A stretch of 64,000 nt of DNA from positions 95,106 through 159,105 of the forward strand of contig CP099606.1 of assembly GCA_024372625.1 (NCBI GenBank), given 5' to 3'. Shown here one piece after another: positions 1 to 64,000 of the stretch. The translations under genes and the position numbers were made by a program. This DNA comes from Comamonadaceae bacterium OTU4NAUVB1 (GTDB lineage Bacteria; Pseudomonadota; Gammaproteobacteria; Burkholderiales; Burkholderiaceae_C). The notes under the pieces were generated by a model. The model ran no database searches. It was not told where the DNA came from and saw only the letters and a program-made list of their open reading frames with translations. Every line of letters begins with the position of its first letter. The stretch's first letter is position 1.

Positions 1-825
1 GCCGAGCACGCCGAGACCCAGGTAGGCCGCCGAGGACGTGGACAGCGCGATCAGCGCCAGCAGCGACGCCATCAGCGCCGGGACCAGCCACTGCCGCACG
101 AAGCCGGCGGCCATCGCGCGCCGGAAGAAGTACAGCAGCGAGAGGAAGGACAGCGCCAGCGTCCCGAACGAGGACGCCTCGGGCATCAGACCCACGACGC
201 GTTTGCTGTCGAGGATCTCGTCGTTCGTGAGCAGTGCGTAGGTGGCGGTGCGGAACAGGTCGAGCAGCGGCTCCAGCGGCACGTAGCGCGCGCAGAAGTC
301 GAGCACGCCGGTGAGCGCGGTGATCGCCGCGCCCAGGCACAGCGCGTTCAGGGCCCGTTCACGGCTCCCCGGTTCCGTGAGCAGGTCGGCGAAGGCGAAC
401 GTCGCGAGCACCGAAATGCTGATGTAGACGAACTGCGAGACGTTCTGCAGCGTCGGGCGCAGCAGCGCGAAATCCGCCTGCGAGACCGCGATGACGACGA
501 CCTCCCCGGCGAAGAAGCGCGGCATGAACAGCGTCGTGACGCTCGCCACGATCCAGAAGGCCAGCAGCAGCAGCGCGACAGAGGGCGTCAGGGCGGCGTC
601 CACGGCGCGGGCCAGGCCGCCCTTGCGGCCCAGTTGCCGCGCGATCACCAGCAACGCGACGATGGGCGCGGGGGTCAGCGTCAGGCCCGCCGTCAGGCTC
701 GTCGGTATCACCGCGAGCGAGCCGAACGGCAGCGACGCGAAGAACAGCGGCAGCAGCGCCTGCCGGTGACGCAGCGACACCCAGGCCACCAGGATCCAGA
801 AGACGGCGATCGGAACGGCTTCCAT
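1..825 (-). CDS. Wzy-like polysaccharide polymerase/ligase membrane protein (partial, C-terminus outside window)
   Basis: The frame opens with an ATG at 825 and runs off the left edge of the window, so 275 N-terminal residues are visible and the C-terminus is missing. The protein is a string of hydrophobic helices (for example LLPLFFASLPFG, IVALLVIA, VALLLLAFWIVASV, ALSFLSLLYFF) separated by short loops, as in O-antigen/exopolysaccharide polymerases and ligases of the Wzy/WaaL type. It starts 4 bp after the stop of the upstream glycosyltransferase on the same strand, so the two are probably co-transcribed. The class is inferred from topology and from the exopolysaccharide neighbourhood; no catalytic residue can be assigned with half the protein absent. 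Confidence 0.6.
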   Translation of the reverse strand, partial: MEAVPIAVFWILVAWVSLRHRQALLPLFFASLPFGSLAVIPTSLTAGLTLTPAPIVALLVIARQLGRKGGLARAVDAALTPSVALLLLAFWIVASVTTLFMPRFFAGEVVVIAVSQADFALLRPTLQNVSQFVYISISVLATFAFADLLTEPGSRERALNALCLGAAITALTGVLDFCARYVPLEPLLDLFRTATYALLTNDEILDSKRVVGLMPEASSFGTLALSFLSLLYFFRRAMAAGFVRQWLVPALMASLLALIALSTSSAAYLGLGVLG

Positions 826-829
826 GGCG

Positions 830-1948
830 TCAACCCGCGGCGGCCGGACCGGCCGGGGTGCCGGATCGGGCGGCGATCAGCGACGCGATGAGACCGCCCA
901 GGCGATCCCTGAAGACATCCATCCCGAACGAGCGCGCGTGGGCCTGCAGCACGGCGGGATCGAAGGCGTGGGCCATGGCCTCGAAACGCCCGATCGCCTC
1001 CATCATCGCCTCGGTCTTCTGTTCGTGGAAGAACAGGCCCGTGTGCCCCGCGACGACGGTCTCCAGCGCGCCACCCTTGGCGAACGCGACCACGGGCCGA
1101 CCGCTCGCCATCACCTCCAGCGGAACGATGCCGAAGTCCTCGACACCCGGAAACAGCAGCGCGCGGCAGCGCGAGAAGTGGCGCGTCATGGTCGCGTCGT
1201 CGACCGCGCCGAGGAACTCGACCGTCGGACCCGCCAGCCGCCTGAGCGCGGGGCCGGCGCCGGCCCCGATGACCGTCAGGCGCCGGCCCAGGCGCGTGCA
1301 CGCCTCGACCGCGATCTCGATCTTCTTGTAGGGCGTGATCTGGCCGGCGCACAGGTAGTGGTCGTCCACCACACCCGCCGGTGCGAAGCGCGACAGGTCG
1401 ACGGGGGGATGCACGACGTGGGCATCGCGGCGGTAATACCGGTTGATCCGGCGCGCCACGTACGCCGAATTGGCGATGAAGTGATCGACCCGGTGCGACG
1501 TGCTCACGTCCCACCGGCGCAATGCGGGCGCGGTCAGCGACATCAGCACCCGCGTCACCGGCCCGGCCGACGCCCGGTACTGGGGATACAGGTCCCAGAT
1601 GTAGCGCATGGGCGAGTGGCAGTAGCAGATGTGGATCGCGTCCGGTCCGGGAATGACGCCCTTGGCCGGACCGGCCTCGCTGGAGATCACGAGGTCGTAG
1701 CCGGTCAGGTCGAACGACTCCAGGGCATGCGGCATCAGCGGCAGCATCTTCTGGTAGTGCCGCCGTCCGCCGATCTTCTGCAGGAACGACGTCGTGATCC
1801 GGTGGCGCCGGAGCTTGTCCGAAATCGCGGCCTCGTCGCACACCAGCGTGAAGATGTCGGCCTCCGGATAGAGGTCGGACAGCACTTCGAGCACCTTCTC
1901 GCCGCCGCGCATGCCCACGAGCCAGTAATGGACCAGCGCGACCTTCAC
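830..1948 (-). CDS. glycosyltransferase family 4 (GT-B fold)
   Basis: A 372-residue cytoplasmic glycosyltransferase, a typical length for GT4 enzymes that add a nucleotide-sugar-derived residue to a lipid-linked repeat unit. The N-terminal half begins MKVALVHYWLVGMRGGEKV, with the usual glycine-rich acceptor-domain loop, and carries CHSPMRYIWD at about residues 110-119, a motif frequent in this subgroup. The C-terminal domain has the E-x7-E signature (E270 and E278 in PGVEDFGIVPLEVMASG) that contacts the donor sugar nucleotide. It lies directly upstream of the Wzy-like gene on the same strand and faces the divergent glycosyltransferase at 2364. Sugar specificity cannot be read from the sequence. 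Confidence 0.88.
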   Translation of the reverse strand: MKVALVHYWLVGMRGGEKVLEVLSDLYPEADIFTLVCDEAAISDKLRRHRITTSFLQKIGGRRHYQKMLPLMPHALESFDLTGYDLVISSEAGPAKGVIPGPDAIHICYCHSPMRYIWDLYPQYRASAGPVTRVLMSLTAPALRRWDVSTSHRVDHFIANSAYVARRINRYYRRDAHVVHPPVDLSRFAPAGVVDDHYLCAGQITPYKKIEIAVEACTRLGRRLTVIGAGAGPALRRLAGPTVEFLGAVDDATMTRHFSRCRALLFPGVEDFGIVPLEVMASGRPVVAFAKGGALETVVAGHTGLFFHEQKTEAMMEAIGRFEAMAHAFDPAVLQAHARSFGMDVFRDRLGGLIASLIAARSGTPAGPAAAG

Positions 1949-2363
1949 GGCACGGCTCTGGCGAGTCGGGAAGGCCGGTCGCCGGACGAGCCGGTCGCGC
2001 GGTCCGGAGTCAAACGCGGGAATTCCACGGTAGACATGGCGTTGCTCGATGCTTTAGGGCGCTGCGGATCGCCTGAAAATTGCATCGCACAAACGATGCC
2101 CACGACGACCGATGACCCCATGCGTGCTGATCTGAAATAACATGACACAATTAGTTCGCCTTGTAATTCTAATGGCTTCGTGTGCGACTCGGCACTGCCG
2201 GGTAGTAATTTTTTATTAACCTGTCGAAACGGAATTGGGTGGATTTTCACGGCTCCGATTCCAACCGACGCTATTTCTTTTTCATTCGGGATTCACGGTT
2301 CATCACGGCATTTCCAAAGCAGAACACAGACGGGAATTCGATCTTCCAGTTCAACGGACCACC
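1949..2363. other. 415-bp divergent intergenic region, AT-rich core
   Basis: This stretch separates two divergent glycosyltransferase genes and must hold both promoters. Its middle (about 2130-2300) is clearly richer in A and T than the flanking genes, with runs such as TTTTTTATTAACC. A perfect 6-bp inverted repeat, GCATCG and CGATGC with a 6-nt loop, sits at 2082-2099. No open frame here looks coding, and I could not place a convincing -35/-10 pair. Confidence 0.5.
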
Positions 2364-3332
2364 ATGAGAATTACCATCTGCACGCTGTTCGAGGACCACT
2401 ATCACTACGGGGTCGCCGGCCTCACCAATTCCCTCGTCGCCGCCGGCTACCACGGTACCGTGTGGGTCGGCCACCGGGGTCCGTTGCCCGCCTGGATGGC
2501 GAACCACGCGGAATTCGACGGTGATTTCTGCAGCCTGCGCGTGACCGAGACCGTGCAACTCCGGATGGTTCGGCTCAATCCGCCGGTCAGCCTGAATTAT
2601 CACAAGCCGACCTTCATGCTGGACGTGCTGAACACGTTCGAGCCCGGCGCCACGGCGGTGTGCTACATGGACCCGGACATGGTCGTGAAATGCCGGTGGT
2701 CGGCCATCGAGGCGTGGGTGCGGCCGGACGGCATCGCCCTGGTGGAGGACGCGAACGCGTCGTTGCCTTCCACGCACCCGAAGCGGGCGCGATGGGCGTC
2801 CTTCTTCGCCGCGCACGGCATGGTGCCCGGACGGGACATCGAGCGTTTCTACAACGCCGGCTTCGTGGGCATCTCGCGGGACCGGATCGCGGTCATCGAG
2901 ACCTGGCAACGGGTCTGCGCGCTCGTGGCGCGCCACAACGGCGGATCGCTGCAGCAACGCCGGGTCGGTCACAGCGACCACATCTTCCATTCGGCCGACG
3001 AGGACGCGTTGAACTTCACGCTCGGCCTGTGCGACGCACGGCTCGACGCGTGCGGCCCGGAGGCCATGGACCTGGCGCCCGGCGGCCAGCTGCTCTCTCA
3101 CGCCGTCGGCTCCGTCAAGCCGTGGGAAGGCCGGCACGTGCGGCGCGCGCTGCGCGGCGAGCCTCCGAACCTGGCGAGCCAGTCGTTCTACCGGTTCGCG
3201 ACCGGTCCCGTGGTGCCCTTCTCGCCGGTCAGGCTGATGAAGCGAAGGTGCTCGATGTGGATCGCCTCCGTGCTGGGCACCCTGATCTTCAGAAGAAAAG
3301 CAGGGCTGTCCCCGTCCTCTCACTCGGTCTGA
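2364..3332 (+). CDS. putative glycosyltransferase with DPD metal motif
   Basis: A 322-residue protein starting MRITICTLFEDHYHYGVAGL. The frame is open further upstream, but the ATG at 2364 begins the conserved beta-strand typical of a nucleotide-sugar-binding domain. The segment AVCYMDPDMVV (DPD at about 103-105) looks like the D-x-D motif that holds Mn2+ and the sugar nucleotide in GT-A enzymes, followed by YNAGFVGISRDR, a pattern seen in GT8/GT32-like transferases. It is the only glycosyltransferase of the locus on the plus strand, just upstream of the secreted glycoside hydrolase. The exact family and its donor are uncertain. Confidence 0.65.
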   Translation: MRITICTLFEDHYHYGVAGLTNSLVAAGYHGTVWVGHRGPLPAWMANHAEFDGDFCSLRVTETVQLRMVRLNPPVSLNYHKPTFMLDVLNTFEPGATAVCYMDPDMVVKCRWSAIEAWVRPDGIALVEDANASLPSTHPKRARWASFFAAHGMVPGRDIERFYNAGFVGISRDRIAVIETWQRVCALVARHNGGSLQQRRVGHSDHIFHSADEDALNFTLGLCDARLDACGPEAMDLAPGGQLLSHAVGSVKPWEGRHVRRALRGEPPNLASQSFYRFATGPVVPFSPVRLMKRRCSMWIASVLGTLIFRRKAGLSPSSHSV

Positions 3333-3436
3333 GCGCACCGCTTCGGCCTGGCGGTCGGCGCGAATCACCGAATCCGCGGTGATTCGCAAGTTGGCCGCGC
3401 GCAACGAATCACGCATCATCTTTTAGGAGCATTGAA

Positions 3437-4909
3437 ATGGTTTTCGGACATCCGATCGGCATGCGGGCGGTCCCTCCGGGGATCGCGGCGCGCGCGTCGC
3501 ACCGCGGCGGCTCGCACCTCAGGGTCTTCTCGGACGCGTGCCGGCGCGTCCTCGCCGTGCTCTCGCTCGTCGCCTGCGCGTCCTTCGGGGCGCACGCAGC
3601 GGACGGCACGAGCGGCAATCGCACGTTCGGCGATTCGGTGGGATTGGGCGTCAAGTTCATCCAGGGCCAGTCCCTGGACACCCTCCCGATGCTCAAGGAC
3701 CTCAAGGTCAAGTGGGCGCGCGAACACGTCAACTGGCGCGACATCGAGACCTCGCCCGGCACCTACGGCGCCCTGCCCGCCAACCTGCGCCGGCAGCTCG
3801 CCTACTACCGCGAGAACGACATCGGGCTGGTCGGCATCCTGACGCTCTCGCGCGCCGGGACCACGCCCACGTCGCCCGAGGAGATCGCCGTGGGTTCCAA
3901 CGCGGAAGCCTTCGGGCGCTTCGCGGCCCGGGCCGCGCAGCTGCTGAAGGCCGAGGGCGTGCGCTTCGTGCTGGAGGTCGGCAACGAGCCGCACAACTCT
4001 CACCTCGTCAAGGCATTGGGAGGCCAGTGGAACGGACGCCCCCCTTCCCCCTGGCTCGATCACTACGTGCAGATGGTCAATGCCGCGGTCAGGAACGTGA
4101 AGGCCGACGACCCGTCGGTCAAGGTACTCGCCGGCGACGACATGTGGGTCGTCGACTACTGGATGCTGGAAGCCGGACTCGACCCCCGCCTGGACGGCCT
4201 GACGGTGCATCCCTACGCCCGTGGCATCCCGGAGATCGCCGCGGTGGCCAACGACACCGACTGGGTGCGTCCGTTTGTGGCCGTCGACGCGGACCGCTCG
4301 CTCCAGTCGGGCGTGAAGCGCCTGCGTGCGGCGGCGCTCCAGAAGTTCGGCCGTCCCGTCGAGATCTGGATCACGGAGATGGGCTGGCCGGTGGCCGAGG
4401 GCGAGCGTGCCGTCGACAACGCGACGCCGGAGCGGACCGTCGCCTCCTACATCCCGCGTTCCTTCATCCTGGCGGCCGAGGCCGGTGTGGAGGGCTTCTG
4501 CTGGTTCTCCTCGCAGGACGCGGTCGACGGTCCCATGGGCCTGACCCGCAACGACTGGTCCCAGCGCCTGACCTACAGCGCCTTCCGCACCATGACCGAG
4601 CAGCTGGGCGACCTGAAGTTCGTGCACCGCCTGCAGGGAGAGAAAGGGACGGACGCCGCCGTGCAGGCGTTCCTCTTCGCCAACCGCGATCGCAGCGTGG
4701 TCGTGGCCTGGAACGCGCGCGGCACCGAGGACATGCAGTTCGTGCTTCCCCAGTACCGTCCCAACGACCTGGCGGTGATCGACCTCGTGGGCAATCGCAA
4801 GCTGGTCCCGGCCAGGAACCGGCGCTTCTCCGTGCCGATCAACGGCGAGCCGGTCTACATCCAGCTCTTCTCCCGCAGCGAGTGGGCATCGGCGTTCCGC
4901 ATCAAGTGA
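3437..4909 (+). CDS. secreted glycoside hydrolase (clan A TIM barrel, GH39/GH5-like)
   Basis: A 490-residue protein with a strong ribosome site (AGGAG at 3425-3429, 7 nt before the ATG). Basic residues followed by a hydrophobic stretch (about 36-55, ending ASFGAHAAD) form a signal peptide, so it acts in the periplasm or outside the cell. The mature part reads as a TIM barrel of clan GH-A: E184 in EVGNEPHN fits the acid/base and E314 in IWITEMGWP fits the nucleophile. In exopolysaccharide loci such enzymes trim or release the polymer during export, or free the cell from its own matrix. The substrate is unknown; GH39, GH5 and GH30 all remain possible. Confidence 0.75.
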   Translation: MVFGHPIGMRAVPPGIAARASHRGGSHLRVFSDACRRVLAVLSLVACASFGAHAADGTSGNRTFGDSVGLGVKFIQGQSLDTLPMLKDLKVKWAREHVNWRDIETSPGTYGALPANLRRQLAYYRENDIGLVGILTLSRAGTTPTSPEEIAVGSNAEAFGRFAARAAQLLKAEGVRFVLEVGNEPHNSHLVKALGGQWNGRPPSPWLDHYVQMVNAAVRNVKADDPSVKVLAGDDMWVVDYWMLEAGLDPRLDGLTVHPYARGIPEIAAVANDTDWVRPFVAVDADRSLQSGVKRLRAAALQKFGRPVEIWITEMGWPVAEGERAVDNATPERTVASYIPRSFILAAEAGVEGFCWFSSQDAVDGPMGLTRNDWSQRLTYSAFRTMTEQLGDLKFVHRLQGEKGTDAAVQAFLFANRDRSVVVAWNARGTEDMQFVLPQYRPNDLAVIDLVGNRKLVPARNRRFSVPINGEPVYIQLFSRSEWASAFRIK

Positions 4910-5056
4910 CGCGTCGCCCGTCCGCCGGCGCCGCCCCGTGGCCACGCTCCGCCGCCGGACCAATGCGCGCGGGCCCCTGTTCACGCGCCTTTTCCCGGGA
5001 GGCGTTTGCAGGATCGCGTGCGGGCGGATCGGTCGCGGACGGAGCGCATGGTCAGG

Positions 5057-6106
5057 CTACCGATCCGCGAAGTTGAGTTCGGCGGCGCGCTGCTGAGTGC
5101 CTAATGCCGCCGCCAGCGACGGCTGGCGCGCATCGGTCGCGTGCGTCCGACCCATGTCGTCCACCGACGTGAAGCCGAACAGGTCGGCGAAGGGCTTCAA
5201 CTTGGCGGCCGAACCGCGGGTGTAGATCACCTCGCGCGACTGCAGCGCGCCTATGATCAGGCCGTGGAGCCGACCCGTGACGATCCAGTGCGCGTGTCCG
5301 TAGGGCGCCAGCAGGCCGTCCGCGACGCCGTCCGAAACGATCAGACTGACCTCGACGGGGAGTTCCCGGTCGATCGTGGCGCCCAGCGCCCGGCAGAACG
5401 ACAGGCCGAAGTCCTCCCTCAGATCGTGCGAGACGATCAGCACGCGCTTCAGGCCTTCCCGCTCGTGGAGCCAGCGCAGCGCCGTCAGGATTTCCTTCGG
5501 ATCCTCGTTCCTGGATTCGCCGGAATCGATGCCCGGCGACACCAGGCAGGTGTCGGACGCGTTCAGGTCCGGTCGAAGCGGCAGGCAACCCTTCAGGAAC
5601 GCCAGGTCGCCCGTCTGCTTCATCTTGGCGGCCGAGGTCGGGAATTCGGCTTGCAACACGGACAACGACACGGCATCGCGCAGATTGATCTCCGTGCACC
5701 GGTCAAAGATCAGCTGGAAACAGAACTTCTTCCATCGCGACCGGATGGACGTGGCACCCGCCCCGACGACGGCCGCGCAATGCCCGCAGACGACCGCCCA
5801 GAAACAGACCGCCACGGTAAACGCCAGCCATCCGAGCGAGACCTCGTTGCGGATCGCATGGCCGCCGCCGATGCGGATGGAACTCCACAGGCAGGCCCGG
5901 AAGGCTCGCGCGGGATTGGCGCGGATCGGGACGATCTTCAGTCCGGCCGTCTCGAACTCCTCGCGAATCTTGTCGCTGGGCGTCTTGTAGGGCATCAGGA
6001 CGCACTGGCGGCCGTCCTGCACGAGGCGACGGCCCGCCGCGAGCGAGAGCATGGCATCGCCCAGATTCACGAAATCTCCTGGCAGCAGGACTGTCTTCAT
6101 TCTCAT
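5057..6106 (-). CDS. polysaccharide pyruvyl transferase family protein
   Basis: The frame is open back to 6256, but the first 50 residues of that longer version are low-complexity (PSPSSGPPSPPS) and the domain begins at MRMKTVLLPGDFVNLGDAML, so the ATG at 6106 (or 6100) is preferred; neither has a clear ribosome site. The 349 residues follow the PF04230 pattern: NLGDAML near the N-terminus, GGGHAIRNEV in the first third and VTGRLHGLIIGAL in the last third. This family adds pyruvyl ketals to polysaccharides such as succinoglycan or xanthan, giving negative charge. It ends the Wzc-side operon; the next gene leftwards is on the other strand. Confidence 0.78.
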   Translation of the reverse strand: MRMKTVLLPGDFVNLGDAMLSLAAGRRLVQDGRQCVLMPYKTPSDKIREEFETAGLKIVPIRANPARAFRACLWSSIRIGGGHAIRNEVSLGWLAFTVAVCFWAVVCGHCAAVVGAGATSIRSRWKKFCFQLIFDRCTEINLRDAVSLSVLQAEFPTSAAKMKQTGDLAFLKGCLPLRPDLNASDTCLVSPGIDSGESRNEDPKEILTALRWLHEREGLKRVLIVSHDLREDFGLSFCRALGATIDRELPVEVSLIVSDGVADGLLAPYGHAHWIVTGRLHGLIIGALQSREVIYTRGSAAKLKPFADLFGFTSVDDMGRTHATDARQPSLAAALGTQQRAAELNFADR

Positions 6107-6354
6107 TCGATGGGTCGCAAGGGATTCGGAAAACCGCGAAGGCGGCGATGGCGGACCCGACGACGGCGAGGGGTCTTCGGTGATCGGCACGCGGAGGTCG
6201 CCGACCGGGTCATCGGCGCCCGCCTTCGCGTTCGCCGCTTCGGCCGACCGGGGCACGCGTCGTGGTGGAACCGGGCGTCAGACACTGCCTGCCGGCCGGC
6301 GTCGATGCCAGGGCGACACGTCGCATGCGCCGTCACACGCCGACATCGGCCGGT

Positions 6355-8622
6355 TCATTGACCCTGCGCGATCCGTGGCGCGTCGGAGGGCGTCGGCACA
6401 TAGCGATAGCTCCGGTGCCGGTAGCAGTACCGGCTGTTGTAGCGCTTGTCCAGGTTCATGCCGTTGAACACCACGCCTTCGACGGCGCTTCCGACCTGGT
6501 TCAGGCGACGCACGCTTTCGTTGAGCTCGGCGAGCTGGCTGTGCTCGGCGCGTGCGACGAGCAGCACCACGTCGCAGGACAGCGCCACCGTCATCGCATC
6601 GGCGGCCACGAGCACCGGCGCGGCGTCGATGAGGACGACGTCGTAGTTCGCGGACAGGCGATCGAGCGTGCGCCGGAAACCGTCGGTCTCCAGCATGTCG
6701 GTCGGGAAATCGGGCAGGCGGCCGGTGGGCAGGAGGTCGAGATTCGGTCGCACGCCGGCGCGGATGACGTCTGCGTCACGGACCTGCCCGCTGAGCAGTT
6801 CGGACAGGCCCGGCGCGTTCTCCAGGCCGAATTCGAAGTTCTTGCGACCTCGGCGCAGGTCGGCATTGACGAGCAGCACACGCCGTCCGGATTGCGCCAG
6901 CACGGCGGCCAGGTTGCCGGCGACGAAGCTTTTCCCGACGCCCGGTGTCGCGCCCGTGATGAGGATCCGGTTGTTGACGGCCTGCTCCTGCAGTGCCCTC
7001 AACATGACCCGCAGGCTGCGCAGGGCCTCGATGGGCTCGCTGTGCGGGTACACATCGGCCAGGAGCGGCGAGCCGGACGCGGCGCCGGCACCACCCTGCT
7101 CCAGCAGCTTCTGCTGGGGCGCGTGAGGCAGCACGGCATACACGCTCAGGCCGGTCGACGACTCGATCTCGTCGGGATTGCGCACGCCGGGCTTGTTGCG
7201 CGTGCGCAGGATCGCCCAACCTGGGCCGGTCAGCAGACCGAGGGTCAACGCCAACGCCATGATGAGCGACTTCTGCGGTTTGACGGGCTCTTCGGCCAGC
7301 TCCGCCCGGTCGAGCAACCGGACGTTGCCGATCTTCCCTTCCTTCACCAGGCGCATCTGCAGCATGTTGTTCTGCATCGACTGGTAGAGCGCGCTGTTCA
7401 CGTTGACGTCGCGTTCCAGGCGCAAGGCATCGCGCTGGATGTTGGGCATGCTGGCGATGCGTGCATTGAGCGCCTTGAGCTCGCTCTGGACCGCGCCGAT
7501 CTGACGATCCAGCATCAGGGTCCGCGGGCTCTGGTCGGTGAAGTTGACTTCCGTGGCCCGGCGCTGCTGCTGCAGATCGAGCAGGCCGCCTTGCAGCGCC
7601 GCCGTCCGGGCGAGCCACACCTTCGCCTCTTCCTGGTAGGCGACGCTGCCGTTCTGGTTCCTGAACTTGGCGAAGGCGTCCTCGGATGCCTGCAATTGCC
7701 GCTCGAACACCGGCAATTGCGCATCGAGGAACGCCAATGTCTTCTCGGCTTCGGCGGACTTGCGCGCCATGTTCTGCGTGACGTACTGACGACCGATGGC
7801 ATTGAGCGACCACGTCAGGCGTTGCGGATCGGTGTCGTCGAGGACCACCGAGATGACGTTCGACTGCTTTCCCTGTTCGGTCAATTGCAGCCTGGACTGC
7901 AATTGCTCGATGGCACGCATGCGGGAAGCGACGGAGACGGTGAAGGCCGCGCCCGCCAGGCCATCGAGTCGCGTCATCACGATCTCGAATTCGCCGTCGG
8001 GCGTCGATTGCTTCAACGGCACGCCGACCTGGCCCTCGAGCGGGGTCGCGAGCAGCTTGTGGCGCACCAGGTAGCGGCCGTCGCCCCGCGCCAGCACGGT
8101 GAACGGACTGCTGTTCTCGAATGCCGCGGGCACCTGGAACCGCGCGACCTCGATGCGCTCGGTGCCGTGGACGTGATTCCCGAAACCCATGACACCGGGC
8201 TGCGACAGCGTCGTCGACATCCCGGCGAGCCAGGCGCCCACCACGGGCAGGTAGCGCGGGCGAGCGCTGATCCGCAATCCCACTTCGTCGACCGCCGCGC
8301 CCAGGACGAGCCGGGAGCCGAGCACCTGGATCTCGCCGGTGGCGGGTGTCTTGATGTCGAAGAGACCGGACGTCTCGTTGAGGAAGGTCTTGCTGTCGGG
8401 CGCGGACTCCTCGACCTGGATCAGCAGATTGCCCCGATAGACCGGCACGGCCAGTGTGACATAGAGCAGTCCGGCGACCAGCGCGAGCGCGACGATCGCG
8501 AGGATCGACCACTTGTGGTCGATGAGGATGTCCTTGTAATCCGACAGTCGCGGAACATTCTCCGATTCGACCACCAGGACGTCGGATTCATTGCGATGGG
8601 TCTGACGGATCACTGGATTCAT
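6355..8622 (-). CDS. Wzc/EpsB-type polysaccharide co-polymerase with BY-kinase domain
   Basis: A 755-residue inner-membrane protein of group 1 capsule/EPS systems that controls chain length and export. One transmembrane helix lies at about 39-60 (WSILAIVALALVAGLLYV), followed by a long periplasmic Wzz-like domain with a coiled-coil middle (about 250-430) and a second helix near SLIMALALTLGLLTG. The cytoplasmic tyrosine autokinase has Walker A (GATPGVGKS, 557-565), Walker A' (VLLVNADLRR, about 582-591) and Walker B (VVLIDAAPV, 661-669). The C-terminal tyrosine cluster has Y728, Y732, Y734, Y739 and Y741. It lies between the GT4 and pyruvyltransferase genes. No outer-membrane Wza partner is in the window. 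Confidence 0.93.
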   Translation of the reverse strand: MNPVIRQTHRNESDVLVVESENVPRLSDYKDILIDHKWSILAIVALALVAGLLYVTLAVPVYRGNLLIQVEESAPDSKTFLNETSGLFDIKTPATGEIQVLGSRLVLGAAVDEVGLRISARPRYLPVVGAWLAGMSTTLSQPGVMGFGNHVHGTERIEVARFQVPAAFENSSPFTVLARGDGRYLVRHKLLATPLEGQVGVPLKQSTPDGEFEIVMTRLDGLAGAAFTVSVASRMRAIEQLQSRLQLTEQGKQSNVISVVLDDTDPQRLTWSLNAIGRQYVTQNMARKSAEAEKTLAFLDAQLPVFERQLQASEDAFAKFRNQNGSVAYQEEAKVWLARTAALQGGLLDLQQQRRATEVNFTDQSPRTLMLDRQIGAVQSELKALNARIASMPNIQRDALRLERDVNVNSALYQSMQNNMLQMRLVKEGKIGNVRLLDRAELAEEPVKPQKSLIMALALTLGLLTGPGWAILRTRNKPGVRNPDEIESSTGLSVYAVLPHAPQQKLLEQGGAGAASGSPLLADVYPHSEPIEALRSLRVMLRALQEQAVNNRILITGATPGVGKSFVAGNLAAVLAQSGRRVLLVNADLRRGRKNFEFGLENAPGLSELLSGQVRDADVIRAGVRPNLDLLPTGRLPDFPTDMLETDGFRRTLDRLSANYDVVLIDAAPVLVAADAMTVALSCDVVLLVARAEHSQLAELNESVRRLNQVGSAVEGVVFNGMNLDKRYNSRYCYRHRSYRYVPTPSDAPRIAQGQ

Positions 8623-8729
8623 GCGACAAGTTGAGTATCAGGAACCGACGCGGAAGGCCGGCGTTCGAGCGTAGATCATCGCGTGCATCTGTGGGCGATG
8701 ACTTTGCCGCTGCCGTGTGATCGGACGAT

Positions 8730-9812
8730 TCAAACATGGGAGACGGCATAGCAATTAAGAAGTTTCTGCCGGAAGGCCGAAGACTCGAATCGCGCGCGCG
8801 CGCTCGCCCTCGCATTCCGCCCGATGCGATGCCTGAGCGTGGCATCGTCGATCAACTGCGCGATGGTCCGGACCATCTCTTCCTCGGACGCGCAAAGGAA
8901 CCCCGTCTTCCCGTGCTCGACGACGTAGCGATGCTGGGGACAATCCAGCACGACGCTCGGCAACCCGGCGGCGAGCGCCTGGATCAGCGGCAACGGATAC
9001 CCCTGGGTCTTTCGGGGGACCACGTAGATCCAGCCCCTCGACAGCTTGTCCGCATGGACCAGGCGATCGCCGACCTCCGTGATCCGGACACCGGCCGCCT
9101 GGAAGCACTCCGTCATCGCGGCCGATGCGTCACCCAGCCATTCGAAGCCGATCCTCAGCTCCTCCGCGCTCAGCAGCACGGCGATCTGCGCGAGGTTGTC
9201 GGCAGTTCGTCGGTCGGCATCGCCGCCACCGCTGAGGACGGTCGGACTCGCCGACTCATTGCGCGGACCATTGAGGAAGGCCTCGTCCACCGGACTGCCC
9301 ACCAGGTAGGTCGAGCCCCATGGCTCGGGCGGAAACGTCGCGTTGGCGGCCGCCTTCATGGGAAGCATGAGCGAGCGTGCGGCGTTGGCGCGCCGCCCAT
9401 GACTCAATGGGAGGGTCGTGATTGAGCAGGAGTCGAGCGCGGAATAGACGACCTTCGATCTTGCGCCCGAATTCCTCAGGGCGAGCAGACCGATCACGTA
9501 AGAAGTGATGCCATGCAGGTGCAATGTGGAGGGCGGGCGTTCTGCGATCTCTCGGCAGCAGGCACGGTAGAAATTCCAGAATTTGAAATTCGCCTTACCA
9601 TTTTTTACAAGCACCAGCGCGGCGTGCTCACGCAATGACTGAATGCCGTTCGAGCCGCTTCGATCGTCGATCGCCACGATCGTCTGGCGATGTCCGCTGC
9701 CCGACAGTTCGCAGGTCGCAGCCGCGAGGAAACTGCGCACCTTGTCGGTGGAATTGAATACCAGGTGCAATGTTCTGGACGAGGCGCCCGAATGGGAAGG
9801 CATTGAGGCCAT
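8730..9812 (-). CDS. glycosyltransferase family 4-like protein
   Basis: A 360-residue protein whose C-terminal half has the GT4 donor-domain pattern: GGGDADRRTADN, then YVVPRKTQGYPLPLIQALAA, where the usual first glutamate of E-x7-E is replaced by Q or T, and GLPSVVLDCPQHRYVVEHGKTGF. The N-terminal half is less conserved. It sits 12 bp after the sugar transferase stop and about 100 bp before wzc, all on the minus strand, so it probably acts on the second or a later sugar of the repeat unit. The altered E-x7-E position is a mild oddity that may change the catalytic geometry. The family call is good; the specificity is unknown. Confidence 0.75.
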   Translation of the reverse strand: MASMPSHSGASSRTLHLVFNSTDKVRSFLAAATCELSGSGHRQTIVAIDDRSGSNGIQSLREHAALVLVKNGKANFKFWNFYRACCREIAERPPSTLHLHGITSYVIGLLALRNSGARSKVVYSALDSCSITTLPLSHGRRANAARSLMLPMKAAANATFPPEPWGSTYLVGSPVDEAFLNGPRNESASPTVLSGGGDADRRTADNLAQIAVLLSAEELRIGFEWLGDASAAMTECFQAAGVRITEVGDRLVHADKLSRGWIYVVPRKTQGYPLPLIQALAAGLPSVVLDCPQHRYVVEHGKTGFLCASEEEMVRTIAQLIDDATLRHRIGRNARASARARFESSAFRQKLLNCYAVSHV

Positions 9813-9824
9813 GGGTGGCCGGAC

Positions 9825-10508
9825 TCAGCGAGCGCCTTCTCTGAGCAATACCACCTTCACGGTCTTGAAAAGAATCGCGACATCGGAAAAGAAGGAATGG
9901 CTCTCGACGTACAGACGATCCAGCGCCACACGCTCCTCGTAGGTGGTGTTGTTGCGTCCGCTCACCTGCCAGAGCCCCGTCATGCCCGGCTTGACGCTGA
10001 CGTAGTGCCAGCGGCTGGTCCCGTATTTCGACAGTTCGGCCACCGTGACCGGACGCGGACCCACCAGGTTCATTTCGCCGCGCAGGACGTTCATGAGCTG
10101 CGGCAGTTCGTCCAGGCTCGTCTTCCGAATGAAATGGCCCACGCCGGTGATGCGCGGATCGTTGACGAGCTTGCGGTCCCTTTGCCATTCGAGCCGCGCC
10201 TTGGGGTCGTTCTCGAGCAATTCGGCCAAGACCCGATCGGAATCCTGGCGCATGGAACGGAATTTCATGCACTTGAAAAGCCGACCGTCCTTACCGACCC
10301 GGTAATGGGCAAAGATGAAAGGTCCGCCATCCACGCGCCAGACGAGAAACGCGATGATCAGGAAGGTCGGCGCCAATGGCACCAGGAGGAGCAAGGCCAG
10401 AAACTGATTCAAATGAAGTTCGAAAGCGGCCTTCAATGCCGTCGAACCGGTGTCAATGCGTTTTTTCGTACGAGTTCGCTCGGAAATAAACTCAGCGACG
10501 TTGGCCAT
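9825..10508 (-). CDS. initiating sugar transferase (ExoY/WbaP C-terminal type)
   Basis: The enzyme moves a sugar-1-phosphate onto undecaprenyl phosphate and so starts repeat-unit synthesis. The frame can be extended to a GTG at 10592, but the ATG at 10508 (MANVAEFISERTRTKKR) gives the standard short form of 227 residues. The sequence shows one hydrophobic membrane hairpin (FLALLLLVPLAPTFLIIAFLVW) and then the whole bacterial sugar transferase domain: KFRSM, IRKTSLDELPQLMNVLRGEM, NLVGPRP and KPGMTGLWQVSGR. The catalytic Asp-Glu pair is in SLDELPQ. It is the first gene of the minus-strand EPS operon, which fits its role as the initiating enzyme. Confidence 0.92.
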   Translation of the reverse strand: MANVAEFISERTRTKKRIDTGSTALKAAFELHLNQFLALLLLVPLAPTFLIIAFLVWRVDGGPFIFAHYRVGKDGRLFKCMKFRSMRQDSDRVLAELLENDPKARLEWQRDRKLVNDPRITGVGHFIRKTSLDELPQLMNVLRGEMNLVGPRPVTVAELSKYGTSRWHYVSVKPGMTGLWQVSGRNNTTYEERVALDRLYVESHSFFSDVAILFKTVKVVLLREGAR

Positions 10509-10592
10509 AAATGATTTAAGAAATTTGAAATCGATGGATAAGAATAAGACTTGCACCAGAAACCAGTGAAGTCCTACGTTGTCCAGAAGCAC

Positions 10593-11283
10593 CAGTCGTG
10601 CTCAGTTGTCACAAGGTATATGAGTTGGATGAAATTATCGTCATTTGCGGTAGTTATAAAGTTTTAATTCTTACAAAATTTTACTATTTACCCGGCACTT
10701 ACTACTTATGCATTACTTCCAGGGTTTATGGAATTGCCGTCACTAATTTGAGGCATTTTTAAATCCCTGCCTCGGCAAGTTTTCGCAATGACGACAGGCT
10801 TGCTCAATTCGCGAAGTCCAGTCTCCGAGCCGCTCGACCACGGCGTTGCCGATGCCCGGCCCGATCGGATGGACGGAAATGCGCCTGCAATCGAGAACGA
10901 CACGAGGCCTCGATTCGCTAGACCAATGAAGCACCGAATGGCGCGGCTCGCACACCGCGCTTCATGTGCGAGCACTCGTGCGATGTCGGGATGCAGTGGC
11001 CACCGGTCACCGCCGTGGCACGCGCCACTTCGGAAAGGTGCGGGGCTGGAAACTCGCGGAAACGCCAGCCATCACCCCCCACGCATTGCGCCGGCCGTGC
11101 GGGCCCGTGCGCAGCATCCGGGTGATTGCGTTCCTCGTTTCGGGCATTCCCGTCCAAGCTTGCCCGAGTGCATCGCGCCACGGCACTGCCGGCGTGCACT
11201 GAGGTCGGCGAGGCGGCAGCATGTGGGGCATCGCACGAAAGTGGTGCGAACGCACTCGCCGCTCATTGCGATGGCGGTGCCTG
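10593..11283. other. about 690-bp region without a supported gene; EPS operon promoter area
   Basis: The right flank of the EPS operon. From about 10600 to 10770 the DNA is strikingly AT-rich (TTATAAAGTTTTAATTC, ACAAAATTTTACTATTTACC), as expected for a promoter and possible H-NS target. A 6-bp inverted repeat GAGGCA...TGCCTC lies at 10750-10773. From 10800 to 11283 base composition returns to the genome norm, but none of the open frames on either strand resembles a protein family or has a good ribosome site, so no gene is called. Confidence 0.45.
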
Positions 11284-12894
11284 TCAGCGGTCCAGCAGGT
11301 GGACGTCGAAGGTCTCGTCGGTGCAGCACACGGGCCCGAAGCTCGCCAGGCGCCGGGTCGCCGAGAGGAAGTCGGCCACCTGCGCGGGCGTGGTGGAGAA
11401 CGTCCAGTTGTAGCCCTCGGTCACCGTCGCCGCGGGCGCGGGCGCGGCCGCGTCCAGGCGGTGCGCGAGCAGGATGATCACCGGGCGCTGCGTCTCGGCG
11501 CGCAGGCGCCGCGCGTCGGCCAGCACCTCGTCCAGGCCGAGCGCCAGGCGGGCCTTGCGCGTGAACATGACGACGTTGCCGAAGCGCTGCTCGCGCAGCA
11601 GGTAGATGCGGTTGGGCAGGTAGTGGGCGACCGACTCCACCAGGTAATCGGGGTCGGCCACGATGATGGCGTCGCGCAGTTCGGGCCGGCTCGCGACGAG
11701 CCGCACGAGATCACGGCTGCGGCTTTCGGGCGCCTGGACGTTGGTCATCGCCGCAACGCGGGAGGCACCCAATGCGACCTGCAGGGCCAGCAGGAGACAG
11801 AAGCACGTGAAGCCCGCCCGACGTGCCACGAGCCGGGCACGCGACGGTTCCGACGCGGGTGCGGACGCATCCGCGATCCAGTAGAGGCTCACGAGGAAAA
11901 CCAGCCAGAGCGCTTGATGGCGGTAGTCGCCCCCATAGATCAGCGAGAAGAACACCGAGAGTCCGAGCAATGCGACGCCACCGGCGATGGCCGCCGCCGG
12001 TCTCGCCGCCAGACCGAGGACGCTGCCCACGAGCAGCAGCGACATCGCCACGTGCACGGCCAGCACCTGCGGGGCGTGCAGCAGCGACATCGACTTCAAC
12101 CCCGCTTCCCAGACTGGATAGCCGGAGAGCTTCGGAAAGCCCATGGAGGGCAGCATCAGGGCCTTGGCCAGTGCCGCCAGGCTCCAGCCGCTCGCGTCCA
12201 CGCGGGCGGCGTCGTTGAAGGGCGGGTAGATGGTGGCCGCGCACACCACCACTCCCAGCACCGCCAGCGCGGCGTTGACCCAGAAGTTGCGCCACGCCCC
12301 CGCGCGCAGCCCCGCCCCGCGCCAGCGCAGGTCGAGCAGCCAGAACAGGCTCAGCGCCCCGGCCAGGATGGCCGAGTGCACGTTGCAGTTGGCCAGCAGC
12401 GCCAGCACCACCCCCAGCGCCACCCCCCGGTCGCGATGGCGCTCGTAGAGCGCGGCGAACGCGAACATCAGCAGCATGGCGATGCCGTAGTTGCGCGCCA
12501 TCACCGAGTACTCGTAGAGCGCCGGGCGCCCCAGCATGAACACCCCCACCAGCACCGCGCCGAACGGCGAGCGCCGCACCAGCAGCACCATCGCCGCCAC
12601 CGCCACCGTCACCGAGACCACCGGCAGCAGCGCCGTCGCCGGCACCACCGTGGCGCCCGCGCGCAGCAGCAGGTACCACAGCGCGGGGTGGCCCTCCCCG
12701 TGCAGCCCCCGCAGCATCCCCAGCACCCCCTCGCCCTGCAGCGCCAGCGACAGCGCGCGCACCTCGTCGCGCCACACCACGTGCCGCGTCAGCAGCGCCA
12801 GCACCAGCGACAGCCAGACGGCCAGCAGCAGGACCTGGGTGCGCGCGCGCAACCGCGCCCGATCCTGAACCGGCTTGAGGCGATCGGTCTTCAT
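11284..12894 (-). CDS. polytopic membrane protein, GT-C/ArnT-PMT-like
   Basis: The frame is open to 13314, but the first membrane helix follows MKTDRLKPVQDRARLRART, so the ATG at 12894 is preferred (536 residues). About ten hydrophobic helices are visible. The first extracytoplasmic loop reads RHVVWRDEVRALSLALQG, which resembles the acidic D-E motif in the first loop of the PMT/ArnT GT-C enzymes that use polyprenyl-linked sugars. The soluble C-terminal part (about 400-536: IIVADPDYLVESVAHYLP, RPVIILLAHRLDA) is periplasmic by this topology. It could modify surface glycans from the adjacent EPS locus, but this is inference; an uncharacterised membrane protein is the safe reading. Confidence 0.6.
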   Translation of the reverse strand: MKTDRLKPVQDRARLRARTQVLLLAVWLSLVLALLTRHVVWRDEVRALSLALQGEGVLGMLRGLHGEGHPALWYLLLRAGATVVPATALLPVVSVTVAVAAMVLLVRRSPFGAVLVGVFMLGRPALYEYSVMARNYGIAMLLMFAFAALYERHRDRGVALGVVLALLANCNVHSAILAGALSLFWLLDLRWRGAGLRAGAWRNFWVNAALAVLGVVVCAATIYPPFNDAARVDASGWSLAALAKALMLPSMGFPKLSGYPVWEAGLKSMSLLHAPQVLAVHVAMSLLLVGSVLGLAARPAAAIAGGVALLGLSVFFSLIYGGDYRHQALWLVFLVSLYWIADASAPASEPSRARLVARRAGFTCFCLLLALQVALGASRVAAMTNVQAPESRSRDLVRLVASRPELRDAIIVADPDYLVESVAHYLPNRIYLLREQRFGNVVMFTRKARLALGLDEVLADARRLRAETQRPVIILLAHRLDAAAPAPAATVTEGYNWTFSTTPAQVADFLSATRRLASFGPVCCTDETFDVHLLDR

Positions 12895-13196
12895 CGTCTT
12901 CGGTGGAACCCTCTGATGTCCATGTGGCCTTGGCTTTCGCAGGTGCGCCGACACAAGCAAGAATCGGACGATTCTCAGTCTATCGACAGTCGGGAAAGTC
13001 GCCAGCACGCAGAACCGGATTGCCACGCATCGATGACCGATGCTAGGAACATGCGCGGTTTCAGACTTTGACTGCGCGGCATGCATGCGCCCGTCGACCG
13101 TCGCGGTCCGCGACGACCGCCGCTCCTTCTGCGGATGTCGGGTCGACCCCGACCCCACGTGCGACGCACGCTCTGGATGTCCAGCGTCGCAGCCGC
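12895..13196. other. 302-bp intergenic region with a 16-bp palindrome
   Basis: This lies between the membrane protein start and the arsR stop. A perfect inverted repeat with 7-bp arms, AGAATCG and CGATTCT, and a 2-nt centre occupies 12960-12975, about 65 bp upstream of the membrane protein start codon, where an operator could sit. No coding frame is supported. Confidence 0.4.
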
Positions 13197-13532
13197 CTAG
13201 CCCGCGGCGGCTTCGGCCAACGCGCGCTGTCCGAGGATCGCGCCCATCAGCCCGGGAAACCGGGCGTCCAGTTCGGCACGCCGCAATTGGTTCATGTGCG
13301 TCGTGCCGGCGCATTCGGTCCGGATCAGCCCGGCCTCGCGCAGCACCCGGAAATGATGCGACACGGTCGACTTCGGCCGGCCGCCGTCCAGGTCGCTGCA
13401 GCGCGCACCGGACACATCGGCCAGGCGACGCACGATGTCCAGGCGCACCGGGTCGCTCAATGCGTAGAGCACCCGCTCGAGGATCAGCTCGTCGGCGGCG
13501 GGATGTTTCAGGGGACGCATGGTCCTGATCAT
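13197..13532 (-). CDS. ArsR/SmtB-family HTH repressor
   Basis: A 111-residue winged-helix regulator. The recognition region reads ALSDPVRLDIVRRLAD, then GGRPKSTVSHHFRVLREAGLI, the classic ArsR helix-turn-helix, and then the beta-wing with TTHMNQLRRAEL. The one cysteine at the front of helix 3 (GARCSDLD) and one in the wing (TECAGT) could form a thiol or oxidant switch; the CxC metal site of metal-sensing ArsR members is absent. ATG starts exist at 13532 and 13520, with GAGG a few bases before the first. The gene is divergent from the Old Yellow Enzyme gene and shares a palindromic operator with it, so it most likely represses that gene and itself. Confidence 0.88.
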   Translation of the reverse strand: MIRTMRPLKHPAADELILERVLYALSDPVRLDIVRRLADVSGARCSDLDGGRPKSTVSHHFRVLREAGLIRTECAGTTHMNQLRRAELDARFPGLMGAILGQRALAEAAAG

Positions 13533-13552
13533 AGACCTCGGGTTAGACTCAG

Positions 13553-13576
13553 TCGATAGTTCGATAACTATCGAAC
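13553..13576. promoter_or_regulatory. palindromic operator between arsR and the OYE gene
   Basis: A perfect inverted repeat with 9-bp arms, TCGATAGTT and AACTATCGA, and a 4-bp centre spans 13553-13574. It overlaps a second perfect arrangement, GTTCGATA and TATCGAAC with a 2-bp centre, at 13559-13576. It lies 20 bp from the arsR start and 45 bp before the OYE ATG, in the only gap between two divergent genes. ArsR-family dimers bind such 20-24-bp palindromes, so this is the likely shared operator. Confidence 0.8.
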
Positions 13577-13620
13577 TTACGAAACACGTCTTTTTTTTCC
13601 ATCACGTCCGAGGAAGTTCC

Positions 13621-14712
13621 ATGTCCGCCTTGTTCCAACCCTTCACGCTCAAATCGGTCACGCTGCGAAACCGGATCGCCGTCCCGCCCATGTGTCAGTA
13701 CTCGGCCGTCGATGGCCGGGTCGGCGAATGGCACCTGAGCCACTACGCCTCCCTGGCCCGCGGCGGCGCCGGTCTGGTCGTCGTCGAAGCCACCGCCGTC
13801 GCACCCGAAGGCCGCATCACGCCCGGCTGCGCGGGCATCTGGAGCGACGACCTCGCGCAGGCGTTCGTGCCGATCGTGCGGCAGATCAAGGCCGGCGGCG
13901 CCGTCCCCGGCATCCAGATCGCGCACGCAGGCCGCAAGGCGAGCGCCAATCGCCCCTGGGAAGGCGACGACCACATCGCCGAAAGCGATTCGCGCGGATG
14001 GCCCACGATCGCACCGTCAGCGATCGCCTATGGTCCCGGACTTGAGCGGCAGCCGCGCGCCATGACGCTCGACGACATCGACCGCGTGCGCCAGGACTTC
14101 GTCGATGCCGCGAAGCGGGCGCGAGACGTCGGCTTCGAATGGCTGGAACTGCATTTTGCGCACGGCTACCTGGCGCAGAGCTTCTTCGCCGCCGCATCGA
14201 ACCAGCGCGACGACCGCTACGGTGGCAGCGCCGAGAACCGTGGCCGCTTCCTGCTCGAGACGCTTGCGGCGGTGCGCGAGGTCTGGCCCGACCACCTGCC
14301 GTTGACGGTGCGTTTCGGCGTGCTGGAATTCGACGGGCGCGACGAGCAGACCCTGATAGAGTCGATCGAATTGACGCGCGGGTTCAAGGCGGCCGGACTC
14401 GACATGCTGAGCGTCAGCATCGGCTTCTCGACGCCGACGGCCAAGATCCCGTGGGCGACCCCCGCGTTCCTGGGCCCGATCGCCGAGCGCGTGCGCCGCG
14501 AGGCCGACCTTCCCGTGTCGTCGGCGTGGGGCTTCGGCACCCCGGCCTTGGCCGAGCAGGCCGTGCGCGACGGGCAGCTCGACGTGGTCATGGTCGGCAA
14601 GGCGCATCTGGCCAACCCGCACTGGGCCTATGCGGCCGCCAGGGAACTGGGCGTCGAACGCGCTTCGTGGACGCTCCCGGCCCCGTACGCGCACTGGCTC
14701 GAGCGGTACTGA
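13621..14712 (+). CDS. NADH:flavin oxidoreductase, Old Yellow Enzyme family (YqjM/NamA-like)
   Basis: A 363-residue FMN enzyme that reduces activated C=C bonds with NAD(P)H, and often quinones or nitro compounds. The start at 13621 has a GAGGAAG ribosome site. Family marks in order: LFQPFTLKSVTLRNRIAVPP, the FMN-site segment PPMCQYSA with the regulatory cysteine of the YqjM class, GIQIAHAGRKAS carrying the substrate-binding His, HFAHGYLAQSFF, NQRDDRYGGSAENRGRF, and a C-terminal VMVGKAHLANPHWA phosphate-binding loop. The divergent ArsR gene and its operator suggest induction by an electrophile or oxidant. This arrangement of ArsR with OYE is common in proteobacteria. Confidence 0.93.
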   Translation: MSALFQPFTLKSVTLRNRIAVPPMCQYSAVDGRVGEWHLSHYASLARGGAGLVVVEATAVAPEGRITPGCAGIWSDDLAQAFVPIVRQIKAGGAVPGIQIAHAGRKASANRPWEGDDHIAESDSRGWPTIAPSAIAYGPGLERQPRAMTLDDIDRVRQDFVDAAKRARDVGFEWLELHFAHGYLAQSFFAAASNQRDDRYGGSAENRGRFLLETLAAVREVWPDHLPLTVRFGVLEFDGRDEQTLIESIELTRGFKAAGLDMLSVSIGFSTPTAKIPWATPAFLGPIAERVRREADLPVSSAWGFGTPALAEQAVRDGQLDVVMVGKAHLANPHWAYAAARELGVERASWTLPAPYAHWLERY

Positions 14713-15383
14713 AGCTGCGCGGCGTGCGTCGCGGGTCGCGGGTCGTCGGACATCCGACGCGTTTCCGCGCCTCACCCGTGTCGTCACCCGATGCACACTC
14801 CGTGCTCCGGTCGACGTCCCACTCCGCGATCCGGCCGGGTCGGCAAGTCATCCGTTTTTTTTGTCCGACGGCATTGGCATCGCCCGGGCATTGAAATGGA
14901 CGGCGCCGACATGGCGCGACAAATGACGCGCGGCATGGCCAATGCGGCAATTCCCGATCACGCCGTCCGACTCGACGAAAGCGTGGAACGGATCGGTCGA
15001 AACCGTCGGTGGTGCTTGGGACGCAAAGTCCGCATCGCGCGATCGCATGGAGAAGCGATGTCGACGCCATCGTCTCGATGCCGGTAAGTGGGCACGCGCC
15101 GACACCGCGGTGCGCCGGCCATCGGCCGCACTGGATGGGCGCGCTGCCATCGGCAGGCCATGGAATGCAAGCCCTGGAATTCGCGCGACTCCCCCGATCG
15201 TCTCCATAGGAAAACTTACGTTCGAGAAACAAATCGCCGTCAAATTCCGGGGGCGCATCTTTTCTAATTCCTTATCGCCATCGGCGCATGCCAATTCGTT
15301 CCGCACGACGGAAAGTCCGATCAATGGATGCAACGCTAAACCGCATAGACTCGGCGCTCCGCTCAACTCAAACTCAGGTGATC
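14713..15383. other. 671-bp region without a supported gene
   Basis: Several frames are open on both strands, but they have no ribosome site, no family resemblance and biased composition caused by high GC. An oligo-T run (CCGTTTTTTTTG) lies near 14860. The last 200 bp before the H-NS gene are somewhat AT-richer (AAAACTTACGTTCG, CTTTTCTAATTCC) and probably hold its promoter. Confidence 0.4.
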
Positions 15384-16520
15384 ATGACGAAGACCTACGC
15401 CCAACTTACCCGCGAGATCCAGGCCCTGCAGGCGCAAGCCGACAAACTCCATCAATCGGAGAAGAAGGACGTGATTGCCAGACTCAACGAGTCGATCGCG
15501 CAATTCGGGTTGAGTGCGCAGGACCTTCGTTTTCCGGGCACCTCGGCGGCGTCATCGTCTTCCGTCGCGTCGTCGGCATCGACGCGTTCGCGTGCCTCGT
15601 CGCGTTCGGCGGCCTCGGCCAACGAGGTCAAGTACAGCGACGGTCCGGGACGCGTCTGGGGTGGTCGGGGTCCGCGCCCCGCCTGGTTGCGTGAGGCGAT
15701 CGCCCAGGGCCGCAGCCTGGAGAGCTTCGCCGTGGGCGCCGGCAAGTCCGCGCGCCGCGCCGTCGGTGCGAGCGCCCCGGCCAAGGTGTCGCTGCCGCCG
15801 CGCTACGGCCACCCCAAGACCGGCCAGACCTGGAGCGGACGGGGCCCGAAGCCCACCTGGCTCAAGCAGGGCCTGAAGAAACGCGGCGCGTCGATCGACG
15901 ACTTCCTGCTCTCCGCGACCGCGTCGCCGCAGGCCCAGGCACCGTCCGATGCGTCACGCAAGCCCGCGCCGGTCCAAAAGGCAACGGCACCGCGTGCGGG
16001 CGCCGCCAACGCCAGCACCACGAAAGCGCCCACGGCCGGCACCGGCGGCAAGGCACCCTCGCCGAAGCCGAGGGCTGAACAAATCGGCGGGAGCGCCCAG
16101 GCCACGCCCGCCGCCGCCAGCAAGACCCGCGTCGCCGCGCCGGCGAACAAGTCGGTCGCCGCCCCGTCCCCGGCCAAGCCCCGCAAAGCGCCGGGCCAGG
16201 TGGCGTCCAACACGCCCGCCGGCGCCACCGCGACCCCCCGTGACGGCGAGAAGCCGACCCCTGCGAGCCCGGCCGGATCGGTGAAGAAACCCGCTTCCGC
16301 GAAGCGTGCCGCGGCCGCCGCGCCCACCTCGGCCGTCAAGCGCGCCCCGGCGCCAGCGAAGAAGGCCGCGCCGGCCCGGAAGAACCTTCCCGCGTCCATG
16401 GCGCCAACCACCGAACCGGCGCCTGCGTCCGCGAACGTGAACGGACAGACCTCGCCCGCGCCCGCGCCCACGATCCCGTCGGGCGAGGCCGAGGACCGGG
16501 CAACGACCGCGGGTCACTGA
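15384..16520 (+). CDS. H-NS family nucleoid protein with two DNA-binding motifs and a histone-H1-like tail
   Basis: A 378-residue protein, about four times the usual 95-110 residues of Burkholderiales H-NS. Residues 1-45 (MTKTYAQLTREIQALQAQAD and onward) form the helical oligomerisation segment. The H-NS DNA-binding motif appears twice: WGGRGPRPAWL at 92-102 and WSGRGPKPTWL at 150-160, each followed by a short helix. From about residue 178 to the end the protein is a disordered Ala-Pro-Lys-Thr-rich tail like the tails of bacterial histone-H1-like proteins. An AGGTG ribosome site precedes the ATG at 15384. It should bind AT-rich DNA and bridge or silence it; the tail may add non-specific DNA binding. 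It is monocistronic. Confidence 0.88.
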   Translation: MTKTYAQLTREIQALQAQADKLHQSEKKDVIARLNESIAQFGLSAQDLRFPGTSAASSSSVASSASTRSRASSRSAASANEVKYSDGPGRVWGGRGPRPAWLREAIAQGRSLESFAVGAGKSARRAVGASAPAKVSLPPRYGHPKTGQTWSGRGPKPTWLKQGLKKRGASIDDFLLSATASPQAQAPSDASRKPAPVQKATAPRAGAANASTTKAPTAGTGGKAPSPKPRAEQIGGSAQATPAAASKTRVAAPANKSVAAPSPAKPRKAPGQVASNTPAGATATPRDGEKPTPASPAGSVKKPASAKRAAAAAPTSAVKRAPAPAKKAAPARKNLPASMAPTTEPAPASANVNGQTSPAPAPTIPSGEAEDRATTAGH

Positions 16521-16599
16521 GCGCGCACGCGACTCGGTCCCGTGGCGAGGACGACACCTCGTCTTCGCGCGGCCCTTGCAACGCCGATCCGTCGTCGCC

Positions 16600-17472
16600 T
16601 CAAGATGCCGCGAGCTTGTCCTGCGTTCGGGTGTCGAAGTCGGTGGCGTCGTGGCGCTCGTGGAGCTGGCCCGAAGGCTCGCCCCCCGTGCGGTTGACCA
16701 TGCGACCACGCTGGACGGCCGGACGCGCCGCGATCCGGTCCGTCCAGCGCTGCACGTTGGCATAGGCCTCGACCTGGAGGAACTCGCCCGCCCCGTAGAG
16801 CTGTCCCTTGGCGAGGGCGCCGTACCAGGGCCAGACGGCCATGTCGGCGATCGTGTAGTCGTCGCCCGCGAGAAAGGCGCTTTCGGCCAGGCGCCGGTCG
16901 AGCACATCGAGCTGTCGCTTGACCTCCATGGCGTACCGGTCGATCGCGTACTCGATCTTCGACGGCGCATAGGCGTAGAAATGGCCGAAGCCGCCGCCCA
17001 GGAAAGGCGCACTGCCCATCTGCCAGAACAGCCACGACAGGCACTCGGCGCGTCCGGCACCATGCGCTGGCAGGAACGCGCCGAACTTCTCGGCCAGGTA
17101 CAGCAGGATCGCGCCGGATTCGAACACCCGCACCGGCGTCGGGCCGCCATGGTCCACCAGCACCGGGATCTTGGAATTCGGGTTGGCCGCGACGAAGCCG
17201 CTGCCGAACTGGTCGCCGTCGTTGATCCGGATCAGCCAGGCGTCGTACTCCGCCGCGCCATGGCCGAGCGCCAGGAGTTCCTCCAGCATCACCGTCACCT
17301 TGACGCCGTTGGGCGTGGCCAGCGAGTACAGCTGCAGGGGATGGCGGCCGACCGGCAGGTCCTTGTCGTGCGTCGCGCCCGCCGTCGGGCGGTTGATGCT
17401 CGCGAAGCGGCCGCCGGTGGCGGGCTTCCAGGTCCAGACGTTCGGCGGGGTGTAGGCAGGCAAATCGTTCAT
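16600..17472 (-). CDS. yghU: glutathione S-transferase, YghU/YfcG type (disulfide-bond reductase)
   Basis: A 290-residue Nu-class GST that uses glutathione to reduce disulfides. The N-terminal extension of about 40 residues before the thioredoxin-like domain (LPVGRHPLQLYSLATPNGVK) is characteristic of YghU. The glutathione site is visible as PNGVKVT, NPNSKIPVLVD and VFESGAILLYLAEK. The helical domain has FLAGDDYTIADMAVWPWYG with the conserved GST N-capping box. GAGGAAA lies before the ATG at 17472. It is a single gene flanked by non-coding DNA on the upstream side. The gene name rests on overall match to YghU rather than on context. Confidence 0.9.
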   Translation of the reverse strand: MNDLPAYTPPNVWTWKPATGGRFASINRPTAGATHDKDLPVGRHPLQLYSLATPNGVKVTVMLEELLALGHGAAEYDAWLIRINDGDQFGSGFVAANPNSKIPVLVDHGGPTPVRVFESGAILLYLAEKFGAFLPAHGAGRAECLSWLFWQMGSAPFLGGGFGHFYAYAPSKIEYAIDRYAMEVKRQLDVLDRRLAESAFLAGDDYTIADMAVWPWYGALAKGQLYGAGEFLQVEAYANVQRWTDRIAARPAVQRGRMVNRTGGEPSGQLHERHDATDFDTRTQDKLAAS

Positions 17473-17840
17473 CGATCGGTTTCCTCGGCAGCGACGCGTG
17501 CGACACCGGCGCCGTCGCGGCGCATCCGCATCGGGCCTGTCGCATCGAAAGGTTCCAGGCTAACAGTTGCGGCACCGTGGAGAAAGGCGCTGGCGGCGCC
17601 CGCTCGCCCCCCACACCGCCCGGTCGGGAACCGACGTCACCCTTCGCCGCGCAAAACCGGCGCCGTCGCGGCGGCCAGGGCCGGCGCGCGTTCGCGCGGT
17701 GCTTCGGCGACGGGACCGGTGCGCTCCGGGGACGGGCTGTACGGGGTGCGGCCGCATCCGGATTGGCCGTGCCTGCCGCGCCTGCGCTCGTCGCATGACC
17801 GCACGCAGCCCCGCGACCGGGCCGGGTCCGGGCAACGCCC
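17473..17840. other. 368-bp region without a supported gene
   Basis: Very GC-rich DNA between the GST start and the stop of the monooxygenase, both on the minus strand. It should contain the GST promoter. No coding frame, repeat or terminator with a T-tract stands out. Confidence 0.4.
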
Positions 17841-18134
17841 TCACGCGGCCTGCAGCGCCCGGGTGCGCACGACCTTGCGCACTACCCAGTCGCGGGTGAG
17901 GGTGTCGAACGCATGGAAGTGCGCCGACGCCAGGTGCGCCGAGATGGCCGCGGAGTCGTCGTAGAGCTCGTACAGGAAGAATGCACCCGCGTCGCCGGGG
18001 TCGCGGCAGACGTCGAAGCGCCTGCAGCCGGGCTCCTCGCGCAGCGACGTGCGGGCGTTGAGCGCGATGGCGTCGGCGAAGGCTTCCGCGTGGTCGGGAT
18101 GGACCTGGAAGTCCACCAGCAGGGCTTGGGTCAT
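17841..18134 (-). CDS. antibiotic biosynthesis monooxygenase (ABM/YgiN-like) domain protein
   Basis: A 97-residue single-domain protein: MTQALLVDFQVHPDHAEAF, then EPGCRRFDVCRDPGDAGAFFLYELYDD, then AHLASAHFHAF. These are the three core strands and the H-x-x-S-x-H-F helix of the dimeric alpha-beta barrel ABM family, whose members act on quinols or polyketides or serve as small cofactor-free oxygenases. The ATG at 18134 is chosen because the family begins just before the first beta strand; a longer open frame to 18524 lacks resemblance. It lies about 180 bp downstream of the hydrolase gene on the same strand. Substrate unknown. Confidence 0.82.
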   Translation of the reverse strand: MTQALLVDFQVHPDHAEAFADAIALNARTSLREEPGCRRFDVCRDPGDAGAFFLYELYDDSAAISAHLASAHFHAFDTLTRDWVVRKVVRTRALQAA

Positions 18135-18312
18135 GTCGAAGGTCCTCGCGTCCGGGCGGATGCGCCCGGCAGGGTGTGCCACATCGGCGAAACGCCCGAT
18201 CTTGCCCCGGATGCGGACACCCCGGCGCGGTGCACGGGCTCCGGCTCGCGGGAACGGCCTCCTGGGCGGGACCCGGACGACGCGCGGCGCGACGTCCCGG
18301 AGGTCGCGCGGC

Positions 18313-18969
18313 TCAGGGTGCCAGGTGCGACAGCACCAGCCCACGCAGGACCGGCAAGCGGCCGGTGAAGAAGTGATCGGCGCCCGGCACCACGACCACG
18401 GGCTGGCCATGAGGCCGCGCCCAGTCCAGCACGGCGGCGAGGGCCACGCGCTCGTCGCGCTCGCCATGCACCACCAGCGCGTCGGCGAGGCCCTGCGGCG
18501 GCGCGAACGCACGCCCGTCGCCAACGGGACCCGAGGGCATGCCGGCGAGGCAGACCCGCCACGCCGGCACGCCCTGGTCCTCCAGCGCGCGGGCCACGCG
18601 GGCCTGCACGAAGGCGCCGAAGGAAAAGCCGACCAGCGCGAGCCGGGCGCCGGGGTGCGCGTCGCGCAGCGCGGCCTGCAAGGCGACGACGTCCCCGGCC
18701 TCCCCGACGCCTCCGTCGTGGACGCCGGCGCTGCGTCCCACGCCCCGGAAGTTCGGGCGCGCCACGGCCCAGCCGACCTCGCTCAGCGCGCGTGCGAGCA
18801 CCTGCGGCACCTTGTGCAGGGCATGCCCACCGAGCAGGGGCTGCGGATGCGCGACGATGGCGATGCCGCCGTGCACCGGGCCGCGCGCGGCGTCGACGAC
18901 CACCTCCATCGGGCCCGCGGGTCCTTCGATCACTTGCACGCCGGAACGCGCGAGGTCGGGCGGCGTCAC
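18313..18969 (-). CDS. alpha/beta hydrolase (KANL3/Tex30-like, dienelactone-hydrolase-type)
   Basis: About 218 residues if started at the GTG at 18969; a start at the ATG at 18909 is possible, and the frame stays open far upstream without resemblance. The fold marks are clear: IAIVAHPQPLLGGHALHKV (oxyanion region), RPNFRGVGRSAGVHDGG, nucleophile elbow GFSFGA, the acid in VVHGERDERV and the catalytic His in VPGADHFF. This is the compact hydrolase group often annotated as alpha/beta superfamily of unknown substrate. It precedes the ABM gene by about 180 bp. A cytoplasmic esterase or lipase-like activity is the most that can be said. Confidence 0.8.
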   Translation of the reverse strand: MTPPDLARSGVQVIEGPAGPMEVVVDAARGPVHGGIAIVAHPQPLLGGHALHKVPQVLARALSEVGWAVARPNFRGVGRSAGVHDGGVGEAGDVVALQAALRDAHPGARLALVGFSFGAFVQARVARALEDQGVPAWRVCLAGMPSGPVGDGRAFAPPQGLADALVVHGERDERVALAAVLDWARPHGQPVVVVPGADHFFTGRLPVLRGLVLSHLAP

Positions 18970-19366
18970 CGGGGTCGCTCCGTCGTCGACGCAGCGCCCG
19001 GGGCCAGGTGCCGCAGGGCGTGCGCGGCACGGTGGGCGAGGGACGACGCCTTGCCGGCGACGCCCAGGCCATCGCGCGTCACGGCACGAGGCCCGGTCTC
19101 GTTCGGCAGCGGCATCGTCATGGGCGACGTGGCTCCATGGTGTTGGGAGCACCGATCGATCCGGCCGTGACGAGTCACATCGCCCCCCCGGCCGCGATCG
19201 CCGCTCCAGGCCGAGCGTCCTACGGCATGACCATGTCGAGGCGCGTGGCACGGGTCCGACGCGCGAGATGCTGCACCGCGTGCGATACCCGCACCGACCG
19301 ACAATCGCCTTCCCATGCGAGAGTGCAGGGCCGGTGGTGGCGGCTGCCGAGGTTTCTGCCAGCCCA
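18970..19366. other. 397-bp region without a supported gene
   Basis: DNA between the hydrolase start and the stop of the small 69-residue gene, both on the minus strand. Open frames exist but show no ribosome site or recognisable domain. It may hold the hydrolase promoter. Confidence 0.35.
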
Positions 19367-19576
19367 TCAGTCGGGTCCCCGCGGCAGGTGATCCCCACAT
19401 ACAAGGTGCAGTCGCCCCATCCGGCGCGCCGCGTGCGCGCTGTCCCGGAAGGTGCCTGCGATCAGGCGCAGGCCGCCCGCCCGGCCACCTGCGCGCAGCC
19501 ATCCGATCGCGGCGTAGTACCGGCCGCCCGGCTCCCGCTCGACGGTCACGACGACGATCTCTGGCTCCGCGGACAT
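19367..19576 (-). CDS. small hypothetical protein (69 aa)
   Basis: The frame is open upstream to 19849, but the ATG at 19576 has a very good ribosome site (AGGAG with 7-nt spacing), so a 69-residue product is likely. It begins MSAEPEIVVVTVEREPGGRY and continues with a glycine- and arginine-rich region ending CGDHLPRGPD. Alternating hydrophobic residues suggest a small beta-rich protein. I do not recognise the family. It is divergent from another small open frame at 19726, with an AT-rich spacer between them. Confidence 0.5.
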   Translation of the reverse strand: MSAEPEIVVVTVEREPGGRYYAAIGWLRAGGRAGGLRLIAGTFRDSAHAARRMGRLHLVCGDHLPRGPD

Positions 19577-19725
19577 GGGTGACTCCTGGCGTTGAATGCT
19601 TTTTAATTCTGCTTGAATCCTGTAGGAAAAAACCTTCATTTCCGACGAAAAATAACGCTTTCGACCCCCACGCGACGATCCGTGGCGAATCCCGGACCGC
19701 CCTTTCTTCCTGAACGAAGCAGCAC

Positions 19726-19935
19726 ATGCTTTCCACCTCCGATGCTCACGCCGGTATCGAGCGCGTCGAGTCCCTGCTCGCGTCGGCCCGCGATGCCATG
19801 AGCGACCTCGCCGCGCAGATGGCGCTTCTGAACCTCCATCTGCTCGCACTGGACCGCGACGCCCCTCAAAGCGACGCCGTCATGTCGCAGGCGCCGCCCG
19901 ATCCGGCCGGACGCGCCGGCGCACGACCGGACTGA
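19726..19935 (+). CDS. small hypothetical helical protein (69 aa)
   Basis: A short frame beginning MLSTSDAHAGIERVESLLAS. Residues 10-45 form an amphipathic helix with heptad-like leucines (LLASARDAMSDLAAQMALLN), and codon third positions are strongly GC-rich as in real genes of this genome. The ribosome site is weak. It is divergent from the small gene at 19576 with an AT-rich promoter-like spacer. It may be real, but no family is recognised. Confidence 0.35.
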   Translation: MLSTSDAHAGIERVESLLASARDAMSDLAAQMALLNLHLLALDRDAPQSDAVMSQAPPDPAGRAGARPD

Positions 19936-20071
19936 CGGCGCCGCGGGCTGCGTGCCCCGGCTCCGGGCGGACCGCGACGGCGAGGCACAGTGCGTCCAGT
20001 CCCCGCCGTCCGACCTGCCCCCGCGTGGATCCGGCGGAGGCCCGGGCATCGCGACAGCCGACCCGGGCTGC

Positions 20072-20314
20072 TCAGGATTCCAGTGCGATCACGCTCAAGG
20101 CGATGATCGAGAACACCACCCAGGCCACGACGTTCAAAGGGTCCGCGGGCAGGACGCGCTGGACCTGCTCGTTCAGTCGATTCGATTCCGTGATCAGGTC
20201 GTCGAGGCGCACCGGATCGCCGAGAAGGGCCTCGGCGTGCGCGTTCCACCGCGCGAGCTCGGCGATGATGTCCTTGAGCTCGGCATCGTCGGGGACGCTG
20301 TCCTTGCTGTCCAT
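20072..20314 (-). CDS. small tail-anchored membrane protein (80 aa), unknown
   Basis: Starts at the ATG at 20314 (MDSKDSVPDDAELKDI), with another ATG nine bases upstream. The first 60 residues are helical and charged (IIAELARWNAHAEALLGDPVR), and the last 20 (VVAWVVFSIIALSVIALES) form a single hydrophobic helix, so it is probably anchored in the inner membrane by its C-terminus. It resembles many small unannotated proteobacterial membrane proteins. No operon partner is evident; the next gene on this strand is about 120 bp upstream. Confidence 0.5.
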   Translation of the reverse strand: MDSKDSVPDDAELKDIIAELARWNAHAEALLGDPVRLDDLITESNRLNEQVQRVLPADPLNVVAWVVFSIIALSVIALES

Positions 20315-20433
20315 GGCGCGCATCGTAGCGAATCGCGGACCGCCTTTGAAGCAGTTCCGGGCGCCGCGCCGGCGGCCGCCGGGCATCGACCGGCGCGAGC
20401 TCCGAGGCCACCCGGCCCGGACGCCGCGTACCT

Positions 20434-21201
20434 TCAGTGACGGTAGGACTCGTCGATCCGGTCGAGCAGGCGCAGGTAGGCGGGCCAGTCGTGCGTCGCG
20501 CCGGCGTCCGGCTCCCTGAACTGGCGCGCCACCTTAGCGGCCAGAGCGTCGTCGCACTCGTTCAGCGCGGTGCCGCCGGCCTGGGCCGCGACCTGGGCCT
20601 GGCAGGCCCGTTCGAGGTAGTACATCAGGTCGAAGGCCTCGCGCACGGTCTCGCCCGCCGTCAGAAGGCCGTGATTGCGCAGGATCATCGCGCGGTGGGG
20701 CCCCAGGTCGTGCACTAGGCGCGGCTGTTCGTCGAGTTCCAGCGCCACGCCTTCGTAGTCGTGGTAGGCGAGCGAGCCGTGGAAGCGCATCGCGTGCTGG
20801 GACAGCATCAGCAGGCCGCGCTTCTGCGCCGACACCCCGATGCCCGCGGCGGTGTGGGTGTGGATCACGCAGGCGAGGTCGTGGTTCGCCCGGTGGATGC
20901 AGCTGTGGATCACGAAGCCGGCCGGGTTGCAGCCGATGCCCGTCGCGTCCTCCAGCACCCGGCCGTCCTGGTCGACGCGAACCAGGCTCGAGGCCGTGAT
21001 CTCGTCGAACATGAGGCCGTAGGGATTGATGAGGAACTCGGCCTCGGTGCCGGGGACCTTGGCCGAGACGTGGGTGTAGATCAGGTCCGTCATGCGGAAA
21101 TGCGCGAGCAGCCGGTAGCAGGCCGCGAGGTTGACGCGCTGCTCCCATTCGACGGCGCCGACCCGGTCGCGGACGTCCGGAAAGACATGGTTGTTCTTCA
21201 T
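20434..21201 (-). CDS. class II aldolase/adducin family protein
   Basis: A 255-residue cytosolic enzyme starting MKNNHVFPDVRDRVGAVEW, preceded by GAGG. The metal site is visible: HTHTAAG (two His of the zinc triad) and RNHGLL, a third-His region typical of the fuculose-1-phosphate aldolase/adducin fold. YTHVSAKVPG and NPYGLMFDEITAS match the substrate loop of this family, whose members cleave or decarboxylate sugar phosphates or hydroxy-acids. It starts only 8 bp after the gamma-glutamyltransferase-like gene, so Bug, GGT-like and aldolase form one operon on the minus strand. The natural substrate is unknown. Confidence 0.88.
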   Translation of the reverse strand: MKNNHVFPDVRDRVGAVEWEQRVNLAACYRLLAHFRMTDLIYTHVSAKVPGTEAEFLINPYGLMFDEITASSLVRVDQDGRVLEDATGIGCNPAGFVIHSCIHRANHDLACVIHTHTAAGIGVSAQKRGLLMLSQHAMRFHGSLAYHDYEGVALELDEQPRLVHDLGPHRAMILRNHGLLTAGETVREAFDLMYYLERACQAQVAAQAGGTALNECDDALAAKVARQFREPDAGATHDWPAYLRLLDRIDESYRH

Positions 21202-21209
21202 GGGATGCC

Positions 21210-22790
21210 TCAGTAGCCGACGGCCTGGCCGTCGCGGCGGGAATCGGAGGCCGCGATGTACCCGTTCTCGGTGTGCTGCACCAGTTGGGCGCCGCCGAAA
21301 TCCAGGCTGTCGCGACCGGCGACCGTGACCTCGTGTCCCCAGTCCGCGAGGGTTCGCGCCACCTCGGGAGGAATGTCGCATTCCAGGCCGACACGGCCGT
21401 CGTCGACGCGGAAGCGCGGGGCATCGCTCATGGCCTGCGGGTTCTGTCCGTGGTCGGCGAGCCGGGTCATCATCTGGACGTGGCCCTGGGCCTGCATCGC
21501 CCCGCCCATGACGCCGAACGCCATGACGGGCGCGCCGTCCCGGGTGATGAAGCCGGGAATGATGGTGTGGAACGGACGTCGCCCGGGCGCCAGTTCGTTG
21601 GGGTGGCCCGCCGCCAGGGAGAAGCTTTCCCCCCGGTTGTGCAGGGCAATGCCGGTGCCCGGCACCACCACGCCCGAACCGAAGCCACGGTAGTTGGACT
21701 GGATGAACGACACCATCATTCCCGAGGCGTCGGCGGCCGCCAGGTAGACGGTGCCGCCGGTGCGGGGCGTTCCCGCCACGGGCGTCGCGGCACGCTCCGG
21801 CGCGATGAGGCGCGCGCGCTCGGCGAGGTAGGCGGGATCGAGCAAGGCCTCCGGCCGCACCCGCATCGAGACCGGATCCGACACGTGCGCGTGCAGGTCG
21901 GCGAACGCGAGCTTCACGGCCTCGATCTGCAGGTGATAGAACCGGGCGCCGTCGAGCGGGCCCAGGTCGACGTGCTGCAGCATGCCCAGCGCGATCTGCG
22001 CGGCGATGCCCTGGCCGCTGGGTGGGATCTCGTGCAGGGTCATGCCGTGGTAGTCCTGCGCCAGCGGCGTGACCCAGTCGGCGCGGTGGGCCGCCAGGTC
22101 CTCCAGCGTCAGGCTGCCGCCGGTGGCGCGGGCGTGCGCGGCCATCGCCTCGGCCAGCGCACCGCGATAGAAGGCCTCGCCACCGGTCTCGGCGATGCGC
22201 TCGAGCGTGGCGGCCTGCTCGGGGAAGCGCCAGGCATCGCCCGTCCGTGGCGTGTGGCCGCCGGGCGCGAAGGCTTCGGCGAAACCGGGCTGGTCCTTGA
22301 GGAGGGGCGCCTGCGAGGCCCACTGCCGCGCGATCTGCGGCGACACGGCGAAGCCGTGGCGCGCGTAGTCGACCGCGGGCTCGAACAGCCGGGCGAAGGG
22401 AAGCTTGCCGAAGCGCTCGGAAAGCGCCTTCCAGCCCGCCACCTGACCCGGCACGGTCACCGAATCCCAACCCGTCGCCGGCATCCGTTCCCGGCCGGCG
22501 AAGCGCTCGCGGGTCCAGCCCGCGGGCGCGCAGCCCGTCGAGTTGAGCCCGTGGAGGGTCGTGCCGTCCCAGACCATGGCGAACATGTCGCCACCGATGC
22601 CGTTCATCACCGGCTCGACCACCGTCAGCGTGATGGCCGCGCCCAGCGCGGCGTCCACCGCGTTGCCGCCGGCCAGCAGCATGCGCAGCCCGGCCTGCGC
22701 GGCCAGCGGCTGGCTGGTGGTGACCACGTTGCGGGCCAGCACGGGGCTGCGCTGCGAGCGATAGGGAAAGTGGTGATGGTATGAACTCAT
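21210..22790 (-). CDS. gamma-glutamyltransferase (Ntn-hydrolase) family protein
   Basis: A 526-residue Ntn-hydrolase of the GGT family. The processing site and nucleophile appear as TGGTVYLAAAD with T347, in the place of the T-T-H-x-S motif of classical GGT; the chain upstream (NVVTTSQPLAAQAGLRMLLAGGNAVDAA) and the small-subunit segments NNYRGFGSG-like SNYRGFGSG, PGRRPFHTIIP and GGAMQAQGHVQ are all present. No signal peptide is seen, unlike periplasmic GGT, so it may act in the cytoplasm. It sits between a Bug protein and a class II aldolase, suggesting that an imported gamma-glutamyl or related amide is hydrolysed here. AAGGA precedes the ATG. Confidence 0.88.
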   Translation of the reverse strand: MSSYHHHFPYRSQRSPVLARNVVTTSQPLAAQAGLRMLLAGGNAVDAALGAAITLTVVEPVMNGIGGDMFAMVWDGTTLHGLNSTGCAPAGWTRERFAGRERMPATGWDSVTVPGQVAGWKALSERFGKLPFARLFEPAVDYARHGFAVSPQIARQWASQAPLLKDQPGFAEAFAPGGHTPRTGDAWRFPEQAATLERIAETGGEAFYRGALAEAMAAHARATGGSLTLEDLAAHRADWVTPLAQDYHGMTLHEIPPSGQGIAAQIALGMLQHVDLGPLDGARFYHLQIEAVKLAFADLHAHVSDPVSMRVRPEALLDPAYLAERARLIAPERAATPVAGTPRTGGTVYLAAADASGMMVSFIQSNYRGFGSGVVVPGTGIALHNRGESFSLAAGHPNELAPGRRPFHTIIPGFITRDGAPVMAFGVMGGAMQAQGHVQMMTRLADHGQNPQAMSDAPRFRVDDGRVGLECDIPPEVARTLADWGHEVTVAGRDSLDFGGAQLVQHTENGYIAASDSRRDGQAVGY

Positions 22791-22814
22791 GGATCCTTCG
22801 GGGGGCTGTGGTGG

Positions 22815-23804
22815 CTACTGCAGACTGATGCCGGCGGTGCGCACCAGTTTTTCGGTCTTGATCGCGTCCAGGCGAACCATGTCGGCGAAGGCGGGGACGC
22901 TCATGGGCGTGACCTCGGCACCGGTGGCCTGCAGCTTCTCGACCAGCTTGGGGTCCTTGAGGCTCTGGGCCAGCACCGTGCGCAAGCGCTCCAGCACGTC
23001 CTTCGGGATGCCCTTGGGGGCGACCATGCTGTACCAGGGATAGAGGTCGTAGCCGGGGTAGCCCTGCTCCGCGATCGTGGGCGTGCCCGGCAGGATCGCG
23101 GAGCGGTGCGCCGACGTCATGCCCAGCGCGTTGAGCTTGCCCGACCGGACGTGCGGCAGGCCCGTGACGATGGTGTCGAAGTACACCGAGACCTGCCCGC
23201 CGAGCAGCGCGGGAATGGCTTCGTTGGCGCCCTTGTAGGGGATGTGCAGCATCTCGATGCCGGTCATCTGCTGGAACAGCTCGGCGGCCAGGTGCGACGT
23301 CGTGCCGGCTCCGAACGAGGCGTAGGTCAACTTGCCCGGATTGGCCTTGGCGTAGGCGACGAGTTCCGGCACGGTCTTCGCCGGCACGGACGGGTTGGCC
23401 AGCAGGACCAGCGGCGTGATGCCGATGAGGCCGACCGATTCGAACGATTTCGGCTCGTAGGGCAGCTTGGCGTAGAGGTACTGGTTGGTGACCAGCGTGC
23501 TGTTGGTGCCGATGAACAGCGTGTAGCCGTCGCCCGGCGAGCGGTAGGCGGCTTCCGCGCCGATCATTCCCCCGGCGCCGGCCCGGTTGTCGATCAGCAC
23601 CGGCTGGCCCAGATCGGCCGCCATCCGTTCGCCCACCGCGCGCGCGATGCTGTCGGTGCCGCCGCCCGGAGGAAACGGAACGATCAGCCGGATCGGCCGC
23701 GCCGGGAAGCCGGCCGCGGATTGCGCCAGGGCGCCACCGCTGGCCGCGAGGGTCAGCAGGACCGTTCCGGTGGACAGGATCTGTTTGAGAAAAGCACGCC
23801 GCAT
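22815..23804 (-). CDS. Bug/TctC-family periplasmic substrate-binding protein
   Basis: A 329-residue binding protein with a Sec signal peptide (MRRAFLKQILSTGTVLLTLA, cleavage near GGALAQ) and the full Bug pattern: FPARPIRLIVPFPPGGGTDSIAR, GQPVLIDNRAGAGG, GDGYTLFIG, HIPYKGANEAIPALLGGQV and GMTSAHRSAILPGTPTIAEQG. AAGGAG with good spacing precedes the ATG at 23804. Such proteins feed TctAB-type carriers with carboxylates or amides; no TctAB is present here, which is common for orphan Bug genes. It is the first gene of the operon with the GGT-like enzyme and aldolase, and an operator-like inverted repeat sits 80 bp upstream. Confidence 0.93.
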   Translation of the reverse strand: MRRAFLKQILSTGTVLLTLAASGGALAQSAAGFPARPIRLIVPFPPGGGTDSIARAVGERMAADLGQPVLIDNRAGAGGMIGAEAAYRSPGDGYTLFIGTNSTLVTNQYLYAKLPYEPKSFESVGLIGITPLVLLANPSVPAKTVPELVAYAKANPGKLTYASFGAGTTSHLAAELFQQMTGIEMLHIPYKGANEAIPALLGGQVSVYFDTIVTGLPHVRSGKLNALGMTSAHRSAILPGTPTIAEQGYPGYDLYPWYSMVAPKGIPKDVLERLRTVLAQSLKDPKLVEKLQATGAEVTPMSVPAFADMVRLDAIKTEKLVRTAGISLQ

Positions 23805-23883
23805 GATTCACTCCTTGGGTTGTCGAGCCACCGCGCACCGGGATTTCCGGCGACGTCAAGGCTTGAAAACGACGAGCAACTTT

Positions 23884-23923
23884 CGTACCAATGAAATTTA
23901 GCACAGTAAATTTCATTTGTACG
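23884..23923. promoter_or_regulatory. operator-like inverted repeat upstream of the Bug-GGT-aldolase operon
   Basis: Two 17-bp arms, CGTACCAATGAAATTTA (23884-23900) and TAAATTTCATTTGTACG (23907-23923), are reverse complements except at one base and are separated by 6 bp. The core half-sites, CCAATGAAAT and ATTTCATTTG, are 12 bp apart, the same spacing as in the repeat at 24718-24749 beside the XRE-cupin gene. It lies about 80 bp upstream of the Bug start, in AT-rich DNA. Confidence 0.8.
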
Positions 23924-24008
23924 AATATCGTGCATGGCGGGCCCCATCCCGGTGAGCACCGGCAGGGGTCGCCCCGTGACGGACCCGGCCCGCGCTTTCC
24001 TAGCTTTC

Positions 24009-24716
24009 CTAATACGAGGGCGGCGTGACCACCCAGAACAGTTCGCAGGGCGTGGTGCCGGGATTGCGGTAGCGGTGCGGCGCGGTGCTGGGGAAACTGA
24101 AGCTGTCGCCTTCCTGCAGCAGGAAGAACTGCGCGTCGACCCAGAGTTCCAGGCTGCCGCGGATCACGACACCGGCCTCGTCGCCGGCATGGTCGTACGC
24201 ATGCCCGCTGTCGGCGCCCGGCGCCATCACCGACCACAGCAGCTCGAGCGGGCCGTCCAGGGTCGGCGACAGCAGGTGGTCGGCGATGCCGGAGGCGAAG
24301 GACAGCTGGCGCCGGTGCGTCTTGCGCACCACGATGCCGCCGTCGGAGGGCGCCACGGCCTCGCCCTGGGGAAAGAACCAGCTGATCTGCACCTCGAGGG
24401 CCTCGGCGATGTGATGCAGGTCGCTCACCGTCGGCGTGCTCAGTCCACGCTCCATCTGGCTCAGGAAGCCGATCGACCGATCGCAGGCGGCGGACAGCTG
24501 CTTCAGCGACAGGCCCTTGGCCTTGCGCAGGCTCTTGACCTCGCGCCCCACCCAGCCCATCGGATCGGCCGGGCGGGACGACGGCCTGGCGTTCTCGGGC
24601 GACGGGCCACTGGCGGGCGGAGCGGAGGTTCTTGTCGTTTTCATGGTGCTGTCTTCTCGATGGAGGGGCATCGTAGCGCCTCGATCCACGGACGCATCGG
24701 CCGTTTTAGTTTTCAT
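24009..24716 (-). CDS. XRE-cupin transcriptional regulator (PuuR-like)
   Basis: A 235-residue repressor-type regulator; a second ATG at 24644 would shorten it by 24 residues, and the disordered first 50 residues fit either. The N-terminal HTH reads LRKAKGLSLKQLSAACDRSIGFLSQMERGLSTPTVSDLHHIAEAL. The C-terminal cupin beta-barrel reads GHAYDHAGDEAGVVIRGSLELWVDAQ, with GDSFSFPSTAPHRYRNPG, and is the expected effector pocket. It lies between the Bug-GGT-aldolase operon and the divergent gabT-ghrA pair, and operator-like repeats lie before both, so it probably controls both sides and itself. Confidence 0.88.
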   Translation of the reverse strand: MKTKTADASVDRGATMPLHREDSTMKTTRTSAPPASGPSPENARPSSRPADPMGWVGREVKSLRKAKGLSLKQLSAACDRSIGFLSQMERGLSTPTVSDLHHIAEALEVQISWFFPQGEAVAPSDGGIVVRKTHRRQLSFASGIADHLLSPTLDGPLELLWSVMAPGADSGHAYDHAGDEAGVVIRGSLELWVDAQFFLLQEGDSFSFPSTAPHRYRNPGTTPCELFWVVTPPSY

Positions 24717-24749
24717 TCAAATGAAATTCATGTTGATTTATTTCATTTG
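24711..24749. promoter_or_regulatory. operator-like repeats between the XRE-cupin gene and gabT
   Basis: A perfect palindrome TTTCATT-CA-AATGAAA at 24711-24726 covers the first ATG of the regulator. It shares its right arm with a second inverted pair, CAAATGAAAT (24718-24727) and ATTTCATTTG (24740-24749), separated by 12 bp. The same half-sites at the same spacing occur at 23888-23919. This divergent promoter region should be bound by the regulator. Confidence 0.78.
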
Positions 24750-24804
24750 CCGAATAAGATGACACCCTGCCCTCTTCCCTGCCAACCTTCCACCGAGACC
24801 GTCG

Positions 24805-26088
24805 ATGCTTCAAGCCGTCAATCCGAACGCCCTCCTCGAATCCCGCCGTCAGGCGGCGTGTCCCCGCGGCGTGGGCGTGCAGACCCAGGTCTATACCGCC
24901 CGCGCGCTGAACGCCGAGCTCTGGGACGTGGAAGGTCGGCGCTTCATCGATTTCGGCAGCGGCATCGCGGTCCTGGCCACCGGTCACCGCCATCCGCGCA
25001 TCGTGGCCGCCGTGCGCGCGCAGCTCGACGCCTTCCATCACACCTGCTTCCAGGTCACGCCCTACGAAAGCTACGTCGCGCTGTGCGAACGGCTCAACGA
25101 GATCACGCCGGGCGACTTCGCGAAGAAGACCGCGCTCTTCACGACCGGGGCCGAAGCGGTCGAGAACGCCATCAAGGTCGCCAAGGCCGCGACCGGGCGC
25201 GGCGCGGTCATCGCCTTCTCGGGCGCCTTCCACGGCAGGACGCTGCTGGGCATGGCGCTGACCGGCAAGGTCCACCCCTACAAGGCGGGGTTCGGCGCGA
25301 TGCCGGCCGATGTCTGGCACGTGCCCTTTCCCGCGGAGGCCCTGGGCGTGAGCGTCGAGGACAACCTGGTCGCGATCGAGCGGCTGTTCAAGGCCGACGT
25401 CGATCCCAAACGCGTGGCGGCGATCGTCATCGAACCGGTGCAGGGCGAGGGCGGCTTCTACATCGCGCCGCCCGAACTCCTGCGGCGCCTGCGCGCGCTG
25501 TGCGACCTGCACGGCATCCTGCTGGTGGTCGACGAGGTCCAGACCGGCTTCGGGCGCACTGGCTGCCTGTTCGCCCTGGAGCATTCCGGCGTCGAGGCCG
25601 ACCTGCTGACGATGGCCAAGAGCCTGGCCGGCGGGTTCCCGCTCTCGGCCCTGACCGGCCGCGCCGAACTGATGGACGCCGCCGCGCCGGGAGGCCTCGG
25701 TGGCACCTACGCCGGCAACCCGCTCGCCGTGGCGGCGGCGCTCACGGTGCTGGACATCGTCGAGGACGAGTCGCTGACGCAGCGCGCCCGGGTCCTCGGC
25801 GCGCGCCTGACCGATCACCTGACGGCGCTCGCCGCGCGGCTGCCGCAGATCGCCGAGGTGCGCGCGCTCGGCGCGATGGTGTCGGTCGAGTTCAAGGACC
25901 CGGCGACCGGCGTTCCCTTGCCGGAGGTCGCCCGGCGCGTCCAGGACGTGGCCCTCGGCAAGGGCCTGCTGCTGCTGAGCTGCGGCGTGCACGGCAACGT
26001 GCTGCGCTTCCTGTTTCCCCTGACCATCGAGGACGCGATCTTCGAGGAGGGCCTGGGGTTGCTGGCCGCGTCGTTGCTGGCGTCCTGA
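24805..26088 (+). CDS. gabT: 4-aminobutyrate aminotransferase-like class III PLP enzyme
   Basis: A 427-residue class III aminotransferase. PLP marks: TTGAEAVENAIKVAKAATGR (phosphate loop, about 113-132), FSGAFHGRT, IVIEPVQGEGGFYIAP, VVDEVQTGFGRTG with D243, and K272 in TMAKSLAGGFPLSA as the Schiff-base lysine. NPLAVAAALTVLDIVEDE and the C-terminal GNVLRFLFPLTIED are GabT-like. It would transfer the amino group of 4-aminobutyrate or a similar omega-amine to 2-oxoglutarate. It is divergent from the XRE-cupin regulator and followed by ghrA 44 bp downstream. The exact amine is not certain, so the symbol is family-level. Confidence 0.88.
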   Translation: MLQAVNPNALLESRRQAACPRGVGVQTQVYTARALNAELWDVEGRRFIDFGSGIAVLATGHRHPRIVAAVRAQLDAFHHTCFQVTPYESYVALCERLNEITPGDFAKKTALFTTGAEAVENAIKVAKAATGRGAVIAFSGAFHGRTLLGMALTGKVHPYKAGFGAMPADVWHVPFPAEALGVSVEDNLVAIERLFKADVDPKRVAAIVIEPVQGEGGFYIAPPELLRRLRALCDLHGILLVVDEVQTGFGRTGCLFALEHSGVEADLLTMAKSLAGGFPLSALTGRAELMDAAAPGGLGGTYAGNPLAVAAALTVLDIVEDESLTQRARVLGARLTDHLTALAARLPQIAEVRALGAMVSVEFKDPATGVPLPEVARRVQDVALGKGLLLLSCGVHGNVLRFLFPLTIEDAIFEEGLGLLAASLLAS

Positions 26089-26132
26089 ACCCGACAGCGC
26101 CCGGCGCCATCGCCCTGACCACCGGACCCTCC

Positions 26133-27062
26133 ATGAAGCTGATCGCCGTCGCGGGCACCTACCTCTACACCACGCCGATCGAGGCGCTGCTGCGCGAGCG
26201 GCTGCCGGACTGGCGCATCGTGCGGTCCACCGACGAGGCGGCGCGCGACGCGAGCGTCGCGGTCTGCTGGGACCAGCCCGACGGCACCTGGGCGCACCTG
26301 CGGGCGGTGCGGCTGATCCATTCCATCGGCGCGGGCGTCGACAACCTGCTGCGCGATCCCGCCCTGCCCCCGGACGTCCCGGTGTGCCGCGTGATCGACC
26401 CCCGGCATGCGCAGCGGATGGTCGAGTACGTGCTGTGGGGGTCGCTCCACTTCCATCGCGGCTTCGACATCGCGCAGCGTCACCAACGCCAGGGCAAATG
26501 GCAGCGGCCGCCGAACCGCGACGCCGAGGACATCGCCATCGGTGTCATGGGGCTGGGCGAGATCGGCTCGGCGATCGCCCGGGCGCTCGTCGCCCAGCGC
26601 TACCGGGTGCGCGGCTGGGCGCGCTCGGTGCGCCGGGTCGAAGGCGTCGAGGTCTTCGCCGGCGACGACGGCCTGGGTGCCTTCCTGGACGGGCTGGAAG
26701 TGGCGGTCTGCGTGCTGCCGCTCACGGCCGCGACCGAGGGCATCCTGTCGCGGCGGCTGTTCGACCGGATGACGCCGGGGGCCAAGCTGATCCAGTGCGG
26801 TCGGGGTCCCCACCTGGTGGAGGACGACCTGATCGCCGCGCTGGATTCGGGTCACCTGGGTGGCGCGATCGTGGACGTGTTCGACAGGGAACCGCTCCCG
26901 GCCGGGCACCGGCTCTGGGCGCAGCCCGGGCTGACCGTCACGCCCCACATGGCCGCGGTCCTGCCCATGCAGGCGGTGGTGGCGCAGATCGCCGACAACG
27001 CCGAGCGCCTGCTCGCCGACCAGCCCCTGCTGCGCCGGGTCGACCGGACTGCCGGCTACTGA
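26133..27062 (+). CDS. ghrA: glyoxylate/hydroxypyruvate reductase A-like D-2-hydroxyacid dehydrogenase
   Basis: A 309-residue NAD(P)-dependent reductase of the GhrA branch: IHSIGAGVDNLL, the dinucleotide motif VMGLGEIGSAIARAL (GxGxxG at about 140-145), GARGxL replaced by QCGRGPHLVEDDL, the catalytic Arg in that loop, Glu in DVFDREPLP, and His in VTPHMAAVL. The 2-oxo acid product of an aminotransferase is a natural substrate, matching its place directly after gabT. It is followed by a short tandem repeat and a convergent pseudogene, so it ends this operon. Confidence 0.88.
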   Translation: MKLIAVAGTYLYTTPIEALLRERLPDWRIVRSTDEAARDASVAVCWDQPDGTWAHLRAVRLIHSIGAGVDNLLRDPALPPDVPVCRVIDPRHAQRMVEYVLWGSLHFHRGFDIAQRHQRQGKWQRPPNRDAEDIAIGVMGLGEIGSAIARALVAQRYRVRGWARSVRRVEGVEVFAGDDGLGAFLDGLEVAVCVLPLTAATEGILSRRLFDRMTPGAKLIQCGRGPHLVEDDLIAALDSGHLGGAIVDVFDREPLPAGHRLWAQPGLTVTPHMAAVLPMQAVVAQIADNAERLLADQPLLRRVDRTAGY

Positions 27063-27096
27063 CGGGACCACCGGCGTCCGGCGTCCGGCGCCCCGT

Positions 27097-27124
27097 CCGC
27101 GACCGCGACCGCGACCGCGACCGC
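27097..27124. repeat. hexanucleotide tandem repeat
   Basis: Four perfect head-to-tail copies of GACCGC occupy 27101-27124 in the 64-bp gap between two convergent genes. A shorter GTCCGGC-type repeat lies just before it (about 27076-27090). Such short repeats can vary by slipped-strand pairing, but this one is outside any gene. Confidence 0.7.
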
Positions 27125-27126
27125 AC

Positions 27127-27675
27127 TCAATCGAACCGCGTGATGAATGTCACGTGGAACGAGCCCGGCTCGATCGGATGGAAATGGACGTCGCCGACGG
27201 CGACGGACTCGTTCCTCAGGCGCGATTCGTAGCGATAGTCGATCGCCAAATCGCGCCGGTTCGTCAGGTTAGAGCCTTCGAGCTCGATGCGGCTCGACCG
27301 GTCGATCCGCCAGCCGATGCGGCCGTTCAGCGTGGCGGTGGCCGCCGAGCGCACGCGGTTGTCCTCGAACAGCAGCCGCGGTCCGAAGTGGCGCAGCTGC
27401 AGGGCGCCGAAGCACGCACCGATGCGGTCGACGGCCAGCGCGATCGACGCCACGCCCTCGACGGCGCCCGGAATGCGGTCGCCGGCCGGATCGAAACCCC
27501 TGAACCGGGCCGGGGCGAAGGCCACGTCGGCGTCGACGGTGAGCCCGTCGGCCGGCTTGTCGTCGTTGGAGAATTCGATGCCCGTGCGGCGGCTAGGCCG
27601 GCCCGCGAACGTCGTGCCGGCATCGCCCGCGAAGACGAGTTCCGACGCGAAATCCAGGCGGTAGAGCGAGAACGA
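27127..27675 (-). pseudogene. TonB-dependent receptor, C-terminal remnant
   Basis: About 182 residues that match only the last quarter of an outer-membrane TonB-dependent receptor: LDFASELVFAGDAGTTFAGR, RRTGIEFSNDDKP, FRGFDPAGDRIPGAVEGV, LQLRHFGPRLLFEDNRV, and the end GSFHVTFITRFD with the aromatic C-terminal residue pattern of beta-barrels. The open frame continues leftward only as out-of-frame reading inside the HupE/UreJ gene, so the plug and most of the barrel are gone and no start is present. It is probably a decayed receptor that once followed the HupE-like gene in the same operon. Confidence 0.8.
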
Positions 27676-27707
27676 TCGACGGCTTCGGCGGCATCGGACC
27701 GTGTCCG

Positions 27708-28988
27708 TCAGGCCGAGATCAGCCGCAGGTCGAACACGCGTTCGACCAGCCACAGCGTGGCGAGCGCGATCGCCAGTACCGATCCGCCCCGCAACACCAC
27801 GGCCGGATAGGCACGCCAGCGCCGCAGCGCCAGCAACGCCGCCAGCACCACGCTGACGATCGCCAGCTGTCCGGCCTCGACCCCCAGGTTGAATCGCAGC
27901 AGTGCGGACGCGAACCCGAGCGCGGGCAGGTCCAGCTCGCCCAGGACGCTGGCGAACCCGAAACCGTGGATCAGGCCGAACAGGAACGAGAACAGCCGGC
28001 GCCGGCCGCGCAGCACCGGATGGAGGTTGTCGAGCGCCGCGACCATGATCGTCAGGGCAATGGCCGGCTCGACCACGCGCGGCGAGATCGTCACCAGCTG
28101 GAAGCTGGCGAGGGCCAGCGTGATCGAGTGGGCGATGGTGAACATCGTGACCAGGCCGACCATCGGCCAGACGGCCTCGCACCAATGGGCGACGGGCTCG
28201 CGATCGCCGTCGGCGCGGCGGCGCAGGACGGCGGGCAGCAGCAGGCAGACCAGGAACAGCACGTGGTCGTAGCCGATCAGGATGTGATGGACGCCGTCCC
28301 GGAAGAAGCCGTCGCCGGGCGCGCGGGCGTCCGCCGGCGGCGGCGCGTCCGCCACCGCGACCGCCACCGCCGCCCCGGGCCAGTCGACGACGACGGCGGC
28401 GGCCGCGGGGTCGAGCGAACGCAGGGACGGCGCGGCCCCGCCCGTGCTGCCCGTGCCGCCCGTCCCGCCGGCCACCCGCAGCAGACCGCGGTGCGTCGGA
28501 TCGACCTCCCGGAACAGGCGGTACTCGACCTCCAGCGTCGCCGCCGGCTGGCAGCGCGACCGGAACGCCAGCACGAGGTAGGCGCCGTCGACGCGGTCCT
28601 CGATCGCGGCCGGCGCCGCCGGCGCCAGGACGCAGCGCCCCTGTTGCAGGCGCAGCCGCGCCAGGGCATAGGCCTGGATCTCGTCCAGCCGGGTGCGGAC
28701 CTCGCCCCAGGTCAGCTTGCGATCGGCATCGCGGTCGAGTTCCAGGACGGCATCGAGGTCGCGCAGGGCAACGTCGAGTCGCACGTCGAGCACGTCGCCA
28801 CCATCGATGCCCTCGCCACGGGCGAGCTGGAGGTACGCGTCGCTCGCCTTGTGGGCCAGCGCCGGCGCTGGCGCGACGCACAGCCACGCCAGGCACGCGG
28901 CCAGGACGACCGACGCCGCCCGACGCACGCCATGGCGCCAGTGCCCCGGGAACGGGACAACGTCAAGGCAACGCATCGATGCGCGCAT
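27708..28988 (-). CDS. HupE/UreJ-like membrane protein with periplasmic N-terminal domain
   Basis: A 426-residue protein with a signal peptide (SVVLAACLAWLCVAPAPALAH), an N-terminal periplasmic domain to about residue 230 that contains an EF-hand-like stretch (ELDRDADRKLTWGEV), and then six or seven membrane helices of the HupE/UreJ_2 type. Conserved membrane His residues are visible in HHILIGYDHVLF, FTIAHSITLAL and FGLIHGFGFAS, and NLGVEAGQL follows. Members are thought to handle metal ions such as nickel, but the long extra domain makes the role here open. It overlaps the TPR gene by 26 bp and is followed by the TonB-receptor remnant. Confidence 0.82.
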   Translation of the reverse strand: MRASMRCLDVVPFPGHWRHGVRRAASVVLAACLAWLCVAPAPALAHKASDAYLQLARGEGIDGGDVLDVRLDVALRDLDAVLELDRDADRKLTWGEVRTRLDEIQAYALARLRLQQGRCVLAPAAPAAIEDRVDGAYLVLAFRSRCQPAATLEVEYRLFREVDPTHRGLLRVAGGTGGTGSTGGAAPSLRSLDPAAAAVVVDWPGAAVAVAVADAPPPADARAPGDGFFRDGVHHILIGYDHVLFLVCLLLPAVLRRRADGDREPVAHWCEAVWPMVGLVTMFTIAHSITLALASFQLVTISPRVVEPAIALTIMVAALDNLHPVLRGRRRLFSFLFGLIHGFGFASVLGELDLPALGFASALLRFNLGVEAGQLAIVSVVLAALLALRRWRAYPAVVLRGGSVLAIALATLWLVERVFDLRLISA

Positions 28989-30147
28989 CCCGCAATCCGA
29001 TCGATCGCATCAGGGCCGCGACCTCCTGGCGCGCCGCGTCGTCGCGCGCGGCGACGGCCGCGCGCGCGAACAGCAGCAGGTCGATCGGCTCGCGCTGCAC
29101 GCCGACGTTGGCCCGGGCCAGCGCCAGCGCGCGCCGCGCATCGCCCTGGACGTCGAGCGCGAACATCGCTTCCTCGCGCGCGTGCGCGGTCGTGGTCCCG
29201 GGACGCAACGCGGCGGCCTCGAAGCGGGCGCGCAATTCGGTCGCCTCGGGTGAGTCGCGTGGACCCGATGCCGCTCCTGCCGGACGCGGCCGGGCACTCG
29301 CCAGACGCAGCAGCACGGCGTCGCTGCGAGGCTCCCGCGCCAGCAGGCCCGCGACCTCGTCCGGGCGGCCCTGGCGCAGCAGGAAATCGCTCATCGCCAG
29401 CAGCAGGTAGCCGGAGCGCTCGGCGGCGAGTGCCTCGCGGTAGGCGGCCTCGGCGGCGGCCGGCCGGCCGGCGAGCTCCTCCACTTCGGCGATGCTGGTC
29501 AGCAGCCACTGGCGCGTGCCGGCATGGCGCGAGCCTTGCGACGCGGGCGTCGCGAGCAGACCCCGCAGGGTCGCGCGGGCCGGGTCGTGTTCGCCACGCA
29601 GGCCCGCGTTCTCCGCCAGGCAAGCCGCTTCGTACATCGCCTGGCCGGCCGGACCCAGGGCGCGGCAGGCGGTGTCGGATTCCGCGTAGCGACCCCGCAC
29701 GCGCAGGATGGTGGCCAGCGTGATGGCCGCCTGGGGGTTGTCGGGCTCGCGCCGCAGCACCGCCCTCAGGGTCGACTCGGCGCCATCGAAATCGTGCAGG
29801 AACTGCGCGACGGTCGCATGCATGACCATGACCGACGCCGGCGTGCCGGCCGCCGAGATCGGCTGCCAGGCCTGCAGGGCGCCGATCGCCTGGCCGGCAT
29901 AGCGCGCATCGCCCTGTGAGCGCGCCATTTCCAGGTAGGACCGCGCGACCGAGATCGCCGTGTCGGCGTCGCGCGGTCGCTGCGCCAGCTCGCGACGCAG
30001 GCGGCGTTCGTTGTTCGCCCAGCCCGCCACGAAAGGCAGCTTCTCGACGACGACCTCGTCGTTCGCGGGCACCCGGGGCGCCGACCACGCGGAGACCGAC
30101 GCGGCGCAGGCCAGAGACGCCAGGAACACCGGCACGCCGGCGCGCAC
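28963..30147 (-). CDS. exported TPR-repeat protein
   Basis: The frame is open to 30216, but that stretch contains a transcription terminator, so a start after it is preferred: GTG at 30147 gives 394 residues beginning VRAGVPVFLASLACAASVSA, a good signal peptide. The body is helical repeats of the TPR type (LPFVAGWANNERRLRRELAQ, AQFLHDFDGAESTLRAVLR, AEAAYREALAAERSGYLLLA). No ribosome site is obvious, so the start remains open. It overlaps the HupE/UreJ gene, pointing to coupled translation and a shared function in the periplasm, perhaps as an assembly or scaffold partner. Confidence 0.7.
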   Translation of the reverse strand: MRAGVPVFLASLACAASVSAWSAPRVPANDEVVVEKLPFVAGWANNERRLRRELAQRPRDADTAISVARSYLEMARSQGDARYAGQAIGALQAWQPISAAGTPASVMVMHATVAQFLHDFDGAESTLRAVLRREPDNPQAAITLATILRVRGRYAESDTACRALGPAGQAMYEAACLAENAGLRGEHDPARATLRGLLATPASQGSRHAGTRQWLLTSIAEVEELAGRPAAAEAAYREALAAERSGYLLLAMSDFLLRQGRPDEVAGLLAREPRSDAVLLRLASARPRPAGAASGPRDSPEATELRARFEAAALRPGTTTAHAREEAMFALDVQGDARRALALARANVGVQREPIDLLLFARAAVAARDDAARQEVAALMRSIGLRDARIDALP

Positions 30148-30150
30148 GTG

Positions 30151-30179
30151 AAAAAAGGGCCAGCCTTTCGGCCTGGCCC
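30151..30179 (-). terminator. Rho-independent terminator after the lipoprotein gene
   Basis: Read on the minus strand: a GC-rich 7-bp stem (GGGCCAG with CTGGCCC), a 9-nt loop in which two more pairs can form, and then six T residues. It lies about 40 bp after the stop of the Gly-rich lipoprotein gene and would separate the DUF4331-lipoprotein unit from the TPR-HupE unit. Confidence 0.75.
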
Positions 30180-30216
30180 CGGCGATCGCGCGCACTCGGG
30201 AAACGGTGCCCGCCAA

Positions 30217-30522
30217 TTACAGGTCGACTGCTTCGGCCGTGTTGCTCGTCGGCGCGACGGCATTGCCCAGGTCGATCGGTTCGCTGGTGTCGAGCTTGCT
30301 CGCCACCACCTGCTTCACATAGGCGATGAAGCCGTCGCTGTTCTGCAGCGCGGTGGCCGGAACGGTGCCGCCGCTCGTGCCGCCCCCGTTGCCGCCGCCA
30401 TTGCCGCCGATGTTCGAGGGCCCGCCGTCGCCGCCGCCCCCGCCGCAGCCGGCCAGCGCCAGGACCCCGGTCGCGAGCAGTGCGGCCGCGACCATCCGAA
30501 CGTTCTTCTGTCTCTCGATCAT
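30217..30522 (-). CDS. small Gly-rich lipoprotein
   Basis: A 101-residue protein with a lipoprotein signal peptide (MVAAALLATGVLALAGC, Cys at about residue 26) followed by a poly-glycine linker (GGGGGDGGP, GGNGGGNGGGTSGG) and a C-terminal part, QNSDGFIAYVKQVVASKLDT, with helical character. GAGG precedes the ATG at 30522. It lies about 45 bp after the DUF4331 gene on the same strand and is followed at once by a terminator. It may tether or present a partner at a membrane surface. Small proteins with this Gly linker recur next to DUF4331 genes, but the function is unknown. Confidence 0.72.
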   Translation of the reverse strand: MIERQKNVRMVAAALLATGVLALAGCGGGGGDGGPSNIGGNGGGNGGGTSGGTVPATALQNSDGFIAYVKQVVASKLDTSEPIDLGNAVAPTSNTAEAVDL

Positions 30523-30568
30523 GATGTGATCCTCGTGGTCCGACGGACTGGATTGCGTTCGAGGCGGG

Positions 30569-32086
30569 TCACGGATAGGTCGTGCCCGCGGCGGCCACCG
30601 GGTTCGAATTGCCCGTCAGGGGCGTCGTGAGGTAGGGGAAGGTCGTGCCGTAGTTGGCGGCCGTCTTGCGCACGCCATCGGTCAGGGCCAGTCCGCCCGC
30701 CGGCGCGTCGGCCGGCCTGCAGCCCACCTGCAGCGCGTCGGTCGCGCCCGTCAGCACGCACAGCGCGCCCATGCTCACGCGCAGCGACAGGTCCACCACG
30801 TCGTCGGCCGGACGCCGTCCGTTCGGAAAGCCCGCGTTGTCCCCGGCGGCGACGCCCAGCGGGTTCTGCGCGCCGGCGGCCTTCGCCGCGATCGACGTGT
30901 TCAGCCGGAGCATTTCCGCCGGCACCATGTTCACGGGCCGGTTCAGGCCGGCGATGCCCTGCAGGAACACGGCCAGCAGGTCGGTGCGCGGGAAGTTCGT
31001 CGGGGCCCGGGCGCTCGGGAACAGCGTCTGGATCACGGCCGGCAGCGCCGGGTTGGTGACGTAGTCGGCGAAGTTGGCGACGTCGTCCTTCGGCTTGGAC
31101 GCATTGAAGCGGTCCTTGTCGTCGATGCCGATGATGACCTCGTTGACCAGCGGCATGCCCAGGCGCGAGACCTGGACCCACGGACCGCCCTCGACCGAGG
31201 CCTTGCCCAGCCCGGTGCCCGGCTTGCCATTGACCAGCCGGCCCTGGCGCACGCTGGCGGTGGTGAAGGCGCCGATGACGGGGTCGGTGCCCGCGGTGAC
31301 GCACGAGACGGGCAGCTCCATCGCCAGCGTGCTGACGTTCTTGCCTTCGAGGTCGTTGTTGTTGCCGCCGGTCTCCGCGCCGAGCGGGTTCAGGTTGACC
31401 AGGTCGAAGATCTTGCCCACGGCGATGTAGAACGGCTCCTTGCGCTGGCCGACGAACACGCGGCCCGGGGTGGCGCAGCCGGGAATGGCGACGTTGTAGA
31501 CGTGCTGGGCGGCATAGGCGGCATAGCCGTTGGCGCCGCCGAAGACCTTCTCGCCGATGTTGTCGACCGGCTTGTCGAACTGGGCCTGGCCGTTGGCGGC
31601 GTTGGTCACCGAGGCGCGTGCGCCGCTGCGGCGGTCGCCGCGCACGACGTCGACCGTGAAGGTCTCGCGCACGTTCAGGCTCGCCGGGTTCACGCCGGTG
31701 ATCGGACCGCTGTTGATCAGGGGAATCTTCACCGACTTGCCGCCCACGGTGAGCGCGGTGGTCTTGGAGGTGTTCTGGAAGCGGAACTGGAACGTCAGGT
31801 CCTCGACGCCGTCGCCGTTGTTGTCGACGTGGATCTCGTACTGGGCGTTGGGGTCGAACATGTAGAAGTTCGGGCCGCCCTGCGGATCCTGGAACGGCTG
31901 GTAGTTGGCCAGGACCGTCACGAAGTCCTGGCGCCCCGCCTCGTAGCTCTTGAAGAGGTACAGGTCGGTCGCGTCGACCTTGGGCTGGCCCGTGAGGAAG
32001 GGGGCTTCGCGGTGGCTGGACGCCAGCGCCGCCGTCGCCACGAGGCTCAGGGCGAAGACGGCCAGAGGGCGGATTCGTTTCGTCAT
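30569..32086 (-). CDS. DUF4331 family exported protein
   Basis: A 505-residue protein; the ATG at 32086 has GGAG five to six bases upstream and opens a signal peptide (MTKRIRPLAVFALSLVATAA, cleaved near ALASSH). The mature start SSHREAPFLTGQPKVDATDLYLFKSYE is the hallmark of DUF4331, followed by NFYMFDPNAQYEIHVDNNGDGVEDLTFQF and RGDRRSGA. These proteins are periplasmic or secreted and of unknown function. Acidic stretches such as DNNGDGVED look like calcium sites. It is the first gene of the DUF4331-lipoprotein unit, followed by the TPR and HupE/UreJ genes. Confidence 0.9.
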   Translation of the reverse strand: MTKRIRPLAVFALSLVATAALASSHREAPFLTGQPKVDATDLYLFKSYEAGRQDFVTVLANYQPFQDPQGGPNFYMFDPNAQYEIHVDNNGDGVEDLTFQFRFQNTSKTTALTVGGKSVKIPLINSGPITGVNPASLNVRETFTVDVVRGDRRSGARASVTNAANGQAQFDKPVDNIGEKVFGGANGYAAYAAQHVYNVAIPGCATPGRVFVGQRKEPFYIAVGKIFDLVNLNPLGAETGGNNNDLEGKNVSTLAMELPVSCVTAGTDPVIGAFTTASVRQGRLVNGKPGTGLGKASVEGGPWVQVSRLGMPLVNEVIIGIDDKDRFNASKPKDDVANFADYVTNPALPAVIQTLFPSARAPTNFPRTDLLAVFLQGIAGLNRPVNMVPAEMLRLNTSIAAKAAGAQNPLGVAAGDNAGFPNGRRPADDVVDLSLRVSMGALCVLTGATDALQVGCRPADAPAGGLALTDGVRKTAANYGTTFPYLTTPLTGNSNPVAAAGTTYP

Positions 32087-32348
32087 GCTTGCTCCAATGT
32101 CGTTGTAAATCTGAAGTCGGTGCTCGCATCCCAGGCCGCGAACGGGGTCGAGCGCCTCTGCCTGCACCCGGCTGATTCTGGGGCCAACTCGAATAATTCT
32201 TAACATTTATTCATATAGCACTTTCGGCCTCCATAAAGCGCTTTGCGACGAACGCTCGGAGGGTCAGGTCGAACGTCCCATCGCATCGCAATGCATTGCA
32301 TTGCAGCCGTCTCGATCGACGCGGCGACTCGCCCATGCCGCACGTCGG

Positions 32349-34835
32349 TCAGCGCTCGAGCAGGCCTCGGACCTTGTGGGCCAGCGCATCGATGGTGAAA
32401 GGCTTGGGCAGCATGTCCATGCCCTCGGCCAGGAACTCGTCCTTCACGGCGGCATTGCCGGCGTAGCCGGTGATGAACAGCACCTTGAGACCCGGGCGAC
32501 GCTCGCGCATGGTCTCGGCGAGCTGGCGGCCGTTGGTGCCCGGCAGGCCCACGTCGCTGATCAGCAGGTCGAGCCGCGTCAGTCCTTCCTGCGCCGCCAT
32601 CGCGCTCGGCGCATCGATCGCCTCGTGGATGCGGTAGCCCAGTTCGTCCAGGATCTCCGCCAGCACCAGCCGGACGCCGGGTTCGTCCTCCACGAACAGA
32701 ATGGTCTCGCCCTGGCCTCGCGGCGAGCGCGCCACGGACTGCTCGCGCGTGACCGACGGCGCCAGCGGTGCCAAGTTGCAGGGCAGGTAGAGGTTGACGG
32801 TCGTGCCTTCGCCCACCACCGAATGGATGCTGGCGTGGCCGCCCGTCTGGCGGGCGAAACCATAGATCATCGACAGACCCAGGCCGGTGCCCTGTCCGAT
32901 CGGCTTGGTGGTGAAGAACGGGTCGAAGGCCTTGGCCAGGGTCTCGGGCGACATGCCGGTGCCGTTGTCCGAGACGCTCACCATCACGTACTGGCCGGGA
33001 GCGACATCGGGGTGCATGGCCGCGTAACCCGCGTCGAGCTCACGCGTCGACGTCTTCACGCGGATCACGCCGCCGCCGGGCATCGCGTCGCGCGCGTTGA
33101 TGGCCAAGTTGAGCAGGGCGTTCTCGATCTGGTTGCGGTCGGACTTGACGGCCGGCAGTCCGGGCTGCAGCAGCAGTTCGAACTGGATGTTCTCGCCGAT
33201 GCTGCGCCGGAGCATGTCCTGCATCTGGGCGATCAGGCCGTTGACCTCGAACGACTGCAGGTCCAGGGTCTGCTTGCGCGAGAACGCCAGCAACCGCTGG
33301 ATGAGCGCGGACGCGCTCTGCGCCGCGGTCGAGGCCATCGTGATGTAGCGGGTCAGATCGGCGGCGCTCCTGCCCGCGGCGATCCGGCGGTTCATCAGTT
33401 CCAGGCTGGACGTGATGGTCGCCAGCAGGTTGTTGAAGTCGTGCGCGATCCCGCCCGTGAGCTGGCCGATCGCCTCCATCTTCTGCGACTGGCGCAGTTG
33501 CGACTGCGACTCCACCAGCGCGCCGGTCCGCTCCTGCACCCGCTGTTCCAGGGTCTCGTTGAGTTCCTTGATGGCCTGCTCGGCGCGATGGCGCGCCGTC
33601 TCGTCGCGGGCGATCTTCATGAACCCTTGCGGTTCACCCGACGGCGAGGGCGACAGCAGGTTCATCGAGCCATTGACGAAGACGCGCTGCCCGTCCTTGC
33701 AGAGGTGCCACCGCTTGTCGATCGCCCGGCCCTGCGCGGTCGCCGAGGCGAATTCCAGGGCGTCGATCCCCTCGCGCCGGTCCTCGGGCGTGAAGATGAT
33801 CGAGGCACTCTGTCCGATGGCCTCGTCGGCGCTCCAGCCGAAGATCTGGTGGGCGCCACCCGACCAGTGCGTGATGATCCCCTCGGGGTCGGTGGTGAGG
33901 ATGGCGTGGTCCATGGCGTTCTCGATGACCAGGCGCAAGCGGGCCTCGCGCTGCGCCAGGGCATCGAGCGTGTCGCGCAGCTCGGTCACGTCGTTGCCTT
34001 CGACGAAGATGCCCGTGACTTCGCCGGCCGCGTCGCGCATGGGCTGGAAGACGAAATCGAGCAGGCGCCGTCGTCGGCTCGACGTGCCGTGCTGCAATTG
34101 GAATTCCATGCCGTGACCGATGAACGCCTCTCCGGAACGGTAGGCCTGGTCCAGGAGGTCGAAGAACACCATCCCCTCCTTGTCGTCGAACACCTCGCGG
34201 ATGGTTCGACCGACCAGCGGGCGCGTGTTGGCCAGCGCTTCGTAGGCGGTGTTGGCCAGCGCGAAGCGATGTTCCGGACCCCGCAGCACCGCCATGAAGC
34301 TCGGCGCCTGCGCGAAGAGCTGGCGCAACTGCTCGCTCTCGGCCTTCAGGGCCAGGTTGCTCTGGGTGACCTTCCGGGCCCGCTCGAAGATCAGCGTCTG
34401 CTCGGGGCGCAGCACGAGGTCGTTCTCGGGCGGCACCACGTCCTGCAGGCGTTCCAGTTCGGTCACGTCGATCGGGTGGTGGATCACCATCTCCACCTCG
34501 CCATGCGCGTCGAGCACGGGGATGTGCGTGATGCTCCAGTAGCGCTTCTCGAACCCCCCGCCCTCCGGCGCGGGCCTCGCGATGTCGAACCGCAGCAGCG
34601 CCATGGTGTCAGGCACGCCCGTGGCGAAGACCTGCTCGACGGAGGCGATGGCCTGCGCCTGGGTGACGGCGTCGGTGGGGAACGCGTCCCAGGCCCACCG
34701 CCCCGCGATGCCGGACCACTCGCGCTGCATCGTCCGCAGGTACGCCGGGTTCGCTCCCGCGATGTTGAGCGAACGGTCGAGGATCAGGTAGGGGTTGGGC
34801 GACGCATCGAACAGCGCCTGGTAGTTGAGCGACAT
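32349..34835 (-). CDS. PAS-domain hybrid sensor histidine kinase with C-terminal receiver
   Basis: An 828-residue soluble kinase with no membrane helix. Three PAS-like regions are visible (about 1-130, 165-290 and 295-420), then a linker coiled coil ([20 protein letters not shown]). Next comes the HisKA box with H465 in [14 protein letters not shown] and the ATPase with [45 protein letters not shown]. The receiver ends the protein, with D761 in ISDVGLPG and K in MLPKPF. It senses a cytoplasmic cue and probably phosphorylates its own receiver. It is divergent from the LOV kinase; the 400-bp gap between them holds an FNR-type box. No partner response regulator lies next to it. Confidence 0.9.
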
Positions 34836-35236
34836 GGGCCGGTGGAAGGTGACTGCGGACGGAACGCACGGGGCGTCGACCCGGCATTATCAAAACGTTT
34901 TTCTTACAGTGCCTGTTCTTGCGTTGTCTCACACCCATCAAATGCGCATCGCCAAACAATCAATAGAACTTTTGATTTAAATCAATTGGGTCGATGGAGC
35001 GCGTTCCCGATCTTGGATCGCGGGTGGCGGCTTATTTCGGGCGTGTGGGCGCCGCTGCGTCCCAATCATCGAAGCCGACCCGATGGCGCTTGCCGATCCG
35101 GTTGCCGGGGAGTGGCGATCCGGGGCGCCGGGCTCGCACGGCAACGGTCGGTCCTTGTCAGACGAACGCTTGAAAAGCGACGATCGGTTGAGACTCTGAG
35201 TACTTTGGTTTGAGACACCAATCCGTGTGTTGACAC
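34836..35236. other. 401-bp divergent promoter region between two histidine kinases
   Basis: The AT-richest part, 34880-34990, includes ATCAAAACGTTTTTCTTAC and the FNR-type box at 34972-34985. No coding frame is supported. A short palindrome TGTGT-TG-ACACA at 35226-35237 touches the first possible ATG of the LOV kinase. Confidence 0.5.
34972..34985. promoter_or_regulatory. perfect FNR/ANR-type box
   Basis: TTGAT-TTAA-ATCAA matches the CRP/FNR-superfamily consensus TTGAT-N4-ATCAA at every defined position, and the central four bases complete a 14-bp palindrome. It is 137 bp upstream of the PAS kinase start and about 250 bp upstream of the LOV kinase start, in an AT-rich promoter region. It suggests oxygen- or nitric-oxide-linked control of one or both kinases. 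The match could be by chance, though ten fixed AT-biased positions in GC-rich DNA make this less likely. Confidence 0.6.
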
Positions 35237-36967
35237 ATGCGAAAAAATCTGTCCGATCTCGTGTGTAATCGCGCGCAGTTTCCCATCGACCGGACTTCCC
35301 TCTTCATGCAGTCTTCCTCCGAAAAGCCGCCCATCAAGCGATCCAGGGCGCCCAATGTCTCCGTCGCCGACTCCGGCGCACAGGCGATCCCCGGACACCG
35401 CGACGACATCTTCTTCGCCGCGATCGAGACGACCCGGATGCCGATGATCGTCACGGACCCCCATCAGCCAGACAACCCGATCGTCTTCGCCAATCGCGCG
35501 TTCCTCTCGACCACCGGCTACGCGATGGAAGAGGTGATGGGCCGCAACTGCCGCTTCCTGCAGGGACCGGACACGGATCCCTCCACCGTGGCCGAGGTCC
35601 GCGCGGCGATCAAGGACCGCCACGAGACCAGCGTCGAACTCCTCAACTACCGCAAGGACGGCACCAGCTTCTGGAACGCGCTCTACATCTCGCCCATCTT
35701 CGACGAGAACAAGGCGCTGGTCTATTTCTTCGCCTCGCAACTCGACGTGAGCCGCCGGCGCGACATGGAGGAGGCGCTGGGCCAGGCGCAGAAGATGGAG
35801 GCGCTGGGCCAGTTGACCGGCGGCATCGCGCACGACTTCAACAACCTGCTGCAGGTGATGTCGGGGCACCTGGACCTGCTGGAATTCCGCCGGAAGGCGG
35901 GTTCGATGACCGACGCCGCGCTGGACCGCGGCCTGAGCAGCATCCGCAGCTCGATCGTGAAGACATCGACCCTCACGCAGCAGATGCTGGCCTTCTCCCG
36001 CAAGCAGCGACTCGAAGGCCGGATGGTCAACCTCAACAGCCTGGTGGACGATCTCACCGACCTGGTCAAGGAAACGCTGGGCGAGCGGATCGAGGTCAAG
36101 ATGCATCTGGCCAAGGACCTGGGCAACTGCCAGCTGGACAGCACGCAACTCGAAGTCGCGCTGCTCAACATCCTGGTCAATGCGCGCGATGCCATGCCCG
36201 ACGGCGGCACGATCACTCTGAAGACGCGCAACGTCGAAGTCGACGCCCAGGATGCGCAGTCGTTCGCGGGACTCGCACCCGGGCAGTACGTGGCCCTGGT
36301 CGTGGCCGACACCGGCGAAGGCATTTCCCCGGACATCATCAAGCGCGTCATGGACCCTTTCTTCACGACCAAGGACGAAGGCAAGGGCACGGGCCTGGGC
36401 CTGTCGATGGTCTACGGCTTCGCCAAGCAATCCGGCGGCATGGCCGACATCTATTCGGAATTGGGCATCGGCACGACCGTGCGGATGTACTTCCCGCGCT
36501 CGGGCCGCGTGATGCAGGCGCCCCAGCACGCCGTCCAGCGCCCCGCCGAACAGGGCGGCACCGAGACGGTCCTGGTGGTGGACGACCGCCCGGAAGTGGC
36601 GAACACGTCGCGGGACATGCTCGAGAGCCTGGGCTACACCGTCCATGTGGCCTGCAGCGGGCAGGAAGCCCTGGACATGCAGCGCGCGAACCGGGATCGC
36701 TGGACGCCCGACCTGCTGTTCTCCGACCTCATCATGCCGGGCGGCATGAACGGCTTCGGCCTGGCGCGCGAGTTGCGAAAGCGCTTGCCGGATGTCCGCG
36801 TTCTGCTGACCACCGGCTATGCCGGCGCATCGGACGGCATCAACAGGGACGAGAACTCGGAGTTCGAAATACTCAAGAAGCCCTACCGGTTCACCGACCT
36901 GGCGAGGCGTGTGCGGTGGGTGCTGGACAAGCAGCAACTGGCATTGCAGACGGACGAAGAAAAATAA
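35237..36967 (+). CDS. LOV-domain blue-light sensor hybrid histidine kinase
   Basis: A 576-residue protein (552 if the ATG at 35306 is used; neither start has a good ribosome site). The LOV core runs about 57-170: FFAAIETTRMPMIVTDPH, then GRNCRFLQG with C105, the cysteine that bonds flavin C4a on illumination, and LLNYRKDGTSFWNAL. Then come the HisKA box with H199 in [14 protein letters not shown], the ATPase domain ([41 protein letters not shown]) and a C-terminal receiver with D497 in FSDLIMPGG and K in ILKKPYR. This is the architecture of soluble LOV-HK photoreceptors in Pseudomonas syringae and Xanthomonas. A small gene follows it directly. Confidence 0.93.
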   Translation: MRKNLSDLVCNRAQFPIDRTSLFMQSSSEKPPIKRSRAPNVSVADSGAQAIPGHRDDIFFAAIETTRMPMIVTDPHQPDNPIVFANRAFLSTTGYAMEEVMGRNCRFLQGPDTDPSTVAEVRAAIKDRHETSVELLNYRKDGTSFWNALYISPIFDENKALVYFFASQLDVSRRRDMEEALGQAQKMEALGQLTGGIAHDFNNLLQVMSGHLDLLEFRRKAGSMTDAALDRGLSSIRSSIVKTSTLTQQMLAFSRKQRLEGRMVNLNSLVDDLTDLVKETLGERIEVKMHLAKDLGNCQLDSTQLEVALLNILVNARDAMPDGGTITLKTRNVEVDAQDAQSFAGLAPGQYVALVVADTGEGISPDIIKRVMDPFFTTKDEGKGTGLGLSMVYGFAKQSGGMADIYSELGIGTTVRMYFPRSGRVMQAPQHAVQRPAEQGGTETVLVVDDRPEVANTSRDMLESLGYTVHVACSGQEALDMQRANRDRWTPDLLFSDLIMPGGMNGFGLARELRKRLPDVRVLLTTGYAGASDGINRDENSEFEILKKPYRFTDLARRVRWVLDKQQLALQTDEEK

Positions 36968-37013
36968 GACAGCGCTGCGGGACGGATCGCAGCGACGGGA
37001 CTCAGCTTCTATT

Positions 37014-37268
37014 TTGACAATTCAGGACATTCAGCATTCCTACCATGAAGGCTGGGATTGCATCTGTTCGGTCGAGCCGCTTCCATCGGGACGTTTCAGA
37101 CCGGTCGTGCAGTGCCGGTCCCTCCTGGACGGAAAGACGGCGGACGTGCCGGCTGCCTCGCAAAGCCATGAGCGACACGCCCAGGCCCTGGCGCATGCCC
37201 GGCAACTGGCGGTGACCTGGGCGCGCGATCACAAGCACCCGACCGGTGACGACCGCAACGACGGATGA
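37014..37268 (+). CDS. small hypothetical protein downstream of the LOV kinase
   Basis: An 84-residue frame with a possible TTG start at 37014: TIQDIQHSYHEGWDCICSVE, PLPSGRFRPVVQCRSLLDGK, then AHARQLAVTWARDH. The pattern of a short strand, a G-R-F turn and a C-terminal helix ending in W-A-R-D resembles small Burkholderiales proteins found near sensor genes. It starts 46 bp after the LOV kinase stop on the same strand. There is no ATG in this frame before the conserved-looking part and no strong ribosome site, so the start and even the gene are uncertain. Confidence 0.4.
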   Translation: MTIQDIQHSYHEGWDCICSVEPLPSGRFRPVVQCRSLLDGKTADVPAASQSHERHAQALAHARQLAVTWARDHKHPTGDDRNDG

Positions 37269-37385
37269 CCGTCCTTTCCCGGCGGCGCCGTCGTGCCCCC
37301 ACGCAGGACCGGCTCGGCGCCGCGATCGTCCCGCCGCACGCGCCGTCGAGGGGCCCCGTGCGAAGGCGCTTCGTCGAACGCGGTG

Positions 37386-38429
37386 TCAGCGCTTCGTGCT
37401 GCGGTCGATCCAGCCGGCCAGCCATGCTCCGATCCGCAGGCTGTGGCGATCCTGCATCAGCATGTGCGATGCGCCGGGCATGCCGACATCGGCCAGCATC
37501 ACCATCTCGGCCTTGCCACCCGCCTTGTTCGCGGCATCGACGAAGTCCCGGCACAGCTTGAGCCGCGGGGCCCAGCGCGGCGATTCCGTGACGAAGTCGC
37601 CCCACAGCACCAGGATCGGCAGGTTCGTGTAGGGGCGCAGGTCCGCGCTCGCAGCCGGGCACGCACCGGGCTCGATGGCCACGATGCCGGCGATGCCGCG
37701 CCGGTCCAGCGCCGCGGTCTGGAACGGATAGATGCCGCTCTGGGAATGACTGACCAGCACGGCGCCATCGAGCCTGCGCGCGAGTTCGGACAGGGCCGGC
37801 ACGGTCGGATTCGGGGTCGGCAGGGCATTGAGCCAGTCGGGCACCATCTGCTTCCAGAACTCGGCCTGCGCTTCCAATGGAAACTGCATGCCCGGGAAGA
37901 CCTTCGGGTACTCCGGGCCGAAGCGGAAGATCGTCCAGGCGCCTTCCTGCGCGGCGCCGAAGACCTGCGGCAGGGCCTCCGGCGCCGCCCGGCCGCCCTT
38001 GACCTGGACGATGGCCGAAGGATCGCTGGCGGAGCGGCCTCGCGACACCTGGTCCACCACGTAGGTCGGAAAACCCCGGCGCACGAACAACTCGTCCCAG
38101 CCCATGCGGCCGTCGGGCGTCGATTCCCAGGTCTTGCCGGTTAGGCAGCAGCCATGGATGAACACCACGGGCGGCTTTGACGCGGCCGGCGGCACCTGGT
38201 AGCGCACGTACATCTGATCGACCGTGATGGTGCCCGATGGCGCATAGGCCGGCAGCAGCGACAGGTGGTCGGACTTGACGTCGCGCCCGCCGACGAAAAA
38301 GCTGCCTTGACGCGCGATCGTCAGCGGTGCGTCGGGGTCGATCGCCTTGTCGGTGGCGCCGGGTGCGGCACAGGCGGTCAGGCCCAGCGTCACGGCGATC
38401 GCCAGCAACAGGTTCAGGGTTCGATTCAT
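37386..38429 (-). CDS. lipoprotein alpha/beta hydrolase (esterase-like)
   Basis: A 347-residue lipoprotein. The ATG at 38429 has GGAG with 7-nt spacing, and the signal peptide ends in LGLTAC, a lipobox with Cys20. Hydrolase marks: VVFIHGCCLTGKTWES (oxyanion hole), nucleophile elbow VSHSQSGIYPF with the serine, the acid region PILVLWGDFV, and a C-terminal GASHMLMQDRHS with the catalytic His. It is probably exported to the periplasm or outer membrane and acts on an ester. It is divergent from the frameshifted Bug gene at 38734, separated by about 300 bp. Confidence 0.85.
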   Translation of the reverse strand: MNRTLNLLLAIAVTLGLTACAAPGATDKAIDPDAPLTIARQGSFFVGGRDVKSDHLSLLPAYAPSGTITVDQMYVRYQVPPAASKPPVVFIHGCCLTGKTWESTPDGRMGWDELFVRRGFPTYVVDQVSRGRSASDPSAIVQVKGGRAAPEALPQVFGAAQEGAWTIFRFGPEYPKVFPGMQFPLEAQAEFWKQMVPDWLNALPTPNPTVPALSELARRLDGAVLVSHSQSGIYPFQTAALDRRGIAGIVAIEPGACPAASADLRPYTNLPILVLWGDFVTESPRWAPRLKLCRDFVDAANKAGGKAEMVMLADVGMPGASHMLMQDRHSLRIGAWLAGWIDRSTKR

Positions 38430-38733
38430 GTCGAGTCTCCAGGTTGTTTCGAGCGGCAGGTGGAAGCCGGAGGCCGATTCTCGGCGCGAACGTCGCGGGC
38501 ACACGATGCCTGCGTTGTGCACCCCGGTCGTCGCGCACGAGGTCACCGGCGCCCTCGCCCGTGCCCGTGCCCGGGAAGGCGGCCACCGTCGGTGTTTACC
38601 CTTTCCGATAACGGAAGGTGATGGCGATCCGAGTCGAAATCATCGGTCGCGCCCCGCGCCGCGCCGACACTGCGACGCCGCGAGCCCCTGGCCACCCCAG
38701 GCAATCCGGCCCGATTCCCCAGATGGAGTTTCC

Positions 38734-39713
38734 ATGTCTGCATTCCAGCGCTCCCGACGTCATGCGCTGCTGGTGGCCGCCGGCTCGCTCGCCCTGCGCC
38801 GTGCATGGGCCCAGTCGGCCTATCCCGAACGCCCCGTCAGACTCGTCGTGGGCTACCCGGCCGGCGGCGCCGTCGACATCGTCGCGCGCACCCTCGGCCA
38901 GAGCCTGTCGGCCAGCATGGGGCAGCCCTTCATCGTCGAGAACAAGCCCGGCGCGGGAACCAACATCGCGGTGAGGTCGGTGATCGACGCCGCACCCGAC
39001 GGCCACACCCTGATGCTCGCGGCCAATGCGCTGGCGGCCAACATGGCCCTCTACAAGCCGGCGCCCTTCGACGCGGAGCACGACCTGGCGCTGATCGCCC
39101 AGGTCGGCCGCGTGCCGGTGGTGATCGCGGCGAACACGTCCGCGCCCTACGACACCGTCGCGCAACTGGTGGCGGCTGCCAGGGCGAAGCCCGCTTCGGT
39201 GGCCTATGCGACGCCGGGCAACGGCGCGACACCGCACATGGCGATGGCGCTCTTCGCCAGGACCGCCGGCATCGACCTCCAGCACGTGCCCTACCGGGGC
39301 GGGTCGCAGGCCATCACCGACACCATCGGCGGCCAGGTGCCGCTGGTCGCGGTCAACGCCCTCGAAGCGCTACCGCACGTGAGGAGCGGCAAGCTCAAGG
39401 TCATCGCGACGCTGAGCGCGAACCGCACGCGCATCTTTCCGGACGCGCCGACGATCGCCGAGTCGGGCCATCCCGGCTTCGAGGCGTCGGTCTGGTACGG
39501 GCTGGTGGCTCCGGCCGCGACGCCCGCGCCCATCGTCGGGCGGCTGTACGCCGAGGTCCAGAAGGCGCTGCGACACCGGAAGTGCGGGAACGCCTCACCG
39601 CGGTGGGCGGCGACGTGACGCCCGCCGGCAGCACGCACTTCGCGGCGCTGGTGCGATCGGAGCGGCAGCGCTACGACAAGCTTGTCAAGGACACCGGGAT
39701 CAAGCCCGACTGA
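38734..39713 (+). pseudogene. Bug/TctC-family binding protein interrupted by a frameshift
   Basis: The gene starts at the ATG at 38734 (GGAG before it), with a signal peptide (RRHALLVAAGSLALRRAWAQ) and normal Bug motifs: [64 protein letters not shown]. At about 39570 the reading frame breaks: the main frame ends in RHRKCGNASPRWAAT at 39618, while the next frame continues with TPEVRERLTAVGGDVTPAG to KDTGIKPD at 39713, the expected C-terminus. One missing base explains it (KAL followed by GCG reduced to CG). The break is either a real recent mutation or an assembly error. Confidence 0.85.
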
Positions 39714-39820
39714 CGGCGGCGCGTGCGGTCACGCAATCACGCGGGACGCGCCGCGCCGCGCCGGATCGGGCGCGGACGCCGGACCGGCTTCCACCCCTGC
39801 CGCCCTCCGGGCCGGAGCGG

Positions 39821-40480
39821 TCACCAGCGTGCGCCGAACGTGGCCTCGAGTTCGGCCACCTGCGCCGGATCGAGGGGCGCCGGACGACGCTCGGACATCA
39901 GCCAGAGCCGCGCCGTCTCCTCGAGCTCCTCGAGTGCGTGGCTGGCGCCCGTCACGGTCGCCGCCCAGACCACCGGGCCCAGCCGTTCGAGCAGGACGCC
40001 ACGGACTTCGAGCGCCAGCGCCGCGACCTGACGGGCGACCTCCGGCGCGCCGGGACGCGCATAGCCGATCAGCGGAACCCGTCCGATCTTCATGACCTGG
40101 TAGGGCGTGATCGGCGGCAGCACGGCCGCGGGCGAGTGCACGCCCGCCAGGGTCAGCGCCACCAGGTGGGTCGAGTGCGTGTGGAGGACGCAATGCGCTG
40201 CGGGATTGCGTTCGTAGATGCCGCGATGCAGCGCCAGCGTCTTCGATGGCCGGTCCCCCGACACCCACTCGCCGGCGTGGTCGACCTTGGCCACGCGCGC
40301 CGGGTCGAGCCGGCCGAGACAGGCGTCGGTCGGCGTGATGAGCCAGCCGTCGGCCAGCCGCGCGCTGATGTTGCCGGCCGTGCCCGTGGTGTAGCCCCGC
40401 GCATGCAGGCTGGCGCCGACCTCGACGATCTCCTCGCGCAGGCGCGACTCGCCGCCGGCGCTCGCGGCCGGGGCCTTCAC
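39821..40480 (-). CDS. otnC: 3-oxo-tetronate 4-phosphate decarboxylase-like class II aldolase
   Basis: A 219-residue class II aldolase starting at a GTG (40480) that overlaps the upstream kinase stop by 4 bp, a coupled GTGA junction. The metal site is VLHTHSTHLVALTLAG with a third His region later; LITPTDACLGRLDP and ISARLADG are the substrate loop of the OtnC group. In the C4 sugar-acid pathway it would decarboxylate 3-oxo-tetronate 4-phosphate to dihydroxyacetone phosphate. The kinase directly before it supports this reading. It is the last gene of the minus-strand arm of the module. Confidence 0.85.
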   Translation of the reverse strand: MKAPAASAGGESRLREEIVEVGASLHARGYTTGTAGNISARLADGWLITPTDACLGRLDPARVAKVDHAGEWVSGDRPSKTLALHRGIYERNPAAHCVLHTHSTHLVALTLAGVHSPAAVLPPITPYQVMKIGRVPLIGYARPGAPEVARQVAALALEVRGVLLERLGPVVWAATVTGASHALEELEETARLWLMSERRPAPLDPAQVAELEATFGARW

Positions 40481-41763
40481 GCGCCGCCCCCGTCGAGCTG
40501 GCGCAAGGCCTTCTCGAAGAAGTCCTCGGTCCCGAAGTTGCCGGACTTCAGCACGACCGCCAGCGGCTGCGCCTCGCCCAGGGATTGCGTCTCCGGCACC
40601 CCGGGGTCGATCTGCCGGCCGATGCGCAGGGCCTGGAGTCCGAGCGCCTGGATCACGGCGCCGGAAGTCTCGCCGCCGGCGACCACGAAGCGGCGGGTGC
40701 CGCGCGCGCGCAGGCGTGCCGCGATCTCGCCCAGCGCCGCTTCGATCAGCGCACCGGCACGCGCGACGCCCAGCGCCGCCTGCACACGGCGCACCTCGTC
40801 GGGGGACGTGGTGGCGTAGACCAGCGTCGTCGCGTCCGTGGCGATGGCGTCCAGCGCGGCATCGACCACGGGCTCGCCGCGCGCCAGGGCCAGCGGGTCG
40901 ACACGGAATGCCGGCCGGCCGGCGCGCAGCCAGGCCGCCACCTGGGCGTTGGTGGCGGTCGAGGCGCTGCCCGAGAGCACGACCGCGGGGCCGGCCACCA
41001 CGGGCAGGCACCCGGCATCGGTCTCGCGCAGCGCACCCTGGCGACGGAAGTTCGCCGGCAGGCCCTGCGCCAGGCCGGAACCACCCGTCACCAGGGGCGC
41101 GCCGGCGCATGCTTCGCCGAGGGCGATCAGGTCGAGGTCGGAGACGGCATCGGCGATCGCCAGGCGCACGCCCTCGCCGCGCAGCGCCGCGACGCGCGCG
41201 CGGATGCGCTCCACGCCCGCCGCCACGTCGGGCTGGGCGATCAGGCCGACGCGCCCGACGCTCTGCGCCTGCAGCACGCGCACCAGGTTCGCATCGTGCA
41301 TCGGCGTGAGCGGATGGTTTTCCATGCCCGATTCGTTGAGCAGCCTGTGTCCCACGAAGAGGTGCCCCAGGTACACCGTGCGCCCGGCGCCGGGAAAGGC
41401 CGGACAGGCGATGGCGAAATCGGCGCCCAGCGCGTCGAGCAGCGCCTCCGCCACCGGGCCGATGTTGCCTTCGGCGGTGGCATCGAAGGTCGAGCAGTAC
41501 TTGAAGAAGAACTGCGTGCAGCCCCGGCCCTGGAGCCATCGCAACGCCGCCAGGCTCTCGGCCACCGCCTGTTCGCGCGGCGCGGTGCGCGACTTCAGCG
41601 CGACGACGACGGCGTCGGCGTCCAGGACGGCCGCCAGCGCGTCCGAAGGCACGCCGATGGTCTGGACCGTGCGCATTCCGCCGCGCACGAGGATGTTGGC
41701 GAGGTCGGTGGCACCGGTGAAGTCGTCGGCGATGCACCCCAGCAGGGGTTTGGGCGTTTCCAT
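40477..41763 (-). CDS. otnK: four-carbon acid sugar kinase (DUF1537), 3-oxo-tetronate kinase-like
   Basis: The frame is open to 41916, but the family begins at MET PKPLLGCIADDFTGATDLA, so the ATG at 41763 is used (428 residues). The N-terminal substrate domain carries ADDFTGATDLANIL and FFKYCSTFDATAEGNIGPV; the C-terminal nucleotide domain has VLSGSASTATNAQ, VAGGETSGAVIQAL and KSGNFGTEDFFEKAL. OtnK phosphorylates 3-oxo-tetronates. It is coupled to otnC downstream and divergent from a COG4091 dehydrogenase gene. The operator-like repeats lie just upstream. Confidence 0.9.
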   Translation of the reverse strand: METPKPLLGCIADDFTGATDLANILVRGGMRTVQTIGVPSDALAAVLDADAVVVALKSRTAPREQAVAESLAALRWLQGRGCTQFFFKYCSTFDATAEGNIGPVAEALLDALGADFAIACPAFPGAGRTVYLGHLFVGHRLLNESGMENHPLTPMHDANLVRVLQAQSVGRVGLIAQPDVAAGVERIRARVAALRGEGVRLAIADAVSDLDLIALGEACAGAPLVTGGSGLAQGLPANFRRQGALRETDAGCLPVVAGPAVVLSGSASTATNAQVAAWLRAGRPAFRVDPLALARGEPVVDAALDAIATDATTLVYATTSPDEVRRVQAALGVARAGALIEAALGEIAARLRARGTRRFVVAGGETSGAVIQALGLQALRIGRQIDPGVPETQSLGEAQPLAVVLKSGNFGTEDFFEKALRQLDGGGA

Positions 41764-41802
41764 GGATCTGGGTCTTTCAGTGGGTCGGAATGCAGGTCGT
41801 GC

Positions 41803-41880
41803 TGTGAACAAATGGTAATGGATGGCCCAGGAATTCACACAAGAAAACCTATTTTTGTGATTCTCTGTGATTTTCTGTGA
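41803..41880. promoter_or_regulatory. 10-bp-periodic TGTGA repeats in the otnK divergent promoter
   Basis: TGTGA occurs at 41856-41860, 41866-41870 and 41876-41880, exactly 10 bp apart, within TGTGATTCTC, TGTGATTTTC and TGTGAATAAT. An inverted copy TCACA lies at 41835-41839, and a further TGTGA at 41803-41807. All lie between the divergent otnK and dehydrogenase starts, where the DeoR regulator encoded two genes away would bind. Half-sites on one helix face, with inverted copies, are typical of DeoR-family operators. Confidence 0.75.
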
Positions 41881-41930
41881 ATAATGGGCGCCGTTCCCGC
41901 ATTCGACCCGTCCCAAGGAAAGCCACCGCC

Positions 41931-43319
41931 ATGAACTTCGAGCTGCTCTTCGCCGATCAACCGCAGCGCGAGGTGCGCTTCACCCTGACCGGGGCCAAGG
42001 GCGGCTTCGCGCGCACCCTGCTGGCGCAGGTGCGGGTGATGCCGCGCCTGGTGCCGGTGGCCCTGTGCGACCTCGACCTGCCGGGACTGCGCGCCATGTG
42101 CGAGGCGCTGGGCTTTCCGGCCGAACGGCTCGTGACGTGCCACGATGCCGCGCAACTCGCCGCCGCGCCGCCTGACGCCATCCGACTGGTGGCCGATGCG
42201 GCCCTGCTGCGCGAGGTGCCGCACGACATCCTGGTGGAGGCCACCGGCAACCCGAAGGTCGGCCACCGCGTGGCGCGCGAGGCGATCGATGCCGGCCGCC
42301 ACGTGGCCATGGTGAGCAAGGAGGTCGACACGGTCGCCGGCGTCGCGCTCGCCCGCCGCGCGGCCGCGAAGGGCGTGGTCTACACCACCGCCGATGGCGA
42401 CCAGCCGGCCAACCTGATCGGCTGGGTGAGCTGGGCGCGCACGCTGGGACTGGAGATCGTCGCGGCCGGCAAGTCGGGTGAGTACGACCTCGTCTACGAC
42501 CCGGCCACCGGCACGCTGAGCCAGCTCGACGAGACCCGCTCCACGCCGTCGATGTCGCGGCTGCTGACGCTGGGCGAGGACATCCCCGCCACGCTGGCGG
42601 CCCGCCGGGCCGCGCTCGAAGGCCTGAAGACCGGCGCCACGGCCGACTACTGCGAGATGGCCGTGGTGGCGTCGAGCACCGGCCTGGTCGCCGATGTCGA
42701 GGCCATGCACTACCCCATCGCGCGCATCGCGGAACTCGCCGACATCTACGCGCTGCGCGCGCATGGCGGCATCGTCGGGCGGCCCGGCGTGATCGACGTC
42801 TTCAACGTGCTGCGCCTGCCGGGCGAGGCCAGCTTCGCGGGCGGCGTGTTCGTCGTCGTGCGCACCGGCGACGCACCGACGTGGCAGCTGCTGGCGCAGA
42901 AAGGACACACCGTGAGCCGCGACGGTCGCTACGCCTGCATGTACCTGCCCTACCACTTCATGGGGGTCGAGACGCCCATCAGCCTGCTCAACGCCGTGCT
43001 GCACGGTCGCGCCTCCGGCAGCGACCGGCCCGCGCAGCATGCGATCTTGGCCGGCCGCGCCATCGAGGCCATCCCCGCCGGGACCGTGCTGCGCATGGGC
43101 GGCCACCACCACGACGTGACCGGCGTGAAGCCGGTGCTGCTCGCGCGCGCGGCGGCGCCCACCGACGTCGCGCCGCTCTATCTGGCGGCGCATGCCACGA
43201 CCGCGCGCGAGATCGCCGCCGGCGCGCTGATCGGGCTCGACGACATCGAGGGCGACGACCCGGCGCTGCGCGCTGCGTGGCTCGAGGGCCTGCAGGACGA
43301 CGCCACGCGCCATGGATGA
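41931..43319 (+). CDS. COG4091-type NAD(P)-dependent oxidoreductase (homoserine-dehydrogenase-like, SAF C-terminus)
   Basis: A 462-residue enzyme starting 12 bp after AAGGAA. The first half is a Rossmann domain with PHDILVEATGNPKVGHRVAREAID and VAMVSKEVD, the pattern shared with homoserine dehydrogenase; the middle has AAGKSGEYDLVYDP and a YHFMGVETP segment; the last 90 residues (ILAGRAIEAIPAGTVLRMGG and later) form an SAF-like domain. COG4091 proteins lack a firm biochemical role. Placed divergently from otnK-otnC and directly before the DeoR regulator, it is the obvious candidate for the oxidation step that makes the 3-oxo acid. LtnD and DenD, the usual dehydrogenases, are absent. Confidence 0.78.
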   Translation: MNFELLFADQPQREVRFTLTGAKGGFARTLLAQVRVMPRLVPVALCDLDLPGLRAMCEALGFPAERLVTCHDAAQLAAAPPDAIRLVADAALLREVPHDILVEATGNPKVGHRVAREAIDAGRHVAMVSKEVDTVAGVALARRAAAKGVVYTTADGDQPANLIGWVSWARTLGLEIVAAGKSGEYDLVYDPATGTLSQLDETRSTPSMSRLLTLGEDIPATLAARRAALEGLKTGATADYCEMAVVASSTGLVADVEAMHYPIARIAELADIYALRAHGGIVGRPGVIDVFNVLRLPGEASFAGGVFVVVRTGDAPTWQLLAQKGHTVSRDGRYACMYLPYHFMGVETPISLLNAVLHGRASGSDRPAQHAILAGRAIEAIPAGTVLRMGGHHHDVTGVKPVLLARAAAPTDVAPLYLAAHATTAREIAAGALIGLDDIEGDDPALRAAWLEGLQDDATRHG

Positions 43320-44154
43320 GGTCGTGGTCCCCGAAGGCCCGGCCGGCCGGGGCGCCACGCTCATTCCCGAGCAGCGGCGCGAGATGATCGTGCGGCAGCT
43401 GCGTCACCACCAGGTGCTGAGCGTGCACCAGCTCACCGAGCTGCTCGGCTGCTCCCACATGACCGTGCGGCGCGACGTCGCCGCGCTGGAGGAGAGCGGG
43501 CGCGTCTACGCGATCTCCGGCGGCGTGCGCATCGCCAGCCACATGGTCAGCGAGCCCAGTCATCAGGCCAAGTCGGTGACCGAGCAGCCGCAGAAGCACG
43601 CCATCGCGGCACGCGTCGCGACCCTGCTCAAACCCGGCATGACGGTCTACCTCGACGCCGGCACGACCACCGCCTGCCTGATCCCGTCCATCGCCGCGCT
43701 GGCGGACATGACGGTGCTGACCAACGACTTCCACGCCGCCCTGGCGCTGTCGGACCATCCGGGCGTGACCGTCGTGCACACCGGCGGCGTGCTCGACCAT
43801 CGCAACGGATCGGGCATCGGCCCGCTGGCGGCGGCCACGCTGCGGCGGCTGGTGGCGGACATCGCGTTCCTCTCGGCGAGTTCCTGGGACCTGGAGCGCG
43901 GGGTCACCACCCCCTCGGCGCCCAAGGTGGAGGTCAAGCGCGCGGCGATGGAGATCGCCTCGCAGCGCGTGCTGCTCGCCACCGGCGCCAAGTACGGCAC
44001 GTACGGCACCTACCGGATCGCGGCGCTGGGCGAGTTCGACCTCGTCGTCACCGACGACGGGCTGTCCGAAGCCGCCGTGCTGCGCATGCGCGAGTCCGGC
44101 GTCGAGGTCGCCATCGCCCCGACCGCGACGCCGCCGCCGGGCGTCCCCGGCTGA
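43312..44154 (+). CDS. DeoR/GlpR-family transcriptional regulator
   Basis: A 280-residue regulator whose ATG overlaps the dehydrogenase stop by 8 bp. The HTH is IPEQRREMIVRQLRHHQVLSV, then LTELLGCSHMTVRRDVAALEESG. The DeoRC effector domain has LDAGTTTACLIPSI, LTNDFHAALALSDHP, HTGGVLDHRNGSGIGPLAA, and KYGTYGTYRIAAL near the end; it usually binds a phosphorylated sugar intermediate. It most likely represses both arms of the C4 sugar-acid module through the TGTGA repeats between otnK and the dehydrogenase gene. Confidence 0.9.
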   Translation: MDEVVVPEGPAGRGATLIPEQRREMIVRQLRHHQVLSVHQLTELLGCSHMTVRRDVAALEESGRVYAISGGVRIASHMVSEPSHQAKSVTEQPQKHAIAARVATLLKPGMTVYLDAGTTTACLIPSIAALADMTVLTNDFHAALALSDHPGVTVVHTGGVLDHRNGSGIGPLAAATLRRLVADIAFLSASSWDLERGVTTPSAPKVEVKRAAMEIASQRVLLATGAKYGTYGTYRIAALGEFDLVVTDDGLSEAAVLRMRESGVEVAIAPTATPPPGVPG

Positions 44155-44245
44155 ACGCCGCCGTCGCGCCCCACCCCATCCCGCCCGGACCCGCACCCCG
44201 TCGAGCCGAACCTTCCCAGCATCCAGCCCCCCGTCGGAGACCCCC

Positions 44246-45220
44246 ATGAACTTTCGCATTTCCCTTTCAACCGTCGCGCTGGCCGCGCTGTGCGCGCTGC
44301 CCGTGTCCGGCCTGGCCCAGGACGCCTGGCCCAGCAGGCCGATCACCCTCGTCGTCACCTACCCCGCCGGCGGCGCGGCCGACATGCTGGCGCGCCTGGT
44401 GGCGCCCAAGATGGCCGCGACCCTCGGTCAGTCCGTCGTCATCGAGAACCGGGGCGGCGGCGCCGGCCAGATCGGCGCGGCGGTGGTGGCGCGCGCCAAG
44501 CCCGACGGGTACACGCTGATGGTCGACGGCGGTGGCTACGCCATCAATCCGACCCTGTTTCCCAAACTGCCCTACGACACCGCCAAGGCGTTCACGCCGG
44601 TCGGCATCCTGGGCGTGTTTCCGCTGGTGCTGGTGACGACGCCGACCTTCCAGGCGAAATCCGTCAAGGAACTCGTCGCCATGGCCAAGGCCGCGCCGGA
44701 CGCCGTGTCCTACGCGTCGCCGGGCACCGGCTCGACGCAGCACCTGGCCACCGAGCAGTTCCTGCAGCAGGCCAAGGTCCGCATGACGCACGTCCCCTAC
44801 AAGGGCGGGAGCCCGGCGATGGCCGACGTGATGGGTGGCCACGTGCCGGTCTACGTCGCCAACATCGGCTCGTCGCTGGCCAACATCCGCTCGGCCAAGC
44901 TCGCGCCGCTGGCGGTGATGGCCGAGCGCCGTTCGCCGTCGCTGCCCGACGTGCCGACGCTGGCCGAGGCGGGCGTGGCCAACGCCGAAGCCTACGAGTG
45001 GAACGGCATGTTCCTGCCCGCGGGCGTGCCGCCGGCCATCGCCGCGAAGCTGGGCGATGCCCTGCGCGCCGCGCTCGCGGCGCCGGACGTGCGCGAGCGG
45101 ATCGCCAGCGTCGGCGGCGAGGCGTTTCCCGGCGGGCCGGTGGAAATGTCGAAATTCATCGCCCAGCAGACCGCGCGCATGGGCAAGGTGATCCGCGACG
45201 GCAACATCCGGCCGGAGTGA
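44246..45220 (+). CDS. Bug/TctC-family periplasmic substrate-binding protein
   Basis: A 324-residue protein with GGAG before the ATG and a signal peptide (STVALAALCALPVSGLAQ). Bug marks: WPSRPITLVVTYPAGGAADML, SVVIENRGGGAGQIGAAVVA, KPDGYTLMVDGG, YASPGTGSTQHLATEQFL, HVPYKGGSPAMADVMGGHV and SLPDVPTLAEAG. It is the third gene of the plus arm of the C4-acid module, 19 bp before the MFS gene. It would capture the sugar acid in the periplasm; the lack of TctAB nearby suggests that the adjoining MFS carrier, or a distant TctAB pair, does the transport. Confidence 0.92.
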   Translation: MNFRISLSTVALAALCALPVSGLAQDAWPSRPITLVVTYPAGGAADMLARLVAPKMAATLGQSVVIENRGGGAGQIGAAVVARAKPDGYTLMVDGGGYAINPTLFPKLPYDTAKAFTPVGILGVFPLVLVTTPTFQAKSVKELVAMAKAAPDAVSYASPGTGSTQHLATEQFLQQAKVRMTHVPYKGGSPAMADVMGGHVPVYVANIGSSLANIRSAKLAPLAVMAERRSPSLPDVPTLAEAGVANAEAYEWNGMFLPAGVPPAIAAKLGDALRAALAAPDVRERIASVGGEAFPGGPVEMSKFIAQQTARMGKVIRDGNIRPE

Positions 45221-45239
45221 CGACCGCTCGTCCCCGGGC

Positions 45240-46427
45240 ATGACCCGCACCCCTTCGGCAGGCACCACGCTGGCGGCGACCCTGGCGATCCAGGCGCTGG
45301 TGTCCATGGCGGCCCTGACGCTGCCGGTGCTGGCGCCGCTGATCGCCCCACCGCTGGGCCGGCCGGCGTCGATGCTGGCGGGACTCTTCGCGGCGCTGGT
45401 GTTCCTGGGCGCGATGGCCTCGAGCCTGGTCGCCGGTGCCCTGGTGGCGCGGGTGGGCGCCATCCGGGCCAGCCAGTTCGGCTTGGCGCTGTGCGCGTCG
45501 GGCCTCGCCTGCGCCAGCCTTCCCTGGCTGCCGGCGATGGTGGGCGGCGCGTTGCTGATCGGTCTGGGCTACGGACCCATCACGCCAGCGAGTTCGCACC
45601 TGCTCATTCGCACCACGCCGGCGCACCGCCTGTCGCTGATGTTCTCCATCAAGCAGACCGGCGTGCCGGTGGGCGGTCTCATGGCGGGGGCGCTCGCGCC
45701 CGGCCTGGCGCTACTGGCCGGCTGGCAGGCCGCCGTGCTGGCCGTCGCCCTGGCGTGCCTGCTGGTGGCCGCGCTCGCCCAGCCGTTGCGCGCGGCCTTC
45801 GACGGCGACCGCGACCCCGGCGCGCGCCTGCGCGCGGCTCACCTGCTGCGCCCGGTGCGCCTGGTGCTGTCGCAGGGGATCCTCACGCGCCTCGCCCTGT
45901 GCTCCTTCCTGTTCGCGATCGCGCAGGTAGCGCTCACGGCCTTCCTGGTGATCCATCTGCACGAGGGCCTGGGCGTCGACCTGGTCGCGGCCGGCCTGCT
46001 GCTGTCCATCGCGCAGGGCGCCGGCGTGATCGGCCGCATCGCCTGGGGCTGGGTGGCCGACGCCGGGCTCGGTCCGCGCCGCACCCTGACCCTGCTGGCC
46101 GCGCTGATGGCCGCATCGGCCCTGGCCACCGCGGCCCTGCCGGTCGGCGCTCCCATGGCCGTGACGGTCGCGGTGCTGCTGGCCTTCGGCGCCAGCGCGG
46201 TCGGCTGGAACGGCGTCTATCTGGCGGAGGTCGCCCGCCGGTCGCCCGCCGGCCTGGCGGGTGTCGCCACCGGCGGCGTGCTGGTGTTCACGTTCTTCGG
46301 CAACGTTGTGGGACCGCTGCTGTTCGGCGCGCTGGCGGGTCTCGCCGGCGGCTTTCAGGTGGCCTACGCGCTGCTGTCGCTGCCGCTGGCCGCCGCTGGC
46401 CTGCTGCTCCACCGCATGCGCACCTGA
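45240..46427 (+). CDS. MFS transporter
   Basis: A 395-residue inner-membrane carrier with about twelve hydrophobic helices in two halves, split by a cytoplasmic loop near residues 175-200 (QPLRAAFDGDRDPGARL). The loop between helices 2 and 3 has GALVARVGAIRASQFG, an MFS motif A region. No peptide marks a subfamily, though the shape fits metabolite:H+ symporters of the CynX/NimT or UhpT-like groups. Its position directly after the Bug protein suggests uptake of the C4 sugar acid or export of a product. Confidence 0.85.
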   Translation: MTRTPSAGTTLAATLAIQALVSMAALTLPVLAPLIAPPLGRPASMLAGLFAALVFLGAMASSLVAGALVARVGAIRASQFGLALCASGLACASLPWLPAMVGGALLIGLGYGPITPASSHLLIRTTPAHRLSLMFSIKQTGVPVGGLMAGALAPGLALLAGWQAAVLAVALACLLVAALAQPLRAAFDGDRDPGARLRAAHLLRPVRLVLSQGILTRLALCSFLFAIAQVALTAFLVIHLHEGLGVDLVAAGLLLSIAQGAGVIGRIAWGWVADAGLGPRRTLTLLAALMAASALATAALPVGAPMAVTVAVLLAFGASAVGWNGVYLAEVARRSPAGLAGVATGGVLVFTFFGNVVGPLLFGALAGLAGGFQVAYALLSLPLAAAGLLLHRMRT

Positions 46428-46504
46428 TCGCCGCGCGCCCGAGGGCGCCCTCGCCCCGCCGCGACCGGCCCGGCGCAGGGCACGCCGATTGCCACGACCC
46501 GGGC

Positions 46505-46942
46505 ATGACCGACACCACACTCCATGCACCCGGGACGGCCCGACGTTCCCTCCATCCGTTTCGCGCGCTCCTTCTGGCGGGCAGCGTCCCCTTGTTCGCG
46601 GGGGTCCTCCTGAGCGACATCGCCTATGCCGACACCGCCCAGGTCCAGTGGAAGAACTTCGCGTCGTGGCTCAACGCCGGGGCGCTCCTGCTGGGCGGGC
46701 TGGCGCTGCTCTGGTCGGTGGTCGCGCTGATCGGCGCCGCTCGCAGACACCGGCGGTCCGTGCTCGCGAGCATGCTGCTGCTGGTCGGGTGGGCGTTCGG
46801 CTTCGTGAATTCGCTCGTGCACGCCAAGGACGCGGCGGCGACGCTGCCCGAAGGCCTGATGCTCGCGGTGCTGGTCTTCGCGCTCGTCGCGGTGGCGAGC
46901 GTGCTCGAACTCGCCACCGGTGGCCCGGAGGTGCGGACATGA
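46505..46942 (+). CDS. DUF2231-like membrane protein
   Basis: A 145-residue protein with four hydrophobic helices (FRALLLAGSVPLFAGVLL, WLNAGALLLGGLALLWSVV, VLASMLLLVGWAFGFVNSL, GLMLAVLVFALVAVASVL) and the typical first-loop sequence SDIAYADTAQVQWKNFASWL. The ATG at 46505 fits the family start. Its stop overlaps the ATG of the sorbosone-dehydrogenase-like gene (ATGA), so the pair is translated together. DUF2231 proteins often accompany periplasmic PQQ-type or cytochrome-linked dehydrogenases and may act as membrane partners. Confidence 0.8.
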   Translation: MTDTTLHAPGTARRSLHPFRALLLAGSVPLFAGVLLSDIAYADTAQVQWKNFASWLNAGALLLGGLALLWSVVALIGAARRHRRSVLASMLLLVGWAFGFVNSLVHAKDAAATLPEGLMLAVLVFALVAVASVLELATGGPEVRT

Positions 46943-48432
46943 AGGCGCCGACCCGCTCGATCCTCGCGCTGGTTCCACTGGCGCTCCTGGTCGCCTGCAC
47001 GGGCAGCGCGGACGCTCCCGTCTACGGCGCCCAGCCACCGCTGCCCGAGCCGCAGCGCGGGCTGCTGCCCTCGATGAAGATCGCCGAGCCGGCGCTCTGG
47101 GGCGAGCGCCGCCCGCAGGTGCCCGAGGGCTACCGCATCACCGCCGTCGCCACCGACCTGCAGATCCCGCGCCAGACGCTGGTCCTGCCCAACGGCGACA
47201 TCCTGATCGCCGAGGGGCGTGGCGGCGGCGCACCCGCGCTGACGCCCAAGGACGTGATCGCCGGCGTCATCAAGGCGCGCGGCACCAGCCCGGTGAAGGG
47301 CGGCAACCCACTCACGCTGCTGCGCGACGCCGACGGCGACGGTGTCTACGAGTCGCGGACGATCTTCGCGAAGGACCTCAACGCGCCGTACGGCCTCGCG
47401 CTGGTCGGCAACCGGCTCTACGTGGCCAATCAGGACGCCCTGGTGCGCTTCGACTACGAGCCGGGCCAGTTCACGGCCGCCGCCGCGCCGGTCAAGGTCA
47501 CCGACCTGCCGGCCGCGATCAACCACCACTGGACCAAATCGCTCGCCGCGAGCGCCGACGGCCGGTTCCTCTACGTGGGCATCGGCTCCAACAGCAACAT
47601 CACCGAGCGCGGCATGCTGGCCGAGGTGGACCGTGCGATGGTCTGGGAGGTCGACGCCGCGACCGGCGCGCACCGCCCGTATGCGACGGGCCTGCGCAAC
47701 CCCACGGCGCTGACCCTCCAGCCCGGATCGGGACGGCTGTGGGCGGCCGTCAACGAACGCGACGAGATCGGGCCGAACCTGGTGCCCGACTACGTCACGT
47801 CGGTGCGGGAGAACGGCTTCTACGGCTGGCCGTTCAGCTACTGGGGCCAGAACGCCGACACGCGCGTGCGCCCGCAGGACCCGGCCAAGGTCGCCGCGGC
47901 CCTCCGACCCGATTACGGGCTCGGATCGCACGTCGCCACCCTCGGCCTCGCGTTCTCGACGCCGGCGATGGGCGCGCGCTTCGCGGACGGCCTTTTCGTC
48001 GGCGAGCACGGCAGCTGGAACCGCGATCCACCGAGCGGCTATCGCGTGGTCTTCGTGCCCTTCCGCGACGGCCAGCCGGCCGGCGATCCGGTGGACGTGG
48101 TGACCGGCTTCTTCGGCGACGACGGGAAGACGCGTGGCCGGCCGGTGGGGGTGACGGTCGATCCACGCGGTGCGCTCCTGGTCGCGGACGACCTCTCGAA
48201 CACGCTCTGGCGCGTGACGCCGGCGGGTCGGCCGGCGGGAGAAGGCCGGGGTGCGGCCACCCCGGTGGCGCCCGGGGAAACGAACCGCGCGTCCGGCGAA
48301 GCCGCCGATACGGGCTCGCGCAGCGCGAGCGGCGGACCCGACGCGAGCGGCGGGCGCGGCACGGACGGCACCACGGGAACGCCCGGCGGCCCGGGTGGCA
48401 CGACCGCGCCGGGCACGGCGCCAGCGCGCTGA
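46939..48432 (+). CDS. L-sorbosone dehydrogenase/GDH-type beta-propeller lipoprotein
   Basis: A 497-residue lipoprotein: signal peptide ending LLVACTGS (Cys about 20), then a six-bladed PQQ-sugar-dehydrogenase-like propeller. Visible marks are VPEGYRITAVATDLQIPRQT, LPNGDILIAEGRGGG, LNAPYGLALVGNRLYVAN, ATGLRNPTALTLQPGSGRLW, VNERDEIGPNLVPDYVTSV, GFYGWPFSYWGQN and EHGSWNRDPPSGYRVV. The last 65 residues are a disordered Gly-Ala-Thr-rich tail not usual for the family. It would oxidise an aldose or sorbosone-like sugar in the periplasm, passing electrons through the overlapping DUF2231 partner or a cytochrome. Substrate unproven. Confidence 0.85.
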   Translation: MKAPTRSILALVPLALLVACTGSADAPVYGAQPPLPEPQRGLLPSMKIAEPALWGERRPQVPEGYRITAVATDLQIPRQTLVLPNGDILIAEGRGGGAPALTPKDVIAGVIKARGTSPVKGGNPLTLLRDADGDGVYESRTIFAKDLNAPYGLALVGNRLYVANQDALVRFDYEPGQFTAAAAPVKVTDLPAAINHHWTKSLAASADGRFLYVGIGSNSNITERGMLAEVDRAMVWEVDAATGAHRPYATGLRNPTALTLQPGSGRLWAAVNERDEIGPNLVPDYVTSVRENGFYGWPFSYWGQNADTRVRPQDPAKVAAALRPDYGLGSHVATLGLAFSTPAMGARFADGLFVGEHGSWNRDPPSGYRVVFVPFRDGQPAGDPVDVVTGFFGDDGKTRGRPVGVTVDPRGALLVADDLSNTLWRVTPAGRPAGEGRGAATPVAPGETNRASGEAADTGSRSASGGPDASGGRGTDGTTGTPGGPGGTTAPGTAPAR

Positions 48433-48440
48433 TCGGCGTT

Positions 48441-48459
48441 TGCGGCAAAGGCTGCCGCA
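48441..48459. terminator. possible bidirectional terminator hairpin
   Basis: A perfect 7-bp stem, TGCGGCA and TGCCGCA, with a 5-nt loop lies in the 115-bp gap between two convergent genes. There is no T-tract on either side, so it is a weak candidate for an intrinsic terminator. Confidence 0.4.
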
Positions 48460-48547
48460 GGAATCTCCATGGAGCGATGGCCGCCGGCCCATGCGGGCGG
48501 TGCTCCGGAGCCGCCCGTGCCCGCACCCGCGCCCGAACCTGTCTTCG

Positions 48548-49537
48548 CTATTGCGCCGTGGCGCCGGATCGCCGCACGGCTTCGCCCCACTTCACGATCT
48601 CGGTCTGGATGAATCGATCGAACGCCGCGCCGGTGGACGGCGAGGCGATCGAGCCGCGATCGGCGATGAAGCGCACCATCGACTCGGATTCGAGGATCTC
48701 GCCCACTTCCCGCTGCAGCCGCGCCACGACCTCGGGCGGTGTGCGCGCCGGGGCCATCAGGCCCAGCCAGCCCACGCCTTCGAACCCGGCCAGGGCGGGC
48801 ACGCCTGTCTCGCGCAGGGTGGGCACCGCGGGCAACTGCGTCGAGCGCTCCACGGAAGTCACGGCCAACGGCACGGCGCGCCCGCTCTGGATGAGCGGCA
48901 GCGCGGCGGTCACCGAGTCGACCATCAGCTGCACCTGGCCGGCCATGAAATCGGCCTGCGCCGGACCGCTGCCACGATAGGGAATGTGGGTGATGAAGGT
49001 GCCGGTGGCCGCCTTGAACATCTCCGCCGACAGGTGCTGCGTGCCGCCCACCCCGGCGCTGGCGTAGTTGAGGACGCCCGGTCGCGCCTTGGCGCGCCGG
49101 ATCAGTTCCGGGACCGACGTGATCCCGGAGGCCGGCGTCGCCAGGAAGACCAGCGGCATCTTGGCGATGAGCGTGATGCCGGTCAGTTCGCGCTGGAGGT
49201 CGTAAGGCAGGGTCTTGTAGAGCGTGTGGTTCACGGCCATGGCGCTGCCGGCGACCAGCAGGGTGTAGCCGTCCGCGGGCGCATGCGCCACCAGTTCGGT
49301 GCCGATGTTGCTGCCCGCGCCACCCTTGTTGTCCACGATCGCCGGTTGCCCCAGGCGCTTGCCGAGTTGCTCGGCCAGGGCGCGCGCGAAGATGTCGGTG
49401 GCCTGTCCCGGCGGAAAAGGCACCACCAGCCGGACCGGCCGTTCGGGCCAGGTTCCGGCCGATGCGATCTGGCTCCAGACGGTGCACAGCGCCGCGACCG
49501 CGAACGCGAAATTGCGCAGCAAGGCATGTCGTTTCAT
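48548..49537 (-). CDS. Bug/TctC-family periplasmic substrate-binding protein
   Basis: A 329-residue protein with signal peptide ([20 protein letters not shown]). Bug marks: [68 protein letters not shown] and [13 protein letters not shown]. It lies 236 bp after the RraA-like gene on the same strand and may be the last gene of that unit or separate. It is one of six Bug genes in 64 kb. Confidence 0.92.
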
Positions 49538-49773
49538 TGCTTGGTTCCCGAGGCTGTCTGCCTGCCGATGGAGGACGAAATGGAGAACGGCATTCTCGGG
49601 TCGATCGACGCGCAGGCCGAACGCTGGCCACGCATCGGCATGCCGACCGGGCCGCGTGTCTTCAACGACCAGGACCCGAAGGTCGATTCACGCGCTGGGC
49701 AAAGGGTCGTGTCGAAAGTCGGCCGGTCACGCTGTCGATCCAAATGAATGAGGCCTTTCTCGAGTCCCGTGCT

Positions 49774-50478
49774 TCAGACCGGCAGCCCCTTCGCCCTCAG
49801 AACCGCATCGAATCTCTCCGGGTCCGAATTGCCCGCCAGATTCGTCGCTCGGATGCCTGCTTCGCGCTCCAGATGACGCACCGCCCGCTCCAGCACCGAC
49901 TCGGCCTCTGCCGCCGGGATGGCGATCACGCCATCCGCATCTCCGAGCATCAGGTCTCCCGGCAGGACCGCCAGTCCTGCACAGGCCACCGCCACGTTGA
50001 TCTCTCCAGGCCCCTCCTTGCTGGGTCCGCGATGCGTATGCCCACGCGCGAAAACCGGCAGTCCGCCCTCGGCCCATTCCAGCCGGTCACGCAGCGCCCC
50101 ATCGATGACCAGCCCGCCGAGCTTGCGCACCAGACACGTCGTGCGCATGAGGCCGCCGATCAGCGCCTGCGTCAGGTCGCCACCGCCGTCGATGACGAGC
50201 ACGTCACCGGGCCGGACCATCATCAGCGCCTTGTGAATCATCAGGTTGTCGCCGGGTCGGACGCGCACCGTCACGGCCTGACCGCAGAGCACGGTGTCGA
50301 GCCTGCCGTGGTAGCCGGTGAGCCCGACGGCGCCGACGCTGCGGCCCATGCAGTCACCGGCAACCGCCACGGGGATGCTCCGGAACGCTTCGATCAGCGC
50401 GTTCGGCAGATCGGCAGCACGGGCATTGATGCGGTAGCCGGGTGGCCATGCGGCCGAAGCGGGTGGATGGTTGCTCAT
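49774..50478 (-). CDS. RraA-fold protein (HMG/CHA aldolase-like)
   Basis: A 234-residue protein of the RraA/dimethylmenaquinone-methyltransferase family. It has VAVAGDCMGRSVGAVGL, then RPGDNLMIHKALMMVRPGDVLVIDGGGD, LGGLVIDGALRDR (the D-G-x-x-R-D signature of the aldolase group that binds pyruvate and Mg2+), and MLGDADGVIAIPA. In such clusters the enzyme is usually a class II 4-hydroxy-4-methyl-2-oxoglutarate-type aldolase or oxaloacetate decarboxylase, not an RNase E inhibitor. Its ATG overlaps the hydroxyacid dehydrogenase stop by 4 bp. Together with the Bug gene it points to use of an imported hydroxy or keto acid. Confidence 0.85.
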   Translation of the reverse strand: MSNHPPASAAWPPGYRINARAADLPNALIEAFRSIPVAVAGDCMGRSVGAVGLTGYHGRLDTVLCGQAVTVRVRPGDNLMIHKALMMVRPGDVLVIDGGGDLTQALIGGLMRTTCLVRKLGGLVIDGALRDRLEWAEGGLPVFARGHTHRGPSKEGPGEINVAVACAGLAVLPGDLMLGDADGVIAIPAAEAESVLERAVRHLEREAGIRATNLAGNSDPERFDAVLRAKGLPV

Positions 50479-51503
50479 GGGGTTTCACCGGTTGAAGCGA
50501 TGGAAAAGTGGTCGAGGCCGGGCGACGAGGACATCCGGTCCGCGTTGACACAGGTCGACGGGTCAAGTTCGCCGCGCTGCAGAAAAGCCAGCACGGTGCG
50601 CGCCGCGCCCAGCGCCATCGCGTCGAGTGCAGCGGGCGTCGAGCCGCCGACATGCGGCGTCAGAACCACATTCGGCAGCAGAAGCAGCGGATGGTCCGGC
50701 GGAAGCGGCTCGACCGACATCGTGTCGAGCCCGGCGGCACGCAGGCGGCCGCTGCGCAGCGCGGCGATCAGCGCGATCTCGTCGACGACCTCGCCCCGCG
50801 CGGTGTTGATCAGGATGGCGCCTCGTGGCATGCGGGCGATGCGTGCGGCGTCCATCAGGCCGCGCGTCGCGTCCGTCAGCGGCACGTGCAGGCTGAGCAC
50901 GTCGGCGAGTTCGACGACCGCATCGACGGACGACAACCGGCGCACGCCCTCCAACGCGGCCGGAAGCGTCGTCACCGAGGGATCGAAAGCCACGACCGGC
51001 ATGCCGAGCGCCAGCGCGACGGCGGCCACGCGCTGCCCCACCGCGCCGAGGCCGACCAGCCCGAGCGTGCGGCCGTGCAGTTCCAGCCCGTCCTGGGCAC
51101 GCGACCAGCGACCCGCGCGCAGTTCGGCGTCCAGCCAGGCGAGGCGACGGGCGGCGGCGAACATCAGCCCGAGCGTCATTTCGCAGACCGATTGCGCATT
51201 GGCACCCGGCGTCACGCACACCGGAATGCCACGCTCCGTCGCGGCGGCCACGTCGATATTGGGCACGCCGACACCGTGCTTGCAGACGATGCGCAGCGTC
51301 GGGCAGGCCGCCATGTGCCGCGCCGTGAGCGGCACGGTGCGAGAGATGACCGCGTCCACCGGCTCGGCCGACATGACATCGCCGACGACCCCGTCAGCGC
51401 TGCCGGAGGGCAGGTAGAGCACACGGCAGCCGGCGTCGCTCAACAACCGCGCGCCCGGCGCGGCCAGCGTCGCAGCGGTGACCAGGACGGTGAATTCGCG
51501 CAT
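50475..51503 (-). CDS. D-2-hydroxyacid dehydrogenase
   Basis: A 342-residue NAD-dependent dehydrogenase of the SerA/D-isomer group: VCKHGVGVPNIDVAAATERG, VCVTPGANAQSVCEMTLGLM, the dinucleotide motif LGLVGLGAVGQRVAAVA, INTARGEVVDE with the catalytic Arg, Glu in DTMSVEPLPPDHP, and His in LTPHVGGSTPAAL. It starts 6 bp after the Bug gene stop and overlaps the RraA-like gene by ATGA, so Bug, dehydrogenase and RraA form one unit. It would interconvert the imported hydroxy acid and its 2-oxo form before aldol cleavage. Confidence 0.9.
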   Translation of the reverse strand: MREFTVLVTAATLAAPGARLLSDAGCRVLYLPSGSADGVVGDVMSAEPVDAVISRTVPLTARHMAACPTLRIVCKHGVGVPNIDVAAATERGIPVCVTPGANAQSVCEMTLGLMFAAARRLAWLDAELRAGRWSRAQDGLELHGRTLGLVGLGAVGQRVAAVALALGMPVVAFDPSVTTLPAALEGVRRLSSVDAVVELADVLSLHVPLTDATRGLMDAARIARMPRGAILINTARGEVVDEIALIAALRSGRLRAAGLDTMSVEPLPPDHPLLLLPNVVLTPHVGGSTPAALDAMALGAARTVLAFLQRGELDPSTCVNADRMSSSPGLDHFSIASTGETP

Positions 51504-51509
51504 CGCCCG

Positions 51510-52508
51510 TCAGTCCAGCTGGATGTTGGCCTGGCGCACCACATCGCCCCAGGTCTTGTGTTCCCTGGCGATGAGTTCACCGAACTGCGTGCTGGTGCGG
51601 CCCGTGGCTGCCGTGCTGCCCTCGTTGGCGAACTTCTCCAGCACGTCAGGCCGCGCCAGCACCTTGCTCACCTCGGCATGCATGCGCTCCACGAGGGCCG
51701 GCGGCGTGCCGGCCGGCGCCACGACACCCGACCACGTCTGTGCGTCGAACGCGGGAAAGCCCGATTCGGCCAGGGTCGGCACGTCGCCCAGTGCCGGCAG
51801 CCGTGCCGGCGAAGTCACCGCGAGCGCCCGCAGGCTGCCGCCCTTGACCTGACCGAGCACCGAGACCGAATTGCCGATGTAGAAATCCACATGGCCGGAA
51901 CGCAGGTCGTTCACCGCGGGGCCAGCGCCCTTGTACGGCACGTTCAACAGCGCGATGCCGCCACGGCGTTCCAGCAATTCGATGGCGAGATGGCCGACCG
52001 TGCCATTGCCAGCGAAAGCGACGCGCATCGGATCGGGCCGCTTCTTGGCGGCGGCGACCAGGTCGGCCATCGTCCTGAACGGCGAGTCCGCCTTCACCGT
52101 GACGACCATCGGTTGCGACGCCACCAACGCGACCGGCACCAGGTCCTTGAGCGGGTCGAAAGGCATCTTGGCGTAGAGCGACGGGTTGATCGCCATGTTG
52201 GCGGTCTGTCCGATGCCGAAGGTGTAGCCGTCGGCCGGTGCGCGGGCCACGGCATCGAGGCCGATGTTGCCGGCAGCACCCGCACGGTTTTCGACGACCA
52301 CGACCCATCCACTCTGCACCGTGAGCTTTTCGGCCACCAGACGGCCGAGGAAGTCGGCGCTGCCTCCGGGCGGGAACGGCACGATGAGGCGGATCGGGCG
52401 TTGCGGCCACGCGGCCGGCTGGGCCGAAACCGTGCTCGCAGTCACCCACGCAAGGGTGGATGCAGCCAGCGCGGTGGTCACGCGGGCGAGAAGGCGTCGT
52501 CGAATCAT
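51510..52508 (-). CDS. Bug/TctC-family periplasmic substrate-binding protein
   Basis: A 332-residue protein; the ATG at 52508 with AGGAG upstream is chosen over an earlier in-frame ATG at 52544. Signal peptide: RVTTALAASTLAWVTASTVS, cleaved near SAQPAAW. Bug marks: WPQRPIRLIVPFPPGGSADF, WVVVVENRAGAAGNIGLDAV, ADGYTFGIG, NVPYKGAGPAVNDLRSGHV and PALGDVPTLAESG. It is the first gene of the Bug-dehydrogenase-RraA unit and divergent from a LysR regulator, which probably controls it. Confidence 0.93.
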   Translation of the reverse strand: MIRRRLLARVTTALAASTLAWVTASTVSAQPAAWPQRPIRLIVPFPPGGSADFLGRLVAEKLTVQSGWVVVVENRAGAAGNIGLDAVARAPADGYTFGIGQTANMAINPSLYAKMPFDPLKDLVPVALVASQPMVVTVKADSPFRTMADLVAAAKKRPDPMRVAFAGNGTVGHLAIELLERRGGIALLNVPYKGAGPAVNDLRSGHVDFYIGNSVSVLGQVKGGSLRALAVTSPARLPALGDVPTLAESGFPAFDAQTWSGVVAPAGTPPALVERMHAEVSKVLARPDVLEKFANEGSTAATGRTSTQFGELIAREHKTWGDVVRQANIQLD

Positions 52509-52546
52509 GGTTGTCTCCTGAAGATTTGCCGGCGATCTTCTCAACC

Positions 52547-52579
52547 TTGATTCATTCGGTCCATTTGATTAAATTGATT
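52547..52579. promoter_or_regulatory. TTGATT repeats in the LysR-Bug divergent promoter
   Basis: TTGATT occurs at 52547-52552, 52565-52570 and 52574-52579, with starts 18 and 9 bp apart, in the 93-bp AT-rich gap between the divergent Bug and LysR genes. It is a candidate LysR binding region; the exact site is not certain. Confidence 0.45.
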
Positions 52580-52601
52580 CAACCATTTCTTTAGGTTATG
52601 A

Positions 52602-53576
52602 ATGACCCTCAACCTGCGCGATCTCGCCTACTTCGAAGTCGTGGCCGAGCTCGGTCATCTGGGACAGGCGGCCGACAAGCTGGGGCGGTCACAGCCGGCG
52701 TTGACCAAGTGCATGCAGCGCCTGGAAGCCGCGTTCGGCGTGCCGCTGTTCACGCGCGCCGGTCGCGGCATCCGGACCACGGCGGTGGGCGAGGTGCTTC
52801 TGGCACGCGCCCGGTTGCTGCGCGGCGCATCCGAGGAAGCGCTGCGCGAAGTGAATGATTTCGCAAAAGGCAACGCCGGTCATGTGCGCATCGGCAGTGG
52901 ACCGATCGCTGCGGACAACGTGCTCCCCGCGCTGTCCCGGTTGCTGCTGTCCGAGGCGCCCGGCACCACGATCGACATCACCGTCGGGCCCAGCATGGCG
53001 CTGCGCGAAGCCTTGCGCGAAGGCAGCATCGACCTGTTGATCGGTCTCATCCCGCTGCCCGATCCGCACTTTCAGACGCATCCGATCTTCGACGACACGG
53101 CCGTCGTCGCGACCAGCCCGGAGCACCCGGTTTTCTCACTGCCGGCGATCACCCTGGAAGCGCTGTGCAACTACGGTTGGGTGCTGCCGGCCGCGTCGAT
53201 TCCAAGCCGCCAGTGGCTGGACGCCGTCTTCCGAACGCACGGCCTCCCGCTGCCGATCGTGCAGATCAGCGCCAACTCCATTCCCCTGTTGCCTGCATTG
53301 ATCCTGCGAACGGGATTGCTGAGCTTCATCTCGCGACGCACCCTGGAGCGTGGGAGTGACGGGGTGCTGAAAGAAGTCCCGCTGGCAGAGACGACCCTGC
53401 AGCGCACGCTGGGCGTCACCTACCGAAGCGACGCGTACCTGTCGCCCGCCGCACGCAGGCTGATCGCCATCCTGCAGGCGGGGGATTTCAACGAGGATGA
53501 TTCACAGGTCGCGAGCGAAACCAACGTGCTGGATCCGTTTCCATTCCCTGGTTCAGCGCAATTGTCTCGCCTCTAA
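52602..53576 (+). CDS. LysR-family transcriptional regulator
   Basis: A 324-residue LTTR: MTLNLRDLAYFEVVAELGHL, then the HTH GQAADKLGRSQPALTKCMQRLEAAFGVPLF, followed by the substrate-binding domain from about residue 90 (GHVRIGSGPIAADNVLPALS, GSIDLLIGLIP). The ATG at 52602 is preferred; another ATG four bases earlier reads a different frame. It is divergent from the Bug-dehydrogenase-RraA unit, the usual layout for a LysR activator and its target. The C-terminal 25 residues beyond the usual domain end look unstructured. Confidence 0.92.
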   Translation: MTLNLRDLAYFEVVAELGHLGQAADKLGRSQPALTKCMQRLEAAFGVPLFTRAGRGIRTTAVGEVLLARARLLRGASEEALREVNDFAKGNAGHVRIGSGPIAADNVLPALSRLLLSEAPGTTIDITVGPSMALREALREGSIDLLIGLIPLPDPHFQTHPIFDDTAVVATSPEHPVFSLPAITLEALCNYGWVLPAASIPSRQWLDAVFRTHGLPLPIVQISANSIPLLPALILRTGLLSFISRRTLERGSDGVLKEVPLAETTLQRTLGVTYRSDAYLSPAARRLIAILQAGDFNEDDSQVASETNVLDPFPFPGSAQLSRL

Positions 53577-53659
53577 AAATGGTCGAGCGCCATTGGGCGA
53601 TCCGACCCGGAGTTTTATGAGCAGCGCCGATCTGTCGACGCCGCTCTCGACAACAGCCT

Positions 53660-54628
53660 TCACTCTGGCTTGAAACCTGCACTTCTGAGCAGTTCGGCGC
53701 TCTGCGTCACGAAACCTGCCACATACCGTCTGAATTGCTCGACGTCCTGCGTCACAGGCTCGACGCCCAGATTGGCAAGCGCGCCGCTTCTGCCGAGTTC
53801 GGTCATGGCGGCATTGATGGCCTCGTTGAGAAGTTGCACGCGGTCGGGCGGCGTGCCTTTGGGCGCCCACACCCCATACCACGACCCGTAAGTGAATCCG
53901 GGCAGTCCACTCTCCTGAACGGTCGGAACGTCCGGCGCCAACGGGCTGCGTTTGGCCGATGTGATGGCAATCGGGCGAACCCGACCCGCCTTGGCCAGCG
54001 GCAGGACCGAGATCATCGAGTCCATCAGGAGTTGCACATGCCCACCACCCACATCGACCAGTGCAGGCTGCGTGCCCTTGTACGGCACGTAAGTGAACTT
54101 GACGTTGCCTTGTTTGGCCAGCAGCAGCGTGGCCAAGTGGCTGGGGGCGCCGGCTGCGGGAATCGCGGCGGTCCACTTGTCGGGCTCCTTCTTCGCGGCG
54201 GCCAGCACCTCCCCGAGCCTGCGCGGCGCCAGGGTGGGCGCGATGACCAGCATCAGCGGCGCCTCGGCGACCCGTGCGATCGGCGCAAAGTCCGTCTGCG
54301 GATCGTAGGGCGGCGTGCTCATGACCTCCTTGGCCAGCACATGGGTGGCGGCCGAGAACAGCAGGGTGTAGCCATCGGCCGGGGCGGTCTGCACCGCCTT
54401 GCCGCCGAGCGACCCGTTGGCCCCGGCCCGGTTCTCCACGATCACCGGCACGCCGCCGAGCTGCGTGTGAAGCTGCTGGGCCAGCAGCCGAGCGACGTTG
54501 TCGACGCCCCCACCAGCGGCGAACGGCACGACGATGCGAACCAGCCGGTCGGGAAACTTGGCCGTCTGCGCCCAGGCGGGCGAGAACGCGAGGACCGCGC
54601 AGGCGGCGAGAACTTTCAAGGGCTTCAT
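53660..54628 (-). CDS. Bug/TctC-family periplasmic substrate-binding protein
   Basis: A 322-residue protein with a short signal peptide (LKVLAACAVLAFSPAWAQ). Bug marks: [68 protein letters not shown] and PLAPDVPTVQESG. Its ATG overlaps the CobW gene stop (ATGA), making it the last gene of the six-gene FAH-HyuA-HyuB-small protein-CobW-Bug operon. It probably binds the compound processed by the HyuAB-like enzyme. Confidence 0.93.
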   Translation of the reverse strand: MKPLKVLAACAVLAFSPAWAQTAKFPDRLVRIVVPFAAGGGVDNVARLLAQQLHTQLGGVPVIVENRAGANGSLGGKAVQTAPADGYTLLFSAATHVLAKEVMSTPPYDPQTDFAPIARVAEAPLMLVIAPTLAPRRLGEVLAAAKKEPDKWTAAIPAAGAPSHLATLLLAKQGNVKFTYVPYKGTQPALVDVGGGHVQLLMDSMISVLPLAKAGRVRPIAITSAKRSPLAPDVPTVQESGLPGFTYGSWYGVWAPKGTPPDRVQLLNEAINAAMTELGRSGALANLGVEPVTQDVEQFRRYVAGFVTQSAELLRSAGFKPE

Positions 54629-55773
54629 GGTGTCTCCAGGGTTTTTGTCGATGGGTCAGGTACGGGAGCCACGGCGGACCTGCGCCTTCGTCGGCGCTCG
54701 AAGACGCGCAGCGACTCGTCCAACGCCTCGGCGTCGACGCCGCTTGTGATGAAGACGATCCGGGAGCGGCGATCCGTGCTCGGCCAGGCCGGCAGGAACT
54801 CGGGGGGCTGATAGAGGTGCTGCACCCCGTGAAAGACCAGGGGCCGGTCCGGCTCCTCGACCAAGTTGACGATGCCCTTGACTCTCAGCAGATCCTCCCC
54901 GCGCATTGCGATCACCATGTCGAGCCAGGCCTCGAAGCTCTCGCGCGCCAATGGGTCATCGCGCACGATCACGAACGATCGGATGCCTTCCGGGTGCAGG
55001 AGGGGTTCGGACGTTCCAGCGGCCTGCAATGTCGGCCGGTAGTGCAGACCGAGCAGGTCCCCGCCCGAACTCCCGCCGTCCCGGTCGGGCGTGGTCTGCA
55101 ACGTCCGGCGCAGCACGCCCACGTGTTCATCGGGGTGGAGGTGGACGTCGGCGTCGGGATTGAGGGCCTGCAGGCAATCCAGCAGGCTGGGTGACACCGG
55201 CCCGTTCAGGAGATCGGTTTTCGTGACGAGCAATTGGTCGGCCATCGCCATCTGCCTGGTGGCCTCCGGATGACGCTCGAGCGTGCCCGCGCCCAGGACG
55301 GCATCGACCGTGCAACAGACTCCCGCGAGCGAGAAGCGGCCCTTCACGGCGGGCTCGCCCATCAGCGTGCGCAGGACGGGCGCAGGATCGGCCAGGCCGC
55401 TGGTCTCGATGAGGACCTGGCGCAGCGGCGGACCGTCGGTGTCGCCGCGCGCGCCGAGCGCCACCAGCGCCGCGACCAGGTCGCCGCGCACCGCGCAGCA
55501 CATGCAGCCGTTGGCCAGCAGCACGGTGTCCTCGGTGGTCTGCGCGATCAGGTCGTGGTCGATGCCGATCGCACCGAACTCGTTGACGATCACCGCCGTG
55601 CCGTGCAGGTCGGGCTCACGCAGCAGCCGGTTGAGCAGGGTCGTCTTGCCGCTGCCGAGGAAGCCGGTGAGCACCGTCACTGGGATGCGCGCCCGGTCGG
55701 GCTCGCGGCCGGTGTCGAGCGCGGCCTCGCGCCCGCCCGCCAGCAGGGCCGAGAAGTGACCGCTGCCCATCAT
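54625..55773 (-). CDS. CobW/G3E-family GTPase (metallochaperone-like)
   Basis: A 382-residue P-loop GTPase. Marks in order: Walker A GFLGSGKTT (37-45), switch region NEFGAIGIDHDL, the metal-binding CxCC motif in NGCMCCAVRGDL (C90, C92, C93), ETSGLADPAPVL, and the guanine-base motif TKTD. The C-terminal CobW_C domain is present (GEDLLRVKGIVNLVEEPDRP, FHGVQHLY). G3E proteins load metals such as Zn, Co or Fe into client enzymes. It overlaps genes on both sides (ATGATG junction with the small CxC protein, ATGA with Bug), strongly suggesting that its client is the HyuAB-like enzyme of the same operon. Confidence 0.9.
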   Translation of the reverse strand: MMGSGHFSALLAGGREAALDTGREPDRARIPVTVLTGFLGSGKTTLLNRLLREPDLHGTAVIVNEFGAIGIDHDLIAQTTEDTVLLANGCMCCAVRGDLVAALVALGARGDTDGPPLRQVLIETSGLADPAPVLRTLMGEPAVKGRFSLAGVCCTVDAVLGAGTLERHPEATRQMAMADQLLVTKTDLLNGPVSPSLLDCLQALNPDADVHLHPDEHVGVLRRTLQTTPDRDGGSSGGDLLGLHYRPTLQAAGTSEPLLHPEGIRSFVIVRDDPLARESFEAWLDMVIAMRGEDLLRVKGIVNLVEEPDRPLVFHGVQHLYQPPEFLPAWPSTDRRSRIVFITSGVDAEALDESLRVFERRRRRRSAVAPVPDPSTKTLETP

Positions 55774-56156
55774 CCGTCCCGCCGCTGGCCGCCATGGAGC
55801 TCGGCGAAGGAGTTCAAGGTCTTCTCCAGCCGGCCCAGCAGCCACAGGCTGGCCGCCGGATCGAAGGCGTCGCGCGCCAGGTCCTCCAGCAACCCCCGCA
55901 AGGGCAGACCCGTTGCCTGCGCGGTCGGGTGCTCGCGGAAGAAGGCCTCGACCTCGGCGATGCCCGAGCGCGATCCCGCGTCCTCCAGGTAGTCGACGAT
56001 GTCGAGCTCGAAGTCGACCAGCTGCAGGCTGACGCCGCCGGCGCCGCAGCCGCAGCTGGAGCCGAGCGCGACGTGGCGCACCGCCAGCTCGCTCCACAGC
56101 CGCTGCAGCCGGTCGGCGCGCTCGGCGACGTCGTCGGCCATGGCGACGTCGCTCAC
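55770..56156 (-). CDS. small CxC-motif protein, uncharacterised
   Basis: 128 residues from a GTG at 56156 that overlaps the HyuB stop (GTGA); an ATG at 56141 would give 123. The first 30 residues are helical (DDVAERADRLQRLWSELAV). The core is a C-x-C glycine motif, GSSCGCGAGG, then VSLQLVDFELDIVDYLEDA, and the C-terminal half is helical (AEVEAFFREHPTAQATGLP, LLEDLARDAFD, LLGRLEKTLNSFAEL). The gene is locked by overlaps between HyuB and CobW. The CxC site could bind a metal or be a client of the GTPase, or the protein could be an accessory subunit like the gamma chain of acetone carboxylase, though I see no direct resemblance. I do not recognise the family. Confidence 0.72.
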   Translation of the reverse strand: MSDVAMADDVAERADRLQRLWSELAVRHVALGSSCGCGAGGVSLQLVDFELDIVDYLEDAGSRSGIAEVEAFFREHPTAQATGLPLRGLLEDLARDAFDPAASLWLLGRLEKTLNSFAELHGGQRRDG

Positions 56157-57970
56157 TGCCCGTCCCAGGCGACGTCCGCGGGCGCCGCGGTGCCAGCGGC
56201 CTTCGGCGCGGCGCGCAGCGTGCGCGTCGCCTCGGCGTCGACGCCGCCCTGGGCGTCCAGCGCCACGCGGTAGACCTCGCGCGCCACCTCGGCGCCCACA
56301 TAGCCCTCGCGCACGTCCTCGGCGACCTTGTCCATGTCGCGTTCGAGCGGATCGCCGAAGCCGCCGCCGCCGCCCGAGAGCATCTTGTAGGCGTCCCCGC
56401 GCTCGAGCCGCACGTTGAAGATCTTGGCGTTCAGATGGTCGGTCTTCCACTCGCCCTTGTGGCGCACGGCCAGGCCGTTGCCCATGGCATCGCCGCCGCC
56501 CTCCAGGCCCCAGGGCTTGCAGTGCACGCGGTCGATGCGCGTCGTCACGGTGAAGGGCGACAGCGCCTGCACCACCATCTCCGCGCCCAGGCCGCCGCGG
56601 TACTGGCCGGCGCCGGCGCTGTCCTTCCTGATCTCGTACTTCTCCACCAGCACCGGGTACTTGGCCTCCAGCTGCTCGGTCGGGCTGTTGTGGGTGTCGC
56701 CGTCGTTGATGCAGACCGTGACGGAGACGCCGTCCTCGTTGCTCTTGGCGCCCCAGCCGCCGCCCAGCGGGCCGATGCCGACGATGAACAGGCGGCCGTC
56801 CTCCGGGGAGATGCCGTGGATGTTGGGGAACACCAGGTCGGCGTGGTGGCCGGCGATGGAGCGGTCGGGGATGGCCGGTGCCAGTGCCTTGAAGATGGTG
56901 TCGATCACCGTCATCGGGAAGGTCATCCACACCCGCATCGGATACGGGCGCTCGGCGCTGACGACGGTGCCCATCGGCATCACGACCTTCAGCGAGCGGA
57001 AGCTGCCGTCGTTGACCGGGTAGTCGGTCGGCGTGGTGAGGCACTTGTAGGCCACCTGCGCGCAGGCGATCCCGGTGGTGAAGCCGGAGTTGTAGAAGCC
57101 CCGCACCTGCTTGCTGACGTCCGACAGGTCCACCGTCATCTCGTCGCCCGCCACGGTCACCTTGACGCGGATCGGGATGCGCTTGCCGATCTCCAGGCCG
57201 TCGTCGTCCATGAAGGACTCGGCCTCGTAGACGCCGTCGGGGATCGACAGCGTGTTCTTGCGCGCCACCGCCTCCGACGAATCCATGATGCGGCGGATCG
57301 AGCCGTTGACGGCGTCGGCGCCGTAGCGCTGCAGCAGCTCCATGTAGCGGCGCTCGCCGGTCGTGATGGCGGTGATCTGCGCGCGCAGGTCACCCAGCGC
57401 GCGCTCGGCCAGCCGCACGTTCATCGCGATGATGTCGATCAGGTCCTGGTTGACCACGCCTTCGCGCTGGTACTTGACGATGGGGATCTGGATCCCCTCG
57501 CTGAAGATGTCGGTGGTGACGTTGCCCAGCGTGCCGCCCACGTCCAGCCAGTGCGCCATGCAGCACGTGAAGCCCTCCAGCCGGTCGTCGTGGAACACCG
57601 GCATGGTGAAGGTGAAGTGGTTGAGGTGGCTGCCGGTGGTGTAGGCGTCGTTGGTGACCAGGATGTCGCCCGGCAAAATGTTCTCGTAGCCGAAGTGCCG
57701 GATCTTGGCCTTGACCGTCTCCGACATGCCGCGGATGAACATCGGCAGGCCCAGGCCGATCGACACCGTGTCGCCCTCCTTCGTGAACAGCCCGACGGTG
57801 AAGTCCAGCGCCTCGTAGATGATCAGGTTGTAGGCCGTGCGGGTCAGGTTGGTCTTCATCTCCTCGGTCACGGCGTAGAGGCCGTTGCGGATGACCTCGA
57901 CGGTGATCGGATCGATCGCGACGTCGTTGCCGCTCGCGGCAGCGGCGGGGGTGGTGTAGGTGTCTTTCAT
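56153..57970 (-). CDS. hydantoinase B/oxoprolinase/acetone-carboxylase-type subunit (HyuB-like)
   Basis: A 605-residue protein of the HyuB family. Marks: IDPITVEVIRNGLYAVTEEM, LIIYEALDFTVGLFTKEGD, GDILVTNDAYTTGSHLNHFT, CCMAHWLDVGGTLGNVTTD, NIHGISPEDGRLF, GAGQYRGGLGAEMVVQ and LSGGGGGFGDPLERD. With HyuA it forms ATP-dependent hydantoinases, 5-oxoprolinases or carboxylases such as the acetone and acetophenone carboxylases; which one cannot be told. The conserved His and Asp residues in NDAYTTGSHLNH and CCMAHWLDVGG are the likely metal ligands. It overlaps HyuA by 4 bp (ATGA) and the small CxC gene by 4 bp (GTGA). Confidence 0.9.
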   Translation of the reverse strand: MKDTYTTPAAAASGNDVAIDPITVEVIRNGLYAVTEEMKTNLTRTAYNLIIYEALDFTVGLFTKEGDTVSIGLGLPMFIRGMSETVKAKIRHFGYENILPGDILVTNDAYTTGSHLNHFTFTMPVFHDDRLEGFTCCMAHWLDVGGTLGNVTTDIFSEGIQIPIVKYQREGVVNQDLIDIIAMNVRLAERALGDLRAQITAITTGERRYMELLQRYGADAVNGSIRRIMDSSEAVARKNTLSIPDGVYEAESFMDDDGLEIGKRIPIRVKVTVAGDEMTVDLSDVSKQVRGFYNSGFTTGIACAQVAYKCLTTPTDYPVNDGSFRSLKVVMPMGTVVSAERPYPMRVWMTFPMTVIDTIFKALAPAIPDRSIAGHHADLVFPNIHGISPEDGRLFIVGIGPLGGGWGAKSNEDGVSVTVCINDGDTHNSPTEQLEAKYPVLVEKYEIRKDSAGAGQYRGGLGAEMVVQALSPFTVTTRIDRVHCKPWGLEGGGDAMGNGLAVRHKGEWKTDHLNAKIFNVRLERGDAYKMLSGGGGGFGDPLERDMDKVAEDVREGYVGAEVAREVYRVALDAQGGVDAEATRTLRAAPKAAGTAAPADVAWDGQ

Positions 57971-60063
57971 GAGCGGTCGCTCCCGATGTCGATCTGCAGG
58001 TTGCCGAGTTCGTCCACGCGCAGCGCGTCGCCGGGCTGCACGACGGTGGTGGAGGCGTGCTCCTCGATGAGCGCCGGGCCGTCGATGAGGTTGCCCGCGC
58101 GCAGCAGGTCGCGCCGGTAGACCGGCGTGTCGGCCCAGCCGCCGGCGCGGAAGTACACCGGCTTGACGGTACGGCGCGCCGCGGCTTCAGGTCGCGCGGC
58201 GCCCTCCGCCACCTGGTGCTTCGGCGGCTTCTTCATGGTGCCCAGCACGGTCACGCGCAGGCTCACCAGGTCGGCCGGCTCCTTGGGCGCCGAGGTGCCG
58301 TAGCGCACCTTGTGCAGCTCGTCGAACTGGCGCTTGATGGCCGAGCGGTCCTTGCCCTCGAAGAACGCGAGCGGCAGGTCGACCGTCACGGCGTGCTCCT
58401 GGCCGACGTAGCGCATGTCGGCGGCGCGCTCGATGACCACGCCGTCGGCCTTCACGCCCGACTGCGCCAGCGCGTCGCGGCCCTCGTCCTCCATCGACTG
58501 GTAGGCGGCCTCGATCTCGTCGAACGAGACGTCGTTCAACTTGCGGAAGACCGAGCGCACGTAGTCGTAGCGCAGGTCCGAGAACAACATGCCGTAGGCC
58601 GAGAAGTAGCCCGGCGCGTACGGGATGAGCACCTTGCGGATGCCGATCTCGCGCGCGATGGCCGAGGCGTGCAGTGGTCCGGCGCCGCCGTAGACCACCA
58701 TCGTGAAGCTGCCGGCGTCCAGTCCGCGCTCGGTCGTCACGGCCTTCACGGCGTGCGACATCTGCGTCACCGCGATGCGCAGGATGCCGTCGGCCGCCTC
58801 GGTCGGCTGCAGGCCCAATGGGGTGGCCACGCGCTCGGCCATCTGGCGCTGGCAGGCCTGCATGTCGAGCTTGAGCTCGCCGCCGAGGAAGTTGTCGGCG
58901 TCGAGCCGGCCGAGCACCAGGTTGGCGTCGGTCACGGTGGGTTCCTTGCCGCCGCGCCCGTAAGCGACCGGGCCGGGGATCGAGCCGGCGCTCTGCGGAC
59001 CGACGCGCAGGGCGTTGCCGGTCTCGACGCGGGCGATCGAGCCGCCGCCGGTGCCGACCTCGTGGATGTCCATCATCGGGATCTGGATCGGCAGTGCGCG
59101 CTCGTAGCCGCCGATGAGCGCCGAGCCGGTCGTCAGCGGCCGGCCCTCGCTGATCACGCCGGCCTTGGCGGTGGTGCCGCCCATGTCGAAGGCGATGGCG
59201 TCGCCCATGCCCAGCTGGGCGCAGATCGCCTGCGCGCCGATCACGCCGGCCGCCGGGCCCGACTCCAGCATGCGCACGCAGCCGACGCGGGCGTGCTCGA
59301 TCGGGAACAGGCCGCCGGTGGACTGCACGACGTAGAAGTCGCCCTCGAAGCCCTTGGCCGACAGGTGCGTCTCCAGCTGCCCCAGGTACTGCGAGACGCG
59401 CGGGCCGACGTAGGCGTTGGCCACGACGGTGGAGACGCGCTCGAACTCGCGGTACTCCTGCGACAGCTCGTGCGAGGCCGAGACGAAGGCGTGCGGCAGC
59501 TCCTCCTGCAGGATCTGCTTGACGCGCTGCTCGTGCGCCGGGTTGCGGTAGGAGTGCAGCAGCAGCACGGCGACGGCCTCGATGCCCTGCCCCTTCAATT
59601 CCTTCGCCAGCTCGCGCACGGCGCCTTCGTCCAGCGCCTTGTGCAGGCTGCCGTCGGCGCGAAGGCGCTCGGCGACCTCGAAGCGCAGCGAGCGTTTCAC
59701 CAGCGGCTGGTGCTTGTTGAAGAACAGGTTGTAGGCGTCGGGGCGGTTGACGCGGCCGATCTCGTAGATGTCGCGGAAGCCCTCGGTGATCAGCAGTGCC
59801 GTGTTGGCGCCGTTGCGCTCGAGCAGCGTGTTGATCGCGATGGTCGAGCCGTGCAGAAACAGCTGGCCGTTCCTCACGTCGATGTCGGCGCTGTCGAGCG
59901 TGGCCTGGATGCCGTCCACGAGCCGGCCGTGCGTGGACAGCGCCTTGCCGAACATCAGCTCGCCGGTCGCCTCGTCGAAAGCAGCCATGTCGGTGAAAGT
60001 GCCGCCGATGTCGACGGCGATGCGCAGGTTGCGCGGGGTCTGGGGGGTCGGGGAATTCGCCAT
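57967..60063 (-). CDS. hydantoinase A/oxoprolinase/acetone-carboxylase-type ATPase subunit (HyuA-like)
   Basis: A 698-residue ASKHA-fold ATPase starting at the ATG at 60063. Marks: RIAVDIGGTFTDMAAFDEAT (first phosphate loop), HGSTIAINTLLERNGANTA, GFRDIYEIGRVNRPDAYNLF, ESGPAAGVIGAQAI, AFDMGGTTAKAGVISEG (second phosphate loop), VGTGGGSIARVE, VVYGGAGPLHASAIA, and PALIEEHASTTVVQPGD at the end. It activates the substrate or bicarbonate with ATP for the HyuB partner. It begins 14 bp after the FAH-family gene and is followed by HyuB with a 4-bp overlap. Confidence 0.92.
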   Translation of the reverse strand: MANSPTPQTPRNLRIAVDIGGTFTDMAAFDEATGELMFGKALSTHGRLVDGIQATLDSADIDVRNGQLFLHGSTIAINTLLERNGANTALLITEGFRDIYEIGRVNRPDAYNLFFNKHQPLVKRSLRFEVAERLRADGSLHKALDEGAVRELAKELKGQGIEAVAVLLLHSYRNPAHEQRVKQILQEELPHAFVSASHELSQEYREFERVSTVVANAYVGPRVSQYLGQLETHLSAKGFEGDFYVVQSTGGLFPIEHARVGCVRMLESGPAAGVIGAQAICAQLGMGDAIAFDMGGTTAKAGVISEGRPLTTGSALIGGYERALPIQIPMMDIHEVGTGGGSIARVETGNALRVGPQSAGSIPGPVAYGRGGKEPTVTDANLVLGRLDADNFLGGELKLDMQACQRQMAERVATPLGLQPTEAADGILRIAVTQMSHAVKAVTTERGLDAGSFTMVVYGGAGPLHASAIAREIGIRKVLIPYAPGYFSAYGMLFSDLRYDYVRSVFRKLNDVSFDEIEAAYQSMEDEGRDALAQSGVKADGVVIERAADMRYVGQEHAVTVDLPLAFFEGKDRSAIKRQFDELHKVRYGTSAPKEPADLVSLRVTVLGTMKKPPKHQVAEGAARPEAAARRTVKPVYFRAGGWADTPVYRRDLLRAGNLIDGPALIEEHASTTVVQPGDALRVDELGNLQIDIGSDRS

Positions 60064-60077
60064 GGTCGTGCGATGCC

Positions 60078-60929
60078 TCAGGCGGCCGTGCCGATGCGGT
60101 TGCGCAGGATGCCCAGGCCGGTGATCTCGACCTCGACCACGTCGCCCTCCTTCATGTAGCGCGGCGGCTCGCGGCGGTCGCCCACGCCGCCGGGCGTGCC
60201 GGTGGCGATGACGTCGCCCGGCGACAGCGGCGTGAAGCGCGAGACGTATTCGATGATCGTCGGGATGTCGAAGATCAGGTCGCCGACGCTGGCGTGCTGC
60301 ATCACCTCGCCATTGACGCGGGTCTCCAGCGTCAATCGGGAGACGTCGGGCACCTCGTCGCGCGTGGCCAGGAAAGGGCCGAAGGGCGCCGTGCCGGGAA
60401 AGTTCTTGCCCGGCGTGAACTGGTGCGTGTGGCGCTGCCAGTCGCGCACGCTGATGTCGTTCAGGCAGGCGAAGCCGGCGATGTGCTCGAAGGCCTGGGC
60501 CGCGGGAATGTGGCGCCCGCCCTTGCCGATCACCAGGGCCAGCTCGCCCTCCCAGTCGAAGCGCTCGGAGAACGACGGGCGCAGCACCTCGTCGCCGTCG
60601 GCCGCCAACGTGTCGATGAAGCGCAGGAACAGAGAGGGGTGCTCGCTGTCGCCGCGCTTGGTCTCGGCCACGTGGGTCTTGTAGTTGAGGCCCACGCAGA
60701 TGAACTTGGCGGGGTTCGGGATGACCGGCAGGGCCTGCACGTCGGTGGACGGGAGCGCCGTGCCGCCGTCGCGCGTGTTCTGTTCGAGCTCGGCCAGGGC
60801 GCCGGCGCGCAGTACCGAGACCAGGTCCGGATGGCGCCCGAGAAAGTCGGCCGACGGCTGCAGGTACCGGTCGCCCTCCACGAGGCCGTAGGACGCCTGT
60901 CCGGCGTGATTGAAGCTGACGAGTTTCAA
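60078..60929 (-). CDS. fumarylacetoacetate hydrolase (FAH)-family protein
   Basis: A 283-residue enzyme with a TTG start at 60929: AGGAG lies six bases before the TTG, and the family begins LKLVSFNHAGQASYGLVEGD. The ATG at 60933 just upstream reads another frame, and the in-frame extension to 60983 has no resemblance. FAH-fold marks: FICVGLNYKTHVAETKR, DWEGELALVIGKGGRHIP, CLNDISVRDWQ and VIATGTPGGVGDRREPPR, with the metal-binding Glu and Asp residues. Relatives hydrolyse, decarboxylate or tautomerise beta-keto acids. It is the first gene of the HyuAB-CobW operon and likely handles the keto-acid product. Confidence 0.88.
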   Translation of the reverse strand: MKLVSFNHAGQASYGLVEGDRYLQPSADFLGRHPDLVSVLRAGALAELEQNTRDGGTALPSTDVQALPVIPNPAKFICVGLNYKTHVAETKRGDSEHPSLFLRFIDTLAADGDEVLRPSFSERFDWEGELALVIGKGGRHIPAAQAFEHIAGFACLNDISVRDWQRHTHQFTPGKNFPGTAPFGPFLATRDEVPDVSRLTLETRVNGEVMQHASVGDLIFDIPTIIEYVSRFTPLSPGDVIATGTPGGVGDRREPPRYMKEGDVVEVEITGLGILRNRIGTAA

Positions 60930-61014
60930 GCATGTCTCCTGAGATTCATCGCTGCTGAAGGAGCTCGGGATGAGGTTCTTCACAACGCGGAGGACAACTT
61001 TAGAAACCTAAGAC

Positions 61015-61033
61015 CTATTCGAATAGATAGAAT
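61015..61033. promoter_or_regulatory. candidate LysR operator between FAH and lysR
   Basis: A perfect 12-bp palindrome CTATTC-GAATAG lies at 61015-61026, overlapping an ATTC-N9-GAAT arrangement (61017-61033) that fits the T-N11-A LysR box. It sits about 85 bp upstream of the FAH TTG start and 52 bp upstream of the divergent lysR ATG, in AT-rich DNA. Confidence 0.6.
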
Positions 61034-61084
61034 TCAAAGCAATCAGATCTGCCTTTTCAGGCATGGCTTCCACGGGTAAACACC

Positions 61085-62032
61085 ATGAACACATCGACAG
61101 TTCGTTTGTTTTTGGAAGTCTTCGAGTTGGGCAGCTTGAGCAAGGCCGCGGTCCGCCGTCAGACCGTGCAGTCGCACGTCAGCCGGCAGATCAGTGACTT
61201 CGAGGCGGATTTCGGCGGACCGCTGTTCCGCCGCACCGGACGTGGCGTGGTTCCTACCGAACTGGGCCGGCGCGCCGAGCAACGGCTGCGCGCGTGGCTG
61301 GCGGAGACCGATCGCCTGAAGCAGGAACTGCGCGAGGAGGCCGGCCAGTTGCTGGGCGAAGTGCGCCTGGGCGTGATTCCCTCGGCCGCTCATCCGCTCA
61401 TGACCCGCCTGTTCCAGAACCTGCAGCGGGAGCATTCTGGCATCCGCCTCAACATCGTCGAGGCACAGGGTACCGAGCTCAACGCCATGCTTGATGGCGG
61501 CACCGTCGACATGGCAATCCTGTTCCGCTTCGACCGCCCGAGCAGCAGCGACGAGCGACTGCTGAGCGTCGCTCACACCTATTTGATCGCTGCTTCTGGC
61601 GACGCGCTCACGCGAGAGCCGACAGTGACGTTCTCACGCCTGTCAGGCCTGCGGCTGGTGCTGCCGCGACGTCCGAGCCACTGGCGCAACGCGCTCGACG
61701 AGGCAGCCCGCAGTCAAGGTTTCACGCTTGACCCGGTGGCCGAGGTCGACTCATTGACGATGCAGAAAGAACTGGTCGCCCACACCTCCGGGCTCTACTC
61801 GGTCATGGGCCCCTACTCGATTGCTGAGGAGCTCCGTCGAGGCCGGCTTCAAGCCAGCAAGCTGGTCAGCCCCGACCTCGTTCGACACGTGACACTGGCG
61901 TTTCCGAGGCAAGGCAAGTTGTCGCCCGCAAGTCGCATGACCGCCGAAACCATTCAACGTGTGGTGACTTCGTGGGGAAGTCGAATCACAGAACCTCCCG
62001 ACGAGACAAAAGGCTCGCAAGCGGCTGTTTGA
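61085..62032 (+). CDS. LysR-family transcriptional regulator
   Basis: A 315-residue LTTR: MNTSTVRLFLEVFELGSLSK, then the HTH AAVRRQTVQSHVSRQISDFEADFGGPLFRR, where the recognition helix is clear although the usual A-A-x-x-L-x-x-S-Q pattern is modified to VQSHVSRQ. The C-terminal ligand-binding domain runs from about residue 90 (GEVRLGVIPSAAHPLMTRLF, GTVDMAILFRFD, SGLYSVMGPYSIAEEL). It is divergent from the FAH-HyuAB-CobW operon and presumably activates it. A spacer of about 155 bp separates the two starts. Confidence 0.92.
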   Translation: MNTSTVRLFLEVFELGSLSKAAVRRQTVQSHVSRQISDFEADFGGPLFRRTGRGVVPTELGRRAEQRLRAWLAETDRLKQELREEAGQLLGEVRLGVIPSAAHPLMTRLFQNLQREHSGIRLNIVEAQGTELNAMLDGGTVDMAILFRFDRPSSSDERLLSVAHTYLIAASGDALTREPTVTFSRLSGLRLVLPRRPSHWRNALDEAARSQGFTLDPVAEVDSLTMQKELVAHTSGLYSVMGPYSIAEELRRGRLQASKLVSPDLVRHVTLAFPRQGKLSPASRMTAETIQRVVTSWGSRITEPPDETKGSQAAV

Positions 62033-62151
62033 GTGCCATGAGCTGGGTCGACACAGCGATTTGACCAATTTGCCAGCGACAGCTGGCGCAAGCGACCCTT
62101 ATTTCAAATGAGATGCATCCATTAATTCTATTGATAAATCACATAATCAAC

Positions 62152-62172
62152 AAATCAGAAAATGGCTGATTT
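62152..62172. repeat. AT-rich inverted repeat between lysR and parB
   Basis: Perfect 7-bp arms AAATCAG and CTGATTT with a 7-nt spacer lie in an AT-rich 255-bp gap (62033-62287) between two convergent genes. It could be a weak terminator or a protein-binding site. Nothing else is seen in this gap. Confidence 0.4.
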
Positions 62173-62287
62173 AATCGGATCCAGCACATCGGTGCGGCGG
62201 GCAGCACGCCCCTGTCGGCCCGCCGGTCTCGAAATCCGGGGCGACCGGTACGGACGCCCGGCCGCCATATCGATTGGTTGGACCGGA

Positions 62288-63388
62288 TCAAGCCTTGAGC
62301 CCAAGCAGATCGTCGATCAATTTCTTCAGGCGACGCCCCTGCGAATCGCTCAGTGGCTCGACGAAGGTCAGGGTGGCCCTGCCCTTGCGGTCCCGCTCCA
62401 GCGAAGCGATGACGGCACCGGAAGCGTCCTTCCACTCCAGCGGCGTCCGGGTCCGTGCGGCCGGCTCGGAATCCGGCGTCGTGAGCGCCGCGAAGACAGT
62501 GGCCGGCAGCGGCCGGGGCTGTCGCTGCGACATCGCCCGTGCGGCCGCCAGCAGTCCCTCCGGGTCCCGCTGATGGGCGTCCTTCAAGGGCGTCGCCCAA
62601 CGGAACTGCAGGTTGAGTGGTGAGCCGAAGGCGGCCACCACCTCGGCCGGCAATTTCGCCAATGCCATGGCGCGACCGATGTTGCCGAGGTCGCGGTCGA
62701 TCGCCAAGGACAACTGCTTGGCGGACGGGAACAACCCCAACTCGAGGGCGCGCAGGTACATCATCCCCTGCTCCCACGCGGAAAGGTCGGCACGGTTTCG
62801 GTTCTCCCGCTCCATTTCGACGAACAGGTCGGTGTCCGCCATGGCGTTCTGGACCAGTGCGAGCACCGGGAGCCCGAGTTCGAGACACGCGCGGTGGCGA
62901 CGGTGGCCGTACACGATCTCGAAAGTCCCGGGTGCGGCCACGTCGGACCTGGCCGGCCGGACCTTGATGGGTTGCACGTTACCCTCCGCGCTGGCGATCT
63001 CCGCCTTCAATTGGGCGAACGCCTCCGTCGAGAAATGCGCGAGTTCCCGATTCGCCCATCGCGACGGCAGGACCAGCGCAGGGTCGAGGCGGCGTGCCAC
63101 TTCCGCACCATCGAAGGCCGCCACGCGTTCTCGAAGTTCCAGCACTTCCTTGTGCACCTCGGACTGTTCGGTCATGAAGGCCAGCATCGATCCAGGGCCT
63201 GTGCGTGGCGCCATGACGCCGGCAGCTCCCTGCCCTTCCAACGGCGGAACCTGCTTCGCAGCGACGGCGCCGCCGAGGGATCCTGACGGCTCTGTCACAA
63301 CGGGCTCCGCAGCAGGCACGCCGGCCGCCGGAGCGGACAGATTGGCGGTCACGCTGAACGCGCGCTTGATCAGGTTCTTGTTTGCCAT
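62288..63388 (-). CDS. parB: ParB/RepB/Spo0J-family partition protein
   Basis: A 366-residue protein; the ATG at 63388 (MANKNLIKRAFSVTANLS) is preferred, but the frame is open to an ATG at 63502. The N-terminal nuclease/CTPase-like ParB domain has LDPALVLPSRWANRELAHFS, GNVQPIKVRP and the signature GHRRHRACLELG (161-172), with a basic HRRHR in place of the usual GERRxRA. ENRNRADLSAWEQGMMYLRAL follows, and an HTH region lies at about 215-245 (PSAKQLSLAIDRDLGNIGRA). The length and shape match megaplasmid or second-chromosome partition proteins. A parA gene is not visible in the window, and a long perfect palindrome lies about 200 bp upstream. Confidence 0.88.
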   Translation of the reverse strand: MANKNLIKRAFSVTANLSAPAAGVPAAEPVVTEPSGSLGGAVAAKQVPPLEGQGAAGVMAPRTGPGSMLAFMTEQSEVHKEVLELRERVAAFDGAEVARRLDPALVLPSRWANRELAHFSTEAFAQLKAEIASAEGNVQPIKVRPARSDVAAPGTFEIVYGHRRHRACLELGLPVLALVQNAMADTDLFVEMERENRNRADLSAWEQGMMYLRALELGLFPSAKQLSLAIDRDLGNIGRAMALAKLPAEVVAAFGSPLNLQFRWATPLKDAHQRDPEGLLAAARAMSQRQPRPLPATVFAALTTPDSEPAARTRTPLEWKDASGAVIASLERDRKGRATLTFVEPLSDSQGRRLKKLIDDLLGLKA

Positions 63389-64000
63389 CTCGGTGATCCT
63401 CTTGAAATCGTGGGGGGCGTTCGGGTCGTTGTAGGCCTCGGCATGGGAGCGCTCGGAATGCGCGGTCCATGATTGGATGCCCATCGCCATAGTTTCGCGC
63501 AAGGCTCACAGGGTCAGCCGGCGTCACCCTGTTTATTGTCGTTCTCCAAAGCGCTCAACCGTCCTCGTGGACGGGGGGTTGTACCGTACAACCCCCCTCG
63601 CCTTTCAATCCATGCCGCGTGCTGGTGACTGCCACTGGGGCACCGGGATGGCCTGGCATGGTCGACGGCACGGCTCCCACCCCACCCGCTCGGTCACGGC
63701 GCTCAAGGCCAAGGTCGGGGACGGCGTTGGCTCGGCTCGACTGGGCTGATCTGGCGAGCGATGCCCTGTCTGCGAAACCGTACTTCGATGCAGTCGACAG
63801 TTCATCGGTCACCTGTTTTAACTAAATACTTGCCGGAACGCGTGCCGTCTGACGCCGCTGTCGGTCCCACGCGATTGCATGCTTTGAACGGGCATCCATC
63901 CTCCACGGACCACGCGACAGTACGGCTGATCCAGACGCTCGCAGCCGGACGCCACGCCGCGCGTCGCTGCCAAGCGTGGTCCACGATGAAACGAAGTCGA
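63389..64000. other. 612-bp right-hand region upstream of parB without a supported gene
   Basis: It should hold the parB promoter: on the minus strand TTGAGC (63558-63553) and TAAACA (63535-63530) are 17 bp apart, a weak -35/-10 pair. A perfect palindrome at 63573-63597 lies 15 bp further upstream. No parA or replication gene can be read before the window ends, and the short open frames show no resemblance to known proteins. Confidence 0.5.
63573..63597. promoter_or_regulatory. 25-bp perfect palindrome beside parB (candidate parS centromere or parB operator)
   Basis: Two 12-bp arms, GGGGGGTTGTAC (63573-63584) and GTACAACCCCCC (63586-63597), are exact reverse complements around a single central C. 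The core GTTGTAC-C-GTACAAC resembles ParB-binding centromere sites in form: a palindrome of about 15-16 bp with GTT at one end and AAC at the other. It lies about 185 bp upstream of the parB start. Confidence 0.72.

Follow-up and report, generated by a model that had tools for sequence, protein, structure and literature searches.

What do a protein of 128 residues and a CobW GTPase contribute to an operon for HyuAB, one of a widespread group of ATP-dependent enzymes that are useful in lactam opening and CO2 fixation? We analysed such an operon in the soil bacterium Comamonadaceae bacterium OTU4NAUVB1, within a stretch of 64,000 nucleotides of contig CP099606.1 (the window, meaning the whole stretch of DNA studied). 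What looks new, judging from the sequence, is a small HyuAB-linked protein predicted to hold a metal, to which CobW has often been added as a predicted metal-delivery gene. We tentatively suggest that the small protein is a metal-binding third HyuAB component, with CobW as a frequent helper, in an inducible catabolic operon.

Operon layout and enzyme family

All six operon genes, from FAH to Bug, lie on the minus strand. A gap of 14 bp separates FAH from HyuA and the remaining four junctions (HyuA-HyuB-small-CobW-Bug) are 4-bp overlaps, in agreement with a preliminary description of the locus as a six-gene operon. The features, in window coordinates, are as follows.

60078..60929, minus strand: FAH-superfamily hydrolase gene (283 aa; TTG start after AGGAGA; Pfam FAA_hydrolase, E 6.5e-69)
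57967..60063, minus strand: HyuA, ATP-binding subunit (698 aa; Pfam Hydant_A_N, Hydantoinase_A and Hydant_A_C)
56153..57970, minus strand: HyuB, predicted metal-site subunit (605 aa; Pfam Hydantoinase_B, E 7e-155)
57617..57628, minus strand: HyuB His115-Leu-Asn-His118, predicted metal ligands 2 and 3 (alignment with CapB 6yra_B and ligand scan)
55770..56156, minus strand: small H-CxC-H protein gene (128 aa; GTG start)
56046..56075, minus strand: small-protein His28 to Cys37 (HVALGSSCGC), with three of the four candidate metal ligands
55794-55796, minus strand: small-protein His121, fourth candidate metal ligand
54625..55773, minus strand: CobW/COG0523 G3E GTPase gene (382 aa; Pfam cobW, E 3.7e-43; CobW_C, E 1.6e-25)
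55495..55506, minus strand: CobW CxCC motif (Cys90-Met-Cys-Cys), from the sequence
53660..54628, minus strand: Bug/TctC-type solute-binding protein gene (322 aa; Pfam TctC, E 4.4e-52)
61085..62032, plus strand: divergent LysR-type regulator gene (Pfam HTH_1 and LysR_substrate)

Relatives across Burkholderiales keep the genes in the order FAH-HyuA-HyuB-small, which makes the operon more than a chance grouping, and an alphaproteobacterial plasmid carries the same module but with FAH downstream of the small gene. The divergent LysR gene is part of the conserved module: a relative lies upstream in 19 of 20 loci, and the twentieth (L016) ends at a contig edge. One neighbourhood comparison relied on a crude gene caller, which served neighbourhood clusters only. 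Relatives also carry transport genes (a porin, a major-facilitator transporter or TctAB). In the pathway that we propose, LysR would regulate the inducible catabolic operon, Bug would import a small, probably carboxylated compound, HyuA would activate this compound (or bicarbonate) with ATP, HyuB would complete the reaction at its predicted metal site and FAH would cleave the HyuAB product.

HyuA and HyuB domains lie side by side with nearly full-length Pfam matches, which places the pair in the HyuAB superfamily. Together with the ligand alignment described below, these domains support the earlier proposal that one operon encodes an ATP-dependent enzyme of the HyuAB type, for which a metal site is predicted. 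The subunits, their A-B order and the expected use of ATP are shared with caprolactamase CapAB of Pseudomonas jessenii and with two-gene HyuAB hydantoinases, but here there is an extra small gene and often a CobW gene too. The nearest NCBIfam models for HyuA and HyuB are CapA and CapB, with scores of 529 and 285 bits that both fall below the cut-off of 1000; the best model for FAH, 2,4-didehydro-3-deoxy-L-rhamnonate hydrolase, scores 185 bits against a cut-off of 500. Section 7 of PMC5214803 describes hydantoinases as hydA and hydB only, and acetone carboxylases as having a gamma gene downstream of acxB. A small gene follows HyuB in the window, which separates the operon from the two-gene hydantoinase/lactamase (Hyd) branch. 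As the published hydantoinases consist of two genes, the operon appears to have a new architecture, in which an unrelated small protein takes the position of the gamma subunit.

Acetone carboxylase AcxABC has the same A-B-small gene order, and in both cases the small protein is encoded beside the metal-site subunit; metal binding has been shown for the AcxABC protein and is predicted for that of the window. The operon lacks an Acetone_carb_G (PF08882) gamma subunit, the window small protein is unrelated to that family (His-CxC-His here, cysteines there) and the window HyuB is about 24-25% identical to subunits in seven acetone-carboxylase-gamma loci. We rejected the idea that the small protein is a divergent acetone carboxylase gamma subunit, as none of 83 members matched PF08882 and hhalign gave a probability of 1.0 of 100. 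Acetophenone carboxylases combine alpha and alpha' HyuA-type subunits plus gamma in one cluster, whereas the operon has one HyuA and the whole genome one Hydantoinase_B; ApcABCDE, with four or five genes and a four-cysteine gamma subunit, is unlike the window operon.

The small protein beside HyuB

The constant partner of HyuAB is the 128-residue protein, not CobW. In a search seeded with the small protein, all 20 loci recovered (at least 20 exist) had its gene immediately after HyuB, as did 6 of 6 near relatives from a search seeded with HyuB. Among 399 sampled Burkholderiales genomes, in which the best few candidates per genome were scored, five (the window's own included) encoded a HyuB that was at least 90% identical, and all five had the small gene. 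A Microvirga HyuB, 78% identical, is also accompanied by it. In total, the small gene directly follows HyuB in 26 of 26 subfamily operons, with L016 and L030, which are the same contig, counted once. As 20 of these loci and L027 were found through the small protein, the unbiased cases are the five hits of the 399-genome search and Microvirga.

The protein recurs with HyuAB and is undescribed in the databases and literature that we searched, which supports the preliminary description on this point. It matched no Pfam or NCBIfam model, a PDB sequence search with its profile gave four matches (best E 0.45) and a fold search returned nothing useful, the weak rows including DinB/YfiT-like bundles and nickel superoxide dismutase. 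Among the matches listed (for example, the best 120 of 343 and the best 120 of 177), relatives are called 'hypothetical protein' wherever they are named. A literature search for HyuAB with CobW, COG0523 or FAH found nothing on the window operon.

Six residues of the small protein (W21, H28, C35, C37, S116 and H121) are invariant in 83 of 83 sequences of an alignment (A3), which comprises the window protein and 82 sequences picked from 194 hits and extends down to 24% identity; a further set comprised 64 of the 194 proteins. Four of the six (H28, C35, C37 and H121) are residues typical of metal ligands and make a candidate site. A motif search found the H-CxC pattern in 191 of the 194 proteins, the three misses being two short fragments and one protein that differs at a flexible position. 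All six residues were kept in 31 of 32 operon copies; in the Microvirga copy (L157), His28 and His121 are not in place. In both structure models, the CxC loop is one of the regions of lowest confidence. We suggest that the small protein binds HyuB as a dedicated third component, that it may carry its own metal on His28, Cys35, Cys37 and His121, and that it would occupy the place of the unrelated zinc-binding gamma subunit of acetone carboxylases. Its fast evolution (mean pairwise identity of 0.58 over 21 operons versus 0.94 for HyuB) is unlike that of a tightly packed core subunit. With the proposed role, a family of 'hypothetical proteins' gains a function that can be tested.

The predicted HyuB metal site and its clade

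D56, H115, H118 and H140 of HyuB align with Asp41, His99, Asp102 and His124 of CapB (6yra_B), which are metal ligands in that enzyme (PMC8453981). Three of the four are in common, and the third, Asp in CapB, is replaced by His118 in the alignment, on which the putative role of His118 as a ligand rests. The predicted site has thus changed from the Asp-His-Asp-His of characterised relatives to Asp-His-His-His, a departure of the window HyuB and its clade from the published tetrad in proteins whose superfamily membership is clear by sequence. For acetophenone carboxylase, the authors place the corresponding metal site far from the proposed active site (PMC5214803).

Asp-His-His-His was found in 87 of 87 clade rows (at least 50% identity and readable at all four places). 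Rows at 40% identity or less comprised 38 with Asp-His-Asp-His and 6 with Asp-His-Asn-His, those with identical last 25 residues being counted once; a Neorhizobium HyuB at 40% identity is Asp-His-Asn-His. No HyuB was seen at 41%-51% identity, and the edge of the Asp-His-His-His clade would fall in this gap. The Asp-to-His change marks the whole clade, with the small gene present or absent, and we accordingly dropped the idea that it is strictly coupled to that gene.

In 26 rows that form a sister clade without the small gene, the C terminus of HyuB is Arg-Cys-Cys, a tail with a single origin on the tree; like the ligand change, it is absent from the preliminary description. Small gene and Cys-Cys tail occurred together in 0 of 89 clade rows. 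Because the tail arose once, this exclusion represents a single evolutionary event. A rule of either small gene or tail failed in the wider sample, in which 24 of 89 clade rows have neither, suggesting that the altered metal site can exist in the absence of both; downstream of these rows, we found no consistent substitute cysteine protein. A single origin of the small gene fitted the first HyuB tree, but the wider tree (rows below 50% identity dropped, except four outgroup rows) has four changes in three places. Seven rows of the clade whose ends are unclear or truncated (L102, L111, L176, L187, L190, L201 and L205) were assigned to no state, and a few rows with neither feature have odd ends (L175, L179 and L181). 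Judged by eye, a terminal Cys-Cys is absent from all Asp-His-Asp-His and Asp-His-Asn-His rows. In the HyuB of L154, Cys-Cys stands a few residues before the end. The clade offers a natural comparison at one altered site, with small gene and CobW, small gene alone, Cys-Cys tail or neither.

These cysteines might instead form a redox or thiol device, in which a HyuB cysteine or metal is kept reduced by the small-protein CxC or, in the sister clade, by the Cys-Cys tail. Such a role would fit the mutual exclusion of the two thiol features, the vicinal disulfide at the CapB pocket (PMC8453981) and the thioredoxin reductase and thioredoxin genes that come after a clade HyuB with neither feature in Streptomyces sp. 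NBC_01643. However, the Streptomyces arrangement comes from one record, the exclusion is one event and not many, and the two histidines of the small protein are as invariant as its cysteines, which suits metal binding better. We consider a redox role very unlikely. A bolder reading, which we also regard as unlikely, is that of a new HyuAB branch with a rebuilt Asp-His-His-His site and a dedicated thiol-histidine metal carrier in two separately evolved forms, namely a separate His-CxC-His protein or a Cys-Cys arm at the HyuB C terminus; the CobW GTPase would have been added to the small-protein form in one lineage.

CobW as a frequent companion

With cobW and CobW_C domains, the Walker A sequence GFLGSGKT and a CMCC motif, the window GTPase belongs to the COG0523/CobW family, in which CXCC is conserved (PMC2770081). 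The preliminary description had called for a check for small and G3E genes beside HyuAB in other genomes and had taken CobW to be a fixed insertion. The first expectation held for the small gene, but CobW was present in only 19 of 26 subfamily operons; the other seven have the small gene without it, and we therefore rejected CobW as a constant element of the unit. Among the 20 small-protein loci, CobW was found in 16, adjoining the small gene in 14 and lying past an inserted gene in 2; L182, L185 and L197, in which CobW was sought within 1.5 kb, were excluded from CobW counts. Only two CobW gains or losses were needed on the HyuB tree, and we infer that CobW joined after the small protein.

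On the CobW tree, the 19 operon rows group together as a single clade (SH-aLRT 97). One genome (G308) has no CobW in its operon; a 48% identical CobW is encoded at another site, next to an amidohydrolase gene, and falls outside the operon clade on the tree, suggesting that CobWs of the wider group need no association with HyuAB. This protein weakens the idea, suggested by a comparison in which others were at most 42% identical, that this kind of CobW occurs only beside the small gene, an idea on which our preferred reading does not depend; the CobWs compared with that of the window were those in L001-L005, L045-L071 and L210-L229.

CobW could be a passenger, or a metal-shortage paralog, that sits in the operon without serving HyuAB, as might be expected from its absence in seven operons, from its nearest outside relative being beside an amidohydrolase gene and not HyuAB, and from the lack of any CobW within about 10 kb of the seven acetone carboxylase loci. 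The amidohydrolase family includes many metal enzymes, though, and such a neighbour fits a general metal-delivery role. CobW is also held by 4-bp overlaps in the window, adjoins the small gene in several genera and changed only twice on the HyuB tree. The single operon-CobW clade and the changed third HyuB ligand favour a link between CobW and HyuAB, with a reason for special metal handling, and we find a mere passenger unlikely.

In urease and hydrogenase systems, small accessory proteins hand over the metal. The small protein might similarly be a delivery adaptor and not a stable subunit, passing metal from CobW or the cell to the HyuB Asp-His-His-His site. In 14 of 20 loci its gene is flanked by HyuB and CobW, the operon CobWs are of one clade and the Arg-Cys-Cys tail of the sister clade could be a metal-relay arm. 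The small protein and CobW also diverge at one rate and in step (mean identities of 0.58 and 0.59; pairwise-identity correlation of 0.92), but the correlation is also high for pairs without expected contact, such as CobW and LysR (0.91), and the seven operons without CobW also speak against an adaptor. Moreover, acetone carboxylases made in E. coli without known chaperones still chose their metal (PMC10865871), indicating that a metal enzyme alone does not imply a need for CobW. An adaptor is possible but doubtful; we prefer a third HyuAB component, with the CobW GTPase perhaps helping to metallate HyuB and/or the small protein.

A CobW-like gene is likewise found near an Apc-like cluster of the same enzyme family on fosmid p90H6 and in Azotobacter vinelandii (PMC3676327 Table 1); that table names no FAH-Bug module, and the accompanying section discusses no CobW link. 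The words hydantoin, oxoprolin and carboxylase are absent from the main text of the 2009 COG0523 survey (PMC2770081). HyuAB would be a candidate client among those of COG0523 metallochaperones, and a concrete one for this CobW subgroup. The activator of Fe-type nitrile hydratase (COG0523) is similarly a CxCC G3E GTPase encoded beside a putative metal enzyme.

Composition of the operon and conservation of its members

The six genes (FAH, HyuA, HyuB, a small protein, CobW and Bug) lie where the preliminary description placed them, and the junctions that it gave were likewise confirmed: FAH and HyuA are 14 bp apart, and each of the remaining four pairs of neighbours overlaps by 4 bp. Neither Pfam nor NCBIfam has a match for the small protein, which is 128 residues long; the other five products (FAH, HyuA, HyuB, CobW and a receptor of the TctC/Bug type) all have Pfam matches. 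The operon contains the only Hydantoinase_B match in the whole 4.66-Mb genome, which has five CobW family matches, two of them weak. On the HyuB tree, the nearest named relatives of the window protein are from Variovorax. The window forms the end of contig C4, possibly a plasmid or a secondary replicon. A second module adjoins the operon (window 50475-53576) and comprises a D-2-hydroxyacid dehydrogenase, another TctC/Bug protein and a LysR gene; a ParB_N domain protein is encoded close to the contig end (window 62288-63388, minus strand). We found no description of the operon, the small protein or an Asp-His-His-His HyuB in the part of the open-licence full-text literature that was covered.

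Scanning contigs with the small protein gave, among the matches listed, 20 loci, all with HyuA and HyuB directly upstream of the small gene. FAH and a divergent LysR gene were present in 19 of these (the exception, L016, ends at a contig edge) and a Bug gene in 16. A reverse search of 399 sampled Burkholderiales genomes, in which the best few candidates of each were scored, gave HyuB proteins at least 90% identical in five, including the window's own, and all five had the small gene. In the alphaproteobacterium Microvirga ossetica, a plasmid encodes a 78% identical HyuB and, downstream of it, a diverged version of the small protein (E 4.9e-9), then FAH and all of a TctCBA transporter; LysR and dihydrodipicolinate-synthase-like genes lie upstream. 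At least 26 subfamily operons carry the small gene (the window, L006-L025, L027, L112-L114 and L157), although 20 of the 26, and L027, came from searching with the small protein itself, which biases this count toward its presence; the bias-free count is six of six HyuB-led finds. The small protein is a constant partner of HyuAB, unlike CobW. Of the fixed insertion of both genes proposed earlier, the small gene recurred (26 of 26 operons) and a fixed CobW did not (19 of 26).

Among the 20 loci listed from the small-protein scan, CobW was present in 16, adjoining the small gene in 14 and lying beyond an inserted gene in two, from Pandoraea (where the inserted gene is, by Pfam, a major-facilitator transporter) and Burkholderia. 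It was not found in the fetched stretches of L020-L023 (which include isolates of Ideonella and Aquincola), L112, L113 or the Microvirga plasmid. Mapped onto a 46-row HyuB tree, CobW presence requires two changes, possibly a single gain and a single loss, and the 19 operon CobWs form a single clade in a tree of 43 CobW rows (SH-aLRT 97, quick method). In a first comparison with CobWs located elsewhere in the searched genomes, none exceeded 42% identity to the window's own CobW; examination of 20 additional places revealed one at 48%, in a genome (G308) whose operon lacks CobW. This protein may replace the absent CobW or be a cousin serving another client. Its gene adjoins an amidohydrolase gene (Amidohydro_1; L231, 8963-11845), with a 114-aa frame lacking a Pfam match overlapping or between the two. 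A CobW-like gene on fosmid p90H6, close to a member of the HyuAB enzyme family, is already listed in Table 1 of PMC3676327, without comment in the accompanying section, and the accessions of the best Azotobacter vinelandii matches of the p90H6 genes form one unbroken number run. The surroundings of seven acetone-carboxylase-gamma loci, to a distance of about 10 kb, yielded no CobW.

A predicted altered metal site and a C-terminal tail in HyuB

In CapB, the metal-site subunit of caprolactamase, the metal ligands are Asp41, His99, Asp102 and His124, of which the last three are called fully conserved across related enzymes (PMC8453981). Aligned to CapB, the window HyuB has D56, H115, H118 and H140 at these places, the third being a histidine. 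Asp-His-His-His was found in all 87 rows readable at the four places, among 89 HyuB rows at least 50% identical to the window protein; among HyuB proteins at most 40% identical, 38 rows had Asp-His-Asp-His and six had Asp-His-Asn-His. From this alignment, H118 would be a metal ligand of HyuB. Asparagine at the third place was seen in HyuB rows L098, L153-L156, L128 and L230, at 34-40% identity.

One HyuB clade without the small gene ends in Arg-Cys-Cys or Arg-Cys-Cys-Ser, in some cases preceded by a stretch of several histidines.

HyuB rows with the C-terminal tail (26, one clade)
L104, L105, L106, L109, L110, L151, L160-L170, L186, L189, L195, L196, L206-L209

This tail is possibly a C-terminal metal or redox arm. 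The 89 rows comprised 32 with the small gene, 26 with the tail, 24 with neither and 7 undecidable; none had both. Because the tail has a single origin on the HyuB tree (SH-aLRT 97) and the small gene occupies three separate places (4 changes), their exclusion rests on few events. The 24 rows with neither indicate that the altered site can exist without small gene or tail. One example, from a plasmid of Streptomyces sp. NBC_01643 (L158, 6546-12276), is a 52% identical Asp-His-His-His HyuB followed by thioredoxin reductase (trxB) and thioredoxin (trxA) genes; upstream of HyuA, this locus encodes a 115-aa hypothetical protein ending His-Arg-Cys-Gly. At another locus, L198, a short frame about 350 bases downstream of HyuB joins HyuA N-terminal and Acetone_carb_G matches, and may be what is left of a set of carboxylase genes.

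The small protein and its possible role

Profile searches found, among the matches listed, relatives of the small protein down to about 24-35% identity. In an alignment of 82 sequences picked from 194 matches plus the window, W21, H28, C35, C37, S116 and H121, as well as L57 and L90, were invariant (83 of 83); the first six were kept in 31 of 32 operon copies, the Microvirga copy being the exception. AlphaFold models of two subfamilies (mean pLDDT 81.3 and 80.7) both gave a small helical protein. H28 sits at or just past the end of the first helix, the last helix ends at H121, and the loop after the first helix, which carries the CxC, is predicted poorly. H28, C35, C37 and H121 make up a candidate metal site. 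No meaningful fold match was found in the PDB. Locus L103 (11131-12480) has a homologue whose frame extends into an apparent beta-propeller repeat protein (449 aa, by eye), which may be a fusion or an assembly error.

The gamma subunit of acetone carboxylase is encoded downstream of acxB and contacts mostly alpha, which carries the metal site; that of acetophenone carboxylase wraps partly around beta and is gripped by the beta C-terminal arm (PMC5214803, PMC5543143). Hydantoinases are described in section 7 of PMC5214803 as two-gene systems without gamma. Compared with acetone carboxylase, the small gene takes the gamma position but its product, by profile comparison and Pfam, is unrelated in sequence to the gamma subunit. 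Because an unrelated protein takes the gamma place, and the Cys-Cys arm of the sister clade is at the C-terminal end of HyuB, a third component or an adaptor is suggested. The best reading, a tentative one, is a metal-binding third component of HyuAB; an adaptor that delivers metal, which the same position and arm would accommodate, is the less likely alternative.

Metal binding, complex formation and a pathway are predicted for the operon proteins. LysR, porin, Bug, transporters and FAH point to a small carboxylate that is taken up and broken down. HyuAB relatives use ATP to activate a carbonyl or bicarbonate, with completion thought to occur at the metal subunit (PMC8453981, PMC5543143), and FAH would cleave the HyuAB product if the order of steps that we infer holds. 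Mean pairwise identity was 0.94 for HyuB and 0.58 for the small protein (21 operons each), and 0.59 for CobW (17 operons); the far stronger conservation of HyuB fits peripheral roles for the other two.
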